Below, in pieces: positions 1 to 64,000 of a stretch of DNA of 64,000 bases; the stretch's first letter is position 1; every line of letters starts with the position of its first letter. The notes beneath the pieces are model-generated. The model was not told the DNA's origin. It saw only the letters and a program-made list of their open reading frames with translations, and did no database searches. Where the stretch lies: contig NZ_RYFF01000008.1 in the NCBI RefSeq assembly GCF_004138165.1, positions 1 to 64,000 of the forward strand. Reading direction: 5' to 3'. A program made the position numbers and the translations under genes. The DNA comes from Candidatus Chloroploca sp. Khr17 (lineage in GTDB: Bacteria; Chloroflexota; Chloroflexia; Chloroflexales; Chloroflexaceae).

Positions 1-54
1 GCCGAAATAACGAAGCGCCCTGGTGACGGGGCGCGTCCTGATGCCACTGCGTAG
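1..54 (+). CDS. possible C-terminal tail of an upstream gene (partial)
   Basis: One reading frame is open from the window edge to a TAG at 52-54 and would encode the tail AEITKRPGDGARPDATA. The other two forward frames stop at once. The stretch is too short to recognise a family, and it may simply be intergenic. Confidence 0.15.
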   Translation, partial: AEITKRPGDGARPDATA

Positions 55-136
55 TCCCTAATGTGTATCGGTCTCCCACGTCCCACCGCTCACGGCGTTC
101 GGTCACACGCGTGGCGTACAGATCATGATACCAGAG

Positions 137-343
137 GAGGACACATCCGAATACCGAAATCAAACCATGCCCACGCCAGGGCACCGTGTAGGGGCGCAGC
201 AGCCCCCAGCGTCCCCCTTGCCGAACACGCCCCCCTCATCGCTGCTGCGCCCACGGGCGTATCGGCGGCGCACCCCACCCCCGATGACGCGCCGGGGCCG
301 ACGCGAGGACACATCCGAATACCGGGATCAAACCATGCCCACG
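137..343. repeat. composite intergenic repeat block (39-bp direct repeat around a 68-bp palindromic unit)
   Basis: A 39-bp unit beginning GAGGACACATCCGAATACCG occurs at 137-175 and again at 305-343 with two mismatches. Between them, at 191-258, lies a 68-bp unit bounded by GGGGCGCAGCAGC and its inverted complement GCTGCTGCGCCCA. A second 68-bp copy lies at 2607-2674. No convincing gene was seen in 61-400; reading frames here look like by-products of the repeats. Confidence 0.6.
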
Positions 344-400
344 GCAGGGCGCAGCAGCAAACGGGGGACGGTACAACTGAACAGGGGGCACAGGGGCTGC

Positions 401-477
401 TATTTCCTATTTCCTATTTCCTATTTCCTATTTCCTATTTCCTATTTCCTATTTCCTATTTCCTATTTCCTATTTCC
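401..477. repeat. heptanucleotide microsatellite, 11 copies of TATTTCC
   Basis: There are eleven exact head-to-tail copies of TATTTCC, ending 13 bp before the ATG at 491. Seven is not a multiple of three, so slippage would change spacing, and frame for any read-through. One frame stays open through the tract (YFLFPIS repeated) into the downstream coding frame. An imperfect relic (TATTTCCTATTTTCTAT) lies near 16900, just upstream of the gene at 16947. Confidence 0.9.
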
Positions 478-490
478 TACCGAGAAAGCT

Positions 491-715
491 ATGAATACCA
501 CCACCACCCGCCCGCTCACCGCGTCCGACTATGATCGCTGGAACGCCCTCGTTAGCACGGCACCCTCGGGGAGCATCTTCGCCATGCCGGACTATCTGGC
601 GATCTTGTGCCGCGCAACGGGGGGACGCTTCACGATCATCGGGGTCTTCCACGGCGAGGAACTGGTGGGCGGGATGCCCCTCTATAGCCCAGGGGTTGAC
701 GGTCACCAACGATGA
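491..715 (+). pseudogene. N-terminal fragment of a FemAB/GNAT-like acyltransferase
   Basis: The ATG at 491 opens a 74-residue product with the features of the first domain of FemAB-like proteins of polysaccharide clusters: a DYDRWNALVSTAPSGSIFA segment and then a sheet region ending GGMPLYS. Family members are normally above 300 residues, but homology stops here and the frame ends at 713-715. The matching C-terminal end appears at about 1300-1539, so the two look like halves of one gene whose middle was lost and replaced by repeats and a 150-bp mobile element. Bases 716-907 between fragment and element hold nothing I recognise. The family call rests on motif resemblance only. Confidence 0.5.
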
Positions 716-907
716 TGATTTCGCAAGCTTTTTCCGCCTACACTTCCGGGAAGCTTGCGCGGTAGTGGCAGCATGCTCATCGGTGGTTCAGGCACGTCGG
801 TGCGCCATTACTCAGCCAGTGATTGGCATGGATTCACACCGTGCTGTCCTTAATATCCTGCACGATATCATCCAGTGTCATCGCATTCACCTCATCAATA
901 TGCTAAC

Positions 908-1057
908 TGGTCTATAACCTAAGTTTCCCGGTAGCACCGCCAACCACGAATACTGATCACGAATAAACGAATAGGGGCTGCCCCATGCGGTATTCGTTTA
1001 TTCGTGGTCGTAATTCGTGGTCGGCGAACGACCCCAGAAAACTTAGTTCACAGACCA
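908..1057. mobile_element. 150-bp MITE-like element, copy 1
   Basis: The 24-bp terminal inverted repeats are at 908-931 and 1034-1057 (consensus starts TGGTCTGTGAACTAAG). The five bases CTAAC flank both sides (903-907 and 1058-1062), as expected of a target-site duplication. The interior is a long imperfect hairpin built from CCACGAAT and ATTCGTGG arms. There is no coding capacity, so movement would need a transposase elsewhere. Beyond the right CTAAC another, decayed inverted end begins (TGGTCTGTG). The element sits between the two halves of the broken FemAB-like gene. Confidence 0.8.
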
Positions 1058-1177
1058 CTAACTGGTCTGTGCATCAAGTTTGTTGATATAGAGACTGGCT
1101 TCGACAGGCTCAGCCTCCGTCCGTTCGCAACGCCCCTTTTTACGCCAGGGCGATTGCATCTTCCGTGTATGCACCCC

Positions 1178-1276
1178 GCCAAGGCACCCGCAAGGGCACC
1201 CGCAAGGGCACCCGCCAAGGCACCCGCAAGGGCCGGGGGGCGGGCCCGGTGTAGGGGCACCCCTTGCGGGTGCCCC
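1178..1276. repeat. 12-mer tandem repeat (GGCACCCGCAAG) and GC-rich hairpin
   Basis: About four imperfect copies of a 12-base unit GGCACCCGCAAG/GGCACCCGCCAA run from 1178 to 1233. They are followed by a G/C-rich palindromic stretch and by GGGGCACCCCTTGCGGGTGCCCC at about 1254-1276. The stretch 1063-1177 contains CTGGCTTCGACAGGCTCAGCC, which recurs near 45999 beside another copy of the 150-bp element. Confidence 0.6.
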
Positions 1277-1299
1277 GTTGTATCCGGTTTCGTATGATG

Positions 1300-1539
1300 C
1301 AATCGCCCTACTTTTTACGGTGGATGGTTTGCAAAGACCTGGCGGCGATGGGGTATACTGGAACTGATCTGACTGGCGCTCCCTATCCGCACAAGGTCAC
1401 CCGCTTCAAGAGCCAATTGGGGGGCGAGTTGGTGACAAACTGGTTGATTGAGCGTCCGCCAACACGGCGCTATCGCTTGCGTCGCAACCTCAGGCCATTG
1501 ATCAAGTATGTCCGCTCGATGATGAGGAGGCTTGGATAG
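1300..1539 (+). pseudogene. C-terminal fragment of a FemAB/GNAT-like acyltransferase
   Basis: The frame to the TAG at 1537-1539 reads as the distal half of a GNAT fold: YFLRWMVCKDLAAMGYTGTDL, then a KVTRFKSQLGGELV segment typical of the FemAB C-terminus, then a basic tail. No full N-terminal domain precedes it; the nearest is the fragment at 491-715. The next gene starts at the base after this stop and its RBS (ATGAGGAGG) lies inside this fragment, suggesting the intact gene was once translationally coupled to it. Any start codon near 1264-1300 lies in repeat DNA, so I treat it as a remnant. Confidence 0.5.
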
Positions 1540-2625
1540 ATGTCCCACGTATTACTTGATTACCTCGCCCACTATCCAGATGCGGTGGAACAGGCCGCGT
1601 CGCGGCAACCCATCCAAGAACGGTACCTCCAGGTCGCCAAGCTGACCTTCCGCCTCCGCATCGTTGGCCCAGCACTCGCCGAAGCCACCCTGCCAGCCTT
1701 GGCCCATCTGGTGACTGAGGCACCAGTCGCGGAACCTGCGATCACGTTCTCCCTCTGCGACGGGGCTGCGACCGGTGTCTGGCCGCCGCGACCGCCCTTC
1801 ACGCCCGATGCTTACCGCCGCTACGGCCAACGGGCGATCGCCCACGATGGTGTGCGTTCGCTGATGCACGCGCCTACCTCTGGCCAACTCTTCGCCTATG
1901 ACCGTGCAAACCGCCAAGGCTATTTTTGGGTGGAGGACGCCAGCCTGCTCTCCATTTACGAACGCGCCGCGCCGGTGCAGACCCTCTTTCACTGGGCGCT
2001 GGCCGAGTTTGGCTGGCAGATCGTCCACGCCGCCGCCGTGGGGAACGCGACCGGGGGCGTACTGCTCATTGGCAACACCGGCGCGGGCAAATCCACCACC
2101 GCGCTGAGTTGCCTCGCTCAGGATGGCCTTCAGTTGCTCAGCGACGACAAGTGCCTGGTGCAGCTAGAGCCAGCACCGCAAGCCTTTGCCCTCTTTAGCT
2201 CGGCCAAGATCAAGGGCGACATGCTGCCCCGCTTGCCCCACTTCCGCCCCCTGCTCGCGGGGTGGGACAACAACTACAAAGCCGAGAAGGGGCTCGTCTT
2301 CCTCCACCCCACCTTCGCCGACCACATGATCACCAGTTTCCCCGTCAAAGCGTTGCTGCTCCCGCAGGTCGCCCATCGATCCGAAGCCGCCATCCATCCT
2401 GCGGCCCCCGGCGACGTCTTCCGCCAACTGGGGCCAAGCACCGTCATCTGGCTGCCCGGCGCCGAAGCCGAGAACTACCGCTTCACCGCAACAATGGCCC
2501 GGCGCTTGCCATGCTACCGCATTGAACTGGCGAGCGATCCCCAGGTCAATGTGGACGCCATTCGCCGTTTGTTGACGTCATATCTGACAGGTTCCCCGCC
2601 GAAGGAGGGGCGCAGCAGCCCCTAG
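1540..2625 (+). CDS. HPr-kinase-like P-loop protein of a polysaccharide cluster
   Basis: The 361-residue protein has an N-terminal region of about 150 residues with no motif I recognise. An HprK-like nucleotide-binding core follows: HAAAVG at about 163-168, a Walker A GNTGAGKST at 178-186 and LLSDDKCLV at about 199-207, the position of the acidic Walker B-like strand in HPr kinase. Such stand-alone proteins are known in exopolysaccharide and some peptide-modification clusters, often with a PF14907 nucleotidyltransferase, as here (9080-10201). The substrate is unknown. The ATG at 1540 follows the upstream stop directly and has AGGAGG 10 bases before it. The last residues (PPKEGRSSP) are encoded by a dispersed 68-bp repeat, so the natural C-terminus has probably been replaced. 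Confidence 0.7.
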   Translation: MSHVLLDYLAHYPDAVEQAASRQPIQERYLQVAKLTFRLRIVGPALAEATLPALAHLVTEAPVAEPAITFSLCDGAATGVWPPRPPFTPDAYRRYGQRAIAHDGVRSLMHAPTSGQLFAYDRANRQGYFWVEDASLLSIYERAAPVQTLFHWALAEFGWQIVHAAAVGNATGGVLLIGNTGAGKSTTALSCLAQDGLQLLSDDKCLVQLEPAPQAFALFSSAKIKGDMLPRLPHFRPLLAGWDNNYKAEKGLVFLHPTFADHMITSFPVKALLLPQVAHRSEAAIHPAAPGDVFRQLGPSTVIWLPGAEAENYRFTATMARRLPCYRIELASDPQVNVDAIRRLLTSYLTGSPPKEGRSSP

Positions 2626-2674
2626 CGCATCCGTTGCCAAAAACGCCCCCGCACGCGCTGCTGCGCCCACGGGC
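2607..2674. repeat. 68-bp palindromic intergenic repeat, second copy
   Basis: Same length and ends as the unit at 191-258: GGGGCGCAGCAGC on the left and GCTGCTGCGCCCA on the right. The left end overlaps the last codons and stop of the HPr-kinase-like gene, and the right end lies 18 bp before the next gene's start. Confidence 0.65.
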
Positions 2675-2692
2675 TGGCCTGGGAGATTGCCA

Positions 2693-3361
2693 ATGCATGA
2701 GCGTGTGTCCGTCATCATCCCCGTCTACAACGGCGAACGCTTCCTCGCCGAGGCGCTCCAGAGTGTGCTCGACCAGACCCTGCCGCCCGACGAGATCATC
2801 GTGGTGGATGATGGCTCGACCGATGGCAGCGCGGCGGTTGCGGCTCAGTTTGCGGGGGTGCATCTGTTACGCCAAACCAACCGGGGCGTCGGCGCGGCCC
2901 TCAACTTGGGCCTCAGCCATGCTCGCGGCGACCTATTCGCTTTTCTTGATGCGGATGATCGCTGGTTGCCCGACAAATTAGCGCGACAGGTCGCAGCGTT
3001 GAACGCCGATCCAACCCTGGACATGGTCTTTGGGCACGTGCGTCAATTCCAGGATGGTCAGGATTGCACCGAAGAGCATCGCCCCGGAATCTCCAGGGTG
3101 GCGCTCTTGATCCGCCGCCAGGCGTTTGAGCGCGTCGGCACCTTTACCGAAGATCCAGGTGTCAATGAAATTGTTGCCTGGTATGCCAAGTCGCAGACCG
3201 TCGGCTTGCGGTTGTTCATCTTGCCCAACGTCGTCTTTGAACGCCGCATCCACGCCCATAACTCTGGCGGCGGACGGTCACCAGATGCCCTGCGCCAGAG
3301 CTATGTGCGAGCGTTGCGGCAAGTCGTCAGGCAGCGTCAGTCAGAAGAGAAAAACGCATGA
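2693..3361 (+). CDS. glycosyltransferase family 2
   Basis: A GT-A fold glycosyltransferase of about 222 residues that would transfer a sugar from a nucleotide-sugar donor during surface-glycan synthesis. The N-terminal strand VSVIIPVYNGERF, then DDGSTDG near residue 40 and the metal-binding LDADD near 88 are typical of GT2. There is no membrane segment, so it probably works at the inner face of the membrane. I chose the ATG at 2693, with GGGAG 7 bases upstream, over a TTG at 2687. About 110 bp around codons 10-45 are nearly identical to the GT2 genes at 4339 and 5023, while the rest diverges. The acceptor specificity cannot be inferred. Confidence 0.85.
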   Translation: MHERVSVIIPVYNGERFLAEALQSVLDQTLPPDEIIVVDDGSTDGSAAVAAQFAGVHLLRQTNRGVGAALNLGLSHARGDLFAFLDADDRWLPDKLARQVAALNADPTLDMVFGHVRQFQDGQDCTEEHRPGISRVALLIRRQAFERVGTFTEDPGVNEIVAWYAKSQTVGLRLFILPNVVFERRIHAHNSGGGRSPDALRQSYVRALRQVVRQRQSEEKNA

Positions 3362-3406
3362 CTATGCCTCACCATGCGATCTCTATATGATTCAGAAGAG
3401 TAAGCA

Positions 3407-4336
3407 ATGTCTTCCAATAAACATGGATTACGGCCCACATTTCTGGTGATTGGTGCCTACAAAGCCGGCACGACCTCACTTCACCATTACTTGAAGCAGC
3501 ATCCCCAAGTATTCATGAGCCGGATCAAAGAACTTCGATTTTTGACCTATGCAGGTCACCAGCTATTGCCTCTTTCATCAGCCGATCTTGCCTCGCTCGC
3601 CTGGCCTGTAAAGTCACTTCAGGCGTATGAAGCGCTCTTTGCCGAAGCAGAGAGCACGCAGGCTCGCGGGGATGTCTCGCCATGTTACCTTGGCTTCGCC
3701 GAGCAGTCCATTCTGGGTATTCAGGCGTATATCCCGGATGCGAAGCTGATCGCAATTCTACGCCAGCCAGCCGATCGCGCCTATTCCAGCCATGTGTATC
3801 ACGTAAGTATAGGACAAGAAGAAGAGAGGAACTTTCGGCGGGTGCTGCAATTTGAGGTGGCGAACCGAATGCGCCGCGTTGATGGAAAACCACGACGTAG
3901 CTTTGCAAGAGGTCTCTATTTTGACAACCTAAAATGCTATTTTCAATGCTTTCCACGTGAGCAAATTCAGGTCTGGTTGTATGATGATCTGCAGGCAAAT
4001 GCACGAATGTTAATGCGCGCCATCTTCCAATTTATCGGTGTGGATGACACCTTCACTCCGGATATGTCAATCCATCACAATACCGCTTCGTGGCCACGCT
4101 TACACTTTGCACCATTGGTGACTCGCAAGGCAGAACATGTGGTTTCTCGGCTGATTCGGCAGTTCCCAAAGCCAATGCGTCAACACCTAGCGCGAGGGTA
4201 TCGCAAGCTTATTCGAACCCAACCACCCCCGATTGATGCAGATCTCCGCCGCGAACTCACCGCCCGCTATCGAGATGATATACTTCGTACACAAGAACTG
4301 ATCGGGCGCGACCTGACCCACTGGCTAGAGGTGTAA
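3407..4336 (+). CDS. PAPS-dependent sulfotransferase
   Basis: A 309-residue sulfotransferase that would move sulfate from PAPS to a hydroxyl of a glycan or related acceptor. The 5'-phosphosulfate loop GAYKAGTTSLHHYL is at residues 16-29, and the 3'-phosphate strand with LRQPADRAYSSH follows at about 118-129. The closing region with YRDDI is typical of the family. The gene looks more A/T-rich than its neighbours, a hint of separate origin. It lies 45 bp after one GT2 and 2 bp before the next, so it is part of the operon. The sat/cysC fusion at 10578 can make its donor. The acceptor is unknown. Confidence 0.88.
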   Translation: MSSNKHGLRPTFLVIGAYKAGTTSLHHYLKQHPQVFMSRIKELRFLTYAGHQLLPLSSADLASLAWPVKSLQAYEALFAEAESTQARGDVSPCYLGFAEQSILGIQAYIPDAKLIAILRQPADRAYSSHVYHVSIGQEEERNFRRVLQFEVANRMRRVDGKPRRSFARGLYFDNLKCYFQCFPREQIQVWLYDDLQANARMLMRAIFQFIGVDDTFTPDMSIHHNTASWPRLHFAPLVTRKAEHVVSRLIRQFPKPMRQHLARGYRKLIRTQPPPIDADLRRELTARYRDDILRTQELIGRDLTHWLEV

Positions 4337-4338
4337 GC

Positions 4339-5019
4339 ATGTCATCACCAACCATCAGCGTGATCATCCCCGTCTACAATGGCGAACGCTTCCTCGCCGA
4401 GGCCATCCAGAGCGTGCTCGACCAGACCCTGCCACCCGACGAGATCATCGTGGTCGACGATGGCTCGACGGATGGCACAGCGAAGGTCGTCGCCAACCTG
4501 GCGGCCACGACGGCGATACCGATGCCGATGCGCTATGTTTACCAGCACAACCAGGGGCCGGCAGCAGCGCGCAATCATGGGGTGCAACTGGCGCAGGGGG
4601 CATATATTGGTTTTCTTGATGCCGATGATGTTTGGGATCGCGATAAGTTGTCTGTCCAACTTCGCCTCCTGACAGAGCACAAAACAGCACGACTGGTTTG
4701 GGGGTATATTCAGGAATTTAAGATGGAAAACCAGCAGAAGATGATGCTCGGCCCCCCGCATCCTGGGCCACATGTCGGATCAGTATTGATGCAGCGCACG
4801 GTCTTTGAACAGGTAGGAAGCTACGATGAAAGTATGTGGCACGGGGAAGACCTGGACTGGTTTCTTCGCTCACGCGAGTTACGGATACCCGCACTTACCC
4901 ATCGCGAGTCAGTACTCTGGTATCGACACCATCCAAACAATATGTGGCTGGGTAAACAGGATACGTTTGCTCACGATCTTATCACTTTCGTGAGGCGACG
5001 GCTTGAACAGAGGCAGTAA
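4339..5019 (+). CDS. glycosyltransferase family 2
   Basis: A 226-residue GT2 enzyme with ISVIIPVYNGERF, DDGSTDG and LDADD at the expected spacing, and a GEDLDWFLRS segment where GT2 enzymes carry the ED/W catalytic region. The ATG at 4339 follows the sulfotransferase stop by 2 bp. The first 45 codons share almost the same DNA as the GT2 genes at 2693 and 5023; the acceptor half is distinct. The donor and acceptor sugars are unknown. Confidence 0.87.
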   Translation: MSSPTISVIIPVYNGERFLAEAIQSVLDQTLPPDEIIVVDDGSTDGTAKVVANLAATTAIPMPMRYVYQHNQGPAAARNHGVQLAQGAYIGFLDADDVWDRDKLSVQLRLLTEHKTARLVWGYIQEFKMENQQKMMLGPPHPGPHVGSVLMQRTVFEQVGSYDESMWHGEDLDWFLRSRELRIPALTHRESVLWYRHHPNNMWLGKQDTFAHDLITFVRRRLEQRQ

Positions 5020-5022
5020 TTA

Positions 5023-5793
5023 ATGAATGAGCCCTGCATTTCCGTCATCCTCCCCGTCTACAACGGTGAACGCTTCCTCGCCGAGGCGATCCAGAGTATC
5101 CTGGATCAGACCCTGCCGCCCGATGAGATCATCGTGGTGGATGATGGGTCAACGGATGGATCGGCCGAGATCGCTGCCCAGATCAAGGCTGCATCACCTG
5201 TACCCATTCAACTCATACAGCAGAGCAATCAGGGGCCTGCCGCGGCGCGAAATGCGGGCCTGCAACATGCTGTCGGTAGCTTCATCGCTTTTCAAGATGC
5301 GGATGATCTCTGGTCAGCGGAAAAACTGGCGACCCAGGTTGCTTTGTTGCAGCGCTATCCCAATGCATACGCGGTGATTGGCTACTCGCAAATTGTCCTT
5401 ACCGATCCCGATGCGGTCGGCATTACAACGCCCTATGGTCAGCCTGGCCCGATCCTCTTGCTGCAAGAGGGCCTTTTCCGGCGCTCAATCTTTGACCTGG
5501 TAGGGCAATTTGATCCCCGTCTACGGGGGGACGAAGATGTGGAATGGTTTCTTCACTTGCTGGAACAACCCGTGGAGCTTATCATCCACCCGGATGTCGT
5601 CTTGACCTATCGTCGTCACACGGAAAACCTGACGGGCAGCCTGGCGGGCAGTCGTCACCAGTTTCTGCTGGCGTTGCAGCGTTCCGTGGTCAGGCGACGT
5701 CAATCGCCGCAAGCAAATGCGAGGACAGCAACGGTCACCTTTGCCAATGCGTCAAGTTTTCGCCAAGATGAGGAAAAGAATGGATCGACATGA
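5023..5793 (+). CDS. glycosyltransferase family 2
   Basis: A 256-residue GT2 enzyme. ISVILPVYNGERF, DDGSTDG and QDADD (in place of LDADD) are followed by GDEDVEWFLHLLEQ, matching the GT2 catalytic-base region. It starts 3 bp after the previous stop and overlaps the start of the next gene by 14 bp, so these transferases are probably co-translated. The tail beyond about residue 225 is polar and varies among the paralogues. It shares the conserved 5' DNA block with the genes at 2693 and 4339. Confidence 0.87.
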   Translation: MNEPCISVILPVYNGERFLAEAIQSILDQTLPPDEIIVVDDGSTDGSAEIAAQIKAASPVPIQLIQQSNQGPAAARNAGLQHAVGSFIAFQDADDLWSAEKLATQVALLQRYPNAYAVIGYSQIVLTDPDAVGITTPYGQPGPILLLQEGLFRRSIFDLVGQFDPRLRGDEDVEWFLHLLEQPVELIIHPDVVLTYRRHTENLTGSLAGSRHQFLLALQRSVVRRRQSPQANARTATVTFANASSFRQDEEKNGST

Positions 5794-6463
5794 TTCAGTC
5801 AGTGTGATTGTGATCGTGAAGAACGGTGAGCGTTTTCTTGCCCAGGCGCTGCAAAGTATCCTGGATCAGACCCTGCCACCTGCCGAGATCCTGGTGGTAG
5901 ACGGGAACTCTACCGACCGAACGGCGGAGATCGCTCAATCTTTCGCCGATGTGCGTTATCTGCGCCAACCCGACAGCGGTATCTCCAACGCCTACAATTT
6001 TGGCATTGCCCAGGCCCAGGGCGAGTTGATCGCCTTTCTGTCCCATGATGACCTGTGGACTCCGGACAAGCTGGCGATTCAGGTGAATCATTTGCTGGCA
6101 CATCTGGATTGCCAATATACGGTTTGCCGGATTCGTTCTTTTTTGGAACCTGGAGAAACACCGCCTACCGGGTTTCGGTACGAACTCCTTCAAAAAGAAC
6201 CTGTGGCCTACATCATGGAGACGTTACTGGTGCGTCGCAGCCTGTTCGAGCAAGTGGGTCTGTATGATCCCCACATGCCAATCGGCGAGGATGTCGATTG
6301 GTACGCCCGGGTCTTTGACGCCAAGATCGTCGGGCATGTCTGCGATCAAGTACTCGTACATAAACGTGTACATGGCTGCAATACATCCCTGACAGATGTA
6401 ACCACCAATGACCAATTGCTGCTCTCTCTGCGGCGTTCTGTTCAACGGAAGCATGGTTCATAG
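5780..6463 (+). CDS. glycosyltransferase family 2
   Basis: A GT2 enzyme of 227 residues. VSVIVIVKNGERF and DGNSTDR replace the PVYNGERF and DDGSTDG of its neighbours. SHDDLW takes the place of the DXD-bearing LDADD, so one acidic metal ligand differs; this pattern is known in GT2 WcaA-like enzymes. GEDVDWYARV marks the catalytic region. I chose the ATG at 5780, which overlaps the preceding gene by 14 bp and has AGGAAAAG just before it; an in-frame ATG at 5768 is the alternative. It is more divergent from the shared 5' block than the other three. Confidence 0.83.
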   Translation: MDRHDSVSVIVIVKNGERFLAQALQSILDQTLPPAEILVVDGNSTDRTAEIAQSFADVRYLRQPDSGISNAYNFGIAQAQGELIAFLSHDDLWTPDKLAIQVNHLLAHLDCQYTVCRIRSFLEPGETPPTGFRYELLQKEPVAYIMETLLVRRSLFEQVGLYDPHMPIGEDVDWYARVFDAKIVGHVCDQVLVHKRVHGCNTSLTDVTTNDQLLLSLRRSVQRKHGS

Positions 6464-6482
6464 GTTTACCGAAAGCAAGGAC

Positions 6483-6643
6483 ATGAGGCTCTCTGAACCT
6501 CATATCGTCACCATCATCATCCCTGTCCACAACGGCGAGCGCTACCTGGCTAAGGCCATCCAGAACCGGTAGTTTATCTCATGGAAACGCTTGTGGCATG
6601 GCGCAACTTGTTTGAACAGACGGGAATGTGCGATCATGCGATT
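6483..6643 (+). pseudogene. decayed glycosyltransferase family 2 gene
   Basis: The ATG at 6483 opens 29 codons that are a clear GT2 start (TIIIPVHNGERYLAKAIQN), ending at TAG 6570-6572. In another frame the DNA at once continues as PVVYLMETLVAWRNLFEQTG, which corresponds to residues about 160-180 of the intact GT2 at 5780 (PVAYIMETLLVRRSLFEQVG). About 130 codons are missing between them. This is an internal deletion with a frame change, with the methyltransferase gene now starting inside the relic. Confidence 0.8.
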
Positions 6644-7514
6644 CACAAAACTACTCCGACAAATAATGCCTCCCATACTGGTAAGCGCCCTGCGGACGTT
6701 GCGTGCTGGGCACCGGGGGCCTGTCGAATGGGAGTACATTCCAGAAGGGTGGGCTTACGCCCAAACCCACCCCGAGGTGAAAGGCTGGGATGTGCAGGGG
6801 GTGCTGGATACGTACAAACGCAAATGGCCTCGGTTTGTGCAATTGGTGGATGGGACAGGGCCACTGGGTGTCAGCCATGATGTAACCCATTTGACCACGC
6901 GCGAGAGTGTAGCCAGCCATAATATGATCATGACATACGGCTACGCTCTGGCGCTAGCGGCGCGCCACCATGACCGCCTTACCATGTTGGACTGGGGCGG
7001 CGGTATCGGGCACTACTATTTGCTGGCACAGGCGCTGCTGCCGGACGTAGAGATCGAGTACCACAGCAAAGACTTACCGTTGTTATGCGCCTATGGCGCG
7101 CAGCTTTTCCCGAACCAGTTTTTTCATCCCGACGATAGCTGCTTGCACAAAGCCTACGACTTTGTTCTGGCCAGCAGTTCTTTGCAGTATGCCAAAGACT
7201 GGCGAAACGTGCTGCGGCAGTTGGTCGCGGCAACGAATGGCTATCTCTTCATCGCCAATCTGCCTATGGTGCAGCATACAGGCGCCTTCGTGTTTGTTCA
7301 GCGCCCCTATGCCCACGGCTATGCCACGGAGTATCTGGCGTGGTGCCTCAACCAGACTGAGTTGCTGGATGCGGCGGAGGCGGCTGGGGCGCAGTTGCTG
7401 CGCGAGTTTGTCTACCAACTCGCACCAAATATTCGCCATGCCCCTGAACAGTGTGTCTATCGCGGTTATCTGTTTCGGCATCAAACACCAGCCGGTGCGC
7501 CCAAGGAGTCTTGA
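6636..7514 (+). CDS. methyltransferase, TIGR04325-like
   Basis: About 292 residues resembling the TIGR04325 family of putative methyltransferases found in surface-glycan loci. A Rossmann-type SAM site is visible as MLDWGGGIGHYYLLA, followed by an acidic strand (VEIEYHSKDL) and FDFVLASSSLQY-like residues (YDFVLASSSLQY) where such enzymes carry motif IV. The upstream WEYIPEGW segment is also characteristic. I chose the ATG at 6636 (MRFTKLL); the longer frame runs back into the GT2 relic. The stop overlaps the next gene's ATG (TGATG at 7512-7516). The substrate, probably a sugar, is unknown. Confidence 0.7.
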   Translation: MRFTKLLRQIMPPILVSALRTLRAGHRGPVEWEYIPEGWAYAQTHPEVKGWDVQGVLDTYKRKWPRFVQLVDGTGPLGVSHDVTHLTTRESVASHNMIMTYGYALALAARHHDRLTMLDWGGGIGHYYLLAQALLPDVEIEYHSKDLPLLCAYGAQLFPNQFFHPDDSCLHKAYDFVLASSSLQYAKDWRNVLRQLVAATNGYLFIANLPMVQHTGAFVFVQRPYAHGYATEYLAWCLNQTELLDAAEAAGAQLLREFVYQLAPNIRHAPEQCVYRGYLFRHQTPAGAPKES

Positions 7515-8563
7515 TGAAACACTACTTTTGCACCTATTTCGATGCACATTTTTTGCCGCGCGGACTGGCACTGATTCACTCTTTGGCTCTGCATTGCACC
7601 GACTTCAAGCTTTGGGTGCTTTGCATTGATGACATCACCTATGCGACGCTGACGAAGTTGGCGCTACCCAACGTGGTGGCAATTCGGCTCGCGGACTTTG
7701 AGTTGGGCGATGACGCCCTGATCGCGACGAAGCAAGATCGTTCGGCGCTTGAATACTGCTTCACCTGCACGCCCTCGCTGCCTCTCTATATATTCCGACA
7801 CTGGTCCGAGCCAGAGCTTATTACCTACTTGGACGCCGATCTGTTTCTCTATGCAAATCCCGAACCGGCGTTCGCAGAAATGGGCAATCACTCGATTGCC
7901 ATCGTGGGCCATCGCCGACCAGTCCATCAGCGTGACGGCGAAGCCGAGCGCGGGTTCTACAATGTCGGCTGGTTGTCCTTCCGCCGCGATGCAAATGGCC
8001 TGGCCTGCCTCCAATGGTGGCGCGAGCGCTGTCTTGAATGGTGCTACGACCGGATTGAGGATGGGAAACACGGCGACCAGAAGTATCTCGACAATTGGCC
8101 CAGCCGTTTTGCTGGCGTCGTCGTGCTCGAACACAAAGGCGTAAACACAGCGCCGTGGAATATAAGCAATTACCGCTTTTCCATCAGCCAGGATGGCGGC
8201 GTTTTCGTGGATGAACAGCCGTTGATTGTCTTCCATTTCAGCGGATTGAATCAAATCCGGCCGTGGCTCTATGATTTATACAAGCATCAGAAATTTTTCT
8301 TCGGCGATACAATCCTGCGCTACAAGGTCTACGGGGTATACATTCGTCTGTTTCGGGCGTTGGCGCAGCATCTCACCGTAGAGTTCAACTTGCCCCTGCC
8401 CTGCGATGACTTGCACCGCCAGAAGTTGGAGTCGGGCGGGTACCTGTCCGCACAGACCACCCAGGTTCAACTTATGCGGGTACAATGGCGCAGATTGAGG
8501 GCCGCTACCCGTAAGCTCCGGGCGGGTCATTTCATGTTCTATCTCTGCGGCCAGGCAATCTGA
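7514..8563 (+). CDS. GT8-like glycosyltransferase (nucleotide-diphospho-sugar transferase fold)
   Basis: A 349-residue soluble protein with YLDADLFLY near residue 105, the DXD motif of GT-A enzymes, and downstream GDQKYLDNWP and IVFHFSGL segments, which match the D/Q...W and HFSG positions of GT8-type transferases. It would add a sugar to the glycan built by this cluster. The ATG at 7514 overlaps the methyltransferase stop and has AAGGAG at 7503-7508. The C-terminal 80 residues are basic. Specificity cannot be read from sequence. Confidence 0.75.
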   Translation: MKHYFCTYFDAHFLPRGLALIHSLALHCTDFKLWVLCIDDITYATLTKLALPNVVAIRLADFELGDDALIATKQDRSALEYCFTCTPSLPLYIFRHWSEPELITYLDADLFLYANPEPAFAEMGNHSIAIVGHRRPVHQRDGEAERGFYNVGWLSFRRDANGLACLQWWRERCLEWCYDRIEDGKHGDQKYLDNWPSRFAGVVVLEHKGVNTAPWNISNYRFSISQDGGVFVDEQPLIVFHFSGLNQIRPWLYDLYKHQKFFFGDTILRYKVYGVYIRLFRALAQHLTVEFNLPLPCDDLHRQKLESGGYLSAQTTQVQLMRVQWRRLRAATRKLRAGHFMFYLCGQAI

Positions 8564-8567
8564 CTGA

Positions 8568-9074
8568 TACATTGCCAATGCGCGCAATCTGGCCCTTCGC
8601 CAAGCCTCTGGCGAGTTTGTCGCCTTTCTTGATGCCGATGATCTGTGGACACCAAATAAGCTGCAGGTGCAATTCGCCGCGATGCAGGCCCAACCGCATC
8701 TGATGTATACGACGACTCTGTTGCGTTTGTTTTATGATCCTGGGTGCCCGCCACGTCCCGGTTTTCGCGAAGAAGGCTTTGCCCAGGGGATCGAGGGGCG
8801 TTTCCCAGGCACGATGCTGGCCCGGCGTGAGATCTTCGATCGCGTTGGTTGGTTTGATCCTGCTTTTGCGGTGGCTTTCGAGGTAGACTGGTTTGCTCGC
8901 GCTCAGGATATGCAGGTGCCATCTGATGTAGTTGAGAGGGTCCTGTTGCTCAAGCGCATTCATGAGGCTAATAACGCCATCCAGCGCGAGCGGTTCCGTC
9001 GTGAGTGGTTTGTCGTCATGCGACAATCGCTGCTGCGCAAACGCCGCCAATCTCCACAATCAATAGGCATGTGA
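8568..9074 (+). pseudogene. glycosyltransferase family 2 lacking its N-terminus
   Basis: An open frame begins just after a stop at 8565-8567 and encodes ANARNLALRQASGEFVAFLD followed by ADDLWTPNKL, the middle of a GT2 enzyme, then a normal C-terminal half (EVDWFARAQD) to the TGA at 9072-9074. The first 75-80 residues, with PVYNGERF and DDGSTDG, are absent and there is no proper start codon at the break. It begins 4 bp after the GT8-like stop. The missing part corresponds to the 5' block conserved in the intact paralogues, so loss by recombination at that block is likely. A short product from an internal start cannot be excluded. Confidence 0.75.
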
Positions 9075-9079
9075 ACACC

Positions 9080-10201
9080 ATGAACCTCTCTCCTTCAACC
9101 TACGCTTTGCTCCAAGCGGTGTTGCCGCCAGATGCGCCAAATTCCCAGGCGCTGCGCTCCTGGCTGGCAGCCACCGAGCTCAATCGGCTGGAGCCCGGTC
9201 AGTTTCACTTGCTGCCGTTGCTCTATCCGCAGCTCCAGCGCAGCGCCCCCGAGCATCCGTGGCTCCCGCGCATCAAGGGCATCTATCGGCGGGTCTGGTA
9301 TGCCAATCAGCGGGCGCTCAAGGCGGTCAGTGATGTGTTGCAGGTGTTCGATGGCGCCGGTCAACCGGCGTTGCTGCTTGGCCCGGCGGCCCTCGTGCTC
9401 ACGGTCTATGATACGCAGGCGCTGCGCCCGCTGGGGGTGCCGCAGGTACTGGTGCCCACCGAGGATCGGGGTAGGGCGATCCAGACGTTGAGCGCGGCAG
9501 GTTGGCAGCCTTCGCCTCCCACCGCGACCCTCACCAGCGAGCGCTTCGTGCGCTGGCAGGCAGGCTATCTCTTCAGTCGGCCAACCGCCAATCAGCACGC
9601 CGATCAGGTACGCCTCTGCTGGCACGCCCTGCCCCGTGCCCCACTGTCTGCGTGGAGCAAGCAGTGGTTTGCACGGGCCGTCAATCTGACGAGCCTCTCG
9701 ATCACGGCGCGTACGCTCGATCCAACCGATCAGTTGCTGCAGGCCCTCGCCGACGGGCCAGCCCTCGAATTGATCTCGCTCGTGGATAGCGCCCGGCTCT
9801 GTACCAACGCCCCCATCGACTGGCCCCGGCTTGTTGCCATGGCCTCCCAGAGCAACCTGGCCTTCATCCTCTACGAACGGCTCGCAGCGCTGCGGGCGCT
9901 CGGCGTGGCTGACGTGCCCGCGCCCATTCTGGCACAACTCGCGCAGAGCGACGTGCCAGCCTATGCCCGAACACTATGGCACCTCGATCTGATTCCCCCA
10001 TGGGAACGCACCGCATGGCAACGCATCCAACTCAACTACGCCATCTTTCAACAAACCGCCGCCATGCAGCACCTTGCCCCACATCCAGGCCATCTCTACG
10101 CCTACCTGCGCACCCGACTGGCAACCGATTCGTTGCCCGCTACCCTCAAACGCAGCCTCCAGCGCCTCACCACCCGCCTCCCCCTACCGCACGGCTATTA
10201 G
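9080..10201 (+). CDS. nucleotidyltransferase family protein (PF14907-like)
   Basis: The 373-residue protein resembles the NTP_transf_5 family: an all-helical first third (LLPLLYPQL...), then LLLGPAALVLTVYD and VLVPTEDRGRAI in the place of the nucleotidyltransferase G-x-D region, and an alpha-helical tail. The usual catalytic DxD is not clear, so activity is uncertain. Such proteins commonly accompany HPr-kinase-like proteins in exopolysaccharide clusters, as here at opposite ends of the locus. The ATG at 9080 lies 5 bp after the GT2 remnant. It is the last gene of the run. Confidence 0.65.
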   Translation: MNLSPSTYALLQAVLPPDAPNSQALRSWLAATELNRLEPGQFHLLPLLYPQLQRSAPEHPWLPRIKGIYRRVWYANQRALKAVSDVLQVFDGAGQPALLLGPAALVLTVYDTQALRPLGVPQVLVPTEDRGRAIQTLSAAGWQPSPPTATLTSERFVRWQAGYLFSRPTANQHADQVRLCWHALPRAPLSAWSKQWFARAVNLTSLSITARTLDPTDQLLQALADGPALELISLVDSARLCTNAPIDWPRLVAMASQSNLAFILYERLAALRALGVADVPAPILAQLAQSDVPAYARTLWHLDLIPPWERTAWQRIQLNYAIFQQTAAMQHLAPHPGHLYAYLRTRLATDSLPATLKRSLQRLTTRLPLPHGY

Positions 10202-10233
10202 TAGAGGCACGGCGGCGCCGTGCCTCTACTAAT
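10197..10233 (+). terminator. perfect hairpin at the end of the polysaccharide operon
   Basis: Arms of 17 bp (ATTAGTAGAGGCACGGC and its complement) surround a 3-base loop. The left arm includes the stop codon of the nucleotidyltransferase gene. No T-run follows, so termination is plausible but not certain. Confidence 0.5.
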
Positions 10234-10254
10234 AGCCGTGCCCCTACGCCGCCG

Positions 10255-10500
10255 TGCCCCACCGTCCCCCCGTTGCGCCTTTGCGCCTTTGCGTCAAAAA
10301 ACCCACCGTCCCCCCGTTGCGCCTTCGCGCCTTTGCGTCAAAAAACCCACCGTCCCCCCGTTGCGCCTTCGCGCCTTTGCGTCAAAAACCCCCCCTCGCC
10401 CCCCCTCGCCCCCCTTCGCGCCTTCGCGCCTTTGCGTCAAAAACCCCCCTCCCCCCGTTGCGCCGTTGCGCCTTCGCGCCTTTGCGTCAAAAAAACCGTC
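10255..10500. repeat. array of five GCGCCTTTGCGTCAAAAA units
   Basis: Five copies of GCGCCTTTGCGTCAAAAA are separated by C-rich spacers (ACCCACCGTCCCCC and variants), with a period near 45-50 bp. The same core recurs at 15930-15990, 20709-20791, 57130-57160 and 59190-59260. It is not a CRISPR: units and spacers are both variants of one low-complexity sequence. No gene was seen between 10234 and 10527. Confidence 0.8.
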
Positions 10501-10527
10501 TTATGTAAAAAGCATAGCCTTGCAGCC

Positions 10528-10536
10528 TGCTATAAT
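10528..10536 (+). promoter_or_regulatory. extended -10 promoter for sat/cysC
   Basis: TGCTATAAT fits the extended -10 pattern TGnTATAAT. A start near 10543 would give a leader of about 35 bases. No good -35 hexamer is seen, as is common for extended -10 promoters. Confidence 0.5.
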
Positions 10537-10577
10537 AAGCCGTCAGCATAAAAACCTGTTAGAGATGGAAGACCCAG

Positions 10578-12296
10578 ATGAACCTGCCCGATCCTCAGAT
10601 ACCCCCCTATGGCGGCCTGCTCGTCAATCTGATCGCATCCACCGAAGAACGCCAGATCTTGCTGGAAGAAGCCGCCCACCTGCCGAGTATCCAACTGTCA
10701 CCAAGAAGTGTCTGCGATCTCGAGTTGCTCGCATCCGGTGGTTTTTCACCGTTGACGCGCTTTCTGGGCCAGGCTGATTATGAGCGCGTCTGTGCCGAGA
10801 TGCGCCTCGCTGATGGTACTCTCTGGCCGATGCCAATCACGCTTCCCCTCGAAGCCCCGCCCACCGGCACCGACCGCGTGGTGCTGCGCGATGCCTACCA
10901 TACCCCCCTCGCGATCATGGATCTCGAAGAGGTCTTTGCCTATGACCCCGAGGCCGAGATGCGCCAGGTGCTCGGCACAACCGATGCGCGCCATCCGCTG
11001 GTGGCCGAAATGACCCGCTGGGGCAAATTCTATGCCAGTGGGGCGTTGAGCGTGCTGGCGTTGCCAACCTATTTCGACTTTGTTGAGTTGCGCCGTACCC
11101 CTGCCCAGGTGCGCCGTCTGCTCGCCGACCTCGGCCACGCCCGGGTCGTCGCCTTCCAGACCCGCAATCCCCTCCATCGCGCCCACGAAGAGATGATCCG
11201 TCGGGCAGCCCAGCAGGTTGAAGGGGCGCTCTTGATCCATCCCGTTGTCGGCTTGACCCGGCCTGGCGATGTCGATCACTTTACGCGGGTGCGCATCTAT
11301 AAGGCGGTCGTCGAGCACTATTTCGACCCGCACACGACGCTGCTCAGCCTGCTGCCCCTCGCGATGCGCATGGCTGGCCCCCGCGAGGCAGTCTGGCATG
11401 CGGTGATCCGACGCAATTATGGCGCAACCCATTTCATCGTCGGGCGCGACCACGCCGGCCCTGGCAACGATAGCCAAGGCCAACCCTTCTATGGGCCCTA
11501 CGCTGCCCAGGATTTGCTCGCTCGCCACCAGCAAGAGCTCGGCGTCACGATGGTACCCTTCACCGAGTTGGTCTACCTCAAAAACCACCAGCGGTATGTC
11601 ACCCGCGACGAGATCCCGGCCGACGCCGAAATCGCCAATCTCTCGGGAACCGAGGTGCGCGACGAGTATCTGGCCCAGGGGCGTTTGCTGCCAGCCTGGT
11701 TTACCCGCCCCGAGACCGCTACAATCCTGCGGCAACGCCACCCTCCACGCTTCCAACAGGGCTTCTGCCTCTGGTTTACCGGGCTGAGTGGCGCAGGCAA
11801 ATCAACGATTGCCTCGATCCTGACCATTCTGCTCCAAGAACAGGGCCGCATCCCGACCGTGCTTGATGGCGATGTCGTGCGCACCCATCTCTCCAAAGGC
11901 TTAGGCTTTTCACGCGAAGATCGTGACACCAACATCCTGCGCATTGGCTTCGTCGCCGGCGAAGTCGTCAAAGCAGGCGGCGTCGTGATCTGTGCTGCGA
12001 TCAGCCCGTATCGTACGACGCGTAACGAGTGTCGCCACATGGTCAATGAAGGTCAGTTCATCGAAATCTTTGTTGATACCCCCCTCGATGTCTGTGAAGC
12101 CCGTGATACCAAAGGCCTCTATCTCAAAGCGCGGCGCGGTGAACTCAAAGGCTTCACCGGCATCGACGACCCCTACGAGCCGCCGATCGACCCAGAACTC
12201 CGACTCACCACCGTTGACACAACCCCCGAAGAAAACGCCCGCACTATCATCAATTACCTCGAAAAGCGCTTTTTTCTCACCACCGAATCAATGTAA
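10578..12296 (+). CDS. sat/cysC: bifunctional sulfate adenylyltransferase / APS kinase
   Basis: A 572-residue fusion that activates sulfate with ATP to APS and then phosphorylates it to PAPS. Residues 1-170 form the PUA-like N-domain. The ATP-sulfurylase domain has QTRNPLHRAHE at about 193-203 and GRDHAGPGND near 290, both intact. The C-terminal APS-kinase domain has the P-loop GLSGAGKST near 402-410, the FSREDRDTN segment and the ISPYRTTR loop. Both halves look active. The gene stands alone between an extended -10 promoter and a strong hairpin. Its placement next to a cluster with a PAPS-dependent sulfotransferase suggests it feeds glycan sulfation; assimilatory sulfate use is the alternative. 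Confidence 0.95.
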   Translation: MNLPDPQIPPYGGLLVNLIASTEERQILLEEAAHLPSIQLSPRSVCDLELLASGGFSPLTRFLGQADYERVCAEMRLADGTLWPMPITLPLEAPPTGTDRVVLRDAYHTPLAIMDLEEVFAYDPEAEMRQVLGTTDARHPLVAEMTRWGKFYASGALSVLALPTYFDFVELRRTPAQVRRLLADLGHARVVAFQTRNPLHRAHEEMIRRAAQQVEGALLIHPVVGLTRPGDVDHFTRVRIYKAVVEHYFDPHTTLLSLLPLAMRMAGPREAVWHAVIRRNYGATHFIVGRDHAGPGNDSQGQPFYGPYAAQDLLARHQQELGVTMVPFTELVYLKNHQRYVTRDEIPADAEIANLSGTEVRDEYLAQGRLLPAWFTRPETATILRQRHPPRFQQGFCLWFTGLSGAGKSTIASILTILLQEQGRIPTVLDGDVVRTHLSKGLGFSREDRDTNILRIGFVAGEVVKAGGVVICAAISPYRTTRNECRHMVNEGQFIEIFVDTPLDVCEARDTKGLYLKARRGELKGFTGIDDPYEPPIDPELRLTTVDTTPEENARTIINYLEKRFFLTTESM

Positions 12297-12305
12297 AACT
12301 TTTCT

Positions 12306-12360
12306 TTGTGATCTGGAACTGCTATGCCAGCTTTGCTGGCATAGCAGTTCCAGATCACAA
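12306..12360 (+). terminator. long perfect hairpin after sat/cysC
   Basis: Two arms of 26 bp meet at a TTT loop; the centre is GCCAGC-TTT-GCTGGC. It lies 10 bp beyond the stop codon. No long T-run follows. It belongs to the family of long hairpins described in the findings. Confidence 0.6.
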
Positions 12361-12372
12361 ACAACCTCCCTC

Positions 12373-12402
12373 TTGCTTGCCACCGGCTAGGTAGCGTATA
12401 CT
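12373..12402 (+). promoter_or_regulatory. promoter of the MalT-like regulator
   Basis: TTGCTT at 12373-12378 and TATACT at 12397-12402 are 18 bp apart, placing transcription start near 12409, about 29 bases before the chosen GTG. Confidence 0.45.
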
Positions 12403-12437
12403 GATCATTGGGTCAGTAGGTGTTGCTGGAGGATAGG

Positions 12438-15239
12438 GTGACATACGCACTGCCGTTGCTGGTGCCAACAAAATTGACCATGCCGCAGTTGCGTGATACG
12501 GTTGTCCGACGCACTGATCTGCTCGTACGCCTGGGGCCGTACCCTTCCACTCGTCTCACGCTCGTCGTTGCGCCGGCCGGCTTTGGCAAATCAACCTTCG
12601 TTGCCCAGTGGCTCACCCTTCGCTCGCCCCAACAACCTGCGGTGGCATGGGTCACCCTCGATGAACACGATCAGGATGGCTTGCATGTGCTGGCGTACCT
12701 CGTTGGCGCGGTGACCAAGGTTTTCCCCGAGGCATGCCCAACGACCTATGCCTTGCTCAAAACCTCGGCCTCACCACTCTATGTGCTGCTCCGCTCACTG
12801 CTCGTTGACCTTAGCGAGATCCCCGGACCGCTGACGCTGGTGCTTGATGATTATCATGTGATTACCTCCGAAGCCGTGCATCAGACCATCGCCTATCTCT
12901 TGCGCAACCTCCCACCTCACTGTTCTGTGGTCTTGATCAGCCGTACTGATCCACCCCTTCCACTGGGACGACTCTATGCCGAGCACCAGGTGACCGCCAT
13001 CCGTGCCGATGATCTGCGTTTTACTGAGGCCGAGGCGAAGGCGCTTCTGGTCAAGATGACCGGACTCATACCCAGCCATCAGGCCGTGAGCATGGTGCTC
13101 CAGCAGACTGAAGGGTGGGCCATCGCCCTGCAAATGGCGGCCCTTAGTCAATTTGAGCGCACCGGCTATGATCGCCTGCCCGTCAAAGCGAACCGCCAGA
13201 TTGCCGAATATCTGGCCGATGAAGTGTTGGCGCAACAAACCGACGAAGTGCAACAGATCTTGTTGCGTCTTGCCCTGCCAAGCCGTTTCTGTGCGGGTCT
13301 GGCGACAACCCTGGCTAGATGCACATTGGCAGATGACTCAAGGCCCGCCGATCAACCAGCAGAACACACCGCACAAGGGCAAACATTGCTTGCAGGCAAA
13401 CAGGCGAGCACCGCCGATCCCGGCCACCTCTGGATGGCCGAGCAGATTGAGCAGTTGGTCCAGGCCAACCTGTTCCTGGCCCCCCTCGACCACGAGCAGC
13501 GCTGGTATCGCTTTCATCCCCTCTTTCGCGATCTCTTGCTGCGTCGCTTGCATCTGGCAAGCGGCGAAGATGGCGTACGCGCTTTGCACCGCCAAGCCGC
13601 CCACTGGTTTGCCCGCAATGATGCGCTCGAAGAGGCGATCACCCATTTTCTCGCTGCTGGTGACGAGCCTGGGCTCGCCGACGTGATCGAGCAACATTTC
13701 AACGCGGCGATCATCCAACAATTCCAAGTCTGGATGCCGCCGCGCCTGCTGCATCTCTTGCCACCGACGTTGATCGCACAACGCCCCGGGCTCACCTTTC
13801 TCACCGCCCGTAAAGGTTCCAGCAATCTGAATCTGGCTCAACTCGCCACAGGGTTAGAGCAGATTGATGCCCAACTCGCTGCAACATCACCAGACGAGAC
13901 CATCCTGCCCTGGCCGACCTTCCTCGCCGACCGCGATAACCTCAAGGGAATTTTGCGCTACTGGCAAGGGAGGACAACCGAGGCATGCCAATTGCTGGAA
14001 TACGCTGCGCACCATGGCTCGGCCTTTACAGTGATTCGCCAGACGCTGATCTACCTTGGCCTCGCGTATGTTGCGACCAATCGCTATGGCGAAGGCCAGC
14101 AGATCATCGCATCACTCCAGCCAAAGCACGTTGATCCCCGCTCACCATGGTTGACCGTCGGCCGCCTCGCGGCCCTCTGTGGTATGCATTTGCTGGCTGG
14201 TGAGTTTTCAGCGCTCAAGCGCGACGCCCAGTGCTTGCTTGAGGTTGTTGAAGAGCATAGCCTGGTGGCATCCACCTGGATCTCCTATGGCCTGATTTCC
14301 CTGGGCTTTGAAGCCTATGAACGCTCGAATCTGGCCCAGGCTGCCGATTATTTTTCCCAGCTTGTGCGCTTAAAATATCAGGCCAATCCAATTATGTATC
14401 TCAATGCCGTAATTGGCCTGGCCGTGATTGCCGCCGTGCAGGGCTTGCATGCCGAGGCGGCTTGCTATGAACAAGAGGCAAATGCATTTGCGATTGAAGA
14501 GGGCAGCGTAATGTTTCGCAATCAAGCCCTGGGGTGCGCCATACGCCTCGCCATCTTGCGCCACGATGATTCAACCGCTCTGGCCCTGGCACGCCAGATC
14601 AAGCCTGAGCCGAACGTTGGCCTGAGCATCTCGTTCGAAGAGCCCCAGCTTATGCAGATCTATGCGTTCATTGTGGCTGGTAACGCTGACGAACACCGCC
14701 AGGCCGCTGCACTGCTTGAGCAAGTCCAGCACCATGCGATGACCAACCACAGCACCCGCGTCGCGATCCTTGTCCTGACCATGCAAGCACTGTTGCATCA
14801 GGTCCACGGCCAGACCAAGGCGGCCCTGACCTCGCTCCAGCAAGCCATTCAACGTGCCGAGTCGCGTGGACTAGTACGCACCTTTGTCGATTTCGGGCCA
14901 ACTCTTGTTCCGTTGCTCACCATACTTGCCCAGCGCGGGGTTGCCCCAGGCTATCTCAAGCGCATCCTGATGACCGCCGAAGGATCAGACCGTATTGCTG
15001 AATCTGCGCCAATTGCGACGCCCCCCCTTGATCTCCCCGAAGTCCTTACGCGCCGCGAAACCGAGATCCTCGCCCTGCTTGCCGCCCGCTGGTCCAGCAA
15101 AGAGATTGCCGACCATCTGGTCATTACACCGAATACGGTACGCAAACATACCAGCACCATCTACAGCAAGCTCGGCGTGAACAGCCGCCGTGAAGCGGTT
15201 GCCGCCGCCCGTGCCCTCGGCATGTTGCCCCCCGAATAA
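12438..15239 (+). CDS. MalT-type LuxR-family transcriptional activator
   Basis: A STAND-class regulator of about 933 residues. A Walker A (APAGFGKST) lies near residue 43, a Walker B (LVLDDYHV) near 136 and a sensor-like SRTDPPLPLGRL segment near 170. Helical repeats fill the middle, and a LuxR-type helix-turn-helix ends the protein (LTRRETEILALLAARWSSKE followed by IADHL and TVRKHTSTIYSKLGV). MalT-like proteins bind ATP and an inducer, oligomerise, and activate transcription. I chose the GTG at 12438 with GGAGG at 12428-12432; a GTG at 12420 is possible. The ligand and targets are unknown; the small gene at 15655 is a candidate partner. Confidence 0.9.
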   Translation: MTYALPLLVPTKLTMPQLRDTVVRRTDLLVRLGPYPSTRLTLVVAPAGFGKSTFVAQWLTLRSPQQPAVAWVTLDEHDQDGLHVLAYLVGAVTKVFPEACPTTYALLKTSASPLYVLLRSLLVDLSEIPGPLTLVLDDYHVITSEAVHQTIAYLLRNLPPHCSVVLISRTDPPLPLGRLYAEHQVTAIRADDLRFTEAEAKALLVKMTGLIPSHQAVSMVLQQTEGWAIALQMAALSQFERTGYDRLPVKANRQIAEYLADEVLAQQTDEVQQILLRLALPSRFCAGLATTLARCTLADDSRPADQPAEHTAQGQTLLAGKQASTADPGHLWMAEQIEQLVQANLFLAPLDHEQRWYRFHPLFRDLLLRRLHLASGEDGVRALHRQAAHWFARNDALEEAITHFLAAGDEPGLADVIEQHFNAAIIQQFQVWMPPRLLHLLPPTLIAQRPGLTFLTARKGSSNLNLAQLATGLEQIDAQLAATSPDETILPWPTFLADRDNLKGILRYWQGRTTEACQLLEYAAHHGSAFTVIRQTLIYLGLAYVATNRYGEGQQIIASLQPKHVDPRSPWLTVGRLAALCGMHLLAGEFSALKRDAQCLLEVVEEHSLVASTWISYGLISLGFEAYERSNLAQAADYFSQLVRLKYQANPIMYLNAVIGLAVIAAVQGLHAEAACYEQEANAFAIEEGSVMFRNQALGCAIRLAILRHDDSTALALARQIKPEPNVGLSISFEEPQLMQIYAFIVAGNADEHRQAAALLEQVQHHAMTNHSTRVAILVLTMQALLHQVHGQTKAALTSLQQAIQRAESRGLVRTFVDFGPTLVPLLTILAQRGVAPGYLKRILMTAEGSDRIAESAPIATPPLDLPEVLTRRETEILALLAARWSSKEIADHLVITPNTVRKHTSTIYSKLGVNSRREAVAAARALGMLPPE

Positions 15240-15327
15240 GCTTCGCGCTGCACCTTCTACTTCATTTTAGATGATGCATGAAGCCGTTGATCCCACTATA
15301 CTACCTTTAAATAGTCTGTGAACGAAA

Positions 15328-15380
15328 GTAGCGCGGGCTTCCAGCCCGCATGGGGTTTGCGGGCTGGAAGCCCGCGCTAC
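15328..15380. repeat. GC-rich hairpin repeat (GTAGCGCGGGCTTCCAGCCCGC)
   Basis: The arms are 23 bp (15328-15350 and 15358-15380) around a 7-base loop. Half of the same motif (GGCTGGAAGCCCGCGCTACC) occurs at about 46053-46072. The gap 15240-15654 also holds a 150-bp mobile element but no gene. Confidence 0.7.
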
Positions 15381-15475
15381 TATGGGCAGCTGTTGCTCAC
15401 GGCATCACTGGCCCGTGGCCCATTTGGTTCTCAGGGTGACACAACATCAGAAAATTTAGTTGACAGACTAATAAA

Positions 15476-15625
15476 TGGTCTGTGGACTAAATTTCCCGGT
15501 AGCGCCGCCGACCACGAATACTGATTACGAAGAAACGAATATGGGCTGCTCCATGCGCTCTTCGTTTCTTCGTGGCCCCAATTCGTGGACGGCTGAGGAC
15601 GCCAGAAAACTTACTTCACAGACTA
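15476..15625. mobile_element. 150-bp MITE-like element, copy 2
   Basis: The 24-bp inverted ends are at 15476-15499 and 15602-15625. The flanking pentamers ATAAA (15471-15475) and CTAAA (15626-15630) differ by one base. To the left of ATAAA, at 15447-15470, lies another, inverted copy of the terminus. The interior has the same CCACGAATACTG and ATTCGTGG arms as copies 1 and 3. It is non-coding. Confidence 0.8.
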
Positions 15626-15654
15626 CTAAACGTTGATCAAGAGGACAAAATTAT

Positions 15655-15897
15655 ATGCGTCTTGTTGCTGATCGTGATGCAACATATGTTATCCAGATCC
15701 GAGGCAAGGTTGAACCGCACTGGCAAGCCGAATTACAGATGCAGCTGACCTACGCCGAGACCGAAAGCGGTACGATCACCACCCTCACTGGTTATTTGCC
15801 CGATCAAGCCGCGATGCTCGGTGTCTTGAACCGCCTTGCGATGTGGGGCTATCAGATTGTGCAAGTCCGCTACCTGCCACCAAATGGCCCGTCGTAG
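15655..15897 (+). CDS. small conserved protein ('DQAA' type) next to a MalT-like regulator
   Basis: An 80-residue protein with no membrane segment. The pattern YVIQIRGKVEPHW, then TTLTGYLPDQAAMLGVLNRL and a final VQVRYL strand matches, from memory, a family of 70-90-residue proteins often seen near transcriptional regulators in Chloroflexota and Actinobacteria (I-x-G...W...T-x-L-x-G-x-x-x-DQAAL). Its function is not known. The ATG at 15655 has an AGAGGA element about 10 bases upstream. The gene lies 415 bp after the regulator, with repeats and a mobile element between them. Confidence 0.6.
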   Translation: MRLVADRDATYVIQIRGKVEPHWQAELQMQLTYAETESGTITTLTGYLPDQAAMLGVLNRLAMWGYQIVQVRYLPPNGPS

Positions 15898-15904
15898 GGG
15901 CAAA

Positions 15905-15990
15905 AACACCCGCCCTCGCTCACAGAACCCTTGCGCCTTTGCGTCAAAAAAACCTTTGCACCCTTGCGCCTTTGCGTCAAAAAAAACCAC
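15905..15990. repeat. two GCGCCTTTGCGTCAAAAAA units
   Basis: CTTGCGCCTTTGCGTCAAAA appears twice in direct orientation (about 15929-15950 and 15964-15985), the same core as in the array at 10255-10500. Confidence 0.7.
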
Positions 15991-16061
15991 CCAACTCACC
16001 TTGTTGCTCCTCCCCGCCTGTGGTACAGTATACGTGCCATAATTAAAGAGAGGCAGGGTGA

Positions 16062-16838
16062 ATGACGGCCTATCGTATTCCAATTATGCTCGTACTGTGG
16101 GTGATGTTCCTCGTTGGGTGTGGCGGGTCTGTCGTTGTGACGCCGTCGCCAACCGCAGTGCCGCCAACGCTCGCCGTTGCTACCACTGCGCCAACCGCAA
16201 CGCCAGCCTTGCCAACTCCCGAGGCTGCCTTCACCCCAACGCTCCCGCCTGCACCAACTGACTTGCCTGTGCCACCAACCGCCACCGTCGCCCCACCGGA
16301 CGCCATCGCCGAAAGCCGTACCGCCGAGGGCTATCATGTGCTTGGTGATCCTAATGCACCAGTGACCCTGGTGATGTTTTCTGATTTTCTCTGAACGGCC
16401 TGTGCGCTCCACGTGTTGGAGACCGAGCCACAGCTGATCGAGCAGTATATCAAGACGGGCACCGTGAAATTAGTCTATCGCCATCTCGTCCAGCTTGGCG
16501 ATCGCTCACTCCAGCTCGCCGAAGCCAGCGAATGCGCCGCCGACCAGGGCAAGTTCTGGCCGATGCGCCAGGCCATCTATGCGCGCTACAACCAGATGCT
16601 CTTTGACACCGAGCAGGAACTTGCCGCCGCCGCCGCTGACGCCGACGTTGACCTCGCGCAACTCAACGCCTGCCTCGACGCCGCAACGCATCGCGCCGCC
16701 GTCCAGGCCGATCACGACGCCGCCACCGCCGAGGGCATTCGTTCACGCCCGGTCTTTCGCCTCGGGGAACGTACCCTGATTGGCGCTCAGCCCTTCACGG
16801 TCTTTCAAGATCTGATTGCCCAGGCTTCAGGACGTTAG
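16062..16838 (+). CDS. DsbA-like thiol oxidoreductase lipoprotein with a predicted selenocysteine (UxxC)
   Basis: Read through the in-frame TGA at 16392-16394, this is one 258-residue protein. The signal peptide ends in a lipobox (MFLVGC, Cys about 19). A Pro/Thr-rich linker follows to about residue 90, then a DsbA/Thioredoxin_4 domain: GDPNAPVTLVMFSDFL, TGA at codon 111, TAC, ALHVLETEP. In the family this position reads DFxCPxC, so TGA replaces the first, nucleophilic Cys (UTAC). The cis-Pro loop (GIRSRPVFRLGER) and the GAQP end are intact, so this is not a decayed gene. A stem-loop after the TGA has SECIS-like geometry, and selD lies about 4 kb away. It would catalyse thiol-disulfide exchange outside the membrane. 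The alternative, a nonsense mutation, is less likely because the rest of the gene is undamaged. Confidence 0.82.
16392..16434 (+). promoter_or_regulatory. candidate bacterial SECIS element of the DsbA-like gene
   Basis: After the TGA, CTCCA (16407-16411) pairs with TGGAG (16417-16421) around the apical loop CGTGT at +18 to +22. An outer CTGTG (16400-16404) can pair with CACAG (16429-16433). Bacterial SECIS hairpins place a short G/U-containing apical loop about 16-23 bases after UGA; the fit is good but not proof. Confidence 0.6.
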
Positions 16839-16946
16839 ACAAGGTTTCAGACTCTGTTACCGTTCGGATGCGTGCATCGCGTCCTGATACGCTCGGCTAT
16901 TTCCTATTTTCTATCTGCTAAATCCTTGTCTTAGGAGAAGACCTCG

Positions 16947-17711
16947 ATGCAACGCAACAATCTCTTCTTGCCACTGAGCCTCATTTTCACCGGGGTTGCC
17001 TTGCTGCTCATCTTAGTGAGTGGCACGCTCTCCGATACAACCATAGCTCAAACGCAAGTTAAAATTTGTCCTGATCCGGCGTATCCTAATCAGACATTGC
17101 CTGAATGTCTTTCCACTCAGGTAGCGATGACGGCGACCACAGGTGCCCGCGCAACCCAGACACAAGTGGCAAAAGAAAATGCCTACAGTACCGAAACGGC
17201 CCAGAGTCTGACCACCCGAACGCCTACCAGAACTGCCACCCAGAGCGGAGCAGGCGGGGACACAATGAATGAACCCACGGCCACCCCAACCCCAACCCCA
17301 ACCCGCACCAATACGCCAACGGCAACTCCGGTCAACAACGGGAATCCAACAGCAGCGTCCACCTCCACGTTGACATCAACACCAATGGCGACCAGAACCC
17401 CCAATGGCGAGGGTGCCACGATCACGCCCACCAGTCTCCCTGACGGGATCGAGATCCTGACCTGCTTTGCCCAATCCACCGTCGAGTTGACCGGCGACGC
17501 CGAGCCCAATACGGCGCTGCTGCTCTACTTCAACAGCCGCCCAGTTGGCGGGGGCTTCACACGGGCCGACGGACAGTACAAGCTCAACCTGAAGATCGGT
17601 GACGAGCGGCCAGGTACCCACATCGTCGAAATCCGCGAACGCGACGGGCGCGACCTCGTCCGCCGCCTCGCCTGCGACATCCCCGCCCCACCCACCCCCA
17701 TCATCCCATAG
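16947..17711 (+). CDS. secreted or membrane-anchored protein with Thr/Pro-rich stalk
   Basis: The 254-residue product has an N-terminal hydrophobic segment (about 6-28), then a Cys-containing patch (KICPDPAYPNQTLPECLS), a long Thr/Pro/Ala stalk with TPTPTPTRT-type repeats (about 75-155), and a compact C-terminal domain of about 85 residues (GIEILTCFAQSTVELTGDAE, then ADGQYKLNLKIGDERPGTH) that looks like a beta-sandwich of carboxypeptidase-regulatory or Ig type. It is probably exported and displayed at the cell surface. No enzyme motif is visible. The ATG at 16947 has TAGGAGAAG 8 bases upstream. Confidence 0.7.
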   Translation: MQRNNLFLPLSLIFTGVALLLILVSGTLSDTTIAQTQVKICPDPAYPNQTLPECLSTQVAMTATTGARATQTQVAKENAYSTETAQSLTTRTPTRTATQSGAGGDTMNEPTATPTPTPTRTNTPTATPVNNGNPTAASTSTLTSTPMATRTPNGEGATITPTSLPDGIEILTCFAQSTVELTGDAEPNTALLLYFNSRPVGGGFTRADGQYKLNLKIGDERPGTHIVEIRERDGRDLVRRLACDIPAPPTPIIP

Positions 17712-17720
17712 TCTGCCCCC

Positions 17721-17771
17721 TTTGGTTGCACGAAAAAAGCCAGCAAAGCTGGCTTTTTTCGTGCAACCAAA
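17721..17771. terminator. bidirectional terminator between convergent genes
   Basis: Perfect 24-bp arms with an AAA loop and the centre GCCAGC-AAA-GCTGGC. The arms contain A6 and T6 runs, so an intrinsic terminator can form on either strand. It lies between the secreted-protein gene (+) and menC (-). Confidence 0.75.
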
Positions 17772-17824
17772 GCTTCCTGGGCCGCAGGCCCCCAACCCTC
17801 ACCCCCGTGGCACGGTGGCAGGCG

Positions 17825-18946
17825 TCAGCCCGCCACCGTGCCACGAAGCACCACCTTTTCTACCGTGACTTGGTCAAGAAAATCCACATCAATGTCAGCC
17901 CCAGTTCCTGGACGATCAGGTACCGTCAGGGTGCTATCTGCATTGAGCACAAAGGGATTGGTGACAATATCACGGGCAAAGTAGCGCGCACTGGCACTGA
18001 TGTCACCCGGCAAGGTGAAGTTCGGCAGGCTCGCCAGGGCCACATTCGCCGCCCGGCCAATGCCCGTTTCGAGCATGCCGCCACACCAGACCGGCACGCC
18101 GGCCGCTGCCGCCATGTCGTGAATCTGACGCGCTGCGTGCAAGCCACCCACCCGACTCGGCTTGATATTGATGACCCCACACGCCCGCAACTCAAGCGCC
18201 CAGCGGGCGTGATCAGGCGAAACAATGCTCTCATCAAGACAGATTGGCGTCTGCACGATGCGTTGCAACTTGGCATGATCAAGGATGTCATCGTGGGCCA
18301 GGGGTTGCTCGATCAAGAGCAGATCGTACGCATCGAGTTTCGCCAGATGCGCCGCGTGATCAAGCGTATAGATGCTATTCGCATCAACTTGCAACCGTAG
18401 ATCAGGCCAGGTCTCACGCACAAGCCGCGTCGGCTCAAGATCCCAACCCGGCTTGATCTTCAGCTTGACCCGCTGATAGCCCGCCGCAACATAGTCGCCG
18501 ACCACGCGCAGCAGCGTATCAAGATCGGGTTGCACCCCCACACTGACCCCCACCTCGACGCGCTCACGTTGCCCCCCCAGCATCGCCCGCAGGCTCTGCC
18601 CGGTGGCCCGCCCAAAGAGATCCCACACCGCAAACTCAAATCCAGCACAGGCCATCCGATTGCCCCGCACCCGTGCATAGACCGCTGCCACATCCTCGGG
18701 CCGCGTCAACTCGGCCGCCAGCAACATCGGGGCCAGATGCTCTTGGGCCATCACCCACGCGGTACTGCTGGTCTCCTCGTTATACCAGGGGCCAGTTCCG
18801 ACTGGCGACTCGCCCCACCCGACGATGCCATCTGCCTCCACCCGCACCAGCAACGCATGGCTCGCCAATTCACGCCAGCCACTCGTCTCAAAAGGGGCCA
18901 CATACGGTAACGCAATCCGCCGAAGCTCAATCTGCTCAATCTTCAT
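17825..18946 (-). CDS. menC: o-succinylbenzoate synthase / N-acylamino-acid racemase-type enolase
   Basis: A 373-residue enolase-superfamily enzyme. The acid-base lysine motif VKLKIKPGW, metal ligands in QVDANS, IEQPL and CLDES, and the second lysine in NIKPSRVGG are all present and correctly ordered. This set matches the MenC/NSAR group, which makes o-succinylbenzoate in menaquinone synthesis and sometimes racemises N-acylamino acids. I chose the ATG at 18946 (MKIEQIEL). It starts 8 bp after the end of the cyclotransferase gene, so the two are probably co-transcribed. No other men gene is in the window, so the physiological reaction is inferred. Confidence 0.85.
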   Translation of the reverse strand: MKIEQIELRRIALPYVAPFETSGWRELASHALLVRVEADGIVGWGESPVGTGPWYNEETSSTAWVMAQEHLAPMLLAAELTRPEDVAAVYARVRGNRMACAGFEFAVWDLFGRATGQSLRAMLGGQRERVEVGVSVGVQPDLDTLLRVVGDYVAAGYQRVKLKIKPGWDLEPTRLVRETWPDLRLQVDANSIYTLDHAAHLAKLDAYDLLLIEQPLAHDDILDHAKLQRIVQTPICLDESIVSPDHARWALELRACGVINIKPSRVGGLHAARQIHDMAAAAGVPVWCGGMLETGIGRAANVALASLPNFTLPGDISASARYFARDIVTNPFVLNADSTLTVPDRPGTGADIDVDFLDQVTVEKVVLRGTVAG

Positions 18947-18954
18947 ACGGCAAC

Positions 18955-19986
18955 CTACAAACTCCCATCTAAACGACTCTGCACATACGGCATATGGACA
19001 CGCCACAACGGCTCGATCTGGAACAGTTGCGGCCAGAGTTTCCCCGTCACAAAGAGGCGCTTGCCTTCGGCATCATAGGCGATGCCATTCAACACTTCGG
19101 GCGGGCGCAGGCCCGGAGGATTCGCGGGCAACAGGTCGCGCAGCTCGCTGAGGTCAAGGTACGCTTTGACCTGACCGGTCTTCGGATCGATCCGTGCGAT
19201 CAGATCAGAAAACCAGATATTGGCATACACATCGCCTTCAATATATTCGAGTTCATTGAGGCGTGGCACCAGACCAAGGCGATCATAGACCTCAACTTGA
19301 TCAACCACCGTGAGTTCACCCGTCTGCAAGGTTGCCTCGGGGTCAATAACATAGAGATTGGCCGTACCATCGCTCATGATCAGATGCGTCCCATCAAAGG
19401 TCAGGCCCCACCCCTCTATCGGAAGAGGTCGGCCCTGAGGAGGATAGCGAAAGCGATCGAGTTCACGAAAATCAGCGCGGTCATAGACAAAACCGGTGCG
19501 CTCTTGCCAGGTCAACTGGAAGATCAGGTCGCCCACAAGCGCAAGCCCCTCGGCAAAATAGTTTGACTCAAGCATATGCGGCTCGCGCACCTGCGTCCCA
19601 TCAAGGGCAACTTCACGCAAGGTCGAAGCCCCATACAGCCCCGTACTCTCATAGAAACGGTCGTCACCGTGGTAGACCAACCCCTGCGTAAACGCCTCGG
19701 GATCATGGGCATACGTCGTCACGACCACCACCTCGACCACTGGTGCACCGCTGCGGCGGATCGCATCAGGCAGCACCTGGGCCGTCCGATTGATCGGCCC
19801 GGCATCGGGCAGGGTCAACAGAGCAGACTCGGGGCTTGGCCTTGGCGATACGACAACAGAAGGAGCAGCAAGCACGGTAGGCGGCTGCGCAAGCACCGTC
19901 TCCTCAGCGGGCGTCGTACAACCAGCCGCAAGGAGCAGCACCGCAAGCAGCGCAAGCCATTGTCGCAGAAGAGACCGAAATTTCAC
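18955..19986 (-). CDS. glutaminyl-peptide cyclotransferase-like lipoprotein
   Basis: A 343-residue protein of the plant/bacterial-type glutamine cyclotransferase family (PF05096), a five-bladed propeller that converts N-terminal Gln to pyroglutamate. Signature segments are clear: FTQGLVYHGD, ESTGLYGASTLR, NYFAEGLAL, QLTWQERTGFVYD, EGWGLTFDG, MSDGTANLYVIDP, LNELEYIEGDVYANIW and LNGIAYD. The N-terminus is a lipoprotein signal (LLAVLLLAAGC), so it acts outside the membrane. I chose the GTG at 19986, just before the signal peptide, with AGGA upstream; longer frames add residues that do not fit an export signal. Confidence 0.88.
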   Translation of the reverse strand: MKFRSLLRQWLALLAVLLLAAGCTTPAEETVLAQPPTVLAAPSVVVSPRPSPESALLTLPDAGPINRTAQVLPDAIRRSGAPVVEVVVVTTYAHDPEAFTQGLVYHGDDRFYESTGLYGASTLREVALDGTQVREPHMLESNYFAEGLALVGDLIFQLTWQERTGFVYDRADFRELDRFRYPPQGRPLPIEGWGLTFDGTHLIMSDGTANLYVIDPEATLQTGELTVVDQVEVYDRLGLVPRLNELEYIEGDVYANIWFSDLIARIDPKTGQVKAYLDLSELRDLLPANPPGLRPPEVLNGIAYDAEGKRLFVTGKLWPQLFQIEPLWRVHMPYVQSRLDGSL

Positions 19987-20211
19987 CAAAACGTATCCTG
20001 ACCAATCTTTGAAGCGAGCGCAGTCCGACATCTGCCGCATCATACCATATCTCACCACCCCCATGACACCTCGGGTTGACAAATTATTACCCCACGTATG
20101 CACATCTTGCCCTGCAACCAAAGCGATCCAGGCTACCATGAGATGCACAGTTCATGTCAACCATTATGGTGGAGACCTTGGCAGACTGCCGCGAGCCAAA
20201 GGAGGCACGCT

Positions 20212-20685
20212 ATGGGTTATACAACAACCAAAAACGCATCTCACCACGTTCCAGCCGAATACGAAGTACGCTATTATATGCGAACACCGGCCATCACCCT
20301 CAACATTGCCGCACCACTCAGCGATGCCCTTGCCTTGATGCGCGAGCACGATGTACGGCGCCTACCCGTGGTGGTTGATACCGGCGAACTTCGTGGTATG
20401 ATCACCCAGGGCGATATTCGCGGTGCCGATGTCATGCGCGTCGCCGGGCTTGATCCCCTCGATATTGCGCACGCCTTGCGCCATGTCAAAGTGTATGAGA
20501 TTATGACCGAAAATCCGATCGCCATCACCCCCGAAACAGGCATACGCGAAGCCGCGATGCTGATGATTGAAAATAAGATCGGGGGCTTGCCAGTCGTTGA
20601 TGATCAAGGTCGCGTCATTGGCATCATCACCGAGAGCGATCTCTTTGAAAGCCTCGTGCAGCAACTCGATAATCATCTCGCCTGA
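20212..20685 (+). CDS. tandem CBS-domain protein
   Basis: A 157-residue protein made of two CBS modules (about 22-75 and 92-150): YYMRTPAITLNIAAPLSDAL, LPVVVDTGELRGMITQGD, then YEIMTENPIAITPETGIREA and LPVVDDQGRVIGIITESDL. CBS pairs bind adenosyl ligands and regulate partner proteins; no catalytic domain is attached. The ATG at 20212 has a strong GGAGG at 20201-20205. It lies 149 bp before selD on the same strand with a repeat between them, so co-transcription is uncertain. Confidence 0.88.
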   Translation: MGYTTTKNASHHVPAEYEVRYYMRTPAITLNIAAPLSDALALMREHDVRRLPVVVDTGELRGMITQGDIRGADVMRVAGLDPLDIAHALRHVKVYEIMTENPIAITPETGIREAAMLMIENKIGGLPVVDDQGRVIGIITESDLFESLVQQLDNHLA

Positions 20686-20708
20686 CGGCATGCCCATGCA
20701 CCGGCGTT

Positions 20709-20812
20709 CGTTTTTTGACGCAAAGGCGCAAAGACGCTAAGATATGATCTGTCTCTATGCGTAGCTTTGCGCCTTTGCGCCTTTGCGTCAACACGGATCA
20801 GCCTTATTTGTC
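20709..20812. repeat. inverted repeat with GACGCAAAGGCGCAAAG arms
   Basis: The left arm TTTTGACGCAAAGGCGCAAAG and right arm CTTTGCGCCTTTGCGTCAA flank about 45 bp. The block, including the AACACGG and CCTTATTTG segments, is a diverged relative of the 136-bp element at 59159-59294. It lies between the CBS gene and selD. Confidence 0.65.
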
Positions 20813-20834
20813 TTGACCCTATCGGAGATAGCCC

Positions 20835-21878
20835 GTGGATCAGCGTGAGCAGATACGCCTCACCAGTCTGGCAAGCAGCGCTGGCTGAGCGTCAAAGTTG
20901 GGGCCGGGTGCCCTTGCCAAACTATTAGCAACCCTGCAACTGCCAACAAGCTCCAATCTGCTGATCGGGCTGGCCGTGAGTGACGACGCGGCCGTCTATC
21001 AACTCGATGCGCAGACGGCGCTTGTCCAGACGGTTGACTTTTTTCCGCCAATTGTTGACGACCCCTACACCTTCGGGGCCATCGCGGCGGCCAATGCACT
21101 CAGTGATATCTATGCGATGGGCGGTCGTCCGATCCTTGCCCTCGCCATTGCGGCCTTCCCCGACGATCTCGACCCGGCGATCGCCGCAGCGATCTTGCAA
21201 GGCGGGGCCGATAAGGCTGCCGAGGCAGGCGCCGTGGTTGCGGGTGGGCATACCGTGGTTGACCGCGAGCCAAAATATGGTCTCTGTGTCACTGGTCTCG
21301 TTGATCCAGCGCGCATTACCGCGAAAGTCGGCGCACGCCCGGGCGACCGCCTCTTGTTGACCAAACCGCTCGGCACCGGTCTGATTACGACTGCGCTGAA
21401 ACGCGGGGCCGCTCCAGCCGAGCACCTCGCAGCCGCCGTTGCTAGTATGCTTCGGCTCAATCGCCGTGCCGCTGAATTGAGTGCCCCGGTTGAAGTCCAC
21501 GCCGCGACCGATATTACTGGCTACGGCTTGCTTGGGCACGCCGCCGAAATCGCTCGGCGTAGCGCGGTTGGCCTGCGCATCGAAACGGCGCATCTCCCCC
21601 TGCTCCCCGGTGCCCTCGAAGCCGCACGCCAGGGGTATGTCCCCGGTGGCTTACGGCGTAACCGCGAGTACCTCGAAAGTGAAGACTATCTACACTACAG
21701 CCCCTCGATCGAAGAAGCGATCCGCCTGATCCTCTTTGACCCACAGACTTCGGGCGGCCTGCTGATCGCCCTGCCTCCCGCTGCCGCCGCCCAACTCCAA
21801 GCCGCTTGTGCGGCGCACGGCGAACCATGCTACGCCATTGGCGAGGTCGTCGCCGCTCCGGGGATCGAACTTAGCTAA
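20835..21878 (+). CDS. selD: selenide, water dikinase, itself a predicted selenoprotein
   Basis: Starting at the GTG at 20835 (GGAGAT 5 bases upstream) and reading the TGA at 20886-20888 as Sec, the product is 347 residues, the same as E. coli SelD. The start reads IRLTSLASSAG-U-ASKLGPGAL, aligning with the LTQYSHGAG-C-GCK region where the family has catalytic Cys or Sec. Downstream family motifs are intact: SDDAAVYQLD, TVDFFPPIVDDP, ANALSDIYAMGG, AGGHTVVD, TDITGYGLLGH, YVPGGLRRN and DPQTSGGLL. It makes selenophosphate from selenide and ATP for Sec-tRNA synthesis. Starting after the TGA would remove the catalytic residue. selA, selB and selC are not in the window. Confidence 0.92.
20886..20919 (+). 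promoter_or_regulatory. candidate bacterial SECIS element of selD
   Basis: GGGC (20901-20904) pairs with GCCC (20910-20913) around the loop CGGGT at +17 to +21 after the TGA. TTGG (20898-20901) and CCAA (20917-20920) could extend or compete with the stem. Loop position and length match the stem-loop in the DsbA-like gene. Confidence 0.55.
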
Positions 21879-22022
21879 GTCCCACTACGAACACAATATC
21901 AGGAAGTTTTCCCCCCCTGTTCATGGCAAACTCCTCTCGCTGAGACAACCACACTTCGCTATACTCATGTGTAGATGCAAAGCTTTATTCCAGTTTTAGC
22001 CACGTGTAGAGCGAAGGACATA

Positions 22023-22214
22023 ATGACGATGGAAGCAACAAATTCACGCAGCATGCAGCAGGCAAGTCGGCGCAACGAAACCCTGGAGACCCGTGGCATT
22101 TTCGGAAATCTTTCGGAACGTGCCGCCAGAACATTGGCTGTGCTGTTCACCCTTGGCACTGTCACAGCGATTGGTTATTCACTTGATCGCCTTTTCACCA
22201 GCCTCGGGGCCTAA
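22023..22214 (+). CDS. small single-span membrane protein, unknown
   Basis: About 63 residues: a polar N-terminus rich in Ser, Gln and Arg, then one hydrophobic helix (LAVLFTLGTVTAIGYSLDRL, about 38-57). The ATG at 22023 has GCGAAGGACA just upstream. I do not recognise the family. It is followed by a long hairpin, which supports it being a real transcription unit. Confidence 0.5.
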   Translation: MTMEATNSRSMQQASRRNETLETRGIFGNLSERAARTLAVLFTLGTVTAIGYSLDRLFTSLGA

Positions 22215-22240
22215 ATATTAACCCCGCAAACTATGAGGTC

Positions 22241-22279
22241 GCACGACAAAACGCCAACACAGTTGGCGTTTTGTCGTGC
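22241..22279. terminator. perfect 18-bp hairpin between the small ORF and the VWA gene
   Basis: Arms GCACGACAAAACGCCAAC and complement with loop ACA. The right arm carries a GTTTTG stretch but no trailing T-run, and it contains the -35-like TTGTCG of the next gene's promoter, so terminator and promoter overlap. Confidence 0.55.
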
Positions 22280-22299
22280 AGAACAAGCTACGCTATAAT
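22271..22299 (+). promoter_or_regulatory. promoter giving a leaderless VWA mRNA
   Basis: TTGTCG (22271-22276), a 17-bp spacer and TATAAT (22294-22299). The expected start, 7 bases beyond the -10, falls on the G of the GTG at 22306. No ribosome-binding site precedes the GTG. Confidence 0.55.
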
Positions 22300-22305
22300 G
22301 AACGC

Positions 22306-23658
22306 GTGAGCGTAAACATCCACATCCTCCCACCTGAAATGCCCCTGCACCCTTCCACCGGGGTGCAGGTTGGCTATGCGATCGTGACGATTGCGGCTGA
22401 TACAGGTGGTGCCGCTATGCCGGTCAACTGGGCCGTCGTGGCCGATGCCAGTCGTTCGATGCGCATCCCGATTGTGAGTGAGGCCCAGTTCCGCGATCTG
22501 GTGCGGGCCGGCGGGGCCGAAGAAGTTCTCGTTGATGGGGTGCCTGTCTGGCAATTGACGACGCCCGTACCTGAAACGATCCGTGCCTCAGCCCCGAGTG
22601 CCCTCGATCATACGGTGCGCGCCCTGCATAGCATTGTTGAACGGCTGGATCAGGCCGACCAGATCGCCCTGGTTGCTTGCCACGAGCAAGCGCTGCTGCT
22701 CGTGGCAACCAATGGGGCCGAACGCGCTTCCCTTCTTGCAGGGGCCTCGCGGCTTGCTAGCCTTGATCCCGGCGAAACAACCGATCTGGCCGCCGGTATG
22801 CGCCTCGCCCTTGCCCAGATTGGGCAACATCACGATGGCGTAAGCCGGATGATGCTCTTGACCGATGGCTTCACCCGTGATGGCGAGGCGTGCGTAACCC
22901 TTGCTCGCGAGGCGGCCGCCCGTGGTATCAGTGTCAGTACCCTTGGGCTCGGTGGCGAGTTTCAGGATGAACTGCTGACCCGTATCGCCGATCTCAGCGG
23001 CGGTCGGGCAGTCTATGTGCGCCAGGCCAACGCTATTCCCGCTGCCGTGGCGGCTGAATTGGAAGCCGCCCGCCAGGTCGTCGCTCGCTCACTGCAACTC
23101 ACCTTGACCCATCTGCCTCGTGGGTGCGCTTTGCGCTATGTGACGCGTCTCAGTCCGAGCCTGGCACCCCTGGAGTGGGAAGAAGATCCGGTCAAACGGC
23201 ACCTTCTGATCCGTCTTGGCGATCTTGAACGTGGGCGACCTGTGCGCTTGCTGCTCGAACTCGTTGCGCCACCAGCGCCGCCCCACCCACCCACTGAAGG
23301 TGCGCGAGTACGGCTCGCAACGCTTACCGCCCAGAGTGGCAACGCTCGTGTGGCAACCAATCTGATTGGGCATTATGCCGGTCGGTTGCAGCCCCCGGCC
23401 ATCCTTGATGCGGCTGGACGTGCCAGTGCCGTGCGCTTGCAACGTCGCGCTGCCGCAGCGATCATGACCGCAGATTACCATGGGGCCGCCCAACTCTTGC
23501 ATGCCGCCGCCCGACGCTTTGCGGATCTCGGTGAAACCGACCTGGCCGAGGCATGCCGCCACGAAGCGACAATGCTTGCAACAACAGGACAGGATACGGG
23601 GGCAAATGCACGGGCCTTGACCTATGCCACGCGACGTCTGGGTGAGTACGAAGCCTAA
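22306..23658 (+). CDS. von Willebrand factor type A domain protein
   Basis: A 450-residue protein without signal peptide. The VWA domain (about 25-230) begins with NWAVVADASRSM, whose DxSxS is the MIDAS metal site, and includes MMLLTDGFTRDG and GISVSTLGLGGEFQDELLTR. The remainder forms a beta-rich region and a helical C-terminal segment (AIMTADYHGAAQLLHAAARR). Such proteins bind partners through a Mg2+-dependent site, often with AAA+ ATPases or kinases; none is adjacent. The GTG at 22306 has no RBS but sits at the predicted transcription start. Its stop overlaps that of the convergent gene by 4 bp (23655-23658). Confidence 0.85.
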   Translation: MSVNIHILPPEMPLHPSTGVQVGYAIVTIAADTGGAAMPVNWAVVADASRSMRIPIVSEAQFRDLVRAGGAEEVLVDGVPVWQLTTPVPETIRASAPSALDHTVRALHSIVERLDQADQIALVACHEQALLLVATNGAERASLLAGASRLASLDPGETTDLAAGMRLALAQIGQHHDGVSRMMLLTDGFTRDGEACVTLAREAAARGISVSTLGLGGEFQDELLTRIADLSGGRAVYVRQANAIPAAVAAELEAARQVVARSLQLTLTHLPRGCALRYVTRLSPSLAPLEWEEDPVKRHLLIRLGDLERGRPVRLLLELVAPPAPPHPPTEGARVRLATLTAQSGNARVATNLIGHYAGRLQPPAILDAAGRASAVRLQRRAAAAIMTADYHGAAQLLHAAARRFADLGETDLAEACRHEATMLATTGQDTGANARALTYATRRLGEYEA

Positions 23659-25592
23659 GCTTCCGTACAGACCACGCAATTGCGTCCGCCAGCCTTCGCC
23701 AGATGCAAACGACGATCGGCCTCGGCAATGACCTGCTCGAGTTCGTCCTCAAGCATGGCCGCATCAAGGGTATGATCGTCATCTTGCCGCTCGGGCGAGG
23801 GCAACGTGATATTCAACCACGCCGACGCCTCAACGACCCCCAGGCTCACTGTGATGTTCATCTGCGGATGCAGCGCCTGCCAGTTGTACGCTTCGACGGC
23901 AACCCGAATCTCTTCCGCGCAGGCACAACCATCTTCAAGTGACGTATCGGGCAGCAAAAGCAAGAATTCTTCACCGCCATAGCGCGCCACAAGATCAGAC
24001 GGCTGCGAAGCATCGCGCATAATATCGGCCACGGCGCGCAAGACCGCATTGCCCACCAGATGCCCCCACTGATCGTTGACCTGTTTAAAATGGTCAAGAT
24101 CGGCCATAATCACCGTCAGCAACCGGCCTTGCCGATGCATCTGCGCAAGGAACTCGAGGCCACGGCGATTGGCATACCAATGATTCGCCAGTAACGTGAG
24201 GCCATCCTCGTTGGCCTCGCGCTCAAGATCACGGTTGCGCTCGGTCAACGCTTGAAACATCATGCTCGTGCCGGAACTAGGGTCGCGTACCGTTGCTGGA
24301 GGGAGATAGAGCATAAGCTGATCGGTAAACTCGACCAGATTATCATTCATCTCAAGCGTTACGATGGCCCCACGGGCCAAAGCCTCCTGTGCCTCAGCCT
24401 GATGAAAGACAAGCGCAATCAAGGGCGTCCCTTCCGGGCACTGCTTCCAGACTGCCCAGGCTTGCTCGTCAGCCATATCGGCAACCATCAAGACAGGGTC
24501 AGGCGTGCGCGCCAGCAAACCCTGAGCCGCAATCGCATCGGCGGCGATCAACGGGCGATAGCCTTGATGACGCAGGCTGGTGCTTACCGAACCACGGAGC
24601 AACTCGCGCCCACAGATCAAAAGTGCGGCAGGCCGACGCCCACCACGGCGCTCGGGAGAGGCCGCCTGATGCGCAACCCGCTGATCAATCACATAACTAT
24701 TACCCGACATATGCTTGGCCGCATGTTTCAACTCGGCCGCAACTCTGCTCATCGCATCAACGCTCGCAAAGCGATGACCACTATTATTGACCACCGCGAT
24801 CGAAAGGCTGAGCATCCCAAATTGACGAGGAACCCCGTGACGGTCAACACTACGTAAATAGCCCCGTTGCAAGTCGACCGCATCATACAATTCACGGACA
24901 CGCGCATCAAAGGCATCAATAATGCGCTGGCACAAATCTTCTTCGCGCCCACCATAGTGGATCAACGCAAAATCGTCACCACCAATATGGCCAAGAAAGT
25001 CTTCGTGAGGCGCAACTTCGGTTAAGACGCTGGCGAGCAGATGGATCGCACGATCACCACGGGCAAAGCCATAGGCATCATTGAAGGCCTTGAAGTTATC
25101 AAGATCAACATAGACCAAAGCAAACGCAATACCCTGTTGCATTTGCCGTTCCAACTCGGCGATTAACAAAATATTGCCTGGCAGACCAGTCAGGGGGTTA
25201 TGCACCGGCAACGTGGCCGCCCGCTGCAAATGTCTGCGAATCCGGGCTAACAGAATTTCAAGATCATACGGCTTGACAATATAATCATCAGCGCCCGAGT
25301 CAAAGCCAACAACCACTTCGGAAGAGGTACTCCGCGCGGTCAAAATAAGCATTGGCAGATGCGACGTGCGCGTATCATTGCGCAACTGTCGAATCGCTTC
25401 AAAGCCATCCATTAACGGCATCATTAAATCAATGAGCATGAGATCAGGAGGCTCGTCTTGAGCCATGCGTACCAGTTCATCCCCATCACTGGCAGTACGA
25501 ACTTCATATCCCGCATCCTGCAACGTCTCACGAAGTAAGAGCAAAATGGAAGGATCGTCGTCTGCGATTAAAATCTGGGTTGGACGTGTCAT
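23655..25592 (-). CDS. response regulator with two GGDEF domains
   Basis: A 645-residue signalling protein. Residues 1-125 form a receiver domain with ADDD, phospho-acceptor Asp in LMLIDLMMP, and KPYD. A first GGDEF domain (about 140-300) has HIGGDDF, a conservative variant. About 325-440 looks like a second receiver fold (LLICGRELLRG...LALVF-like strands) without the Asp triad. A second GGDEF (about 470-635) has the canonical YGGEEF and DLDHFKQVND. It could synthesise cyclic di-GMP when phosphorylated. The C-terminus is Cys-containing (NCVVC). I chose the ATG at 25592 (MTRPTQI). No histidine kinase is adjacent. Confidence 0.88.
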   Translation of the reverse strand: MTRPTQILIADDDPSILLLLRETLQDAGYEVRTASDGDELVRMAQDEPPDLMLIDLMMPLMDGFEAIRQLRNDTRTSHLPMLILTARSTSSEVVVGFDSGADDYIVKPYDLEILLARIRRHLQRAATLPVHNPLTGLPGNILLIAELERQMQQGIAFALVYVDLDNFKAFNDAYGFARGDRAIHLLASVLTEVAPHEDFLGHIGGDDFALIHYGGREEDLCQRIIDAFDARVRELYDAVDLQRGYLRSVDRHGVPRQFGMLSLSIAVVNNSGHRFASVDAMSRVAAELKHAAKHMSGNSYVIDQRVAHQAASPERRGGRRPAALLICGRELLRGSVSTSLRHQGYRPLIAADAIAAQGLLARTPDPVLMVADMADEQAWAVWKQCPEGTPLIALVFHQAEAQEALARGAIVTLEMNDNLVEFTDQLMLYLPPATVRDPSSGTSMMFQALTERNRDLEREANEDGLTLLANHWYANRRGLEFLAQMHRQGRLLTVIMADLDHFKQVNDQWGHLVGNAVLRAVADIMRDASQPSDLVARYGGEEFLLLLPDTSLEDGCACAEEIRVAVEAYNWQALHPQMNITVSLGVVEASAWLNITLPSPERQDDDHTLDAAMLEDELEQVIAEADRRLHLAKAGGRNCVVCTEA

Positions 25593-25716
25593 ACGTAACT
25601 CTACATACGAATTAACGAGCGCTCCTTTACAGCATACCACATTGTCGTCACCAAATTCTATAGTCCATCAGTCAGGCGTTTTGCATTGCCCCTCAAACAT
25701 GCACACCTGTACTGTT

Positions 25717-25771
25717 TACCATTAGGTGATGATTCGTGCGGCTACGCCCCACGAATCATCACCTAATGGTA
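25717..25771. repeat. 22-bp-arm hairpin abutting the helicase promoter
   Basis: The arms are 25717-25738 and 25750-25771 (TACCATTAGGTGATGATTCG...), with loop CGGCTACGCCC. It lies between divergent genes, upstream of both, so it cannot be a simple terminator; its last two bases are the first two of the helicase -10. Confidence 0.7.
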
Positions 25772-25775
25772 TAAT
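25767..25775 (+). promoter_or_regulatory. extended -10 promoter of the DEAD-box gene
   Basis: TGGTATAAT fits TGnTATAAT. A start near 25782 would leave a leader of about 67 bases before the ATG at 25849. Confidence 0.5.
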
Positions 25776-25848
25776 AGCAGTCTATGCCAGTGCAGCAAAG
25801 CCTGGTTTCTTGTCATGAAACTGCACTTCTACAGGACATATACAAGTT

Positions 25849-27420
25849 ATGGCTATCTTCAGTGACCTTGGGCTGAGTGAAGAACAACTCACCGCCATCC
25901 ACGAGCTCGGCTATGATGAGCCGACCCCCATTCAAGAACAGGCCATCCCCGTCGTGTTGACGGGGCGTGATGTGATTGCCCACGCACAAACGGGAACAGG
26001 CAAAACAGCCGCCTTTGCCCTGCCAATTATTGCCCGGCTCAAGCCCGAAAAAGTACCCCAGGCGCTTGTTCTGACCCCGACCCGTGAACTGGCGATGCAG
26101 GTCGCCGAGGCTTTCTTCCGCTACGGGAAGCATGCCGAGGTTCGCGTAGCACCAGTCTATGGCGGTCAACCCATCGAACGCCAGTTGCGGGCCCTCAGTC
26201 GCGGCGTCCAGGTGATCGTTGGTACCCCCGGACGCATTATGGATCATATGCGCCGTGGCACCCTGGCGTTTGATCACATCAGTGTCGTTGTGCTTGATGA
26301 GGCTGATGAGATGCTCGATATGGGTTTTGCCGAAGATATTGAATATATTTTACAGCAGACCCCTGCCGAACGCCAGACGGCCCTCTTTTCTGCAACGATG
26401 CCCTCCAGTGTGCTCGATCTCGCCATGCGCTATACCCGTGACCCGCAACGTATCAGTGTCGTCAGCGAAAGCCTGACCGCCCCGCGTACCAAGCAGGTCT
26501 ACTACGAGGTCTTGCCCCGCGAAAAGCTTGATGCACTCTGTCGGGTGCTTGATGTGGAAACGCCCGGTTCGGCGATGATCTTCTGTCGCACCCGCGCCGA
26601 GGCCGACCACCTGGGCGAGAGTCTTCAGGGCCGTGGGTATCTGGCTGAGGTCATCCACGGTGATTTGAGCCAAGCGATGCGTGAGCGGGTGATGAAGCGG
26701 TTTCGTGAGGGCCAGGCTGAGTTGCTCGTCGCCACCGATGTGGCCGCCCGTGGGCTCGATATTGCCGATGTCACCCACGTGATTAATTACGATGTCCCCG
26801 GTGACCCCGAGAGTTATGTCCATCGCATCGGGCGTACCGGGCGCGCCGGACGCACCGGGCTCGCAATTTCGCTGATCACCCCGCGTGAACGCCGCCAGAT
26901 CCAGACCATTGAACGGACAACCCGTTCCCGCATTCAGCGGATGAAGTTGCCCTCGCTGGCCGATGTTGCCGCACGCCGTCGCGAGGCTTTCCGCGAGGCG
27001 CTGCGCGAGGTGCTCGCCGCTGGCAGCCTCGACCCCTATGTGCTGATGGTCGAAGAGATGGCCGAGAGCCACGAAGTGACCGACCTTGCCGCCGCTGCAT
27101 TCAAGTTGCTCCTCAACGAGGCCGAACAGGAAGATACGCTGGTGTCGGTCGAGGGTGATGGGGCCGGTACCGAACCAGGCATGACCAGGCTCTTTCTTGA
27201 TGTCGGTAGGCTTGATCGTGTTCGACCGGCCGATATCGTTGGTGCCATCGCCAATGAGGTTGGCATTCCTGGACGGCAGATCGGCTCAATTGACATCTAC
27301 GACCGGTTCGCCTTCGTCGAAGTGCCAAGCGAACATGCGGCCCGCGTCGTCCGCGGTCTCGGAGGCGTCAGCCTTCGCGGCAAGCCGGTGCGCGTCTCGT
27401 TCGCCAAGCCACGCGTATAG
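25849..27420 (+). CDS. DEAD-box ATP-dependent RNA helicase (DeaD/CsdA type)
   Basis: A 523-residue helicase. Core motifs in order: PIQEQAIP (Q), AQTGTGKT (I), PTRELA (Ia), VLDEADEML (II), SATMP (III), ATDVAARGLDI (V) and HRIGRTGRAGR (VI). A helical spacer follows, then a C-terminal RRM-like DbpA domain (about 440-520: MTRLFLDVGRLDRVRPADIV, FAFVEVP). This arrangement matches CsdA/DeaD proteins that unwind structured RNA in ribosome assembly, mRNA decay and cold adaptation. The ATG at 25849 has AGGACAT upstream. It is a single-gene unit, divergent from the GGDEF gene. Confidence 0.93.
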   Translation: MAIFSDLGLSEEQLTAIHELGYDEPTPIQEQAIPVVLTGRDVIAHAQTGTGKTAAFALPIIARLKPEKVPQALVLTPTRELAMQVAEAFFRYGKHAEVRVAPVYGGQPIERQLRALSRGVQVIVGTPGRIMDHMRRGTLAFDHISVVVLDEADEMLDMGFAEDIEYILQQTPAERQTALFSATMPSSVLDLAMRYTRDPQRISVVSESLTAPRTKQVYYEVLPREKLDALCRVLDVETPGSAMIFCRTRAEADHLGESLQGRGYLAEVIHGDLSQAMRERVMKRFREGQAELLVATDVAARGLDIADVTHVINYDVPGDPESYVHRIGRTGRAGRTGLAISLITPRERRQIQTIERTTRSRIQRMKLPSLADVAARRREAFREALREVLAAGSLDPYVLMVEEMAESHEVTDLAAAAFKLLLNEAEQEDTLVSVEGDGAGTEPGMTRLFLDVGRLDRVRPADIVGAIANEVGIPGRQIGSIDIYDRFAFVEVPSEHAARVVRGLGGVSLRGKPVRVSFAKPRV

Positions 27421-27427
27421 TTGCTCG

Positions 27428-27479
27428 GGTTTTCGCGCCTACCTGGAGGAGTCCGCGCCCCCAGACAGGTGCGAAAACC
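27428..27479. terminator. imperfect bidirectional hairpin between convergent genes
   Basis: GGTTTTCGC (27428-27436) pairs with GCGAAAACC (27471-27479), with further pairing of CACCTG-like segments inside. It lies between the helicase (+) and the MFS gene (-); the TTTT/AAAA runs sit in the stem ends. Confidence 0.45.
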
Positions 27480-27480
27480 T

Positions 27481-28698
27481 TTATCCATCCTCGTCGGGAA
27501 TCCGCAACGTCAGGATCGTCACCCCCGAGAGCAGATAGGCCAACACCGTCAGGATGATGATCGGGGTAAAGCCCCATTGCACCTGGATGAACCCGCTGAT
27601 CACCGCCGCAAGCGCCCATCCTCCCGCCCACAACACATTGAGCAAACTCGCCGCCATGCCGCGCTGGTTGATTGGCGTGTAGCGCATCACTAGGGCGTCA
27701 TTCATCGGGAAACTGGCCGAAATAAAGAGCCCGCGCAAAAAGAAACCGACGACCGCAAAGAGCAGCGCCGGGGCAAGCATCATCAGCATGCCGGCAATCG
27801 CCCACATCCGCAACAGTGCTGCCCCACGTCGCAAGCCGATGCGCTTGGTCACCGGCGGGCCAAGCAAGGCCCCAATGCCCATCCCGAGCGCGACCACCGC
27901 AAGCACCACCCCGACCGCTGCATCGTTCAACCCAAACTGCGTACGAAAGAAGAGGTTCTGAAACGGCAGAATCATCCCGCCCCCAATGCCAAGGAACAGG
28001 CCCGCCAGCGCAAACCGCAGCAACCTGCGCAAGGGCAAAGGCGGCGCAATCGGCGCATCAAGGCCACTTTCGTGACGTTCCCGGGCAAGCGGCAGTGGGC
28101 GCAACAGGGGCAACATCGCAAGCAGACTCAAGCCGATGACCACACTCAGGGCGAGCCGGTACGCAGCCGTCTCCTGTGGCCCCACCCCAAGGAAGCCCGC
28201 CGCCAGAGTGGGCAACATTCCACCGAGGATACTGCCTACTAATCCGATCATCAACGTAGCCGAGGCATTCAGGCCAAACGCATTCGTCCGTTCGCGATCA
28301 AAGGTCACACTCGCCAGCAGGGGCGTTACCGCCATCGTCGCCATCAAGAACGAAGCCCCGATGACAAACTGCGCCCCAATCAACGCCCAGAGCGCCGTTG
28401 CCTGCAACATAAAGATCCAGCCGAAACAATAGGTCGCCAGCGCAGCAATAATTGCGCGTTGGGCGCCAACACGATCAATCAGCAACCCCAACGGAACGCC
28501 AAAGAGCATGCCTGCACCACGACTGACCGTCGAGAGCAACCCGGCCGTATCAGGCCCATAGCCAAGGCTGACCAGATAAAAATTGAAGAGCAGGTCGGCA
28601 ATGTTCAGGGCGAGACCAAAGAGCACACTGTGCAAGAGAATCCGCCACACAGGGGGGCTAATGCGGGCCACATGAGCCGACGTGACGATCGGAGCCAT
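27481..28698 (-). CDS. major facilitator superfamily transporter
   Basis: A 405-residue membrane protein with about 12 hydrophobic helices. The cytoplasmic loop between helices 2 and 3 reads GVPLGLLIDRVGAQRAI, the MFS motif A (GxLxDRxGxRR), and a related version occurs after helix 8 (GPPVTKRIGLRRGAAL). The substrate is unknown; similar Chloroflexota proteins are annotated as drug or sugar transporters without proof. I chose the ATG at 28698 (MAPIVTSAH), with AGGGAAAG upstream. It is transcribed towards the helicase and divergent from the phosphatase gene. Confidence 0.85.
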   Translation of the reverse strand: MAPIVTSAHVARISPPVWRILLHSVLFGLALNIADLLFNFYLVSLGYGPDTAGLLSTVSRGAGMLFGVPLGLLIDRVGAQRAIIAALATYCFGWIFMLQATALWALIGAQFVIGASFLMATMAVTPLLASVTFDRERTNAFGLNASATLMIGLVGSILGGMLPTLAAGFLGVGPQETAAYRLALSVVIGLSLLAMLPLLRPLPLARERHESGLDAPIAPPLPLRRLLRFALAGLFLGIGGGMILPFQNLFFRTQFGLNDAAVGVVLAVVALGMGIGALLGPPVTKRIGLRRGAALLRMWAIAGMLMMLAPALLFAVVGFFLRGLFISASFPMNDALVMRYTPINQRGMAASLLNVLWAGGWALAAVISGFIQVQWGFTPIIILTVLAYLLSGVTILTLRIPDEDG

Positions 28699-28813
28699 AA
28701 ATGCGCTTTCCCTTTTTGCTACTACCGACAACAAAACAAGGGCCACGCCGCCCCGTGGATGACTATAACATATTTTTGACTAATCCAAGATCAGCCTAGA
28801 GGCTGATTCTTAT

Positions 28814-28854
28814 GCTAGGCCTGACAGCCAGCTTCGCTGGCTGTCAGGCCTAGC
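28814..28854. repeat. 19-bp-arm hairpin with GCCAGC-TTC-GCTGGC centre, between divergent genes
   Basis: The arms GCTAGGCCTGACAGCCAGC and complement are perfect. A shorter hairpin (ATCAGCC...GGCTGAT, 28790-28807) precedes it. As it lies upstream of both MFS (-) and phosphatase (+) genes, it is not an ordinary end-of-gene terminator. Confidence 0.65.
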
Positions 28855-28968
28855 TTCGCTGGGAGCGCTAGGTATGGTTGCACAATGCGAACGAAGATGG
28901 TATCCTGGCACACGTTGCCAGCCAAGCTTTCAAGTTGCCTCAAAACGATCAAGAAGAGAGACGATATC

Positions 28969-29598
28969 ATGCGGCTGATTCTTGTGCGCCACGGCGAAAC
29001 GCCGTGGAATGTCACCCTTCAATATCAGGGCCAGGGTCAGGTGCCCCTGAATGAACGTGGCCGCGAACAGGCGCGGCGTGCCGCGGATCGCGTTGCTCGC
29101 TATGGGGCGACGGCGCTCTATAGTAGCGATCTCGCGCGTGCCTGGGAGAGTGCTGAACTGATTGGCGCAGTCATCGGGCAGACACCGGTGGCAATGCCTC
29201 AGTTGCGCGAGATTGATGTTGGTCAGTGGGAAGGATTGACGCCCGAGGAGCTCTATCGGCGCTTTCCTGATCATATGGCCGAGTATAGGCGCGATCCCGC
29301 CCGTACCGTGCGCCTCGGCGGCGAGAGTTATGCGCAACTCCAGGCACGCGCGCTCCAGGCGCTTATGCAGATCCAGGAGCAGCATAAGCCCGATGACGTG
29401 GTTGTTGCGGTTTCGCACGGGGGCACGATCCGTGCGTTGCTCTGCCATGTGATTGGGCTCGATCTGGCCAATTTTGGCCGTATGTGGCTCGATAATGGCT
29501 CGCTCACCGAGTTGCGCATGGGGCGCAATGGCTGGCGCTTGCTGCGCTTTAATGATAATGCCCACGTCGAAGATATGGTTGCTGAAGGTGGTGAATAG
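28969..29598 (+). CDS. histidine phosphatase (phosphoglycerate mutase-like)
   Basis: A 209-residue enzyme of the branch-1 histidine phosphatase superfamily. LVRHGETPWN holds the catalytic His at about residue 8, with the second His in VSHGGTIRALL near 150, and YSSDLARAWESAELI and REIDVGQWEGL in between. It removes phosphate from a small metabolite such as a sugar or nucleoside phosphate; the substrate is unknown. The ATG at 28969 has AAGAAGAGAG upstream. It ends 17 bp before ppc and is probably co-transcribed. Confidence 0.9.
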   Translation: MRLILVRHGETPWNVTLQYQGQGQVPLNERGREQARRAADRVARYGATALYSSDLARAWESAELIGAVIGQTPVAMPQLREIDVGQWEGLTPEELYRRFPDHMAEYRRDPARTVRLGGESYAQLQARALQALMQIQEQHKPDDVVVAVSHGGTIRALLCHVIGLDLANFGRMWLDNGSLTELRMGRNGWRLLRFNDNAHVEDMVAEGGE

Positions 29599-29615
29599 CT
29601 CAGGGGTCTGCCTCT

Positions 29616-32429
29616 ATGACCAGTGCTCAACCCTCGCACGCATCAGATCAACGCGATCCGCTCTCCAGCAATATTCGCGCCCTCGGCAATGCGCTCGGGC
29701 GTGTTTTGACCGATCAAAGCGGGGCCGCAGCCTTTGCCCTCGAAGAGCGGGTGCGCCGGATGACCAAAGAGTTGCGCGCCTCGGGCGATGAACGCCTCGT
29801 CCAGGAATTGCAGGATCTCATCGCCAGCCTGTCAGTGAGTGAATTGCACGGGCTCACGAAGGCCTTTACCCTCTACTTCGGGCTGGTCAATCTCGCCGAG
29901 GCCGTCGAACGCCTCCGCGTCCTCCGCGAACGCGACTTGCGCGCCGCACCCGCACCACGCACCGAGAGCATCGCCGCTGCCGTCGCCGAGCTCCATGGGC
30001 ACGGTGTGACCGCCGAGGCGCTGCAACGCTGGCTCGATGGGGCGCTGATTATGCCTGTGCTTACGGCGCACCCCACCGAGTCACGGCGCCGTACGACGCT
30101 GATCAAGCTCCGCCGGATTTTTGATGGGTTGCTCGATCTGAGTCTCGGTGAACGCCTGTTGCCGCCTGAAGAGCGCGGGGCGATCCTTACCCGCATCGAA
30201 CGCGAGATTATTGGCCTCTGGCAGAGTGACGATGTCCGCTTGCATAAACCGTCGGTCGTGGACGAGGTCGAAAATGGGCTCTTCTATTTTCAGACGACGC
30301 TCTATGATCTGTTGCCGCAGATCCATCGCGCCATGGCGCGTGCGCTGGCCGAGCATTATCCTGAGCATCCCTGGTCATTGCCGCCGTTGCTCCGCTTTGG
30401 CAGTTGGATGGGCGGTGATCGCGATGGCAATCCGTTTGTGACCTCTAGCGTCACGGTTGATACGGTGCGCCGGATGCGGGCCTCGATGCTCAGGCACCTC
30501 ATCCGTCAGATGGATGCGCTCTTTACTGAATTGAGCCAATCACTGACCCAGACGAGTGTGAGCCAGGGCGTTGATGAGCGGATCGCTCACTATACCCGGC
30601 TCTTTCCCGCCGAAGCTGGTACGATTAGCCCGCACCATAGTCGTGAACCCTACCGACGCCTCTGCCAGTTGATCCGCACACGCCTCGAACATACGCTTGC
30701 CCATACGTTGCACCACGAGTTACAGTGGGCGAGCGATCCGCCTGCCTTGCCCCCACCGACGGTCTATCATCGCAGTGCTGAATTGCTTGATGATCTGCGC
30801 ATTATCTATGCGAGTCTCTGGGCCAATGGGGGCGAGTTGGTCGCCGATGGCATGTTGCGTGATGTCATGGCTACGGTGGCAATCTTTCGCCTGCATACGG
30901 CAACGCTCGATATCAGACAGCACAGCGAACGTCACCTCAGTGCCCTCACCGAAATCTTTGCCAGGGCCGGGATCTGTGCTGAGTATGCCAGTCTGGAGGA
31001 AGAAGCCAAGATTGCGCTCTTGACCAGCGAAATTGCGAGTACACGCCCCCTGGCACCGGCCCGGCTCACGGGGTATACCCCCGAGACGGCTGAGGTGATC
31101 CAGACGATGCGGACGCTGGCCGCGATCCTCGAGCAACTCGACGGCGAGGTCGTCGATACCTATGTGCTCAGCACCACCGCCAGCGTCAGCGACCTGCTCG
31201 GCGTCTTGCTGCTCTGTCGCGAGGCCGGACTGTACCGGCCCGGGGTCTATAGTCGCCTCAATGTGGTACCCCTCTTTGAAACAGGGGCCGATCTTGAATA
31301 TGCCCCCCGGCTCTTCGCTGATTTGATGGCCCTGCCCGTCTACAGCGATCATCTGCGTTTGCGCGGGCAGTGCCAAGAGGTGATGCTTGGCTATTCCGAT
31401 AGCAACAAAGAGGGTGGCTTTGTCGCCGCCAACTGGGCGCTCTATCGCGCCCAGGTCGAACTGACTGCGGTCGCCGACCGCTATGGCGTGCGCCTGCGCC
31501 TCTTCCACGGGCGCGGCGGTGCCGTCGGGCGCGGCGGCGGTCCGGCCGGACAAGCAATTATGGCTCAGCCGCCGGGAACCTTGCGCGGCCAGATCAAAAT
31601 GACTGATCAGGGCGAAATGATTTCGGATCGTTATCTCGATCCGCGAACGGCGACTCGTCACCTTGAACAGGTCGTCAATGCGGTGATGCGGGCTGGTTTT
31701 GCCGAAGTCCTGCGCCCACCCGAACCCATCTGGATCGCGGTCATGGAGGCGATTGCGACCGCAGGACGCGAGGGTTATCGGGGTCTGATCTACGATGATC
31801 CTCGTTTTTACGACTATTTTCGCTCGGCTACGCCCATTACCGAGATCAGCCGCCTACGGATTGGCTCACGGCCAGCTTCGCGGCGCAACAGCAACCGGAT
31901 CGAAGATCTCCGCGCTATTCCATGGGTCTTTAGCTGGATGCAGAGTCGGCACACGCTGCCGGGTTGGTATGGGCTGGGCAGTGCGCTGGCCGCCTTTGCG
32001 TCTGGTGGCGAGGATCGCCTGACATTGCTGCGCGACATGTATCAGCACTGGCCCTTCTTTACCACCCTGCTCGACAATGCCCAGTTGATCATCACCAAAG
32101 CCGATATGGACATCGCCCGTCGCTACGCCGCCCTCGTCAGTGACCACAAACTCGCCCAGGCCATTCACAGCATCATTCAGCGCGAGTATGCAACCACGAA
32201 CCGCCAGATCTGCCTCGTTGCCCAGATCAACGCCCCCCTCGATGCGCAACCAGTCTTGCAACGCGCCATCCAGCAACGCAACCCCTATATTGACCCGCTC
32301 AGCTACATTCAGATCGAAGTGCTGCGTCGCCTCCGCGCCAATCCCCCCGACGATGAGCAGGATGATCTTGAAACGGCCATTCTTATGTCAATCAACGGCA
32401 TTGCGGCGGGCTTGAAAAATACGGGCTAG
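29616..32429 (+). CDS. ppc: phosphoenolpyruvate carboxylase
   Basis: The 937-residue length is normal for bacterial PEPC. It fixes bicarbonate onto PEP to give oxaloacetate. Active-site segments are intact: LTAHPTESRRRT near 150, GSWMGGDRDGNPFVT near 265, LGYSDSNKEGGFVAANW near 590, FHGRGGAVGRGGGP near 630, and QGEMISDRY. The C-terminus ends KNTG, matching the conserved QNTG end that closes the active site. It replenishes C4 acids, and in phototrophic relatives supports CO2 fixation. The stop is 72 bp before prfB. Confidence 0.96.
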   Translation: MTSAQPSHASDQRDPLSSNIRALGNALGRVLTDQSGAAAFALEERVRRMTKELRASGDERLVQELQDLIASLSVSELHGLTKAFTLYFGLVNLAEAVERLRVLRERDLRAAPAPRTESIAAAVAELHGHGVTAEALQRWLDGALIMPVLTAHPTESRRRTTLIKLRRIFDGLLDLSLGERLLPPEERGAILTRIEREIIGLWQSDDVRLHKPSVVDEVENGLFYFQTTLYDLLPQIHRAMARALAEHYPEHPWSLPPLLRFGSWMGGDRDGNPFVTSSVTVDTVRRMRASMLRHLIRQMDALFTELSQSLTQTSVSQGVDERIAHYTRLFPAEAGTISPHHSREPYRRLCQLIRTRLEHTLAHTLHHELQWASDPPALPPPTVYHRSAELLDDLRIIYASLWANGGELVADGMLRDVMATVAIFRLHTATLDIRQHSERHLSALTEIFARAGICAEYASLEEEAKIALLTSEIASTRPLAPARLTGYTPETAEVIQTMRTLAAILEQLDGEVVDTYVLSTTASVSDLLGVLLLCREAGLYRPGVYSRLNVVPLFETGADLEYAPRLFADLMALPVYSDHLRLRGQCQEVMLGYSDSNKEGGFVAANWALYRAQVELTAVADRYGVRLRLFHGRGGAVGRGGGPAGQAIMAQPPGTLRGQIKMTDQGEMISDRYLDPRTATRHLEQVVNAVMRAGFAEVLRPPEPIWIAVMEAIATAGREGYRGLIYDDPRFYDYFRSATPITEISRLRIGSRPASRRNSNRIEDLRAIPWVFSWMQSRHTLPGWYGLGSALAAFASGGEDRLTLLRDMYQHWPFFTTLLDNAQLIITKADMDIARRYAALVSDHKLAQAIHSIIQREYATTNRQICLVAQINAPLDAQPVLQRAIQQRNPYIDPLSYIQIEVLRRLRANPPDDEQDDLETAILMSINGIAAGLKNTG

Positions 32430-32501
32430 CGGCGTCACTAGCATTGCACCTGTTCCTGTGCTACCATGGAAGAAGTGTGACATGCATCAGGGAGGGTAAC
32501 A

Positions 32502-33603
32502 ATGTACGATCTCGCAACCGAAGTGGCCGATCTCCGTGAGCGCTTTGCGCTGATCCGGGGGCATCTTTGACCTGGCTAGCAAACAGGCCCAGATTGAAGA
32601 ACTTGAAGTACGCGCCGCGCATCCCGAGCTCTGGAATGATCCGCGGGAAGCTCAGGGTTTGATGCAACGTCTGACGCGCCTCAAAAATGAGGTCGACGTC
32701 TGGACGACAATAGGGGTGCGGCTAACCAGTCTTGATGAATTGATTGAGCTTGCCTCGGCTGAAGATGATGACTCGCTCCACGAGGAACTGACGACCGAGG
32801 TTGCGGCGAGTCGGGCCGAACTCGACCGTCTCGAACTCGGGCTGCTGCTCAGCGGGCCTTATGATGACGGCGATACCTTTCTTTCGATCCAGGCCGGCAT
32901 GGGTGGCACCGATGCCCAGGATTGGGCCGAGATGTTGCTGCGTATGTATATGCGGTGGGCCGAGGCACGTGGGTTCACGGTGAATCTGCTGGAAGAGAGC
33001 CCCGGTGACGAGGCCGGGATCAAGAGCGCCACCATTGAGGTGCGTGGGCCGTATGCGTATGGCTATGCCCGCGCCGAGGCCGGCGTCCATCGCTTGATCC
33101 GCCTCTCGCCCTTTAATTCGGCCCATACCCGCCAGACGTCGTTTGCCCGTATCGAGGTGATGCCCGAGGTTGATGACGCGCCCGAGATCGTCATCAAGCC
33201 TGACGATCTGCGCGTTGATGTCTTTCGCAGCGGCGGACACGGCGGCCAGGGTGTCAATACGACCGACTCGGCGGTGCGCCTCACCCACCTACCCACCGGA
33301 CTCGTCGTCATTTGTCAAAATGAGCGCTCGCAGCTCCAGAATCGTGAAACAGCCCTGCGCGTGCTGCGTGGGCGCCTGCTCGAACGCGATCTGCAGCGCC
33401 AGGCCGAAGAACGCGCCCGTCTGCGCGGGGCCTATCGCGATGCAGCGTTTGGGAGCCAGATGCGCACCTATTACTTGCATCCTTCGACGCTCGTCAAAGA
33501 CCATCGCACCGACCACGAAACAAGCAATGTGCAGGCCGTTCTCGATGGACAAATCGATCCGTTCATCGAGGCGTATCTGCGTTGGAATGTTGCAGAGGCA
33601 TAA
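32502..33603 (+). CDS. prfB: peptide chain release factor 2 with programmed +1 frameshift
   Basis: Release factor for UGA and UAA stops. The first 22 codons from the ATG at 32502 end at an in-frame TGA (32568-32570) inside CTTTGAC; a +1 shift on CTT continues as DLASKQAQIEELEVRAAHPE, the normal RF2 start. The rest has the RF2 tripeptide SPF (RLSPFNSAHTRQ) and the catalytic GGQ loop (SGGHGGQGVNTTDSAVR). Total length is about 366 residues. The shift lets RF2 control its own synthesis. GGAGGGTAAC precedes the ATG. The stop overlaps the next start (TAATG at 33601). Because this genome appears to read UGA as Sec in some genes, RF2 and Sec insertion must compete at those sites. Confidence 0.96.
32557..32571 (+). 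promoter_or_regulatory. RF2 programmed frameshift signal
   Basis: GGGGG (an internal Shine-Dalgarno-like stimulator) followed by CAT CTT TGA C, the classic prfB slippery site. Slow recognition of UGA when RF2 is scarce favours slipping of the Leu tRNA to UUU. Confidence 0.93.
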
Positions 33604-34928
33604 TGCATTTTCTTCTTCGTATGCTTTTGTTGAGCATCCTGCTGGTGAGTGCCGCACCAGCGTATGCGCGTGCAACCGAGACCATCCGGGTCGAAGCCAG
33701 TACGGCAACACCCGCTTTTCCCACGTCAATCAGCTTTGAGGTCACGGCCGAGTCATCAGCGGCACCGCTGGTAGCGGCCCAACTCTTGTATGGCCCCGCG
33801 CGAAGCAATGGGCTCACCCTGGTCGAATTGCCCGTCACACCCGGCCAGCGCGTGACCCTGCAACATCGCCTCGATACCGAGGTCGCCTACTTCCCGCCCG
33901 GTACCGAAATGAGCTACCGCTGGGTGCTGCGTGATGCCGACGGCAATGAGATGACGAGCCCGGTCGAGACGTTTCTCTATCACGACGAACGCTTTCCATG
34001 GTCTGAACGCAGCGAGCGCAATGTGATTGTCTACTGGTACGAAGGCGGCGCAGCCTTTGGTGAGGAATTGATCACGGTCGCGACCCAGACGCTTGATCAG
34101 CTTGAGCAAGAGATCGGGGCGCAACTCGACCAGCCCGTTCGCATCTATGTCTATGCCTCAAATAGCGATATGCGTTCAGCGCTCCAGCGCAACTCGGTCG
34201 AGTGGGTTGGCGGGGCCGCCTGGACAGACCTGGGGGTGATTGTCGGGGGCATTATGCCGGGCGATACCGCCGAAGTCGAGCGCATTCTTCCCCACGAACT
34301 GTCGCATCAAGTGCTGGCGCAGGCGACCCGTAATCCGTATGGCGGGGTTCCCGTCTGGTTCGATGAAGGACTCGCCGTCCACAATCAGATCCAGCGCGAC
34401 CTCGGCTGGGAGGAACTCGTTGAGGAGGCGGCCATCGAGGGTCGCCTGATCCCGTTGAGCTCGCTGGCTGCGAGTTTTCCAGCTGACCCGGCGCAGGCAA
34501 CGCTGTCGTATGCCCAGAGCCGTGACATGGTCGAGTACATGCTCGATGTCCATGGCCCCGAGGCAATGCGCACCCTGGTTGCCGCCTTTGCCACCGCAAC
34601 GCCGATTGAGGACGCGTTGACCCAGGTGATCGGCATGACGGTTGATGAAGTCGACGCCGCATGGCGGACAACCCTGCCCACCCAGGTACGCGAGGTGCCG
34701 ATGGTTCCCGGCCCGCAGACGGCCCCACCAAGTCGGTTTGACCAGGCTGCGTCGGTGCCCCAAGCCAGCCAAACAGACGGGCTATCGTGGTTTGAACAGA
34801 TCCAGCAACAGGCACCGTGGGCTTTGCTGATTGGTCTGACCTTCCTCATCATTATCGGCTTAACCATTGGCGGCGTTGTCGTCGTTATTGTCCTGCGTCT
34901 TGCAGGTGTTGATAAACGAACATCGTGA
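33603..34928 (+). CDS. membrane-anchored peptidase MA-like (gluzincin) protein
   Basis: A 441-residue exported protein. A signal peptide (about 1-21) precedes a beta-rich N-terminal domain (about 22-140). The peptidase region has LPHELSHQ near 228-235, giving the HExxH zinc site, and WFDEGLAVHNQ about 24 residues later, where the third ligand Glu is expected. Near the C-terminus a helix (PWALLIGLTFLIIIGLTIGG) anchors it to the membrane, so the catalytic domain faces outside. This matches peptidase MA family (PF13485). The ATG overlaps the prfB stop (TAATG), so it is translationally coupled. The substrate is unknown. Confidence 0.8.
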   Translation: MHFLLRMLLLSILLVSAAPAYARATETIRVEASTATPAFPTSISFEVTAESSAAPLVAAQLLYGPARSNGLTLVELPVTPGQRVTLQHRLDTEVAYFPPGTEMSYRWVLRDADGNEMTSPVETFLYHDERFPWSERSERNVIVYWYEGGAAFGEELITVATQTLDQLEQEIGAQLDQPVRIYVYASNSDMRSALQRNSVEWVGGAAWTDLGVIVGGIMPGDTAEVERILPHELSHQVLAQATRNPYGGVPVWFDEGLAVHNQIQRDLGWEELVEEAAIEGRLIPLSSLAASFPADPAQATLSYAQSRDMVEYMLDVHGPEAMRTLVAAFATATPIEDALTQVIGMTVDEVDAAWRTTLPTQVREVPMVPGPQTAPPSRFDQAASVPQASQTDGLSWFEQIQQQAPWALLIGLTFLIIIGLTIGGVVVVIVLRLAGVDKRTS

Positions 34929-34949
34929 CGCTCAACGAGGAGCACCCAT

Positions 34950-35465
34950 ATGGAGACGAAATTCACCCCATGGCGCATGAACTACATCAAACGCGACCCG
35001 GCCATCAGCGAGGATGGCTGTGTCTTTTGCGCCATCGCCGATGCGCCGCCCGATCACGATCCTGAGCATCTGATCCTCTATCGGGGCAGGCAATGTTTTA
35101 TTGTGCTCAATCTCTATCCCTACAATACGGCGCATATGATGGTCATTCCGTACCTGCATACCGCCGATCTCGCTGGGCTTGATGCGGCCACGGCCCAGGA
35201 GCTCTTTGATCTGACGCGCTGGTGCGTCACCATCCTTCAGGCCGAATATCAACCACACGGCTTCAATCTAGGGATGAACCTGGGGCGCATTGCGGGGGCG
35301 GGCATTGCCGAGCATCTGCATATGCACATCGTACCGCGCTGGAATGGTGACACCAACTTTATGCCCATCGTCGGCACAACCAAACTCATCCCCGAAGAAC
35401 TGAACGCAACCTACGCCCGACTCCGCCCGCATTTCACGGACAAAAGATTTTCCGCGAACTTCTGA
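34950..35465 (+). CDS. HIT-family hydrolase/transferase (AP4A phosphorylase-like)
   Basis: A 171-residue protein with HLHMHIVPRW, the catalytic HxHxHxx motif, near 124-133, and a zinc-type CVFC near 26-29. LYRGRQCFIVLNLYPYNTAHMMVIP is the usual strand pair before it. HIT proteins of this group act on dinucleoside polyphosphates or nucleotidyl conjugates. The start at 34950 has ACGAGGAGC upstream. It lies 21 bp after the peptidase gene and ends at a hairpin, so it closes this operon. Confidence 0.88.
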   Translation: METKFTPWRMNYIKRDPAISEDGCVFCAIADAPPDHDPEHLILYRGRQCFIVLNLYPYNTAHMMVIPYLHTADLAGLDAATAQELFDLTRWCVTILQAEYQPHGFNLGMNLGRIAGAGIAEHLHMHIVPRWNGDTNFMPIVGTTKLIPEELNATYARLRPHFTDKRFSANF

Positions 35466-35471
35466 TCACGG

Positions 35472-35509
35472 ATACTCCGCGTGACGGCTTGGGGCGTCAC
35501 GCGGAGTAT
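35472..35509. terminator. bidirectional hairpin between convergent genes
   Basis: The 15-bp arms (ATACTCCGCGTGACG and complement) have an 8-base loop GCTTGGGG. It lies between the HIT gene (+) and a receiver-domain gene (-). Confidence 0.6.
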
Positions 35510-35556
35510 TGCGAGCAGAGCCATTACCTTCGGAGGGCAATGCAAGCAAAGCGTTG

Positions 35557-35934
35557 CTAGTCCTGATCTAGCGTCACGTTGATCATATCAACAAGGCGAT
35601 CAACCTCAAAAGGCTTCTGCATAATCACGGCGCCCTCGGCCTCAAGCGCGGCAAACCAGGGCTTACGGTTGAGCGCCGTCATGATCATAATCGGAATGCC
35701 CTGATCTTGCAGGCGCTCTTTCAGGTGATAAAACACCTCAACGCCATCCATATTCGGCATCATAATGTCACTAATCACCAGACTCGGCGTCAGATTCTCC
35801 AACATACGCAGCCCTTCCTGCCCATCGGGGGCCAGGATCACCTCGTAGCCAGCGTTACGCAACGCATATTCAAGGATAGTCTGGAGAGTCAGATCATCAT
35901 CAATGATAAAAATAAGTCCTCGAGATTGGATCAT
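35557..35934 (-). CDS. single-domain response regulator
   Basis: About 125 residues consisting only of a CheY-like receiver: IFIIDDDLTLQ (acidic pocket), LVISDIMMPNMDG with the phospho-acceptor Asp near 54, MIMTALNRKPW (Thr switch) and MQKPFEVDRLV (conserved Lys). No output domain follows, so it signals by protein contact. I chose the ATG at 35934, with GAGG 8 bases upstream; an ATG two codons earlier and a TTG at 35952 are alternatives. No kinase is adjacent. Confidence 0.88.
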   Translation of the reverse strand: MIQSRGLIFIIDDDLTLQTILEYALRNAGYEVILAPDGQEGLRMLENLTPSLVISDIMMPNMDGVEVFYHLKERLQDQGIPIMIMTALNRKPWFAALEAEGAVIMQKPFEVDRLVDMINVTLDQD

Positions 35935-36011
35935 ATGCATCGCCTCGTGCAAGGAGAAAACCGCACTGAACGGCTGAGAAGGTAGGTACGCTGTCGGCTA
36001 AATTGGTGGTT

Positions 36012-36020
36012 ATTATACCA
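36012..36020 (-). promoter_or_regulatory. extended -10 promoter of the receiver gene
   Basis: On the minus strand this reads TGGTATAAT. It overlaps the left end of the hairpin at 36015-36052. Confidence 0.5.
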
Positions 36021-36052
36021 GAGGATGCAACGTGCGTTGCATCCTCTGGTAT
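36015..36052. repeat. 18-bp-arm hairpin between divergent genes
   Basis: The arms ATACCAGAGGATGCAACG and complement have a 2-base loop. It lies upstream of both the receiver gene (-) and thioesterase gene (+); a regulator-binding palindrome or structured leader is more likely than a terminator. Confidence 0.65.
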
Positions 36053-36131
36053 GAGGTGGGGGCAAGGGCGACAGCCCTCACGTGAAGAGTATGGTACCAT
36101 ACCAAAAAAGAACCCTATGGAGGAGCGCCTC

Positions 36132-36563
36132 ATGCCAGTCGTACCAGGTTCGTTGCATTCGTTTCCGTATATTCACTGGGAAGAAGTCCACTTTCGGGAT
36201 CTTGATGCCCTGGGCCATGTCAATAATGTTGTCTATGCCGCGTGGCTCGAGTCGGCTCGGATCCAGTATTATCTCGATCTGATGGGGATCAAGTTGGAAG
36301 AGATGGGCTTGATTCTGGCCGAAATGACCATCAAGTATCTGGCCCCGGCTTATTTTGGTGAACGCCTCGCCGTTGGTGTGCGGGTGAGTTCGATTGGAAC
36401 CAAGAGCTTTGTGCTCGAATATGTGATTGCCCGTGAAGGCGACGAAACCATTATTGCCACCAGCACAACCGTGCAGGTTGCCTACGACTACAAAACCGGT
36501 GCGACAGTTCCCGTCTCTGAGACCTTTCGCCGTCGCGTGGCGGAACGCCAGCAAACGGCATAA
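36132..36563 (+). CDS. acyl-CoA thioesterase (4HBT, YbgC/FadM type)
   Basis: A hotdog-fold protein of 143 residues. FRDLDALGHVNNVVYAAWLE carries the catalytic Asp and the GHVNN signature of this group, followed by hydrophobic hotdog strands (LAVGVRVSSIGTKSFVLEY). It hydrolyses acyl-CoA esters of unknown chain type. I chose the ATG at 36132, with GGAGGAG at 36118-36124; an ATG at 36117 has no such site. The end of the gene forms the left arm of a long hairpin. Confidence 0.85.
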   Translation: MPVVPGSLHSFPYIHWEEVHFRDLDALGHVNNVVYAAWLESARIQYYLDLMGIKLEEMGLILAEMTIKYLAPAYFGERLAVGVRVSSIGTKSFVLEYVIAREGDETIIATSTTVQVAYDYKTGATVPVSETFRRRVAERQQTA

Positions 36564-36616
36564 GACGCATACAGGCCAGCAAAACTCGCCTGTATGCGTC
36601 TTATGCCGTTTGCTGG
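36548..36616. terminator. 28-bp-arm hairpin spanning the thioesterase stop codon
   Basis: The left arm 36548-36575 includes the last five codons and the stop of the thioesterase gene; the right arm 36589-36616 is its exact inverted copy; the loop is 13 bases. It lies between convergent genes. No T-run follows, though length alone would make a very stable structure. Confidence 0.6.
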
Positions 36617-36645
36617 TATGCTGGAGTGCCGGCTTGAGCCGGTAG

Positions 36646-38028
36646 TTACTGCACGGCGACGACAAAACTCGCTTCACCGAAGGGTTTGTCTTGTAACCGA
36701 ATGCGCAACGACATCGCACTGCTACTGAGCGGGCGCTTGGCGACGGCAATGCCGCGTTCCTGGGCTCCCGGGGCAACCTGGATCATGCGTGGGCGTGAGG
36801 CTGTCTCGTCGAGCAGATATTCGTTGCCCAGACTGTCACTGATATGGATGTTATCACTGTCGAGCGGGAATTCGATCAGCCGATCCGAATTGTTCTGCAC
36901 ATTCCAGGTGAGCGTGATCTGCCCATCACACGTCGAGACCTGTTCAAGCGCAATGATAACTTCCGGTGGATTAGAAGCTGCACTGCCCCCCTCGGCCACA
37001 CTGATCCAACTCCGCGTTGCCGGGTCATAACTCTTGCCCACCAGTTGAGCATTCGACCAGAGGCAGCCATCAAGGTCAGTGGCTTGCATCAAGAGGGCAT
37101 CACCCGTTGGCACACCAGTCACGGCCACAATCAAGACGGGCGGATCATCAGCGAGCGGCACCGGACGCACCGGTCGCAAGACGAGCGCGAGCGCAAGGAG
37201 AACGGCGAGCACCGCCATTGCGGCCGCAATGCGCCCGGTCGTTGTGCCAAGGGCCTGCCTGACCTGGACAACCAGACTCGTTGACGGCACGGGCGGCCCC
37301 GCAGGGGCAGGCGCATCAATGAGCGCAGGGGCTGCTGCAGCCTCCGTGCTCGGCTCGGCCAAAACAAGCCCCTCTGCCGGAAGTTCATCAGGGTCAAGCA
37401 TCGCCTCGGTACTCGGCACGAGCCCGCGCAGCACCGTATTGATCTCGTGCCAGGGCGTACAGTGGAGCAACGAGGGAATCGCCAGCATCTCTTCTTCCGT
37501 CAACTCAATCTCAGAAGAGCGTTCGGTGATCAGGTAGGCCGGCAATTCATCCATGCCCTTGAGCTCAACCTTCCAGTCAAGCTCGATCTCCGAGCCTTCC
37601 TGGATGGCAGGGGCAATCACGACCGCCCGCTTACAGGTACGAAAATCGATCCCATTGGCCTTCTGGCCCGAGAGAAATTCGCGCCGATGTTCATTGAGGA
37701 AATTGGTCAGGGCATGAAAATAGGAGATCACCTGATTATAGGGATTTTTGCGCCCTGCATTGAGTCGTTTGCGTTCGCCATTGCGCCCCTCGACAAACCA
37801 GGGGCCATTCACACTCCCAATGACGCGGCCATCGCACTGCTTCAATTCAAGAATAAAGATCGCATCGTGCTTGATAATCACCAGGTCAATTGTGCGCCCG
37901 CCCACACTGAAATTGGACAGAATCAGATAGAGGCCCTCCATCTGATGGAGCGCATTGGCGAGCGCCATGATGACGCGACGTTCATTGGGATGTTCGGGCT
38001 TTTCGCCGATCCAGACCTGGACTGCCAT
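36646..38028 (-). CDS. NERD-domain membrane protein
   Basis: A 460-residue protein. Residues about 10-130 form a nuclease-related domain: NERRVIMALANAL, YLILSNFSVGGRTIDLVII, AIFILELKQCDGRVIGS, with the Asp/Glu/Lys arrangement of the restriction-nuclease fold. A Pro/Ala-rich linker leads to one transmembrane helix (IAAAMAVLAVLLALALVL, about 265-282) and an outer beta-sandwich-like domain. NERD proteins are suspected DNA-processing factors but not established. I chose the ATG at 38028 (MAVQVW). It starts 13 bp downstream of uvrB and is likely in the same operon. Confidence 0.8.
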   Translation of the reverse strand: MAVQVWIGEKPEHPNERRVIMALANALHQMEGLYLILSNFSVGGRTIDLVIIKHDAIFILELKQCDGRVIGSVNGPWFVEGRNGERKRLNAGRKNPYNQVISYFHALTNFLNEHRREFLSGQKANGIDFRTCKRAVVIAPAIQEGSEIELDWKVELKGMDELPAYLITERSSEIELTEEEMLAIPSLLHCTPWHEINTVLRGLVPSTEAMLDPDELPAEGLVLAEPSTEAAAAPALIDAPAPAGPPVPSTSLVVQVRQALGTTTGRIAAAMAVLAVLLALALVLRPVRPVPLADDPPVLIVAVTGVPTGDALLMQATDLDGCLWSNAQLVGKSYDPATRSWISVAEGGSAASNPPEVIIALEQVSTCDGQITLTWNVQNNSDRLIEFPLDSDNIHISDSLGNEYLLDETASRPRMIQVAPGAQERGIAVAKRPLSSSAMSLRIRLQDKPFGEASFVVAVQ

Positions 38029-38041
38029 TGGGTGCCTGAGA

Positions 38042-40057
38042 CTACCTTTCTTCCTCTTGCAACGCCAGAGTTTTGCGCAATTCAACAATCTGATCGCGGA
38101 GGGCGGCTGCCTGCTCGAATTGCAGATCGCGGGCCGCCTGTTTCATCTGTTTTTCGAGATCTTTGATCAGTTTATGCAACTCTTCACGCGACACCCCGGG
38201 GCCAGGAGGAGCGGCTGCGGGGGTCTGACCAGTGACGCTATACGCATCACGTTCTTCGGCCATCCGTTTGATGCGATCCGTGAGGTCGCGCACCCCTTTG
38301 CTAATGCCAACCGGGGTAATGTTATGACGGAGATTATGGGCCATCTGGATGTCACGCCGCCGCTGCGTCTCTTTGATGGCAACATCCATCGAGGACGTGA
38401 TCGTATCGCCATACATAATCACGGTTCCCTCGATATGGCGTGCGGCGCGCCCGATCGTCTGGATCAATGATGTCTCCGAGCGCAAAAAGCCCTCTTTGTC
38501 GGCATCAAGAATGCAGACGAGACTCACCTCGGGCAGATCAAGCCCTTCACGCAGCAGGTTAATGCCAACAACGACATCATAGACCCCGAGGCGCAGATCG
38601 CGGAGGATCTCGACCCGCTCGATCGTATCAATATCGGCGTGCAGGTACATCGTACGCACACTCATCTCTTTGAGATAATCGGCGAGATCCTCAGCCATCC
38701 GCTTGGTCAGCGTCGTGACCAACGCACGTTGCCCTGCCTTCACCCGTTGACGAACTTCGGCGATCAGATCGTCCACCTGGCCCTTGGTCGGGCGCACCTG
38801 CACAACCGGATCAATCAGGCCAGTGGGACGAATAATCTGCTCGACAATCTGCTCGCTCTGCGTCCGCTCAACCGGGCCAGGCGTCGCCGAGACATAGACG
38901 ACCTGGTAGATATGCTGGCTAAACTCATCAAACTGCAGCGGGCGATTATCGAGTGCCGAGGGCAAACGAAAACCATAATCAACCAGCGTCTGCTTGCGAT
39001 GGCGGTCGCCGAGGAACATCCCGCGTACCTGCGGCAGCGTAATATGGCTCTCGTCGACAAAGAGCAAGAAATCGTCAGGAAAATAGTCGAGCAACGTCCA
39101 CGGCGTCTGCCCGGCGGCGCGCCCATCGAGGTGCCGCGAATAGTTCTCGATCCCCGAACAATAGCCAACCTCCGAGAGCATCTCGAGGTCATACATCGTA
39201 CGCTGCTTGAGGCGCGCAGCTTCAAGATTTTTGCCTTCGGCCTCAAGTTCGCGCAGGCGCTCACCGAGTTCATCCTGAATATTGCTCACCGCAACCGCGA
39301 GCTTCTCCTTCGTCGCGACAAAGTGTTTCGCCGGGTAGATCTCGGCGGACGTACGCAGCAAGATCACTTCACCCGTCAACGGATCAAACTCGGTCATGCG
39401 CTCGATCTCATCGCCCCAAAACTCCACCCGCAGGGCGGTTTCGGCATTGGCGGGCAAAACATCGAGCGTATCGCCCCGCACGCGAAAAGTACCGCGATGA
39501 AAATCGAGATCGTTGCGCTCGAACTGCAGATCGATCAACTGTCGCAGCAACTTGTCACGATTACGAATCTCGCCCTGGCGCAGACTCACCATAACCTGAC
39601 CATAATCGTGGGGCGAACCAAGGCCATAGATCGCCGAGACCGAAGCGACAATCAGCACATCGCGCCGCGTAAAGAGCGCCTGCGTTGCCGCGTGCCGCAG
39701 ACGATCGATCTCTTCATTAATGCTCGCCTCTTTCTCAATGTAGAGATCTTTCGAAGGCACATAGGCTTCAGGCGTATACTCATCGTAGTACGAAATAAAC
39801 ATCTCGACAGCGGCATCGGGCAAGAAATCGCGAAACTCGGCCCAGAGTTGCGAGACCAGCGTCTTATTATGGGCAAGCACCAGGGCAGGGCGCTGCATCT
39901 GGGCAAAGACATGTGACATCACAAACGTCTTACCCGAACCAGTCACCCCCAGCAAGGTCTGCTGACGATAATTCTTCTCAATGCCCTCAACCAGTTTTGC
40001 GATCGCCTGGGGTTGATCGCCGGTTGGCTGATAAGGAGCCTCTACCCGAAATGACAT
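38042..40057 (-). CDS. uvrB: excinuclease ABC subunit B
   Basis: The 671-residue DNA-repair helicase that verifies damage with UvrA and recruits UvrC. Walker A GVTGSGKT, the beta-hairpin region ([20 protein letters not shown]), [10 protein letters not shown] (Walker B), [14 protein letters not shown] and the C-terminal UVR coiled coil ([20 protein letters not shown]) are all present. I chose the ATG at 40057 (MSFRVE), the usual UvrB start; the frame upstream is not conserved. On the minus strand, TATAAT at 40095-40100 is a likely -10. It is divergent from the kinase gene. Confidence 0.97.
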
Positions 40058-40140
40058 CGTTGATCCTAGCCTTGTCGCTCGCGTCCGTCTCTTTATTATA
40101 CCTAGTCGTGTCCAGTTGTGCCACAAGTCCTGCGAACAGA

Positions 40141-40149
40141 TGGTATACT
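40141..40149 (+). promoter_or_regulatory. extended -10 promoter of the Ser/Thr kinase gene
   Basis: TGGTATACT fits TGnTATAmT. A start near 40156 would give a leader of about 84 bases. Confidence 0.4.
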
Positions 40150-40239
40150 GTTGTTTGCGGCCTATCCACCATTTGTTGCCCATGGTAGCGCGATTGTCGA
40201 ACCTGCTCCAGCGCGAGCACCTGAAGCAAACGAGTCAGC

Positions 40240-41829
40240 ATGACCCAGCCGCAGGAGATCCTGTGCCCAAGTTGCCGTAAACCTGGCCGCCGTCAGGCGC
40301 GTTTTTGCCAGTATTGCGGCCATGATATGATCCTCAATAATGCTGGTCCGCACTACTATCTTACCAAAGTGATTAAGGCGGGTGGTCAGGGCGCAGTCTA
40401 CGAGGGCGTTGATGGCGATGGCAAGATCTATGCCATCAAAGAGATGCTCGATAGCTTTACCGAGCAAAAAGAGCGGGATGAAGCGATCAAGCGTTTCAAT
40501 GCCGAGGCGGAACTGCTCGAACAACTCACCCATCCGCGGATTCCTCGGGTCTATAGTCACTTTAAGGATGAAGGCCGCCATTACCTCGTGATGGATTATA
40601 TTCGGGGCGAAGACCTCGAAGATATTGTTGAACGAGAAGGCAAAATCGCTGAGCCTCGCGTCCTTGATTGGGCCACGCAGATCTGTGATGTGCTCAGTTA
40701 TCTTCACAGTCAAGGGCTGATCTATCGCGATATGAAGCCCTCAAATGTGATGCTAGACCATCAAAATGGGGGCATCAAGCTGATTGACTTTGGCATTGCC
40801 CGCGTGCTGCAAGTCGGTCAGCGTGGTACGCAGATCGGGACACCAGGCTATGCCCCACCTGAACAATACCAGGGGTTGGCGACGATTGAATCGGATGTTT
40901 ATGCGCTGGGGGCCACGCTGCACCATGTGCTGACCGGGCGTGATCCGCAGGCCCATCCTCCTTTTTCTTTCCCGCCAGCACGCACCGTCGAGCCAACAAT
41001 TTCACCACAGGTCTCGGGTGCCCTCGAACAGGCCTTGCAGATGCGCCCGACGGCTCGCTTTGCCTCGATTGCGGCCTTTGGGGCTGCCCTCGGCGTGCTG
41101 CCTGCTTCACGGCCACTTGGCGTTCCCGTTGCGACTCAGCCCGCACCTACGCCACCGGCGCAGCCCGCACCTACGCCACCGGCGCAGCCTGCTACACCAG
41201 CACCTACGCCAACGCCACCACCACCGGTGCCAACACAGCCCACCCCGGCCCCAGTGCCAACACAGCCCACCCCGGCCCCGGCGCAGCCCGCGCCTGCTTC
41301 AGTCATTCAAACGGCCGGAGCGACGCAACCTACGCCCCAGGCATCCGTTACGCCCTCATCACCACCAGCAACCCCGGCCATGCCCACCCCGCCACCACCG
41401 CCAGCACCGACCTCACCGCCTGTGCAACCAAAGCGGCGCGGATGCGCTGGATGCATCGGCCCACTGGTCATTGCGCTCCTCTTGATTGCCGGGTTGGTCG
41501 CAGTTGATTTTTTCTTCATCGGCTTTCTACCCCGTACCCTAGGCTTTGAAAGCCCGACCGCCCCGATTGCCACGCCACAAACCCTCGTGCAGATCCCGTT
41601 CAGCGCTGAAGTGAGCATCGTCGTCCCCGACGGAACAGACCAGAACGGGCTGCAAACCGCGTTTGCGACCGCCTTTCTGGAACAGGCTCGCCAAGCATAC
41701 GGCCCCACCGCCCAGCTTGACGTCACCCAGCCCTTGATCTACGCCGAAGGGCCAGAGGAGGCGGGCCGCGAAGACCGCGGCCCGATCTATCGGGCGGTCA
41801 TCGAAGGTTTTCTGCTTGTGCCCCAGTAG
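40240..41829 (+). CDS. transmembrane Ser/Thr protein kinase with zinc ribbon
   Basis: A 529-residue protein. Residues 9-27 form a zinc ribbon (CPSC...CQYC). The kinase domain (about 38-290) has KAGGQGAVYEG, AIKEM (Lys), IYRDMKPSNVM (HRD variant YRD), DFGIARV and GTPGYAPPE, so it should be active. A Pro/Ala/Thr-rich linker with APTPPAQP repeats (about 300-400) leads to a transmembrane helix (GPLVIALLLIAGLVAVDFFF, about 407-426) and an outer domain of about 100 residues. This is the plan of bacterial sensor kinases. Substrates and signal are unknown. Confidence 0.92.
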   Translation: MTQPQEILCPSCRKPGRRQARFCQYCGHDMILNNAGPHYYLTKVIKAGGQGAVYEGVDGDGKIYAIKEMLDSFTEQKERDEAIKRFNAEAELLEQLTHPRIPRVYSHFKDEGRHYLVMDYIRGEDLEDIVEREGKIAEPRVLDWATQICDVLSYLHSQGLIYRDMKPSNVMLDHQNGGIKLIDFGIARVLQVGQRGTQIGTPGYAPPEQYQGLATIESDVYALGATLHHVLTGRDPQAHPPFSFPPARTVEPTISPQVSGALEQALQMRPTARFASIAAFGAALGVLPASRPLGVPVATQPAPTPPAQPAPTPPAQPATPAPTPTPPPPVPTQPTPAPVPTQPTPAPAQPAPASVIQTAGATQPTPQASVTPSSPPATPAMPTPPPPPAPTSPPVQPKRRGCAGCIGPLVIALLLIAGLVAVDFFFIGFLPRTLGFESPTAPIATPQTLVQIPFSAEVSIVVPDGTDQNGLQTAFATAFLEQARQAYGPTAQLDVTQPLIYAEGPEEAGREDRGPIYRAVIEGFLLVPQ

Positions 41830-41961
41830 TGTGCAGTAGCTTACAGTCGGCATAACACATCTGGCATACACTGAAGTCATATGTGATCGAGCTTTGCGTG
41901 AGCAGCCTTTTGAGGCACAAGTCTCACCTCGATCAGCCTGTGTAGAAGCCAGGATATTGCT

Positions 41962-42207
41962 ATGGTGCCATTGTATGTCTATGTCTCGGCGGATTGCCCT
42001 GTCTGTACGCGCGCGCTGCAACTGGTGGCCGATCTGCGTGCGCACCAGCCTGAGTATCCCATTGAAGTGATTGATCTGGCGCAACCAGGCACAACAAAAC
42101 CAGCTATGGTCTTTGGTACGCCAACCTACGTGTTTAAGGGCCGGATTCTTTCGCTGGGCAATCCAACGCTAGAGGCTTTGTTAAACCTGTTCAGGGATGA
42201 AGGCTGA
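41962..42207 (+). CDS. small thioredoxin-fold protein (CPVC)
   Basis: An 81-residue protein: PLYVYVSADCPVCTRALQLV holds the CxxC redox site near 12-15, and FGTPTYVFKGRIL is the cis-Pro strand. It resembles minimal thioredoxin/glutaredoxin-like proteins with a reducing role in the cytoplasm. It is convergent with another small CxxC protein, the genes ending 12 bp apart. The ATG at 41962 has AGGATATTG upstream. Confidence 0.78.
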   Translation: MVPLYVYVSADCPVCTRALQLVADLRAHQPEYPIEVIDLAQPGTTKPAMVFGTPTYVFKGRILSLGNPTLEALLNLFRDEG

Positions 42208-42219
42208 ATAAGGCTGCCA

Positions 42220-42468
42220 TTAGGCGATGCCAAGTTTCCGTGCCAGTTCGGCATTGCTTGGTTCAACGAGGATGCTGCCATCAGCAAAAACGATCGTAGG
42301 AATGCTGCGCATCCCGCGATTGAGTCGTTCAACCTCGACAACCGCATCGGGATGGTGGTCGATATCAACCCAGGTGTAGAGGACGCCTCGTTCGTCCATA
42401 AACTTCTTGGCCCGACGGCAATCGCCACACCAGAACGCACCATAAATTGTAATATCACCTGGCTGCAT
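42220..42468 (-). CDS. glutaredoxin-like protein (mycoredoxin type, CGDC)
   Basis: An 82-residue glutaredoxin fold: ITIYGAFWCGDCRRAKKF contains the CxxC site, then YTWVDIDHHPDAVVEVERLN, RSIPTIVFADGSILVEPSN with the cis-Pro and the C-terminal helix. The CxxC and TIVFADG pattern are closest to mycoredoxin/NrdH-like proteins, which reduce mixed disulfides. I chose the ATG at 42468 (MQPGDI). It is divergent from the flavoprotein gene at 42603. Confidence 0.88.
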   Translation of the reverse strand: MQPGDITIYGAFWCGDCRRAKKFMDERGVLYTWVDIDHHPDAVVEVERLNRGMRSIPTIVFADGSILVEPSNAELARKLGIA

Positions 42469-42602
42469 ATGATCCGATCCTTGCCTTGTTTGCTCGCTAT
42501 GAACGGATAGTCTACGGTCAGGGGCTGAACGTCTGATCCTCCCGACCGGCACTACTGGCGTTCTAGTTTACCATAAGATAGCTTTGTAGAAAGAGTGACG
42601 TT

Positions 42603-44081
42603 ATGCATGATCAGTTTCATACCATTGTCATCGGCGCCGGTTCAGGGGGGTTAACGGTTGCCGTTGGCCTGAGTAGTCTCGGCAAGTCGGTGGCGGTGCT
42701 TGAGGCCTTGCATGTTGGGGGTGACTGCACCAATGTTGGGTGTGTGCCGTCCAAGACGCTGATCCATCAGGCCGACGTGCGAGGCATGCTCGACCCTGAG
42801 GGCGTGCTGGCTGAGGTGCGGCGCAAGCGCGATGCCTTGCGCGAGAAGGAGACCCACGAGTTTGGGGCGCTACCCAATCTCAGCCTGATCTTTGGGCGGG
42901 CGCGTCTGGTCAGTCGTACGCAGGTGGCTGTGACGTTACCCGAGGGGGGCGAGCGTGTGTTGACGGCAGAGAATATTGTGCTCGCCACCGGGGCGCGTCC
43001 CCGCACGCTGGTTATCCCTGGGCTCCCCGAACAGCGCATGCTAACTAACGAGACGGTCTTTGAGCTACCGGTTGTGCCGCACCACCTGGCAATCATTGGT
43101 GGTGGAGTGATCGGGGTCGAGTTGGCCTTTGCGTTTCGCAAGCTTGGCAGCCGCGTCACGATGCTTGACTCTTCGCCGCGCCTGCTCACTCGCCACTTGT
43201 CCGAGGCCGCCGAGGCAATTGAAGCGTCGCTGGTCGCAAAAGGCGCCGCGCTTCATTTCAAGACGAGTGTACAGGGCTACGACGAGGCGACGCAAGCATT
43301 GCAGATCGAACGCAATGGCACCGCCGCGACGCTGCACGACGTTGACTATGTGCTCGTGGCAGTTGGCCGCCAGCGCAACCTGGATGGGCTCGGGCTCGAA
43401 GAGGTTGGCGTGACCTTTGATTTGCGCAACGGCATTGCTACCGATAGCTACGGACGAACCAATGTGCCTGGCATCTATGCGATTGGCGATGTCACCACAA
43501 CCTCGGCGTTTACCCATTCCGCCAATGCCCAAGGAAGACGGGTCGTGCAGCGCATTGCCTTTCCCTGGCTGCCCGCGACCATCCCTGAGCCTTTCTATCC
43601 GAGTGCGACGTTTGCGGATCCCGAAGTTGCCACGGCTGGCATGAGTCAACGCGACCTAGCCGCTCGCTATCACCCAGCGCTGATCAAACGCATCCGGGTT
43701 GATCTTGTAACCCAGACTGATCGTGGGTATACTGATGATCTCCAACATGGTTTCATCATCGTGGATGCTATGCGTCTGACAGGCAAAATCTTGAGTGTGA
43801 CCATTGTGGGGCCCCGCGCTTCGGAAATGATTTCACTCTTTACCCTGGCGATGCAAGAGGGTATCTCGCTCTACCGGCTCTATCGGGTTGTCTATCCTTA
43901 CCCAACTTTTTCCAGTGGCATCCAGAAGGTCGCCGACGCCTTTATGCGCGAGACGCTGCCCAAGCTACGGGGTGAACTGGTTACGTATCTGCGTTATCGC
44001 TGGGCACGGCCAGCGCGGGTGGCTGAGATAACTTATTCACCCAGGAGCAGTGTCCAGCGGCCCGTGCCCCGAGGGGAATAA
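42603..44081 (+). CDS. FAD-dependent pyridine nucleotide-disulfide oxidoreductase (MerA/Lpd-like)
   Basis: A 492-residue flavoprotein. The FAD fold VIGAGSGGLT starts at residue 9, the redox-active disulfide is in GGDCTNVGCVPSK, and the NAD(P)H fold is IGGGVIGVELAF near 160. YAIGDVTTTSAFTH is the second FAD contact. The usual C-terminal active-site motif (HPYPT...E in mercuric-reductase-like, H-x-H-P-T in Lpd) reads VYPYPTFSSG here, so the catalytic His and Glu are replaced by Tyr and Ser. It may use a different electron acceptor or act as an oxidase. Paralogues are often found with TVP38-type membrane proteins, as here (46100). Confidence 0.85.
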   Translation: MHDQFHTIVIGAGSGGLTVAVGLSSLGKSVAVLEALHVGGDCTNVGCVPSKTLIHQADVRGMLDPEGVLAEVRRKRDALREKETHEFGALPNLSLIFGRARLVSRTQVAVTLPEGGERVLTAENIVLATGARPRTLVIPGLPEQRMLTNETVFELPVVPHHLAIIGGGVIGVELAFAFRKLGSRVTMLDSSPRLLTRHLSEAAEAIEASLVAKGAALHFKTSVQGYDEATQALQIERNGTAATLHDVDYVLVAVGRQRNLDGLGLEEVGVTFDLRNGIATDSYGRTNVPGIYAIGDVTTTSAFTHSANAQGRRVVQRIAFPWLPATIPEPFYPSATFADPEVATAGMSQRDLAARYHPALIKRIRVDLVTQTDRGYTDDLQHGFIIVDAMRLTGKILSVTIVGPRASEMISLFTLAMQEGISLYRLYRVVYPYPTFSSGIQKVADAFMRETLPKLRGELVTYLRYRWARPARVAEITYSPRSSVQRPVPRGE

Positions 44082-44109
44082 ACCAGCCATAACTTAGAAA
44101 GGCGCCTTC

Positions 44110-45810
44110 TTGAACGCCAAACCGACGCGCTATGACATTGCCATTATCGGATCGGGGATCAGCGGATCGAGCCTGGGGGCAATGCTGGCCCGCCACGGGG
44201 TGCGTGTCATTCTCTTTGAAGCAGGCATGCACCCTAAATTTGCCGTGGGCGAGTCGATGATCCTCGAGACGTCGGAAACAATGCGAGCCATGGCCGAGTT
44301 TTTTGAGGTGCCCGAACTGGCCTATTTCAGTTCCGAGAATTATATGGCGCACATCGGAACGTCTCATGGGATCAAGCGTCATTTTAGCTATCTCCACCAT
44401 GTCGCCGATCAGCCGCAGAATATGCGCCACGCGCTGCAAGCGGTGATTCCGCAACGTCCGCACGGATATGAGTTGCATATCCATCGCCAGGATAGTGATT
44501 ATCTGCTTACATCGGTGGCGGTGCGCTATGGCGCTACGGTTCTGCAGGGAACGCCGGTCAAGGATATTGAGGTTACGGCTGATGGGGTGACGATCCTGAC
44601 GGCCCTGGGTCAGACGTACGAAGCTGATTTCGTGGTTGATGCAGGCGGGATGCGCTCGCTTTTGGCCGAGAAGTTCGGCTGGCGAAGCCGGGATTTGCAA
44701 AGCCATACCCGTACGATCTTTACCCATATGGTCGATCTGCCCTGCTATAACCAGGTTGGTGCAAGCCATCAAGCGTATGGCATTCCTTTCCCGGTCTCTG
44801 AAGGCACGCTGCATCACATCTTTCACGGAGGGTGGCTCTGGGTGATTCCGTTCAACAACCACGCCCGTTCAACCAATCCGCTGGTGAGCGTGGGCTTGCA
44901 GCTTGACCCGCGCATTCACCCGCTGCGCACCGATCTTTCGCCGGAAGAAGAATTTTTCGACTTCATTGCGCGCTTTCCGAGCATCAAGGCCCATTTTGAC
45001 GGTGTGCGAGCAGCACGAGTCTGGACACGTACCGAGCGCTTGCAATACACCTCAACGCATGTCGTCGGCGAACGCTTTTGCCTGCTTGGGCATGCCGCTG
45101 GCTTCATCGATCCACTCTACTCGAAGGGGCTCTATACCACGCTGATGAGCACCGCGCTGCTTGGACATCTTTTGCTCGAAGCTCATCGGCGTCAGGACTA
45201 TCGTGCCGAGCAATTTCAGCCACTTGAGGCGTTGACGCTACGGTTTGTGGAAGCGCACGACCGGATTGTGGCCAACTCGTATAAAGCCTGGACCAATCCG
45301 AAGCTCTGGTCGGTCTATGCGCTCCTCTGGTTGCTCGGCGCGTATTTGGAATATCTGAAGTTGTTGAGTACCCGTGGTCGGGCGACGAGTCGTGCGGCCT
45401 ATTTTGCCGAGCTTGCCGATTTGCGGCTCGTTGGGGGGGGCTTTGCGCCATTCAAGACGCTGGCCGACCAGATTGATACGCTGATCGAGGCCGTTGACCC
45501 CTGCGATGAGGCTGCGGTTGACCAGACGGTGCGGCAGATTCGTGCGCTCTTGGCCGACTTTCCATGGATGCCGTGGGCCTTTCAGCAAGTGCTCGCGGGC
45601 GCGAACCATCTGCCAGCCAATAAGCTGCGCCTGAGCTTGCTCCGCCAGGATCAGAAGGGTTTTCTTGGCGATGGCCCGTTTCGCCAGCACTTCTTTGGTG
45701 ATGCAACCTTACGTCAAGTCACCAAGTTTTTTCTCAGTGAAGGCATCAAATATGCCGGCCCGATGCTCAGCATACGCAAACAGGTGGGTTTTCGGCGGAC
45801 ACGTAACTGA
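44110..45810 (+). CDS. FAD-dependent halogenase-like monooxygenase
   Basis: A 566-residue flavoprotein. IIGSGISGSSLGAMLA is the FAD dinucleotide fold, followed by FAVGESMI (the GES segment of flavin halogenases), VVDAGGMRSLLA and VGERFCLLGHAAGFIDPLYS (second FAD contact). HGGWLWVIPF matches the W-x-W-x-I-P signature of flavin-dependent halogenases. Halogenation is possible, but related proteins also epoxidise or hydroxylate lipids or polyketides; the substrate is unknown. The TTG start at 44110 has AGAAAGG upstream and lies 28 bp after the disulfide reductase, so the two are probably co-expressed. Confidence 0.75.
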   Translation: MNAKPTRYDIAIIGSGISGSSLGAMLARHGVRVILFEAGMHPKFAVGESMILETSETMRAMAEFFEVPELAYFSSENYMAHIGTSHGIKRHFSYLHHVADQPQNMRHALQAVIPQRPHGYELHIHRQDSDYLLTSVAVRYGATVLQGTPVKDIEVTADGVTILTALGQTYEADFVVDAGGMRSLLAEKFGWRSRDLQSHTRTIFTHMVDLPCYNQVGASHQAYGIPFPVSEGTLHHIFHGGWLWVIPFNNHARSTNPLVSVGLQLDPRIHPLRTDLSPEEEFFDFIARFPSIKAHFDGVRAARVWTRTERLQYTSTHVVGERFCLLGHAAGFIDPLYSKGLYTTLMSTALLGHLLLEAHRRQDYRAEQFQPLEALTLRFVEAHDRIVANSYKAWTNPKLWSVYALLWLLGAYLEYLKLLSTRGRATSRAAYFAELADLRLVGGGFAPFKTLADQIDTLIEAVDPCDEAAVDQTVRQIRALLADFPWMPWAFQQVLAGANHLPANKLRLSLLRQDQKGFLGDGPFRQHFFGDATLRQVTKFFLSEGIKYAGPMLSIRKQVGFRRTRN

Positions 45811-45811
45811 G

Positions 45812-45961
45812 GAGGGTGTAAAGTAAGATTTCTGGGGTCGTTGGCCGACCACGAATAAGGGCCACAAATAAACGAATACCGCATGGAGCAGCCCCTATTC
45901 GTTTATTCGTGATCAGTATTCGTGGTCGGCGGTGCTGGCAGAAAACTTAAGTTACAGACTA
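45812..45961. mobile_element. 150-bp MITE-like element, copy 3
   Basis: The 24-bp inverted ends are at 45812-45835 and 45938-45961. The pentamer CTGAG stands on both sides (45807-45811 and 45962-45966); the left CTGAG contains the TGA stop of the halogenase-like gene. Right after the right CTGAG, at 45967-45990, is another inverted terminus. The interior is inverted relative to copy 1. Bases 45991-46072 hold CTTCGACAAGCTCAGCC and GGCTGGAAGCCCGCGCTAC repeats; no gene is seen before 46100. Confidence 0.85.
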
Positions 45962-46099
45962 CTGAGTGGTCTGTCACGTAAGTTTTCTGCTCTAGGGATT
46001 GGCTTCGACAAGCTCAGCCAACGGCGAACCATGGGCGTTGCGAACGGACGCAGGCTGGAAGCCCGCGCTACCATCTATTGAAGAGTTGGGAGGATCAGC

Positions 46100-46801
46100 T
46101 TGATCGAGCGGGAACAGGAATTGGTCACACCACAACCAACGGGCCAACAACGCAACTTCCGCGATCTTCAGCGCTTTGGACTGGTGCTCGGGGGTTGGCT
46201 GCTGCTGGTGGCGGCGATCCAAGTGTATGCCCGTGCCCAGATGGTGCATCCGCTCGATCTTGTTGAAAACATGGTCACGGTCTGCCAAGTTCACCCGGCC
46301 AGTCCGTTGCTCTTCATTGGTGCGGCGATGTTGAGTCCGATCTTGCTGCTGCCAGCAGCGCTGCTAGGAGGCGTTGCGGGGGTCTGTTTCGGGCCGGGGT
46401 TGGGCATTCTCTATACCTTGATCGGGTGCAATCTGTCGGCCTTGCTGACCTACAGTATGGGGAGGATCACGGGGCATGGTGATAATCGCATTGCCCGCCT
46501 CTGTGCCCGTTATGGCGACCGCCTGCAACGCAAGCCCTTTCTTGGCGTTCTGGTCTTGCGCTTAAGTTTTTTGCCCTATGATCCGATTAATTATCTGATC
46601 GGTCTGTTGCATATTCCGCTACGTTCATTTCTACTCGCGAATACCCTGGGGAGCCTGCCAGGGGTGATCATCATTGTCCTGGCGGGGAGCACACTGAGCG
46701 AACTCGGCCAGATCAACCCGGGCATTGTGTTTGGTGTGGTGGCTGGCGTGCTGCTCAGCATCGCCGCTGTGGTACTTGTGCGCCGCCGGTGGCGTGTCTA
46801 A
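46100..46801 (+). CDS. TVP38/TMEM64 (VTT-domain) membrane protein
   Basis: A 233-residue integral membrane protein with hydrophobic helices near 28-45, 68-95, 100-125, 150-170, 185-205 and 210-228. LGGVAGVCFGPGLGILYTLIGCNLSALLTYSMGR and FLPYDPINYLIGLLHIPLRSF are the two re-entrant segments of the VTT domain. The family is linked to lipid scrambling and related membrane processes. The start is a TTG at 46100 with GGGAGGA 5 bases upstream. A 150-bp mobile element separates it from the flavoproteins it may once have followed directly. Confidence 0.82.
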   Translation: MIEREQELVTPQPTGQQRNFRDLQRFGLVLGGWLLLVAAIQVYARAQMVHPLDLVENMVTVCQVHPASPLLFIGAAMLSPILLLPAALLGGVAGVCFGPGLGILYTLIGCNLSALLTYSMGRITGHGDNRIARLCARYGDRLQRKPFLGVLVLRLSFLPYDPINYLIGLLHIPLRSFLLANTLGSLPGVIIIVLAGSTLSELGQINPGIVFGVVAGVLLSIAAVVLVRRRWRV

Positions 46802-46818
46802 GTGGTGTGTGCCGGATG

Positions 46819-46889
46819 TAATGCTTAAAGTCCATTAGCCGGCTAAAGCCGACACTCCGGAGCAACCCGTCGCCGTTTCAGGCAGTCTC
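46819..46889. repeat. dispersed GCCGGCTAAAGCCGAC repeat
   Basis: ATGCTTAAAGTCCATTAGCC, GGCTAAAGCCGACACTCCGG and a GCGACGGGTT-type complement appear here. Related pieces occur in the opposite orientation at 56914-56956 and in the same orientation at 57183-57213. It fills most of the gap before the ABC importer operon. Confidence 0.6.
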
Positions 46890-46935
46890 TTAGAGCTGGC
46901 GAAAACAGCCAGGATATGAAAGGATGTGAAAATAC

Positions 46936-48219
46936 ATGCATTTCCAGCGTTTTTCAGTGGTTAGTTTGATGATGATCTTTGCGGTAGTACTCGTCGCATG
47001 TGGCGGTCAGCCTGCGGCACCAGCGCAGCCAGAGGCACCTGCGGCAGAGGCGTTTGACCTTGATGATTGGGCGAGTGTCGAGGCTGCCGCACGCGGCCAG
47101 ACGCTCAATTGGTATATGTGGGGCGGATCGGAGAGCATTAATCGTTTTGTGGACGAATTTTATGGTACGGCGCTCAAGGAGCGGTATGATATTACGCTGA
47201 ATCGGGTACCTGTGGCTGATGCCGCTGATGTCGTCAATCAGATTCTCAGTGAAAAAGAGGCTGGCGTTGATCCCGGCGCGGTCGATGTGATCTGGATCAA
47301 TGGCGAAAACTTCCTCTCGCTCAAACAGGCCGCGATGCTCTTGCCTGACTGGTCGCGGCGCCTGCCCAATGCGTCCCTGGTTGACTGGGATAATCCGGCG
47401 ATCTACCTTGACTTCGGCGAACCCGTCGAAGGCTATGAGAGTCCCTGGTCGTCGGCGCAGTTTCAGTTGATCTATGATTCGGCACGGATGAGCGCCGATG
47501 AATTGCCCCGTTCGTATGCGGAATTGATGACCTGGGTAGAGGCGAACCCCGGACGCTTCACCTATATCGCGCCTGGGCCGGGGGCGTTCCAGGGGACACG
47601 CTTTGTCAAAGGGGCGCTCTTTGAACTGAGTGGCGATCCCGGGCTCTGGCTTGGTTATGATGAGGCGGTCTGGAACGAGTGGTCGCCGCAGCTCTGGGCC
47701 TATTTCAACGCGATGAAGCCTCATCTCTGGCGTCAGGGCGAGACCTATCCCCGCGACGAGAATGAGCTGCACAGCCTCTTTGCGAACCGCGAGATCGATT
47801 TCAGCATCACGCAGGCGATTGCCGGGGCCGGGCCGCTGATTGCCCAGGGGTTGATCCCCGAGACGTCACGGGCCTTTGTGTTTGATGACTATATGATCGG
47901 CGATTTCAACTATCTGACGATCCCCAGCAATGCGCCGCATAAAGCCGCCGCGCTGGTGCTTGCCAATCTGATCCTCGAGCCGGAATTTCAAGCGGCCCAG
48001 ATTTTGCCGGAAAATGGCTTTGGGTTGGGCTACGCGATCGATGTGACCCGCGTGACCGACCCGGCCCAACTCGCCGCCCTGGAAGAGGCTCAAGCCCAAC
48101 TCGGCGAGGCGGCAACCCCCGCTGAGGATCTTGCCGGTTCGCTGGTGGCCGACTCGTCGGGCGAGTATCAGTCCCTCGTTGAGGAAGGTTGGCGTCAGTT
48201 TGTGTTGATTGGGCCGTAA
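46936..48219 (+). CDS. ABC transporter substrate-binding lipoprotein, YnjB-like
   Basis: A 427-residue extracytoplasmic binding protein. The lipobox VLVAC (Cys about 22) is followed by a linker, then LNWYMWGGSESINRFVDE, DVIWINGENFLSLKQAAMLL and the late FNYLTIPSNAPHKAAALVLA region, closely matching COG4134 (YnjB). The cargo of this family is not known; the permeases and ATPase resemble thiamine, iron or polyamine importers. The ATG at 46936 is preceded by AAGGATGTG. It is the first gene of a four-gene importer operon. Confidence 0.85.
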   Translation: MHFQRFSVVSLMMIFAVVLVACGGQPAAPAQPEAPAAEAFDLDDWASVEAAARGQTLNWYMWGGSESINRFVDEFYGTALKERYDITLNRVPVADAADVVNQILSEKEAGVDPGAVDVIWINGENFLSLKQAAMLLPDWSRRLPNASLVDWDNPAIYLDFGEPVEGYESPWSSAQFQLIYDSARMSADELPRSYAELMTWVEANPGRFTYIAPGPGAFQGTRFVKGALFELSGDPGLWLGYDEAVWNEWSPQLWAYFNAMKPHLWRQGETYPRDENELHSLFANREIDFSITQAIAGAGPLIAQGLIPETSRAFVFDDYMIGDFNYLTIPSNAPHKAAALVLANLILEPEFQAAQILPENGFGLGYAIDVTRVTDPAQLAALEEAQAQLGEAATPAEDLAGSLVADSSGEYQSLVEEGWRQFVLIGP

Positions 48220-48220
48220 C

Positions 48221-49099
48221 ATGCGCGTGGATCGCCCAACGCTACACCGCTGGCTCATGCTCACCCCGGCCCTCCTGGTGACAGGTGTGCTCTTTGGGGT
48301 GAGCATGTTCTACGGCATCAGCCAGAGTCTCGGGTACCTGCCGTTTATCGGGGCAACCAGGGTGAGCCTCGATGCGTATGCGAGCGTGCTTAGCGGCGCG
48401 ACACCGGCGGGACGCGAGTTCTGGGCGGCGCTCGGCTTCTCACTCTGGGTCACCGGGATCTCGACGCTGCTTTCGTCGGTGGCGGCGCTGCTGCTCGCGG
48501 TGGCACTGAGCAACCGTCGCCGCCCGGCGAGCCAGGCTACGTTGCTTGCGCTGAATGCCAATCTTGCGCTGCCCCACATGGTCTGGGCCATTGCCCTCTT
48601 GCTGTTGCTGGCCCAGAGTGGGCTGATGGCCCGGGTTGCCGCAGCCCTCGGCTTGATCGCGACGCCAGCCGAGTTTCCCGTGCTGGTGCGCGATCAGGCG
48701 GGAATCGGGATCATCCTGCACTATGTGAGCAAGGAGATCCCTTTTCTTGTGTTGATCGTACTCGCCGTGTTGCGCACACAAGGGCACGCCTATGCCGAGG
48801 TTGCCACGACGCTCGGTGCTGGCCCCTGGATGCGCGTGTGGCGCGTGACGCTACCGCTGGTCTGGCCTGGTCTGTCGGCGGGAGCCTTGCTCGTCTTTGC
48901 CTTTATCTTTGGGGCCTACGAAGTACCGGCGCTGCTTGGGGTCTCGTATCCACGGGTACTGGCAGTGCTGGCGCTCGACTATTTTCTCAATGCAGATCTC
49001 AACCGGCGCGCCGAGGGCATGGCGATCAGTCTCATTATGACGGTTGTTGTCCTTGGGCTTGGCCTTCTGGTGCGGAGGATTGATGCCTCGGAACGCTGA
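48221..49099 (+). CDS. ABC importer permease 1 (YnjC N-half-like)
   Basis: A 292-residue permease with about six transmembrane helices and the EAA loop EVATTLGAGPWMRVWRVTLPLVWPG near 200, the contact site for the ATPase. It starts 1 bp after the binding-protein stop and overlaps the next permease by 17 bp. In E. coli YnjC the two permease halves are fused; here they are separate genes. I chose the ATG at 48221 (MRVDRP). Confidence 0.88.
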   Translation: MRVDRPTLHRWLMLTPALLVTGVLFGVSMFYGISQSLGYLPFIGATRVSLDAYASVLSGATPAGREFWAALGFSLWVTGISTLLSSVAALLLAVALSNRRRPASQATLLALNANLALPHMVWAIALLLLLAQSGLMARVAAALGLIATPAEFPVLVRDQAGIGIILHYVSKEIPFLVLIVLAVLRTQGHAYAEVATTLGAGPWMRVWRVTLPLVWPGLSAGALLVFAFIFGAYEVPALLGVSYPRVLAVLALDYFLNADLNRRAEGMAISLIMTVVVLGLGLLVRRIDASER

Positions 49100-49919
49100 A
49101 GACAAGCTGGCGGACGGGGGCGGCTTTGCCCGATGGCCTGCCTATTTCGGGTATGCCCTGCTCTATCTGCTCTTGCTCGGGCCAGTCGTTGGCCTGGTGC
49201 TCTATGCCGGATCAACACGCTGGTTTTTCCCCGATCTTCTGCCAGCCACCTGGACCTTCGAGACCTTCTGGCGACAGTTGAGCAACGCACGCACGCAGCA
49301 AGCGATCGGGGCAAGCCTGCTGATCGGCGGTGTCGTCACGCTGCTCGCCCTGGCGATTGCGCTCCCTGCCGCCCGTACCCTCGGCCTTGAGCGTTTTCCC
49401 GGGCGGTCGCTAGTGCTCTTGCTGCTCTTTTTGCCCACCATCGTGCCCCCACTTGCGACCGGGATGGGGCTGAATATCATCTTTTTGCGCCTCGGGCTAG
49501 CCGGTAGCCTGGCGGGCGTTGTGCTGGTTCATCTGATTCCGGTGCTGCCCTACACCATCTTTGCGCTGATTGGCGTCTTCGTGCGCTACGATGAGGGCTA
49601 CGAGCAACAGGCGCGGACGCTTGGCGCTGGCCCGTGGCGCATCCTGTGGCAAGTGACGTTGCCGCTGGCCGGCCCCGGCATTGCCGTGGCGGCGCTCTTT
49701 GCCTTTCTCGTCAGTTGGAGCCAGTATGTCTTGACGTTGTTGATCGGCGGTGGGCAGGTGATCACCCTGCCGATGCTGCTTTTTGCCGCCGTCGCCGGTG
49801 GCAATCCGGCCACCATTGCAGCACTTGCCCTGATCTTCGCCGGGCCGCCGTTGCTTGCCATCGCGTTGGCAGCGCGGGCCTTAACCGAACGCACCAGCAC
49901 GGTAGGACAACAGTATTAA
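49083..49919 (+). CDS. ABC importer permease 2 (YnjC C-half-like)
   Basis: A 278-residue permease with six predicted helices and the EAA motif EQQARTLGAGPWRILWQVTLPLAGPG near 180. It should pair with permease 1 as a heterodimeric pore. The ATG at 49083 lies within the end of the preceding gene, a sign of coupled translation. It ends 2 bp before the ATPase gene. Confidence 0.88.
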   Translation: MPRNAEDKLADGGGFARWPAYFGYALLYLLLLGPVVGLVLYAGSTRWFFPDLLPATWTFETFWRQLSNARTQQAIGASLLIGGVVTLLALAIALPAARTLGLERFPGRSLVLLLLFLPTIVPPLATGMGLNIIFLRLGLAGSLAGVVLVHLIPVLPYTIFALIGVFVRYDEGYEQQARTLGAGPWRILWQVTLPLAGPGIAVAALFAFLVSWSQYVLTLLIGGGQVITLPMLLFAAVAGGNPATIAALALIFAGPPLLAIALAARALTERTSTVGQQY

Positions 49920-49921
49920 CC

Positions 49922-50983
49922 ATGACACGTATTGCACTCGAACACCTGCACAAAACCTATCCACGGCAGGACGCACCAGCACTTGAGCGCCTTTCGCTTG
50001 AAGTCGAAGCCCACACCCTCCTGGCCCTGCTTGGGCCATCAGGAAGCGGCAAATCAACGATTCTCAAACTAATCGCCGGCATCGAAGATCCCGATCAGGG
50101 CGACATCTGCTTTGACGGGTGCAGCATCCTGCGCATCCCGGCCCATCGGCGCGGGGCCGTCTTGATGTTCCAGAAAGCGTACCTCTTCCCTTTTCTCTCG
50201 GTCGCCGACAATATCGCCTTTGGCCTACGCGCAAAAGGGGTACGCAAGGCAACCATTCAGACCGAAGTGCAGCGCATGCTCGACTTGGTCGGGCTGTCTG
50301 AGATGGCGCACCGTCGCCCGGCGCAACTCTCGGGGGGCGAGCAGCAGCGCATTGCGCTCGCCCGCGCATTGGTGGTGCAGCCGCAGGTACTGATGCTCGA
50401 CGAGCCGTTCAGCAGCCTCGATCCGGCGGTGCGCCAGAATCTACAAGAAGCGGTGCGGCGCATCCAGCGCGAACTAGGCATCACGACAATCCTGGTGACC
50501 CACGACCGCAGCGAAGCGCTGGCGATGGCCGATCAGGTGGCCCTGATCGAACGAGGCAGACTGGTCGCCCACGCGCCGCCGCAGCGGCTCTACGAACGCC
50601 CACCGCAGCGCCAGGCAGCGCGCCAAATGGGCATTGACACCTTTCTCACCGGTCGCGTCACAGGCACCACCCTACAGAGTCAGTTTGGGCCGCTGACGGT
50701 CAAAGAAGTGCCGTGTCACGAAGGCGAGGCGCTCTACGCCATTCGGCCCGAACACCTGCGCCTCGAGCATGAACCCTGCGCGCACAGCCTCCCCGTCACC
50801 GTGCAGAGCCAGATCTATCGCGGCGACCATGTAGAAGTGCAGGTCAGCCTGGGCGAAACCGTGCTACGCGTCCGTACCAACGCAGCCTGCTGGAGCAACG
50901 GCAAGCGTGTCTTCCTCCACCTCCCACCCGAGCATCTTTTTCTGATGGAGGAAGAGCGGCCTGAGGCGTCGCGGTTGGCGTAA
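49922..50983 (+). CDS. ABC importer ATPase with TOBE-like C-terminus
   Basis: A 353-residue ATP-binding subunit. Walker A GPSGSGKST near 40, Q-loop MFQKAYLFPFL, signature LSGGEQQRIALARAL, Walker B VLMLDEPFSSLDP and H-loop LVTHDRSEAL are all intact. The last 100 residues form a TOBE-type regulatory domain (ALYAIRPEHLRLE). It resembles YnjD/PotA/FbpC proteins. I chose the ATG at 49922; a longer in-frame extension upstream overlaps the permease and is not conserved in type. Confidence 0.93.
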   Translation: MTRIALEHLHKTYPRQDAPALERLSLEVEAHTLLALLGPSGSGKSTILKLIAGIEDPDQGDICFDGCSILRIPAHRRGAVLMFQKAYLFPFLSVADNIAFGLRAKGVRKATIQTEVQRMLDLVGLSEMAHRRPAQLSGGEQQRIALARALVVQPQVLMLDEPFSSLDPAVRQNLQEAVRRIQRELGITTILVTHDRSEALAMADQVALIERGRLVAHAPPQRLYERPPQRQAARQMGIDTFLTGRVTGTTLQSQFGPLTVKEVPCHEGEALYAIRPEHLRLEHEPCAHSLPVTVQSQIYRGDHVEVQVSLGETVLRVRTNAACWSNGKRVFLHLPPEHLFLMEEERPEASRLA

Positions 50984-51058
50984 GCGTTGTTGAACCCATC
51001 CCCTCCCCGCCTCACACACCTCCAGGAGACGTTACGCGCCAGCCTCCTGCTGGACAAG

Positions 51059-51245
51059 TCAGTCGGTCAGTTGGTGTTGCCACGTGGCAACTTCCGCCTC
51101 AAACCGACACGTCTCCTCAACATTGAGCGGGAGATAGAAGCTGACAAAGGCCGCGAGCATCCGCCGTTGGGCCACCGTCACCGCGAAGCCCGCCAACATG
51201 CGCAGAATTGCGGTCGGCGACGTAGCCGTCGAGCGACATGGACAT
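51059..51245 (-). pseudogene. remnants of two genes (DHFR/RibD-like start joined to a helical tail)
   Basis: On the minus strand the ATG at 51245 opens MSMSLDGYVADRN, preceded by KVIAI, the typical start of bacterial RibD-C-like dihydrofolate reductases, but the frame loses similarity after about 18 codons. In another frame the DNA continues as ILRMLAGFAVTVAQRRMLAAF followed by VSFYLPLNVEET to a stop at 51059-51061, which looks like the tail of an Rpn-type nuclease/transposase-related protein. Both are truncated and fused. Calls are tentative. Confidence 0.3.
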
Positions 51246-51258
51246 GATTGCGATAACC

Positions 51259-52446
51259 TTAATCCTTGCCAAAGCGCCGCCCAATCAGATAACACCGCTC
51301 GCCTTCCCTGGCAACGTCGGTGAGCAGGTAGCGCCCTTCGGTAAAGCCGAGTTGCTCTGTCAAGATAGTGTCGGTAACGGTGCGCCAGTGCAAGGCGAGG
51401 CCAAGATCAGTGTGTTGCATTTTCGTCCAGTCGGCAGGGATTTCGATGGCAATGGCTGCGGCGTTGCCAGGGGTGGCGATGGGGGTGAACCCGTCGTTGA
51501 GGATGGCGAGGTCGGGGAAGTCGGTCAGCGCGGCAACCGTTGACCGTCCCGGGCGTTCAACGAGACCGCCTTGCCCATGGGCCGAGCGGGGCAACCAGAC
51601 GAGGCCGAGCCGTGAGGCGGGCACGCGATTCAAGCTGTTCCGAAAGGGGTAGTAGTCTGGATAATAGGCCCCGGCTACCGCTCGCAGCCGCCCGAAGTTG
51701 AGCCTGGCATTGCCGAATTGCAGGGGATCGACGGTCCAGTGGATCAGGTCAAGCCCCTGGGCGAGCACCTGCCGGGCCTGGTGCCGCTTGAGCATGGCGG
51801 CAAGGCCCATCCGCCGTACCTCGGGCGCAATGCCCATCACTTGCGATTCGACGGCGAGATCGTGACGGTAGGGAAGATCGGCCTCGTTCAGGGCAGCAAG
51901 GCCAAAGCGGTAAAAGCCCAGCAGAAAGCCTACCACCTGATCCTGATAACGTGCCACCAGTGAGGTGGCGGGTTGAAACGATGAACTGTGCAGATCATCC
52001 GGGTAACGCGCTGCCGCTGAGCCGCCCCAGATCGCTTCGTGCAACTGACGGATCGCGGCAAGTTCGTGGGGTTCGGGGGCACCGAGGTCAAAGGGGCCAG
52101 CACGATGGTGCGAAGGAACGCCACGCGGGGGGAGGGTGGGATCATGCCAGATGAGCCGATCAGGGGCAAGCAGCGCCTCGATCGCGCCCCGAACAAGTGC
52201 GCCCGGATCGGACATCCGTGCCGTATAGAGACGCTGCCCCTCGTGTAGGCCGCGTGGAAAGAGCAGGGCATATGCGCCACTTGCCTGGTTTATGAGCAAG
52301 CGGCCACCCATCCTGGCAAACGTCGTTTTGACAAAGTAGTCGGGGAGCACCTGACCAGCCGCCGGATCGGCCTCGGCATAGAGTGTATCGATCAGGGTTG
52401 ACCAGTTGGTGGCGTCAGGCTCAATCAGGTGCCAGGTGGCGCGCAT
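51259..52446 (-). CDS. GNAT-type N-acetyltransferase (COG3375-like)
   Basis: A 395-residue protein. The GNAT core occupies about 120-260: PEPHELAAIRQLHEAIWG, TSLVARYQDQVVGFLLGFYR, VMGIAPEVRRMGLAAMLKRH (the acetyl-CoA loop in variant form) and WTVDPLQFGNARLNFGRLRA. The C-terminal 120 residues are probably a substrate domain. COG3375 members have no known substrate. The ATG at 52446 overlaps the stop of the nonapeptide-repeat gene (TAATG), implying coupled expression. The N-terminal 110 residues are unlike the family as I know it. Confidence 0.72.
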   Translation of the reverse strand: MRATWHLIEPDATNWSTLIDTLYAEADPAAGQVLPDYFVKTTFARMGGRLLINQASGAYALLFPRGLHEGQRLYTARMSDPGALVRGAIEALLAPDRLIWHDPTLPPRGVPSHHRAGPFDLGAPEPHELAAIRQLHEAIWGGSAAARYPDDLHSSSFQPATSLVARYQDQVVGFLLGFYRFGLAALNEADLPYRHDLAVESQVMGIAPEVRRMGLAAMLKRHQARQVLAQGLDLIHWTVDPLQFGNARLNFGRLRAVAGAYYPDYYPFRNSLNRVPASRLGLVWLPRSAHGQGGLVERPGRSTVAALTDFPDLAILNDGFTPIATPGNAAAIAIEIPADWTKMQHTDLGLALHWRTVTDTILTEQLGFTEGRYLLTDVAREGERCYLIGRRFGKD

Positions 52447-52724
52447 TATGCTTCACTGCTCCGCCGAGGACGCCCGAGAAGCTTGCCTGAACCACCAACG
52501 CTGAGGATCGAACCAGCACTGCCGATGCTCAAGATCGACCCGGCACTGCCGATGCTGAGGATCGAACCAGCACTGCCGATGCTCAAGATCGAGCCCGTGC
52601 TGAAAGCACTCAAGATCGACCACGCGCTAAAGGCACTGAGAATCGACCACGCGCTAAAGGCACTGAGGATTGACCACGTACTGAAAGCACTGCGGATCCC
52701 GTCACGGAGTGAAGAACGCTGCAT
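52446..52724 (-). CDS. nonapeptide-repeat protein (SILSIGSAG/SILSAFSAW)
   Basis: A 92-residue protein. After a short basic N-terminus (MQRSSLRDGIRSAF) there are about eight nine-residue repeats, first SILSAFSAW-type, then SILSIGSAG-type, ending SILSVGGSG and a basic tail (KLLGRPRRSSEA). Regular I/L/F and S/G positions suggest a stacked beta fold. I do not know its function. The ATG at 52724 has GAGG 7 bases upstream, and the stop overlaps the acetyltransferase ATG, so it is very likely a real gene. A reading frame also stays open on the opposite strand over the repeats, which is a by-product of the 27-bp period. Confidence 0.65.
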   Translation of the reverse strand: MQRSSLRDGIRSAFSTWSILSAFSAWSILSAFSAWSILSAFSTGSILSIGSAGSILSIGSAGSILSIGSAGSILSVGGSGKLLGRPRRSSEA

Positions 52725-52747
52725 TGATCTACCTCGCTGATGTCATG

Positions 52748-52756
52748 TGCTATACT
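52748..52756 (+). promoter_or_regulatory. extended -10 promoter of the M20 peptidase gene
   Basis: TGCTATACT fits TGnTATAmT. A start near 52763 gives a leader of about 28 bases. Confidence 0.4.
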
Positions 52757-52790
52757 CACCCTATTCTATCGTGAATAGGACGGAGTTGTG

Positions 52791-53945
52791 ATGTCGATCC
52801 TGCCCTCTGGCGTACTTGATACGGCGCTCAAGCGTCGTGATGAACTCTTGACTGTGGCCGAGACGCTCGTTACCTATGATACCCCAAGTGGCGACAAAGT
52901 GCGCTGTGATGCGCTGGCCGATGAACTCGCCGCCAGGTATGCCCCTCTGGGAACCGTTGAGCGTATGAACAACCCCCAGGGCGGCGACCACCTGCGCATC
53001 CGCGTCGCCGCTCCTGGCGCAACCAGCGAGGTGAAACCGGCCTTGATCCTCTGCCACTACGATACCGTCTGGTCAGCCGGAACCGTTGCCCACCGCCCGA
53101 TGTATGTTGAAGATGACCGCGCCTTTGGGCCGGGTCTCTATGATATGAAGATCAGCCTCGCGATGGCTGAGCTTGGTCTGCAGAGCATCAAGGAGCATGC
53201 GTGGCACCTGGCACGTCCGGTTATCCTGCTGCTGACCTCCGATGAAGAGATTGGCAGCCCAACGTCGCGGGCCTTGATTGAAACGACAGCCCGTGAGTGC
53301 AATCACGTCCTGGTGCTCGAGCCTCCAGTTGAACCGCACGGCGAACTCAAGACCGCCCGCAAAGGCATCGGGATGTTCAATGTGACAATCACCGGAAAGG
53401 CGGCGCATGCGGGCGTTGAGCCAGAAAAGGGGGCGAGTGCGATCAGCGAGCTTGCCTACGAGATTCTCGCGATCCACGCGCTCGCCGATCACGCTGCGGG
53501 AACGACGACCAATGTCGGCATTGTAAAGGGCGGGACACGGCGCAATGTGGTGCCCGCCGAGGCTCGTATGGAAGTGGACGCCCGCGTCTGGACAAGTGCC
53601 GAGGCACGTCGTCTGGAAGAGGCCTTCCAGAATTTGCGGCCTGTGACCCCTGGGGTGCAAGTCGAAGCCACAGGGAGTTTCAGCCGACCGCCGATGGAAC
53701 GCACCCCTGCCTCACGCCACCTCTTTGCCGAAGCACGCCGTCTTGGGGCCGCCTTGGGCTTGAACCTCGGCGAAGGGGCAACGGGCGGCGGTAGCGATGG
53801 CAACTTCACCGCCGCCCTGGGCATTGCGACGCTCGATGGCCTGGGTTCCCCCGGCGAAGGTGCCCACGCCGAGCACGAACAGATCAGTATCTCGGGGGCA
53901 CTTGAGCGTATGGCATTGTTGATCATGCTGTTGACTCACATTTAG
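52791..53945 (+). CDS. M20-family peptidase (glutamate carboxypeptidase-like)
   Basis: A 384-residue metallopeptidase. Zinc ligands and catalytic residues are visible: LILCHYDTVW (His), GPGLYDMK (bridging Asp), TSDEEIGS (catalytic Glu and metal Glu), LVLEPP, a dimerisation domain (KAAHAGVEPEKGASAI) and GGGSDGNFTAA with late GAHAEHEQ carrying the final His. This matches CPG2-type carboxypeptidases and related deacylases. It lacks a signal peptide, so it is cytoplasmic. I chose the ATG at 52791 with GGACGGAG upstream; a GTG one codon earlier is possible. It is followed by a 25-bp-arm hairpin. Confidence 0.9.
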   Translation: MSILPSGVLDTALKRRDELLTVAETLVTYDTPSGDKVRCDALADELAARYAPLGTVERMNNPQGGDHLRIRVAAPGATSEVKPALILCHYDTVWSAGTVAHRPMYVEDDRAFGPGLYDMKISLAMAELGLQSIKEHAWHLARPVILLLTSDEEIGSPTSRALIETTARECNHVLVLEPPVEPHGELKTARKGIGMFNVTITGKAAHAGVEPEKGASAISELAYEILAIHALADHAAGTTTNVGIVKGGTRRNVVPAEARMEVDARVWTSAEARRLEEAFQNLRPVTPGVQVEATGSFSRPPMERTPASRHLFAEARRLGAALGLNLGEGATGGGSDGNFTAALGIATLDGLGSPGEGAHAEHEQISISGALERMALLIMLLTHI

Positions 53946-53951
53946 AAAAGA

Positions 53952-54004
53952 GTATGGTTCATTTCGTTGTGGCGGCTACGCCGCCACAACGAAATGAACC
54001 ATAC
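53952..54004 (+). terminator. 25-bp-arm perfect hairpin after the peptidase gene
   Basis: The arms GTATGGTTCATTTCGTTGTG... and complement have a TAC loop; the centre is GGCGGC-TAC-GCCGCC. It starts 7 bp after the stop codon. Confidence 0.6.
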
Positions 54005-54102
54005 CATACCAGGCATGGAACTAGATCCCTTCTCCCCACGTCTGATCTACAAAGAGGCTTCACGCCTCCCGGCAGATTTCAGTTCAACAGGGGAGTATCA
54101 CT

Positions 54103-55044
54103 ATGCGACCGCCCATTTTCATCACCATGTTGATCATCATGTTTGCCCTCGCTGGCTGTGGTGGGCAGACTGTTTCGTCTGAGTTTGAGACCATCAATGA
54201 ATCGCTTATCGTAGGTAGTGCCGATAGCGGTGCCCCGATGGGCCTTCCGCCTATGGCCTCTGAACGTAGCGCGGCTGATGAAGTCACGAGCCAGGAAGCC
54301 GGTGCGCCGCTGCCCTCTGGCGAACGTCTCGTGATCAAAAACGGGTCGCTATCACTCCAGGTAGAGCAGGTCTCGGCGACCGAGGCGCAGATTCGCACCC
54401 TTGCCGAACAGCAGGGCGGCTATATCGTGAGTATTTCAACGAGCGGGAGCGAGGAGAATCTCTCGTCTTCGATTACGCTGCGCGTGCCTGAGAATCGCTT
54501 TGATGAGACCCTAACGGCCATCGAGGGTTTGGCCCTAAAAATCTTTTCGCGTAGCGTCAGTGGCGATGATGTCACCGAAGAGTTTGTTGACCTCGAGTCG
54601 CGTCTGCGCACGCTTGAAGCGACCCAAGAGCGTCTGCTCGAGTTGCTCACCCGCGCCGAAGATGTCGAGGCAGCCCTGCAAGTCAACTACGCCCTGCGCG
54701 ATATTCAGAGCGAGATCGAACAGATTATGGGCCGCATGAAGTATCTGCAGCAGAGTGCGGCGATGTCAACGCTCTTTGTTGATCTGCGTCCTGTTCCACC
54801 GCCCCCGACGATCGTCGAAGCGGGCCAGTGGCAACCCTTGCGCGTCGCCCAGACGGCCCTCCGCGATCTGGTCAGCTTTGGCCAGGGCCTGCTCAACTTT
54901 GGCATTGTGCTACTCGTCTGGAGCCCGCTCTGGTTGCCGCTGCTGCTGATCGTGCGCTGGGGATGGGGACGGCTTCGTTCACGCCCGCGCAAAGCCTCGC
55001 CCGCCAAAGCGACCACCGGAACACCGACGGGCCAACCCGAATGA
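54103..55044 (+). CDS. DUF4349 lipoprotein
   Basis: A 313-residue exported protein. A lipobox (FALAGC, Cys about 19) and a polar linker precede the DUF4349 domain: ERLVIKNGSLSLQVEQVSAT, GGYIVSISTSG, ITLRVPENRFDETLTAIEGL, DVTEEFVDLESRLRTLEATQ and a coiled-coil segment (about 165-225). A transmembrane helix (NFGIVLLVWSPLWLPLLLIV, about 266-285) and basic tail end it. Function is unknown; similar proteins sit in the cell envelope. The ATG at 54103 is in a single-gene unit between two hairpins. Confidence 0.85.
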   Translation: MRPPIFITMLIIMFALAGCGGQTVSSEFETINESLIVGSADSGAPMGLPPMASERSAADEVTSQEAGAPLPSGERLVIKNGSLSLQVEQVSATEAQIRTLAEQQGGYIVSISTSGSEENLSSSITLRVPENRFDETLTAIEGLALKIFSRSVSGDDVTEEFVDLESRLRTLEATQERLLELLTRAEDVEAALQVNYALRDIQSEIEQIMGRMKYLQQSAAMSTLFVDLRPVPPPPTIVEAGQWQPLRVAQTALRDLVSFGQGLLNFGIVLLVWSPLWLPLLLIVRWGWGRLRSRPRKASPAKATTGTPTGQPE

Positions 55045-55050
55045 TGGTTG

Positions 55051-55088
55051 CAAAGCATACGGCCAGCGTTGGCTGGCCGTATGCTTTG
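55051..55088. terminator. 17-bp-arm hairpin between convergent genes
   Basis: CAAAGCATACGGCCAGC and complement with loop GTTG; the centre again contains GCCAGC/GCTGGC. It lies between the DUF4349 (+) and DUF427 (-) genes. Confidence 0.6.
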
Positions 55089-55113
55089 TTGCGATGGCAA
55101 GGACGGTAGAGGC

Positions 55114-55398
55114 TTACGCTTCGACACGCACCCCACGCCAGAAGGCGACGTAACCAGCGATCTCTTTGGCGGCGTCTTTGGGCTGCGGGTAATACCATGC
55201 CGCATCCTTGTTGGTCGCCCCCTCAACCACGACATTATAATAACTCGCAGTACCCTTCCAGCCACACACCGTATGATGTGAACTCTCGCTCAGATACTCT
55301 TGCTTCACCGCCTCGGGCGGAAAGTAGTGATTGCCTTCAACCATACGGGTTGCCTCACTCTCTGCAATGACAACCCCATTCCAGATTGCACGTGCCAT
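55114..55398 (-). CDS. DUF427 protein
   Basis: A 94-residue protein with the full DUF427 pattern: ARAIWNGVVIAESEATRMVE, GNHYFPPEAV, TVCGWKGTASYYNVVVEGA, DAAWYYPQPKDAAKEIAGYV and FWRGVRVE. The fold is a small beta barrel; function is not established. I chose the ATG at 55398 (MARAIW), with GAAGGAAA about 10 bases upstream. It is a monocistronic gene divergent from tlpA. Confidence 0.9.
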   Translation of the reverse strand: MARAIWNGVVIAESEATRMVEGNHYFPPEAVKQEYLSESSHHTVCGWKGTASYYNVVVEGATNKDAAWYYPQPKDAAKEIAGYVAFWRGVRVEA

Positions 55399-55499
55399 AG
55401 ATCTTTTTTCCTTCAATCCACTCGGGGTGTCGCCCCGTATTATCTTCACCTTGCTGGCAAAAAAGCCAACAAAAGTAGTATAACATCGTTTGCATGGCG

Positions 55500-55505
55500 T
55501 ATAAT
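55500..55505 (+). promoter_or_regulatory. -10 box giving a leaderless TlpA-like mRNA
   Basis: TATAAT is followed by six bases and then the ATG at 55512, so transcription should begin at or next to the start codon. The sequence TATAATGAAAACATG closely matches TATAATGAACGCGTG at the VWA gene (22294). No clear -35 was found. Confidence 0.45.
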
Positions 55506-55511
55506 GAAAAC

Positions 55512-56075
55512 ATGAAACACTACGTGCTTTTGCTCATCTTTACGCTTCTTCTGGTGGGGTGCGGGCGAGCCGAGACCGCTGCGGTGCCTCCTGATCTGCT
55601 TGAGGGGAGTACGGCGATTATTGCCGTCGAGAGCCGCTTGCTTGATCGGGGCAGTGGCAAACTCGTTGAGGGCGATCGTGCGCCTGATTTTAGTTTTACG
55701 CTGCCTGATGGAACAACGCAACGCCTTAGCGATCTGCAGGGGCGTCCCGTCGTGCTCAATTTCTGGGCCTCGTGGTGCCTGCCGTGCATTGAGGAGATGC
55801 CAGCCATTGAGCAGGTCTACCAGGCCGCCGAGGGCGATCTGGTCGTGCTCGCGGTCAACCGCAACGAGTTGCCCGCCGCGATTGCGCGCTTTGCCAACAC
55901 CGTCGAGGTGAGCTTCCCGCTGATTGCCGATGTCACCGGGACGATTGGTGAGCGCTACAGCATTACGAGCCTGCCCGTGACCTATTTTATCAATCGTGAT
56001 GGGACGATTCGCGCCCGTCATATTGGTGCGCTCTCTGAAACAATGCTTGCCGAGCGCATCCAGGCCTTGCAATGA
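55512..56075 (+). CDS. TlpA/ResA-like thioredoxin lipoprotein
   Basis: A 187-residue exported thiol-disulfide oxidoreductase. The signal peptide ends LLLVGC (Cys about 17). The AhpC-TSA/Redoxin domain reads GDRAPDFSFTLPDG, VVLNFWASWCLPCIEEMPA with the CxxC site, ITSLPVTYFINRDG with the cis-Pro, and IGALSETML. It would reduce disulfides or assist cytochrome c maturation outside the membrane. I chose the ATG at 55512 (MKHYVLL), which gives a clean signal peptide; an ATG at 55494 adds six residues. Its stop overlaps the next start (ATGA at 56072). Confidence 0.9.
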   Translation: MKHYVLLLIFTLLLVGCGRAETAAVPPDLLEGSTAIIAVESRLLDRGSGKLVEGDRAPDFSFTLPDGTTQRLSDLQGRPVVLNFWASWCLPCIEEMPAIEQVYQAAEGDLVVLAVNRNELPAAIARFANTVEVSFPLIADVTGTIGERYSITSLPVTYFINRDGTIRARHIGALSETMLAERIQALQ

Positions 56076-56914
56076 AAAAAACGTATCCTGACCACCTGAA
56101 CGACCCCCTCGAGGCCGTCGCTCTGCCAGGTGAATTGCGCACCGAACGTCCGTGGGTCTGGCTGTTCGGGGCTTTTTTTGGGGCGCTGATGATCGCGCTC
56201 TTCTTCTGGCCCACGGCACCGCTTGAGTGGAAGATGTATGCCGTGGTACACGGGGTCTGTGCCCAGCAGCACAACATTTTTTTTGGCCATCTGCAGTTTC
56301 CGATCTGTGCGCGGAATGCCGGGATCTATAGCAGCTTTCTGCTCACCCTGGCCTATCTCTATGCGATCGGGCGCGGGCGTGCTGGTGGCGTGCCGCCGCT
56401 ATTGCTCAGCCTGACGCTCGTTGCCTTTGTGCTGATTATGGCAGCCGACGGCTTCAACTCGTTCTGGCTCGATCTCGGGCGCAGCAACCTCTATACACCT
56501 GACAATCGTCTACGCACGATCACCGGCATGGGCATGGGCATCTCGATTGCGGTGATGATGCACCTGATTCTCAACAATTCGTTACGTAAAAATGTAGACA
56601 GCCATCAGCCGATTCTCACCAACTGGTTCGAGCTTGTGGGCATTATCGGGGTCAATTTTGTGGCGCTGGTTGGCATCTATAGCAACCTGAGCCTGATGTT
56701 CTGGCCGCTCGCCTTCATTGCCTTCTTTGGGTTAACGGGCGTGCTCTATCTGGTCAGTCTTTTGCTGACCAGCCTGGTACTTGGCTACGAAGGACGTGTT
56801 ACGCACCTCACCCAACTCGCTCGTCCGGCGACGATCGCCCTGGTGCCAACCCTGCTGATCCTCGGCACGATGGCGTCCTTCCGCTTCTGGATCGAGTCAC
56901 TCGGCCTGTTGTAG
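56072..56914 (+). CDS. DUF2085 membrane protein
   Basis: A 280-residue membrane protein with about seven hydrophobic helices. HGVCAQQHNIFFGHLQFPIC and ARNAGIYSSFLLTLAYLY form the DUF2085 signature with conserved Cys and His residues, which may bind a metal or react with thiols. ADGFNSFWLDLG is a second conserved segment. It overlaps the TlpA-like gene by 4 bp, so a shared redox role at the membrane is a fair inference. Function of the family is unknown. Confidence 0.85.
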   Translation: MKKTYPDHLNDPLEAVALPGELRTERPWVWLFGAFFGALMIALFFWPTAPLEWKMYAVVHGVCAQQHNIFFGHLQFPICARNAGIYSSFLLTLAYLYAIGRGRAGGVPPLLLSLTLVAFVLIMAADGFNSFWLDLGRSNLYTPDNRLRTITGMGMGISIAVMMHLILNNSLRKNVDSHQPILTNWFELVGIIGVNFVALVGIYSNLSLMFWPLAFIAFFGLTGVLYLVSLLLTSLVLGYEGRVTHLTQLARPATIALVPTLLILGTMASFRFWIESLGLL

Positions 56915-57235
56915 GAGGCTGCCTAAAACGGCGACGGGTTACTGCGGAGTGCCGGTTGATGGTTTTTTCAGTACATAATCTGGTAGTGCCGACTTCAGTC
57001 GGCTGAGCCGGACGCCGACTGAAGTCGGCACTACGTATATCCGCTTTAATGCTTAAAACGCAATGCTTTTCAAATAAGCTCACGCGAAGACGCGACGACG
57101 CCAAGGGTTACGCTCACCTACGCAAAAACCTTTGCACCTTTGCGCCTTTGCGTCAAAAGAGCCGCCTTCTTTGCAAGGTATTGTGCTTAAAACTCACTAG
57201 CCGGCTAAAGCCGACACTTCAACGATGCTGACACG
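56914..57235. repeat. block of dispersed repeats with a 21-bp-arm hairpin
   Basis: No gene is seen here. It contains CCTAAAACGGCGACGGGTTA, related in inverted form to 46843-46889. A hairpin GTAGTGCCGACTTCAGTCGGC follows, with arms at 56983-57003 and 57014-57034. CTTTGCGCCTTTGCGTCAAAA lies near 57137-57158, with a lone TTTGCAAGGTATTG end near 57171. ACTAGCCGGCTAAAGCCGAC is at about 57190-57213. Confidence 0.7.
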
Positions 57236-57239
57236 CTTT

Positions 57240-58469
57240 TCAGACGGCCTTTAAGCAAGCGAGGGCTTGCTGAAGATCGGCGAGCAGATCATCAATCGAC
57301 TCAATGCCCAGCGAGAGCCGCACCAGGCCAGCACCGATCCCACGCTCAGCGCGTTGTTCCGGGGTCAGTTCGCGATGGGAAGCAAGCGCCGGCACACTCA
57401 CCAGGCTATAGAGATCACCAAGGGTTGTCGCGGGCAAAAAGAGCCGGAGCGCGTCGACAAAACGAGCAAGCGCCGTACTATCGGCCAATTCAAAACTCAC
57501 GAGGCCACCGAAGCGTCCGCCAAAAGCCGCCGCCGCCAACGCGTGGCCGGGATGCTCGGCAAGCCCCGGGTAATAGACGTGCGCCACGGCTGGATGCGTG
57601 GTGAGATAGGCGGCCACCTGGGCCGCATTGGCACACTGGCGTTCCATCCGCAGGGCCAGCGTCTTCATCCCGCGCTGCAGTTGCTGGGCCTCGTACGGGC
57701 CAAGGCTCGCCCCCAGCAACCGTGACTGCTGCACCAGGGTTACGTGGAGCAAGCCGGTACGGGCAGCAACAATGCCGCCGGCAGCATCGCCGTGCCCCCC
57801 AAGATACTTGGTTGCGCTATGCACCACCAGATCAACCCCGAGGGTCAGTGGGCGTTGCAACACCGGGGTCGTCAGCGTCGCATCAATCACCAGACGGGCA
57901 CCACACGCCCGGCACTGCTCCACCAATTTCGCCAGGTCAAGCACATGCAAAAGCGGATTCGAGAGCGATTCGGCCAAGACAACGGCAGGAGGATGCGCTT
58001 GCATAGCTACAGCGGTAGCCTGGGCATCGCAGAGATCCACATAGTGGACCTGGGTTCCACGCGCCGCAAACAACTCTTCGAGCAAGACGGTTGTCGAGCC
58101 ATAGAGATCGCGGGCGGCCAGGATTGACGTCGGGCGAGGTGCCGTCTCACCCCGGGGGGTCGAGGCTGCCAGCAGCGCCGCATGCAGTGCCGCCATACCC
58201 GAGCCATAGGCCACCGCACCACGCCCCGCCTCGGCCTGCGCCAAGGCCTGCTCGAAGGCAGCCACTGTCGGATTGCCATAGCGCGTATAAAAGTACCCCT
58301 CACCGGAGACAAAGGCGGCATCGAGCTCGTCCAGCGTCGGATAGAGATAGGTCGTCGTGGTATAGATCGGCGTCACTGTTGGCGTCGCCACCGGGGTAGC
58401 GGCGCGCTCGCCGGCATGCACCAGGCTCGTCTCGAGGTGCCAGGAGGCTTGATCTTGCTGCTCACTCAT
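57240..58469 (-). CDS. PLP-dependent trans-sulfuration enzyme (cystathionine gamma-synthase / methionine gamma-lyase family)
   Basis: A 409-residue PLP enzyme of the Cys/Met metabolism family. TPIYTTTTYLY, FYTRYGNPTVAAFEQALAQAE, GSGMAALHAALLAA, SLSNPLLHVLDL, VIDATLTTPVLQRPL and the PLP-lysine motif SATKYLGGHGDAAGG are in order, with VRLSLGIESIDDLLADL near the end. The exact reaction (cystathionine gamma-synthase, gamma-lyase or O-acetylhomoserine sulfhydrylase) cannot be told from sequence. I chose the ATG at 58469, with AGGAGT upstream. It is downstream of the RRM gene beyond a terminator. Confidence 0.92.
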   Translation of the reverse strand: MSEQQDQASWHLETSLVHAGERAATPVATPTVTPIYTTTTYLYPTLDELDAAFVSGEGYFYTRYGNPTVAAFEQALAQAEAGRGAVAYGSGMAALHAALLAASTPRGETAPRPTSILAARDLYGSTTVLLEELFAARGTQVHYVDLCDAQATAVAMQAHPPAVVLAESLSNPLLHVLDLAKLVEQCRACGARLVIDATLTTPVLQRPLTLGVDLVVHSATKYLGGHGDAAGGIVAARTGLLHVTLVQQSRLLGASLGPYEAQQLQRGMKTLALRMERQCANAAQVAAYLTTHPAVAHVYYPGLAEHPGHALAAAAFGGRFGGLVSFELADSTALARFVDALRLFLPATTLGDLYSLVSVPALASHRELTPEQRAERGIGAGLVRLSLGIESIDDLLADLQQALACLKAV

Positions 58470-58508
58470 CCAAATACTCCTCGCAATCCGCAATCTAAAA
58501 TAGACAAA

Positions 58509-58537
58509 AGCCCGGAGGTGCATTGCACTTCCGGGCT
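58509..58537 (-). terminator. intrinsic terminator of the RRM gene
   Basis: On the minus strand AGCCCGGAAGTGCA pairs with TGCACCTCCGGGCT (one G-U pair) around one base, followed by TTTGTCTATTTT. Stem plus T-rich tail is a good rho-independent terminator 24 bp after the stop. Confidence 0.75.
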
Positions 58538-58560
58538 ACTTGCGCCTGACGAATGATCAG

Positions 58561-58896
58561 CTAGTAGCGATCGCGCCGACCACCACCACCACTACCGCCA
58601 CCATACCCACCCCGGCTGCCGCCGCCGCCACCTGAGCTACGGCCACGCGCGGGCTTATCTTCAGCCTGATTGACGCGCAGATTGCGACCATCAACCTCGT
58701 GACCATCAGTGGCCCGGATCAACTCACCAATATCGGCGGCTTCCATCTCGACAAAACCAAAGCCACGCGACCGGCCAGTATCACGGTCTGTGATCACACG
58801 CGCACTCTGAACCTCACCGTGGGCACCAAAAATTTGGTTCAGCTCGGCGTCGCCAACACTCCACGGCAAATTACCAACAAACAACTTGACTTGCAT
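58561..58896 (-). CDS. glycine-rich RRM RNA-binding protein
   Basis: A 111-residue protein with one RNA-recognition motif (about 3-78): KLFVGNLP is RNP2 and RGFGFVEM is RNP1, with NQAEDKP at the end. A Gly/Arg/Ser tail (about 85-111, GGGGGSRGGYGGG) follows. This plan matches bacterial Rbp proteins, commonly cold-induced, that bind structured RNA. I chose the ATG at 58896 (MQVKLFVG) with AGAGGAGTG upstream. The 5' region to 59150 shows no other gene and may hold a leader. Confidence 0.92.
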   Translation of the reverse strand: MQVKLFVGNLPWSVGDAELNQIFGAHGEVQSARVITDRDTGRSRGFGFVEMEAADIGELIRATDGHEVDGRNLRVNQAEDKPARGRSSGGGGGSRGGYGGGSGGGGRRDRY

Positions 58897-59158
58897 TCCA
58901 ACACTCCTCTGCGCAGGTACGCAGGATTCAGGGATGGCGACAGCAGCGCTGCCCCCGCTACGGTGAACCGATCGAACTCGAACAGCCGGTGGCCTGGAGA
59001 GTACCTGGCACGCTCGCTCCGGCGAACACAACAACATGCTTCGAGCGACGAAGGCTCACCGTGGAATCAGAGTGAAAATGCAGTGATGACACAGTGTATG
59101 ATGTTGGCTTACGGAAGAATTGTAGCATACTTTGCCCGAACTGCAAGCGGTTTTAGCC

Positions 59159-59294
59159 CCAATACCTTGCAAATACGTCGGGTTATTTGACGCAAAGGCG
59201 CAGAGGCGCAGAGGTTTGATGGATCTGTATGCGCAGCTTTGCGCCTTTGCGTCTTTGCATGAACACGGGTCAACCTTAATTTGCAAGGTATTGG
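59159..59294. mobile_element. 136-bp MITE-like element with TTTGACGCAAAGGCGCAG core
   Basis: The 16-bp inverted ends are CCAATACCTTGCAAAT at 59159-59174 and its complement at 59279-59294. Inside are TTTGACGCAAAGGCGCAGAG and the opposing CTTTGCGCCTTTGCGTCTTTG. It ends 2 bp before the fmt stop. A diverged relative lies at 20709-20812. No obvious target duplication was found, and no coding sequence. Confidence 0.6.
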
Positions 59295-59296
59295 TT

Positions 59297-60232
59297 TTAC
59301 CCACCCATGCGGCCGACCAGTTCACGCAACCCATTGAGCCATGCTGTCCCCGTCAGCGGACGGCGTCCGGCGGGATGAAGTTCAGTCACTTCAAGGGCTC
59401 CTGAGCCAGTCAGGATCAGGGGTGCCCCCGAGTCAGCACGGCCAAGCAAGGTACCAGGGGCCTGCTCAGCGCACACATCGGGATGGACCACCGCATTGCG
59501 TAAGCGCAGATCCTGGCCGCGCCAGGTTGTCACGGTACCAGGCCAGGGATCATAGGCACGGATCATCCGCTCGATCACCAGCGCCGGCTTGCTCCAGTCA
59601 ACCTGTCCATCGGCTTTCGTCAGCATCGGGGTCACCGTTGCGAGCGCATGATCCTGCGGGCGCGGCACCAGGCTGCCGGCGGCATAGGGCGGGATGGCTT
59701 CAACCAGCAGGCCTGCGCCAAGCCGAAAGAGTTCATCGGTAAGCGCAGCCGCCCGAGCCGCAGAAGGAAGCGACACCACCGCCTGCACCAGCATTGGGCC
59801 ACTATCCATCCCCGGGTCAAGCCGAATAATCGTCACCCCGGTGAACTCGTCACCAGCCAGGATTGCCCCAGTCACTGGTGTCGGCCCACGGTAAAGCGGC
59901 AGCAGCGAGGGATGGATGTTGAGAAAGCCGAGCGGCGGGATGGCAAGCACATTGCGGCGCAGGATCTCGCCATAGGCAGCCACCACGCCAAGATCAGGCG
60001 CACAGGCCGCGATGGTTGCCACCACCTCGGGATCACGCAGAGTTGCAGGTTGCAGCACCGGCAGACCAAGGGCAAGCGCCGCCGTCTTGACCGGAGGGGG
60101 CGTCAACTTGCCGCCACGACCTGCGGGACGGTCGGGCTGGGTGACAACCGCGACCACCTCGTACCCGGCGGCAACCAGGGCTTCGAGGGGATGCACGGCA
60201 AACGTCGGGCTGCCCATAAAGATCACACGCAT
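59297..60232 (-). CDS. fmt: methionyl-tRNA formyltransferase
   Basis: A 311-residue enzyme that formylates initiator Met-tRNA using 10-formyl-tetrahydrofolate. MRVIFMGSPTFAVHPLEALV, TQPDRPAGRGGKLTPPPVK and VVAAYGEILRRNVL are typical, and NIHPSLLPLYRGPTPVTGAIL corresponds to the N-x-H-x-S-L-L-P active-site region (usual R-G-A-A-P-I is RGPTPV here). GVTIIRLDPGMDSGPML follows. The C-terminal anticodon-arm domain is present (about 205-311). The ATG overlaps the glgX stop (TGATG), so it is coupled to glgX. Confidence 0.93.
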   Translation of the reverse strand: MRVIFMGSPTFAVHPLEALVAAGYEVVAVVTQPDRPAGRGGKLTPPPVKTAALALGLPVLQPATLRDPEVVATIAACAPDLGVVAAYGEILRRNVLAIPPLGFLNIHPSLLPLYRGPTPVTGAILAGDEFTGVTIIRLDPGMDSGPMLVQAVVSLPSAARAAALTDELFRLGAGLLVEAIPPYAAGSLVPRPQDHALATVTPMLTKADGQVDWSKPALVIERMIRAYDPWPGTVTTWRGQDLRLRNAVVHPDVCAEQAPGTLLGRADSGAPLILTGSGALEVTELHPAGRRPLTGTAWLNGLRELVGRMGG

Positions 60233-62388
60233 CAGGCATCGTCCTTCAACGGAGCGGACAATTCAGGAAAGCGTGTCCGTTCAGCCAGCACCACCAGGGA
60301 ACGAGGCTGAACGACATAGACTTCGCTGGTAGGTTGAACCGTGCCATCAGCATCGACCGGTGCCGTATCAACCAGCACTTCCCACGACGGATCATCAGGC
60401 CAATCGGGCAAAATGAATGGAATCGGATCATGTCCCGCATTGAAGAGGATCAAGAGCACATCGTCATGCACCGGCTGGCCCTGCTCATCCACCTCTTTCA
60501 TCACGCGCCCGTTGAGCAACAGACCGATACAGCGCAACTCGCTATTATTCCAAAGCCCGGGGCCAATCTCTTGACCATCGGGGCTAAGCCATTCAACATC
60601 ATACTCGGCACTACCGGGGTGCAACGGCCCCTGGAAGAAGTTCCGGCGGTGAAGCAACGGATGCTTACGGCGCAGCGCAATCAGACGGCGCGTAAAAGCC
60701 AGCAGAAGATCGGCTTCAGGATCGGGGGTCCAATCGAGCCACGAGATCGGATTATCCTGGCAATAGGCATTATTATTGCCCCCCTGGGTACGACCGCGCT
60801 CATCACCCGCGACAAGCATCGGGGTGCCCTGCGACAGGAACAGCGTCGCGAGGAAATTGCGCATCTGGCGCAAACGCATCTCACTGATGACGGGTTCTTC
60901 GGTTGGCCCCTCGACCCCACAATTCCAGGAATTGTTGTGGTTATCGCCATCACGGTTCTCTTCGCCATTGGCGCTATTATGTTTCTCGTTATAGCTGACG
61001 AGATCGCGGAGGGTGAAGCCATCGTGGGCAGTCACAAAATTGATGCTATGGTAAGGACGACGCCCATTATGGCGGTAGAGATCCATCGAACCCATAATGC
61101 GCGACGCAAACTCGGCCGCCTGAGCGCCATCACCCTTCCAAAACTTGCGCACATTATCGCGATACTTGCCATTCCACTCGGCCCAGGGTGAGGGGAAGCG
61201 CCCAACCCAGTACCCATCAGGGCCAACGTCCCACGGCTCGGCAATCAATTTGACCCGTGAAAGCACCGGATCGAGCTTGATCACATCAAAGAAGGGACTC
61301 GGTCGGTCGCCCTCGCCACGCACGAGGGTACGCGCCAAATCAAAGCGGAAGCCATCAACATGCATCTCCGTGACCCAATAGCGGAGACTATCAATCACAA
61401 GTTGCAAGACCCGGGGATTGGTTGTATTGAGACTATTGCCGGTACCGGTATAATCCATATAGTACCGAGGGCCGTCGGGTACCAAGCGATAGTACGAGGC
61501 ATTATCAAGCCCACGGAAGGCAATCGTTGGGCCAAGCTGATTGCCCTCACCGGTATGGTTATAGACCACATCGAGGATCACCTCGATCCCGGCAGCGTGC
61601 AATTGCTTGACCATCTGCTTGAACTCGGCGACCTGTTCCCCACGGCCACTCTTGCGGGCATACCGAGGGTCAGGCGCAAAAAAACCGAGGCTCTGATAGC
61701 CCCAGTAATTGGTCAGTTCACGCTCAACGAGAAACTGATCATTAAGGAAATGATGAATCGGCAGCAACTCGACCGCCGTTACCCCAAGATCTTTGAGATA
61801 CGCAATGGCCGGTTTGCTCGCCAGACCAGCGTAAGTACCGCGCAATTCTTTCGGCACATCAGGATGCTGCATCGTAAAGCCCTTGACGTGCAGTTCATAA
61901 ATGACCGATTCGTGGAGCGGGATATTAGGATGGCGATCATCACCCCAATCAAAGCGTGGATCAACGACCACCGAACGGGGCACATAGGGCGCACTATCGC
62001 GTTTGCCGATCGTCAGATCGGTGTACGGGCTGCCCACCCGATACCCATAGAGCGAATTATCCCAGGCGATAACACCAGAAAGCGCATAAGCATACGGGTC
62101 GATCAAGAGTTTATGCGGATTAAAGCGATGGCCGTGGGCAGGCTGATAAGGGCCATAGACGCGATAGCCATAGAGTTGACCGGGGGCAAGACCGGGGAGG
62201 TACCCATGCCAAATATCCTCGGTGCGTTCGGGCAAAACGATGCGCGTCAACTCACGAGGGGACGCAGCATCGGCAAAGAGACAGAGTTCCACCCGAGAAG
62301 CATGGGCCGAAAAGAGGGCAAAATTAACCCCCTCGCCGTCCCAATGAGCCCCAAGTGGATAGGGTTTTCCAGGCCAGATCGAGGACAT
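60232..62388 (-). CDS. glgX: glycogen debranching enzyme (GH13, GlgX-type)
   Basis: A 718-residue alpha-glucan debranching enzyme that hydrolyses alpha-1,6 branches of limit dextrin. An N-terminal CBM48-like domain (LGAHWDGEGVNFALFSAHAS) precedes the catalytic barrel: VILDVVYNHTGEG, VDGFRFDLARTL (nucleophile Asp), KLIAEPWDVG (acid Glu) and NFVTAHDGFTLRDLVSYN (stabilising Asp). The C-terminal beta domain is complete. It starts 3 bp after the der stop and overlaps fmt, so the three form an operon. It links glycogen use with core growth functions by position only. Confidence 0.95.
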   Translation of the reverse strand: MSSIWPGKPYPLGAHWDGEGVNFALFSAHASRVELCLFADAASPRELTRIVLPERTEDIWHGYLPGLAPGQLYGYRVYGPYQPAHGHRFNPHKLLIDPYAYALSGVIAWDNSLYGYRVGSPYTDLTIGKRDSAPYVPRSVVVDPRFDWGDDRHPNIPLHESVIYELHVKGFTMQHPDVPKELRGTYAGLASKPAIAYLKDLGVTAVELLPIHHFLNDQFLVERELTNYWGYQSLGFFAPDPRYARKSGRGEQVAEFKQMVKQLHAAGIEVILDVVYNHTGEGNQLGPTIAFRGLDNASYYRLVPDGPRYYMDYTGTGNSLNTTNPRVLQLVIDSLRYWVTEMHVDGFRFDLARTLVRGEGDRPSPFFDVIKLDPVLSRVKLIAEPWDVGPDGYWVGRFPSPWAEWNGKYRDNVRKFWKGDGAQAAEFASRIMGSMDLYRHNGRRPYHSINFVTAHDGFTLRDLVSYNEKHNSANGEENRDGDNHNNSWNCGVEGPTEEPVISEMRLRQMRNFLATLFLSQGTPMLVAGDERGRTQGGNNNAYCQDNPISWLDWTPDPEADLLLAFTRRLIALRRKHPLLHRRNFFQGPLHPGSAEYDVEWLSPDGQEIGPGLWNNSELRCIGLLLNGRVMKEVDEQGQPVHDDVLLILFNAGHDPIPFILPDWPDDPSWEVLVDTAPVDADGTVQPTSEVYVVQPRSLVVLAERTRFPELSAPLKDDA

Positions 62389-62391
62389 AAG

Positions 62392-63744
62392 CTATGAATC
62401 CTTATCCTTCTTCTCACGCGAGCGAAACACAATCACAATTGGCGTCCCGCCAAAACCATAGCGCTCACGGAGGCGATTTTCGAGATAGCGGCCATACGAC
62501 CAGTGGACAAGATTGCCATCATTGGCAAAAAAGAGGAAGACCGGCGGTTCCACCTGGGGTTGCACCGCATAATAGAGCCGGAGATGGGCACCCTTCTGCA
62601 CCGCCATCGGAGGCATATCAAGCACAGCCTGGCGCAGAAAGGCATTGAGTTCACCGGTGGGCACGCGTTTGATCCGTTGATCCTGGATCTCACGGGCAAG
62701 TTGAACAATGCGTCCGGTGCGTTGCCCATCGAGTGCCGAGATGAAGAGCAACGGCGCATACGAAATAAACTTGAACGCCTCGCGCACGCGATCCTCAAAC
62801 TCATAAAACGTCTGATTATCCTTCTCAAGCGCGTCCCACTTATTGACCAGAATAGCGACGCCCTTTTTCGCATCAAGGATCATCCCGGCGATATGGGTAT
62901 CCTGGGCGGTCACGCCTTCCACCGCATCAATCAGGAGCAGGGCGACATCGCAGCGCTCGATCGCCCGGAGGGCGCGCAAGACCGCGTACTTCTCGATCCC
63001 CCGTTCGATCCGGCCCGAACGCCGGATCCCTGCGGTATCAATGAGCGTCACCGGCTCGCCATCAACCATAATCGTCGTATCAATGGCATCACGAGTTGTG
63101 CCGGGAACCTGCGAGACAACACTGCGCTCGGTGCCAACCAGGCGATTGATCAGGCTCGACTTGCCCACATTCGGGCGCCCAACAATCGCAATGCGCAGAT
63201 GGCGCTCGGCCTCTTCTTCGATGGGGCGCTCGGGCAACAGCTCAACGAGGCGATCAAGCACATCGCCCGTTCCGAGGCTATGAAAGGCGCTCATCGGAAT
63301 CGGATCACCGAGGTTGAGTTCATAAAACTCAACCGCGTCGAGCGAGCGTTCAACGCTATCGCACTTATTGACCGCAAGCACAACACGCCCAGCCATCGGA
63401 CGCAAAATCTCGGCAACCTCACGATCAGCCGTCGTCAACCCATCGCGGCCGTCCACCATAAAAATCATCGCATCGGCCTGATCAATCGCCAGCGTGGCCT
63501 GTTCACGCGTCCGGCGGGCCAACTCTTCACTGGGAAGCTCAGGATCATCGCGGCCAAAGAGCAAACCTGCGGTATCAACAACGGTAAAATCGCATCCATT
63601 CCAGAAACTCTCGCCATAGAGGCGATCCCGGGTTGTGCCGGGTTCATCTTCAATAATTGCACGTCGCTCACCAATCAACCGGTTAAAAAAGGTTGATTTA
63701 CCGACATTTGGCCGCCCGATGATCGCGACGATTGGTTTTGCCAT
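62392..63744 (-). CDS. der: ribosome-assembly GTPase Der (EngA)
   Basis: A 450-residue protein with two tandem GTPase domains and a KH-like C-terminus. The first G domain has GRPNVGKSTFFNRL, DTAGLL and NKCD; the second has GRPNVGKSSLINRL, DTAGIRR and NKWD. The last 100 residues form the KH-like domain (RLYYAVQPQVEPPVFLFFAN). It acts in maturation of the 50S subunit. I chose the ATG at 63744 (MAKPIVAI) with GGAGG 5 bases upstream. Confidence 0.97.
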   Translation of the reverse strand: MAKPIVAIIGRPNVGKSTFFNRLIGERRAIIEDEPGTTRDRLYGESFWNGCDFTVVDTAGLLFGRDDPELPSEELARRTREQATLAIDQADAMIFMVDGRDGLTTADREVAEILRPMAGRVVLAVNKCDSVERSLDAVEFYELNLGDPIPMSAFHSLGTGDVLDRLVELLPERPIEEEAERHLRIAIVGRPNVGKSSLINRLVGTERSVVSQVPGTTRDAIDTTIMVDGEPVTLIDTAGIRRSGRIERGIEKYAVLRALRAIERCDVALLLIDAVEGVTAQDTHIAGMILDAKKGVAILVNKWDALEKDNQTFYEFEDRVREAFKFISYAPLLFISALDGQRTGRIVQLAREIQDQRIKRVPTGELNAFLRQAVLDMPPMAVQKGAHLRLYYAVQPQVEPPVFLFFANDGNLVHWSYGRYLENRLRERYGFGGTPIVIVFRSREKKDKDS

Positions 63745-63784
63745 AAGAACCTCCATGCGCCCGTCTGGCGCAGACTCTCGTGGC

Positions 63785-63793
63785 ATTATACCA
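63785..63793 (-). promoter_or_regulatory. extended -10 promoter of der
   Basis: On the minus strand it reads TGGTATAAT. A start near 63778 would give a leader of about 34 bases and would drive der-glgX-fmt. Confidence 0.55.
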
Positions 63794-63852
63794 AAAGCAT
63801 CTCATCTGTGCGGCGCGGGGGGGGGTGGGGCCTGCGGCCCCAAAGAAAAAAA

Positions 63853-63903
63853 GTTCTTCTGGGGAACGATGCCAGCTTTGCTGGCATCGTTCCCCAGAAG
63901 AAC
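63853..63903 (-). terminator. 24-bp-arm perfect hairpin with GCCAGC-TTT-GCTGGC centre
   Basis: The arms GTTCTTCTGGGGAACGATGC... and complement have a TTT loop. On the minus strand, TTTTTTTCTTTG follows the right arm, so it can terminate the gene ending at 63926. Confidence 0.7.
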
Positions 63904-63925
63904 CTAGGGTTTGAGGACGACAGCC

Positions 63926-64000
63926 CTAAAACAAAGCATTCGCCAGTTTACGCCGATAGGCAGGCACCAGCGGATGCTCATCACCGAGCAACGCAAAGAG
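63926..64000 (-). CDS. C-terminal end of an unidentified gene (partial)
   Basis: On the minus strand the frame from the window edge reads LFALLGDEHPLVPAYRRKLA, then NALF, and stops at 63926-63928. It lies upstream of der and before a hairpin. The HPLV...LA...L pattern faintly recalls a TPR-type repeat, but 24 residues are too few for a call. Confidence 0.5.
   Translation of the reverse strand, partial: LFALLGDEHPLVPAYRRKLANALF

Follow-up and report, generated by a model that had tools for sequence, protein, structure and literature searches.

DsbG-like selenoproteins with a UxxC motif form the family NF041057, credited to Kryukov and Gladyshev 2004 (PMC13188914), and the DsbG-like protein has been placed under PF13462 (PMC9312934). 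We found no experimental work on the NF041057 family in the literature searched. For the RNA element that accompanies a bacterial Sec codon, the bSECIS model calls for a stem of 4–16 bp, a loop of 3–9 nt, a UGA-to-loop distance of 16–37 nt, a minimum free energy of at most -7.5 kcal/mol and a G within the first two loop positions (PMC13188914). The gene at 16062–16838 (+ strand) of the window, which is the whole stretch of 64,000 nucleotides that we analyzed, encodes a DsbA-like lipoprotein of 258 aa if its internal UGA is read as Sec. The product matches NF041057 over residues 10–254 with 262 bits (E = 5e-78), over the curated equivalog cut-off of 190, and the gene is thus a further member of an already catalogued family. 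Two traits of that family, a [UC]xxC motif with Sec or Cys in first position and a lipoprotein signal, are both present. The sequence evidence makes it almost certain that this is a genuine selenoprotein gene, its UGA read as Sec at an oxidoreductase active site. The gene is real and mostly ordinary, except for a conserved, undescribed neighbor gene.

Architecture and predicted fold of the product

The frame ends at a TAG and contains a single internal stop, the TGA at 16392–16394 (codon 111), in agreement with an earlier note on this DNA that had described one TGA in an otherwise intact frame. The surrounding residues read ...MFSDFL-U-TACALHVLE..., which places the putative Sec111 as the nucleophile of U-T-A-C and Cys114 (16401–16403) as the resolving cysteine of UxxC. 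At the N-terminus is the lipobox LVGC (residues 17–20, 16110–16121), with Cys20 as the predicted lipidated residue; by a simple pattern search, 28 of the 30 orthologues have a lipobox-like motif. P230 (16749–16751), preceded by an arginine, is the cis-proline of the thioredoxin fold. The same note had called the lipobox, the cis-proline and the C-terminus undamaged, and all are intact. Cys158 (16533–16535) and Cys204 (16671–16673) probably pair in a second disulfide that would be structural and not catalytic. Five residues (D108, C114, C158, C204 and P230) are invariant across all 30 orthologues compared. The Pfam family PF13462 (Thioredoxin_4) spans the TGA, covering residues 89–252 (E = 2e-26, 93.5 bits), whereas the match to PF01323 (DSBA) is weaker and restricted to residues 145–252 (30.9 bits).

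From residue 81 onward the AlphaFold model has high confidence (mean pLDDT per ten residues of 92–99, and approximately 97 over residues 81–250). It depicts a thioredoxin fold with a helical insertion, a [CU]xxC motif and a cis-proline, all characteristic of the DsbA/Thioredoxin_4 group. Residues before 81 form a low-confidence linker rich in Thr and Pro, and no DsbC/DsbG dimerization domain was seen in the model. The nearest solved folds in a Foldseek search were C. diphtheriae DsbA/TsdA (4pwo/7unn), Wolbachia alpha-DsbA1 (3f4r) and B. subtilis BdbD (3eu3), with M. tuberculosis DsbG and DsbA ranking lower than these DsbA types. The genome encodes one VKOR and one DsbD_TM/CcdA-type protein, neither of them linked to the Sec-DsbA gene; with both at hand, an oxidizing or a reducing electron partner is possible.

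These observations bear on the direction in which the enzyme would operate. Compared with Cys, Sec is in general the stronger nucleophile and the better leaving group. The same selenoprotein could, on this account, function mainly as a reductase or isomerase of the DsbG/DsbC kind, or as a peroxide-linked reductase, and not as a DsbA-type oxidase; the name "DsbG-like" that reviews give to the family and the presence of the DsbD/CcdA-type protein point the same way. The DsbA-type character of the closest folds, the lack of a visible dimerization domain in the model, which has only the low-confidence linker before residue 81, and the presence of VKOR, the usual re-oxidant of DsbA in such bacteria, argue against this function, which we regard as quite possible if short of probable. 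We favor a lipid-anchored, exported thiol-disulfide oxidoreductase of the DsbA/BdbD fold, most likely to act in forming disulfides in surface proteins or in their quality control. Once the protein is exported, the U111 selenolate would enter into exchange with disulfides or thiols of the substrate, and the mixed selenenyl-sulfide would then be resolved by C114. VKOR and the CcdA/DsbD-type membrane protein are possible electron partners, and either direction of electron flow may be envisaged.

The UGA codon, its hairpin and the Sec machinery

The homologue sample covered 61 genomes from the genus, the family and the order, among which the best 30 orthologues were compared; the genome that holds the query (G000) comprises 6.4 Mb in 171 contigs. 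At the column of the TGA, 18 of the 30 carry UGA and 12 carry Cys, with no third state. This alternation puts the position of the TGA beyond chance and bears out the earlier assignment of the codon to the nucleophile of a DsbA-type CxxC. No homologue stops at this codon, none has a random residue there, and the protein is conserved to either side of it. A second batch of homologues contributed 10 more Sec genes and 2 more Cys genes of the same clade. Candidatus Chloroploca asiatica and Ca. C. mongolica are closely related to the genome of the query: their orthologues, 91–92% identical to the query, have the identical TGA, and dN/dS 3' of the TGA is 0.039 and 0.091 in the comparisons with these two congeners, indicative of strong purifying selection. 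A plasmid search returned only thioredoxin-domain relatives, all below 60% identity. A paralogue with three in-frame TGAs (L131, G011:C335) was dropped from consideration, as its CxxC has Cys and the TGAs precede the domain; they lie just 5' of it and probably reflect a misassigned start or an N-terminus that has decayed.

A stem-loop had been noted 3' of the TGA, and we located it at bases 13–27 after the codon (16407–16421, + strand). The candidate SECIS hairpin has a 5-bp stem, CUCCA/UGGAG (16407–16411 and 16417–16421), and a CGUGU loop (16412–16416); with the T of the TGA numbered 0, the two arms are bases 15–19 and 25–29. Folding of the single sequence gave no significant structure (z-score -1.1 to 0.1), and the case for the hairpin is made by comparison across genes. 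The stem pairs completely in all 28 Sec-form genes, whereas synonymous recoding with pooled codon usage (2000 rounds) gave a mean of 8 and never more than 15 of the 28; among the 14 Cys-form genes a single one keeps it, as expected under this null. Compensatory changes occur at four of the five stem pairs, and no pair is broken, in 16 distinct Sec sequences chosen from the 28. On this comparison, the hairpin is under RNA-level selection in the Sec genes and not in the Cys genes. A covariance model of the hairpin recovered this site in the genome with E = 5e-14, the next-best match being at E = 0.04; it detected neither another such gene in the same genome nor the SECIS of selD. The hairpin agrees with the bSECIS model in geometry (5-bp stem, 5-nt loop, G at loop position 2) and in spacing (17 nt from UGA to loop). 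At -5.7 to -6.5 kcal/mol, its local energy falls short of the bSECIS cut-off of -7.5; 39 nt fold at -11.6 kcal/mol, but the computed fold differs from the hairpin. One Cys-form gene (L048, G027:C82) has TGC followed by CTCCA-CGTGC-TGGAG, an intact SECIS hairpin, in a genome that retains selA. Its sequence suggests that Sec gave way to Cys recently and that the SECIS is a remnant.

The genome encodes tRNA-Sec (anticodon UCA), selA, selB and selD, so that the selA, selB and selC whose absence would have counted against a selenoprotein were all found. Sec would be inserted at the UGA of 16392–16394 by SelB and tRNA-Sec by way of the hairpin at 16407–16421. selD (20835–21878, + strand), the selenide water dikinase gene, itself encodes a selenoprotein (SAG-U-ASK), with its Sec UGA at 20886–20888 (+ strand). 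The repeat GCGCCTTTGCGTC lies a short way 5' of both selD and the Sec-DsbA gene. It has 15 matches in the window at no more than one mismatch, against 0.2 expected, at 10275–10488, 15933–15978, 20717–20789, 57142 and 59189–59253, in clusters that are apparently mostly intergenic.

Competition with RF2 is inherent to bacterial Sec decoding, and the UGA could accordingly act mainly as a selenium-dependent switch, with a truncated lipoprotein of 110 residues as the usual product and readthrough only when selenium is plentiful. The C-terminal catalytic half is strongly constrained and the hairpin is lost in nearly all Cys forms, from which the full-length protein emerges as the selected product; we consider it unlikely that the UGA is mainly a switch, although it may serve both purposes. 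Translation of the UGA as another amino acid (Trp or Gly), or a variant genetic code, would leave the frame open under the changed code and explain nothing more; this reading is scarcely credible, given that Cys alone alternates with UGA, that the genome has tRNA-Sec along with the Sec machinery and that prfB, encoding the RF2 that terminates at UGA, is in the window. A nonsense mutation (pseudogene) or a base-call error in a Cys gene fits the break of the frame by a single TGA, and its likelihood is negligible: the identical TGA recurs in the 18 orthologues from independent assemblies, those of Ca. C. asiatica and mongolica included, the hairpin is under selection, and the shared codon together with the low downstream dN/dS (0.04–0.09) excludes both.

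With Sec decoding as the preferred reading, the distribution of the machinery across genomes is of note. Among the genomes that have a Sec-form gene, 24 of 25 have selA, against 4 of 12 Cys-only genomes (Fisher p = 1e-4, which is indicative only, as related genomes are not independent). The lone Sec-form genome without a detectable selA, G059, is 75% complete, and G060 is counted as Cys from the absence of a stop at the codon, its state being deduced and not read directly. Genome G029 has one copy of each form. To account for the tree, Sec and Cys must have switched six times or more within the Chloroflexales; the tree was built by a quick method, with several forks weakly supported and seven Sec paralogues included. 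These seven UxxC paralogues (L124–L130, in G059, G009, G058, G043, G052, G046 and G049) constitute a separate clade. The three of them that were scanned fall below the NF041057 cut-off (142–156 vs 190 bits). Their hairpin lies farther 3' of the UGA, and its stem varies while pairing is kept (CGUC/GACG, CGCC/GGCG). They are possibly a sister selenoprotein family without a model of its own.

prfB itself (32502–33600, + strand) has what is apparently a classic programmed +1 frameshift site. Starting from the ATG of 32502, the frame leads into ...CAT CTT TGA C (TGA, 32568–32570), and D-LASKQAQIEELEVRAAHPELWN follows in the main frame. This would be the third UGA recoding site in the window.

A conserved exported neighbor

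The gene immediately downstream (16947–17711, + strand) encodes an exported protein with no family match in Pfam or NCBIfam. By tblastn, 24 of the 29 other ortholog loci have a relative immediately after the DsbA-like gene or a short way downstream of it, whether the form is Sec or Cys, and 23 of the 24 were also recovered as ORFs. The predicted protein begins with a signal-like helix, continues with a Thr/Pro-rich stalk and ends in an all-beta domain of seven strands (pLDDT mostly above 94), for which Foldseek gave only weak Ig/FnIII-like matches. Two cysteines, C173 and C243, are present in every one of the 23 aligned neighbor proteins. The genomic linkage, the export signal and the invariant cysteine pair together make this Ig-like protein a plausible substrate, and a likely client encoded next door, of the Sec-DsbA oxidoreductase. 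Whether the two genes constitute a dedicated exported redox module across the Chloroflexales, with the neighbor as the cognate client or partner, is a more tentative matter; we put the proposal forward as one that may hold, on balance somewhat doubtful. A plus-strand ORF farther downstream (17726–18400) was rejected as a gene, as the minus-strand mandelate racemase/enolase-like gene at 17825–19006 covers most of it.

The conserved neighbor provides a concrete candidate client, through which the function of an exported DsbA with selenocysteine can be put to the test. The comparison of Sec and Cys forms is a clean natural experiment, in which the hairpin decays after the loss of Sec. The neighbor gene, together with the clear Sec/Cys/SECIS comparison, most deserves to be followed.

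Comparison with known systems

With this gene, a member of a selenoprotein family that has received little study is confirmed in filamentous anoxygenic phototrophs. What our analysis adds is the recurrence of Sec/Cys switching (six or more events in the order), the Cys copy with an intact hairpin, and the conserved downstream gene. The description of the product as an exported selenocysteine oxidoreductase, made earlier from the sequence, gains support from the Sec/Cys column, the hairpin and the machinery; the term oxidoreductase is one that we infer from fold and motif. The proteins of the closest solved folds (4pwo, 7unn, 3f4r and 3eu3; E of 6e-13 to 1e-10 to the query) are likewise extracytoplasmic thiol-disulfide oxidoreductases. 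They share 22–30% identity with the query over the catalytic domain and, unlike the query with its Sec, have Cys as the nucleophile. The DsbA-like protein form 1 (PF01323), known from the Sargasso Sea and bacterial selenoproteome surveys, also has UxxC in a DsbA fold. It is treated as a separate family in reviews, and the query fits PF13462 far better (93.5 vs 30.9 bits). The closest system is NF041057 itself, the "Rcas_1661 family thioredoxin-like (seleno)lipoprotein", with which the query shares a full-length match, the lipoprotein character, UxxC and an origin in the Chloroflexales. There is no structural difference between the two, and the query is the orthologue of this protein in another Chloroploca-type genome.

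Follow-up and report, generated by a model that had tools for sequence, protein, structure and literature searches.

RTX proteins are large secreted proteins whose nonapeptide beta-roll repeats bear the GGxGxD calcium motif, and left-handed beta-helices are built on a hexapeptide repeat with an 18-residue coil. The N-succinylamino-acid racemase (NSAR) pathway combines a GNAT succinyltransferase, a racemase, and an M20-type desuccinylase, and gene sets of the NSAR/o-succinylbenzoate synthase (OSBS) pathway occur in Geobacillus kaustophilus. A radical SAM TIGSVS precursor is also known. Precursors with repeating motifs that are modified by radical SAM enzymes are described in PMC9062424.

The locus studied here lies in the window, by which is meant the whole 64,000-nucleotide stretch of Candidatus Chloroploca sp. 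Khr17 DNA that was analyzed. A short gene for a Ser-rich repeat protein is followed directly by a gene for a GNAT-fold acyltransferase, and the features discussed below are as follows.

52446..52724, minus strand: serine-triad repeat protein, 92 amino acids, with a GAGG Shine-Dalgarno-like motif just 5' of its ATG
52593..52691, minus strand: aromatic half of the repeat array, residues 12–44 (SAFSTW, SILSAFSAW twice, SILSAFSTG)
52485..52592, minus strand: core half of the array, residues 45–80 (SILSIGSAG three times, then the terminal SILSVGGSG)
52446..52484, minus strand: basic C-terminal tail KLLGRPRRSSEA and stop codon
52444..52448, minus strand: TAATG stop/start overlap from the repeat ORF to the GNAT ORF, with comparable overlaps in relatives
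51259..52446, minus strand: GNAT-fold acyltransferase, 395 amino acids (PF00583, orthologues, menC-like and M20 neighbors)
52788..53945, plus strand: divergently transcribed M20 metallopeptidase/deacylase, candidate partner of the GNAT (PF01546, PF07687)
17867..18952, minus strand: MenC/N-succinylamino-acid-racemase-type gene of the enolase superfamily (TIGR01928)

The repeat protein shares a nine-residue unit with RTX proteins, but it has no GGxGxD motif, is not a large secreted protein, and has no Pfam match. Two of its nonamers together are as long as a single coil of a left-handed beta-helix (18 residues); its period, however, is 3 or 9 rather than 6, and neither a Pfam match nor a confident model places it in that fold. 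The likeness to NSAR/OSBS gene sets concerns the GNAT only, near which a menC-type enolase-superfamily gene and an M20 hydrolase are found in relatives, although the full trio is adjacent only in genome G007; we know of no counterpart of the repeat protein in such gene sets. Our preferred reading, to which we give a probability of roughly 40%, is that the repeat protein represents a self-assembling Ser-Xaa-Xaa family whose gene is coupled, for the sake of expression, to that of an amino-acid-acylating GNAT.

Results

Sequence of the repeat ORF and its junction with the GNAT gene

The array opens with a partial unit, SAFSTW (residues 12–17 of the 92-residue protein), and continues with full nonamers at residues 18–26, 27–35, and 36–44 (SILSAFSAW, SILSAFSAW, and SILSAFSTG), at 45–53, 54–62, and 63–71 (SILSIGSAG each), and at 72–80 (SILSVGGSG). 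The original prediction of eight nine-residue repeats was thus right about the pattern and about the 92-residue protein, but the count is seven full nonapeptides plus one partial. Ser occupies each third residue in 22 consecutive triads (residues 12–75); none of 20,000 composition shuffles matched this run of 22 at period 3, the shuffle maximum being 9. At the DNA level, the array was resolved by TRF as 27-bp units with scores of 126–146. The protein contains no His and a single Lys, which lies in the tail and not in the array. In both sister species, the sequence 5' of the repeat ORF is TCAGCGAGGTAG. The minus-strand junction of the two ORFs reads GAAGCATAATGCGC, so the TAA stop and the ATG start have one A in common (TAATG), and the overlap of the repeat stop with the GNAT start that had been noted earlier was thereby confirmed.

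Distribution of the repeat family

A scan of species genomes returned at least 118 relatives of the repeat protein from several phyla, 80 of which were kept. The relatives listed include Chloroflexota, Acidimicrobiia, Streptomyces, Kitasatospora, Pseudonocardia, and Rubrobacter, many cyanobacteria (Nodosilinea, Leptolyngbya, Phormidium, Microseira, and others), and one bin each of Nitrospirae and Acidobacteria. In evenly drawn samples, profile matches were obtained in 27 of 301 Chloroflexota, 11 of 244 cyanobacterial, and 24 of 296 actinomycetotal genomes, the latter two samples containing center genomes that were positive beforehand. Matches consisting of plain GSV or GAV runs, i.e. low complexity, were discarded by eye: one of the 27 in Chloroflexota (G145), four of the 11 in Cyanobacteria (G443, G487, G531, and G570), and five of the 24 in Actinomycetota (G659, G809, G831, G852, and G868). 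G531 was discarded because its locus had no family repeat ORF. Inspection left about 26/301, 7/244, and 19/296 genomes, respectively; these tallies are lower bounds since few candidates were scored per genome.

All 19 genomes reached via the loci carry the repeat protein, 17 of them at one site. The cyanobacterium G341 has two sites, on contigs C138 and C140, and G333 has two adjacent repeat stretches. A phage or plasmid origin of the gene was not supported, as no match to the repeat protein was obtained in phage and plasmid collections or viral contigs, nor in PHROGs for six members at E ≤ 0.01. Its wide distribution is established by these sequence matches, and the open-licence literature returned no description of a Ser-triad nonapeptide family; the repeat family is conserved across several bacterial phyla and apparently undescribed.

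A weak match at 37–41% identity on contig C136 of the genome to which the window belongs was set aside, as it consists of GSLVAVGDP nonapeptides and does not belong to the Ser-triad family. These repeats lie in a 128-amino acid open frame built of 27-bp units (C136:186117–186500; L070:5141–5527, minus strand).

Coding status of the repeat frame

Loss of the frame was not seen in the close relatives: in both sister species (G001 and G002, same-genus genomes), the frame and length of the repeat ORF are identical, and the prediction that the repeat DNA is coding therefore came through this comparison, with a third-position bias in its favor. The three Candidatus Chloroploca pairs differ at 30, 28, and 24 sites per 276 nucleotides, of which 24, 22, and 22, respectively, fall at third codon positions, and dN/dS values are about 0.067, 0.066, and 0.028. 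Further evidence came from 86 family members, comprising 75 from the 80 kept loci and 11 others, several of them closely related; L082, L126, and L141 (no chosen start) and L072/L073 (duplicates of G001/G002) were left out, and start codons were picked by a simple score, such that individual ones may be wrong. Three positions are preset by the unit pattern used in the search (1 and 4 as Ser, 3 as Leu/Ile), and only the remaining positions and the codons are therefore informative. Over 420 units in the 86 proteins, Ser at position 1 is encoded by TCN 211 times and by AGY 209 times, a switch that takes more than one base change. Position 7, which is free in the pattern, is Ser in 94% (TCN 115, AGY 281), and the other free positions are also kept (Ile/Val at position 5 in 81%, Gly at position 6 in 75%, and Gly at position 9 in 80% across the 86 members).

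A non-coding DNA repeat that is open only by accident might be envisaged, given that 27-bp units keep several frames open; an antisense ORF of 103 amino acids (52429–52740, plus strand) uses the same wobble positions as the repeat ORF. Residue changes in the antisense and repeat frames number 9 versus 5 in two species pairs and 2 versus 2 in the third. The third-position bias, the dN/dS values, and the switches between Ser codon classes nevertheless speak against an accidental ORF, as does its presence at a single site per genome rather than as dispersed copies, and with the codon evidence we regard this reading as ruled out, its residual probability being close to nil. Judged from these comparisons, the repeat ORF is a genuine, conserved protein under strong purifying selection.

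Family anatomy

Members share a layout in which a variable start leads into aromatic Ser triads, followed by a SILSIGSAG-like core and a basic tail. Aromatic residues account for 149 of 1466 residues ahead of the first SIGS, compared with 46 of 3731 in the 45-residue stretches that follow it. Charged residues are rare in the arrays (62/4778; 1.3%), and in the tails Lys and Arg outnumber Asp and Glu in 78 of the 86 members. Of the 86 last units, 19 have Gly as their seventh residue, as opposed to 7 of 426 inner units, as if the last unit were a cap. A strongly hydrophobic, transmembrane-like tail segment was found in 12/86 members, mostly actinobacterial, and further actinobacteria beyond the 86 also have one. 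The actinobacterial loci L254–L261, L114, L149, and L097 have a SLWSxDSxLSIGS start and/or a C-terminal transmembrane segment, which suggests a tail-anchored subfamily.

Neighbors of the repeat gene

Twenty downstream neighbors were compared with Pfam, and 13 matched, nearly all to different families (SDR twice; PALP, RNase HII, TIR, PPK2, DUF4058, HEAT, and others); upstream, 9 of 10 neighbors matched, again to different families. When the ORFs of the 80 loci were compared all versus all, no cluster extended beyond a clade, the largest covering 7/80 loci from close cyanobacteria, and no recurrent neighbor was seen at 20 further actinobacterial, cyanobacterial, and Chloroflexota loci. Weak recurrences may be missed by this comparison because the longest-ORF caller yields spurious antisense ORFs in GC-rich DNA. 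At the loci compared, the repeat protein is a genomic loner with no neighbor that recurs across phyla.

At seven cyanobacterial loci (L099, L100, L102, L105, L106, L109, and L110), the repeat gene lies 3' of a same-strand SMC_N/AAA-type ATPase gene, an assignment that rests on one tested member of the seven.

Relationship between the repeat gene and the GNAT gene

Orthologues of the GNAT (E ≤ 1e-40) were found in 17 of 301 genomes of the phylum sample, all within the family to which the window belongs. Among 22 orthologous GNAT loci, the repeat gene is present in 9, a remnant in 1, and neither in 12. The repeat ORF lies 5' of the GNAT in G000, G001, G002, G012, G014, G005, G020, G007, and G096, and the remnant in G311 is a degenerate repeat piece that overlaps the GNAT start region. 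A search for other pairs, which the original prediction had proposed, thus gave the repeat gene beside the GNAT at 9/22 loci and the GNAT alone at 12/22. In a GNAT tree of 20 loci and two outgroup rows, presence of the repeat requires five changes, at least three of them forced by well-supported branches. The distribution is read as an ancestral pair with several losses because the repeat gene sits at the same position, although the tree alone would also allow several gains.

Stop and start codons overlap in Chloroploca, G012, G096, G005, and G020, so that the predicted translational coupling of the repeat ORF to the GNAT holds across several related genera. The overlap is retained in G005 and G020, where about two repeats are left, down from about eight or nine, and a gap of about 100 nucleotides separates the two ORFs in G007. 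The retained overlaps and the position of the G311 remnant over the GNAT start region are what would be expected of a translational leader, in which translation of a Ser-rich short ORF alone matters and either delivers ribosomes to the GNAT start or senses Ser supply. We consider this rather unlikely, as non-Ser residues are conserved across phyla, coupling to a following gene is lacking in most family members, G007 has its gap, and neither the SILSIGSAG core nor the basic tail would be needed by a pure leader.

Direct coupling kept in several genera would also suit a functional pair, in which the repeat protein is either a substrate, acylated by the GNAT on Ser or Lys, or a factor that stabilizes or scaffolds the GNAT. 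The substrate-enzyme or chaperone relationship originally proposed is not supported, however: 12 of 22 loci have the GNAT but no repeat gene and one more has it with a remnant, the GNAT tree needs the five changes described above, repeat proteins mostly adjoin other, unrelated genes, the array has no Lys, and the neighbors of the GNAT are amino-acid metabolism genes. Such a pair is very improbable, and the repeat protein probably neither feeds nor chaperones the GNAT. The comparison of loci instead establishes, at the level of sequence, two genes that are coupled and yet separable, and under the preferred reading, with a self-assembling repeat protein and an amino-acid-acylating GNAT, coupling would serve expression and would not mark a substrate.

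The GNAT and its likely pathway

The window GNAT matched PF00583 weakly but above cut-off (22.3 bits versus 20.7), the G014 orthologue also reached the cut-off, and the G005 orthologue gave no PF00583 match at E ≤ 0.001. COG3375 is a label for GNATs of this type. The menC-like gene of the window scored 314.5 bits with TIGR01928 (cut-off 200.65) and lies 32 kb from the GNAT. Window proteins were then used as queries over 20 GNAT loci. An M20 gene is near the GNAT at 5/20 loci (G000, G001, G002, G012, and G007), being kept beside it in G001, G002, G012, and G007, and a menC-like gene at 4/20 (G014, G007, G018, and G270). One or both are near the GNAT at 8 of the 20 loci, with both adjacent only in G007, and neither is within the covered flank at 12, flank lengths differing among loci.

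Because it is often near an M20 or a menC/NSAR-type gene, the GNAT most likely acts on amino acids. It is probably an amino-acid N-acyl(succinyl)transferase that works in an NSAR-type pathway, a role that we infer from its neighbors and from the known pathway; the open-licence literature returned no paper confirming a GNAT-racemase-M20 trio. The analysis frees the GNAT of a misleading substrate hypothesis and suggests that phototrophic Chloroflexota may have an amino-acid acylation step, which can be tested.

Profile searches of the repeat protein

Neither the window protein (E ≤ 1) nor 10 relatives (E ≤ 0.1) matched Pfam, and PDB searches returned just Ser-Gly linkers and other low-complexity stretches, with no resembling solved structure. 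A weak match to the NCBIfam model HxsA4 (NF038313) was obtained for the window protein (16.1 bits) and for 9 of 10 relatives tested (best, 28.8 bits), against a cut-off of 55. With HxsA family proteins such as HxsA4, the repeat protein shares small size and period-3 Ser repeats as well as this weak match in most proteins tested. It differs in having no His, in scoring far under the cut-off, and in the lack of an HxsB match over cut-off (12 genomes) and of a linked radical SAM gene. Membership of the Hxs family was rejected on the score, on the absence of His-Xaa-Ser triads, and on HxsB, for which no match over cut-off was found in 12 genomes and sub-cut-off matches occur in 14/14 control genomes too.

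A short repetitive core with a weak HxsA4 match could still belong to a precursor of a modified peptide (RiPP-like), comparable to the His-Xaa-Ser or TVGG precursors matured by radical SAM enzymes. Repeating-motif precursors of that kind are known (PMC9062424). This reading is improbable given the HxsB result (0/12 genomes), a CxxxCxxC ORF at 1 of 80 loci, repeats without His, and no recurrent maturase among the neighbors, although a maturase could be encoded elsewhere.

Structure and proposed mode of action

AlphaFold2 models of the window protein (61-row alignment; mean pLDDT 49.0, pTM 0.18) and of a single-sequence relative with a cleaner array (mean pLDDT 52.8) were both of low confidence, and neither contained strands. 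The window model has a weak helix over residues 5–44, giving the aromatic half helix rather than strand. In the absence of a confident fold and with helix in the aromatic half, the idea of a solenoid has no positive structural support, and the low-confidence models leave the 18-residue coil argument for it as arithmetic only. The stacked beta structure or self-assembly originally suggested gains no support from these models, nor do they contradict it.

A membrane-inserted helical protein, with small-xxx-small packed helices that generalize the transmembrane tail of some members, would account for the nearly uncharged array, the basic tail in 78/86 members, the transmembrane-like tail in 12/86, and the model helix over residues 5–44, low in confidence as it is. 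Against this, the array runs uninterrupted for 60–100 residues without loops, the models are of low confidence, and, with Ser strictly at every third residue and a helix turning every 3.6 residues, Ser would not line one helix face. We regard a helical membrane protein as distinctly doubtful.

The preferred reading, a self-assembling protein coupled for expression, would work as follows. The family has four zones: Ser triads with aromatic residues come first, then the core array, in many cases a closing SILSIGGxG unit, and last a basic tail, which in some actinobacteria is replaced by a transmembrane segment. The uncharged array, made up largely of Ser, Ile, Leu, Gly, and Ala, would assemble homotypically. 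A pair of its nonamers, at 18 residues, would be the right length for a single coil of a beta-solenoid or cross-beta polymer, and the polymer would be deposited in the cytoplasm or at the membrane. In the window, the repeat ORF would be the first cistron of a short operon with its translation coupled to the GNAT, which would N-acylate (succinylate) amino acids together with the M20 and menC-like enzymes in an NSAR-type pathway. Assembly as the function of the repeat protein is a conjecture.

A wider and tentative reading, which we hold to be possible though unlikely, is that of a minimal self-assembling family that crosses phyla, present as one gene per genome and inherited or exchanged independently of partners, which would form a beta-polymer of a new kind, inside the cell or attached to the membrane, that may serve in signaling or structure. 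The same tentative reading takes in that the lineages concerned (Chloroflexota, leptolyngbyoid and other cyanobacteria, and streptomycetes) include many filamentous or multicellular bacteria. A related idea is that amyloid-signaling motifs are enriched in the same phyla as the repeat family. Should the repeat protein assemble, it would rank with the simplest repeat polymers in nature, having one triad rule, no cofactor, and tunable length, and would lend itself directly to biochemical work. Small low-complexity proteins are commonly skipped by annotation; the core residues of this family are nearly unchanged across phyla, yet the resources searched hold no name, structure, or paper for it. The family deserves a name and is more interesting as a widely spread family than as a local gene pair.

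Other repeats in the window

Two further tandem arrays were noted in the window: a perfect heptanucleotide repeat, CTATTTC, in 11.4 copies at positions 400–479, and a GC-rich degenerate array with units of 44–50 bp at positions 10258–10493.
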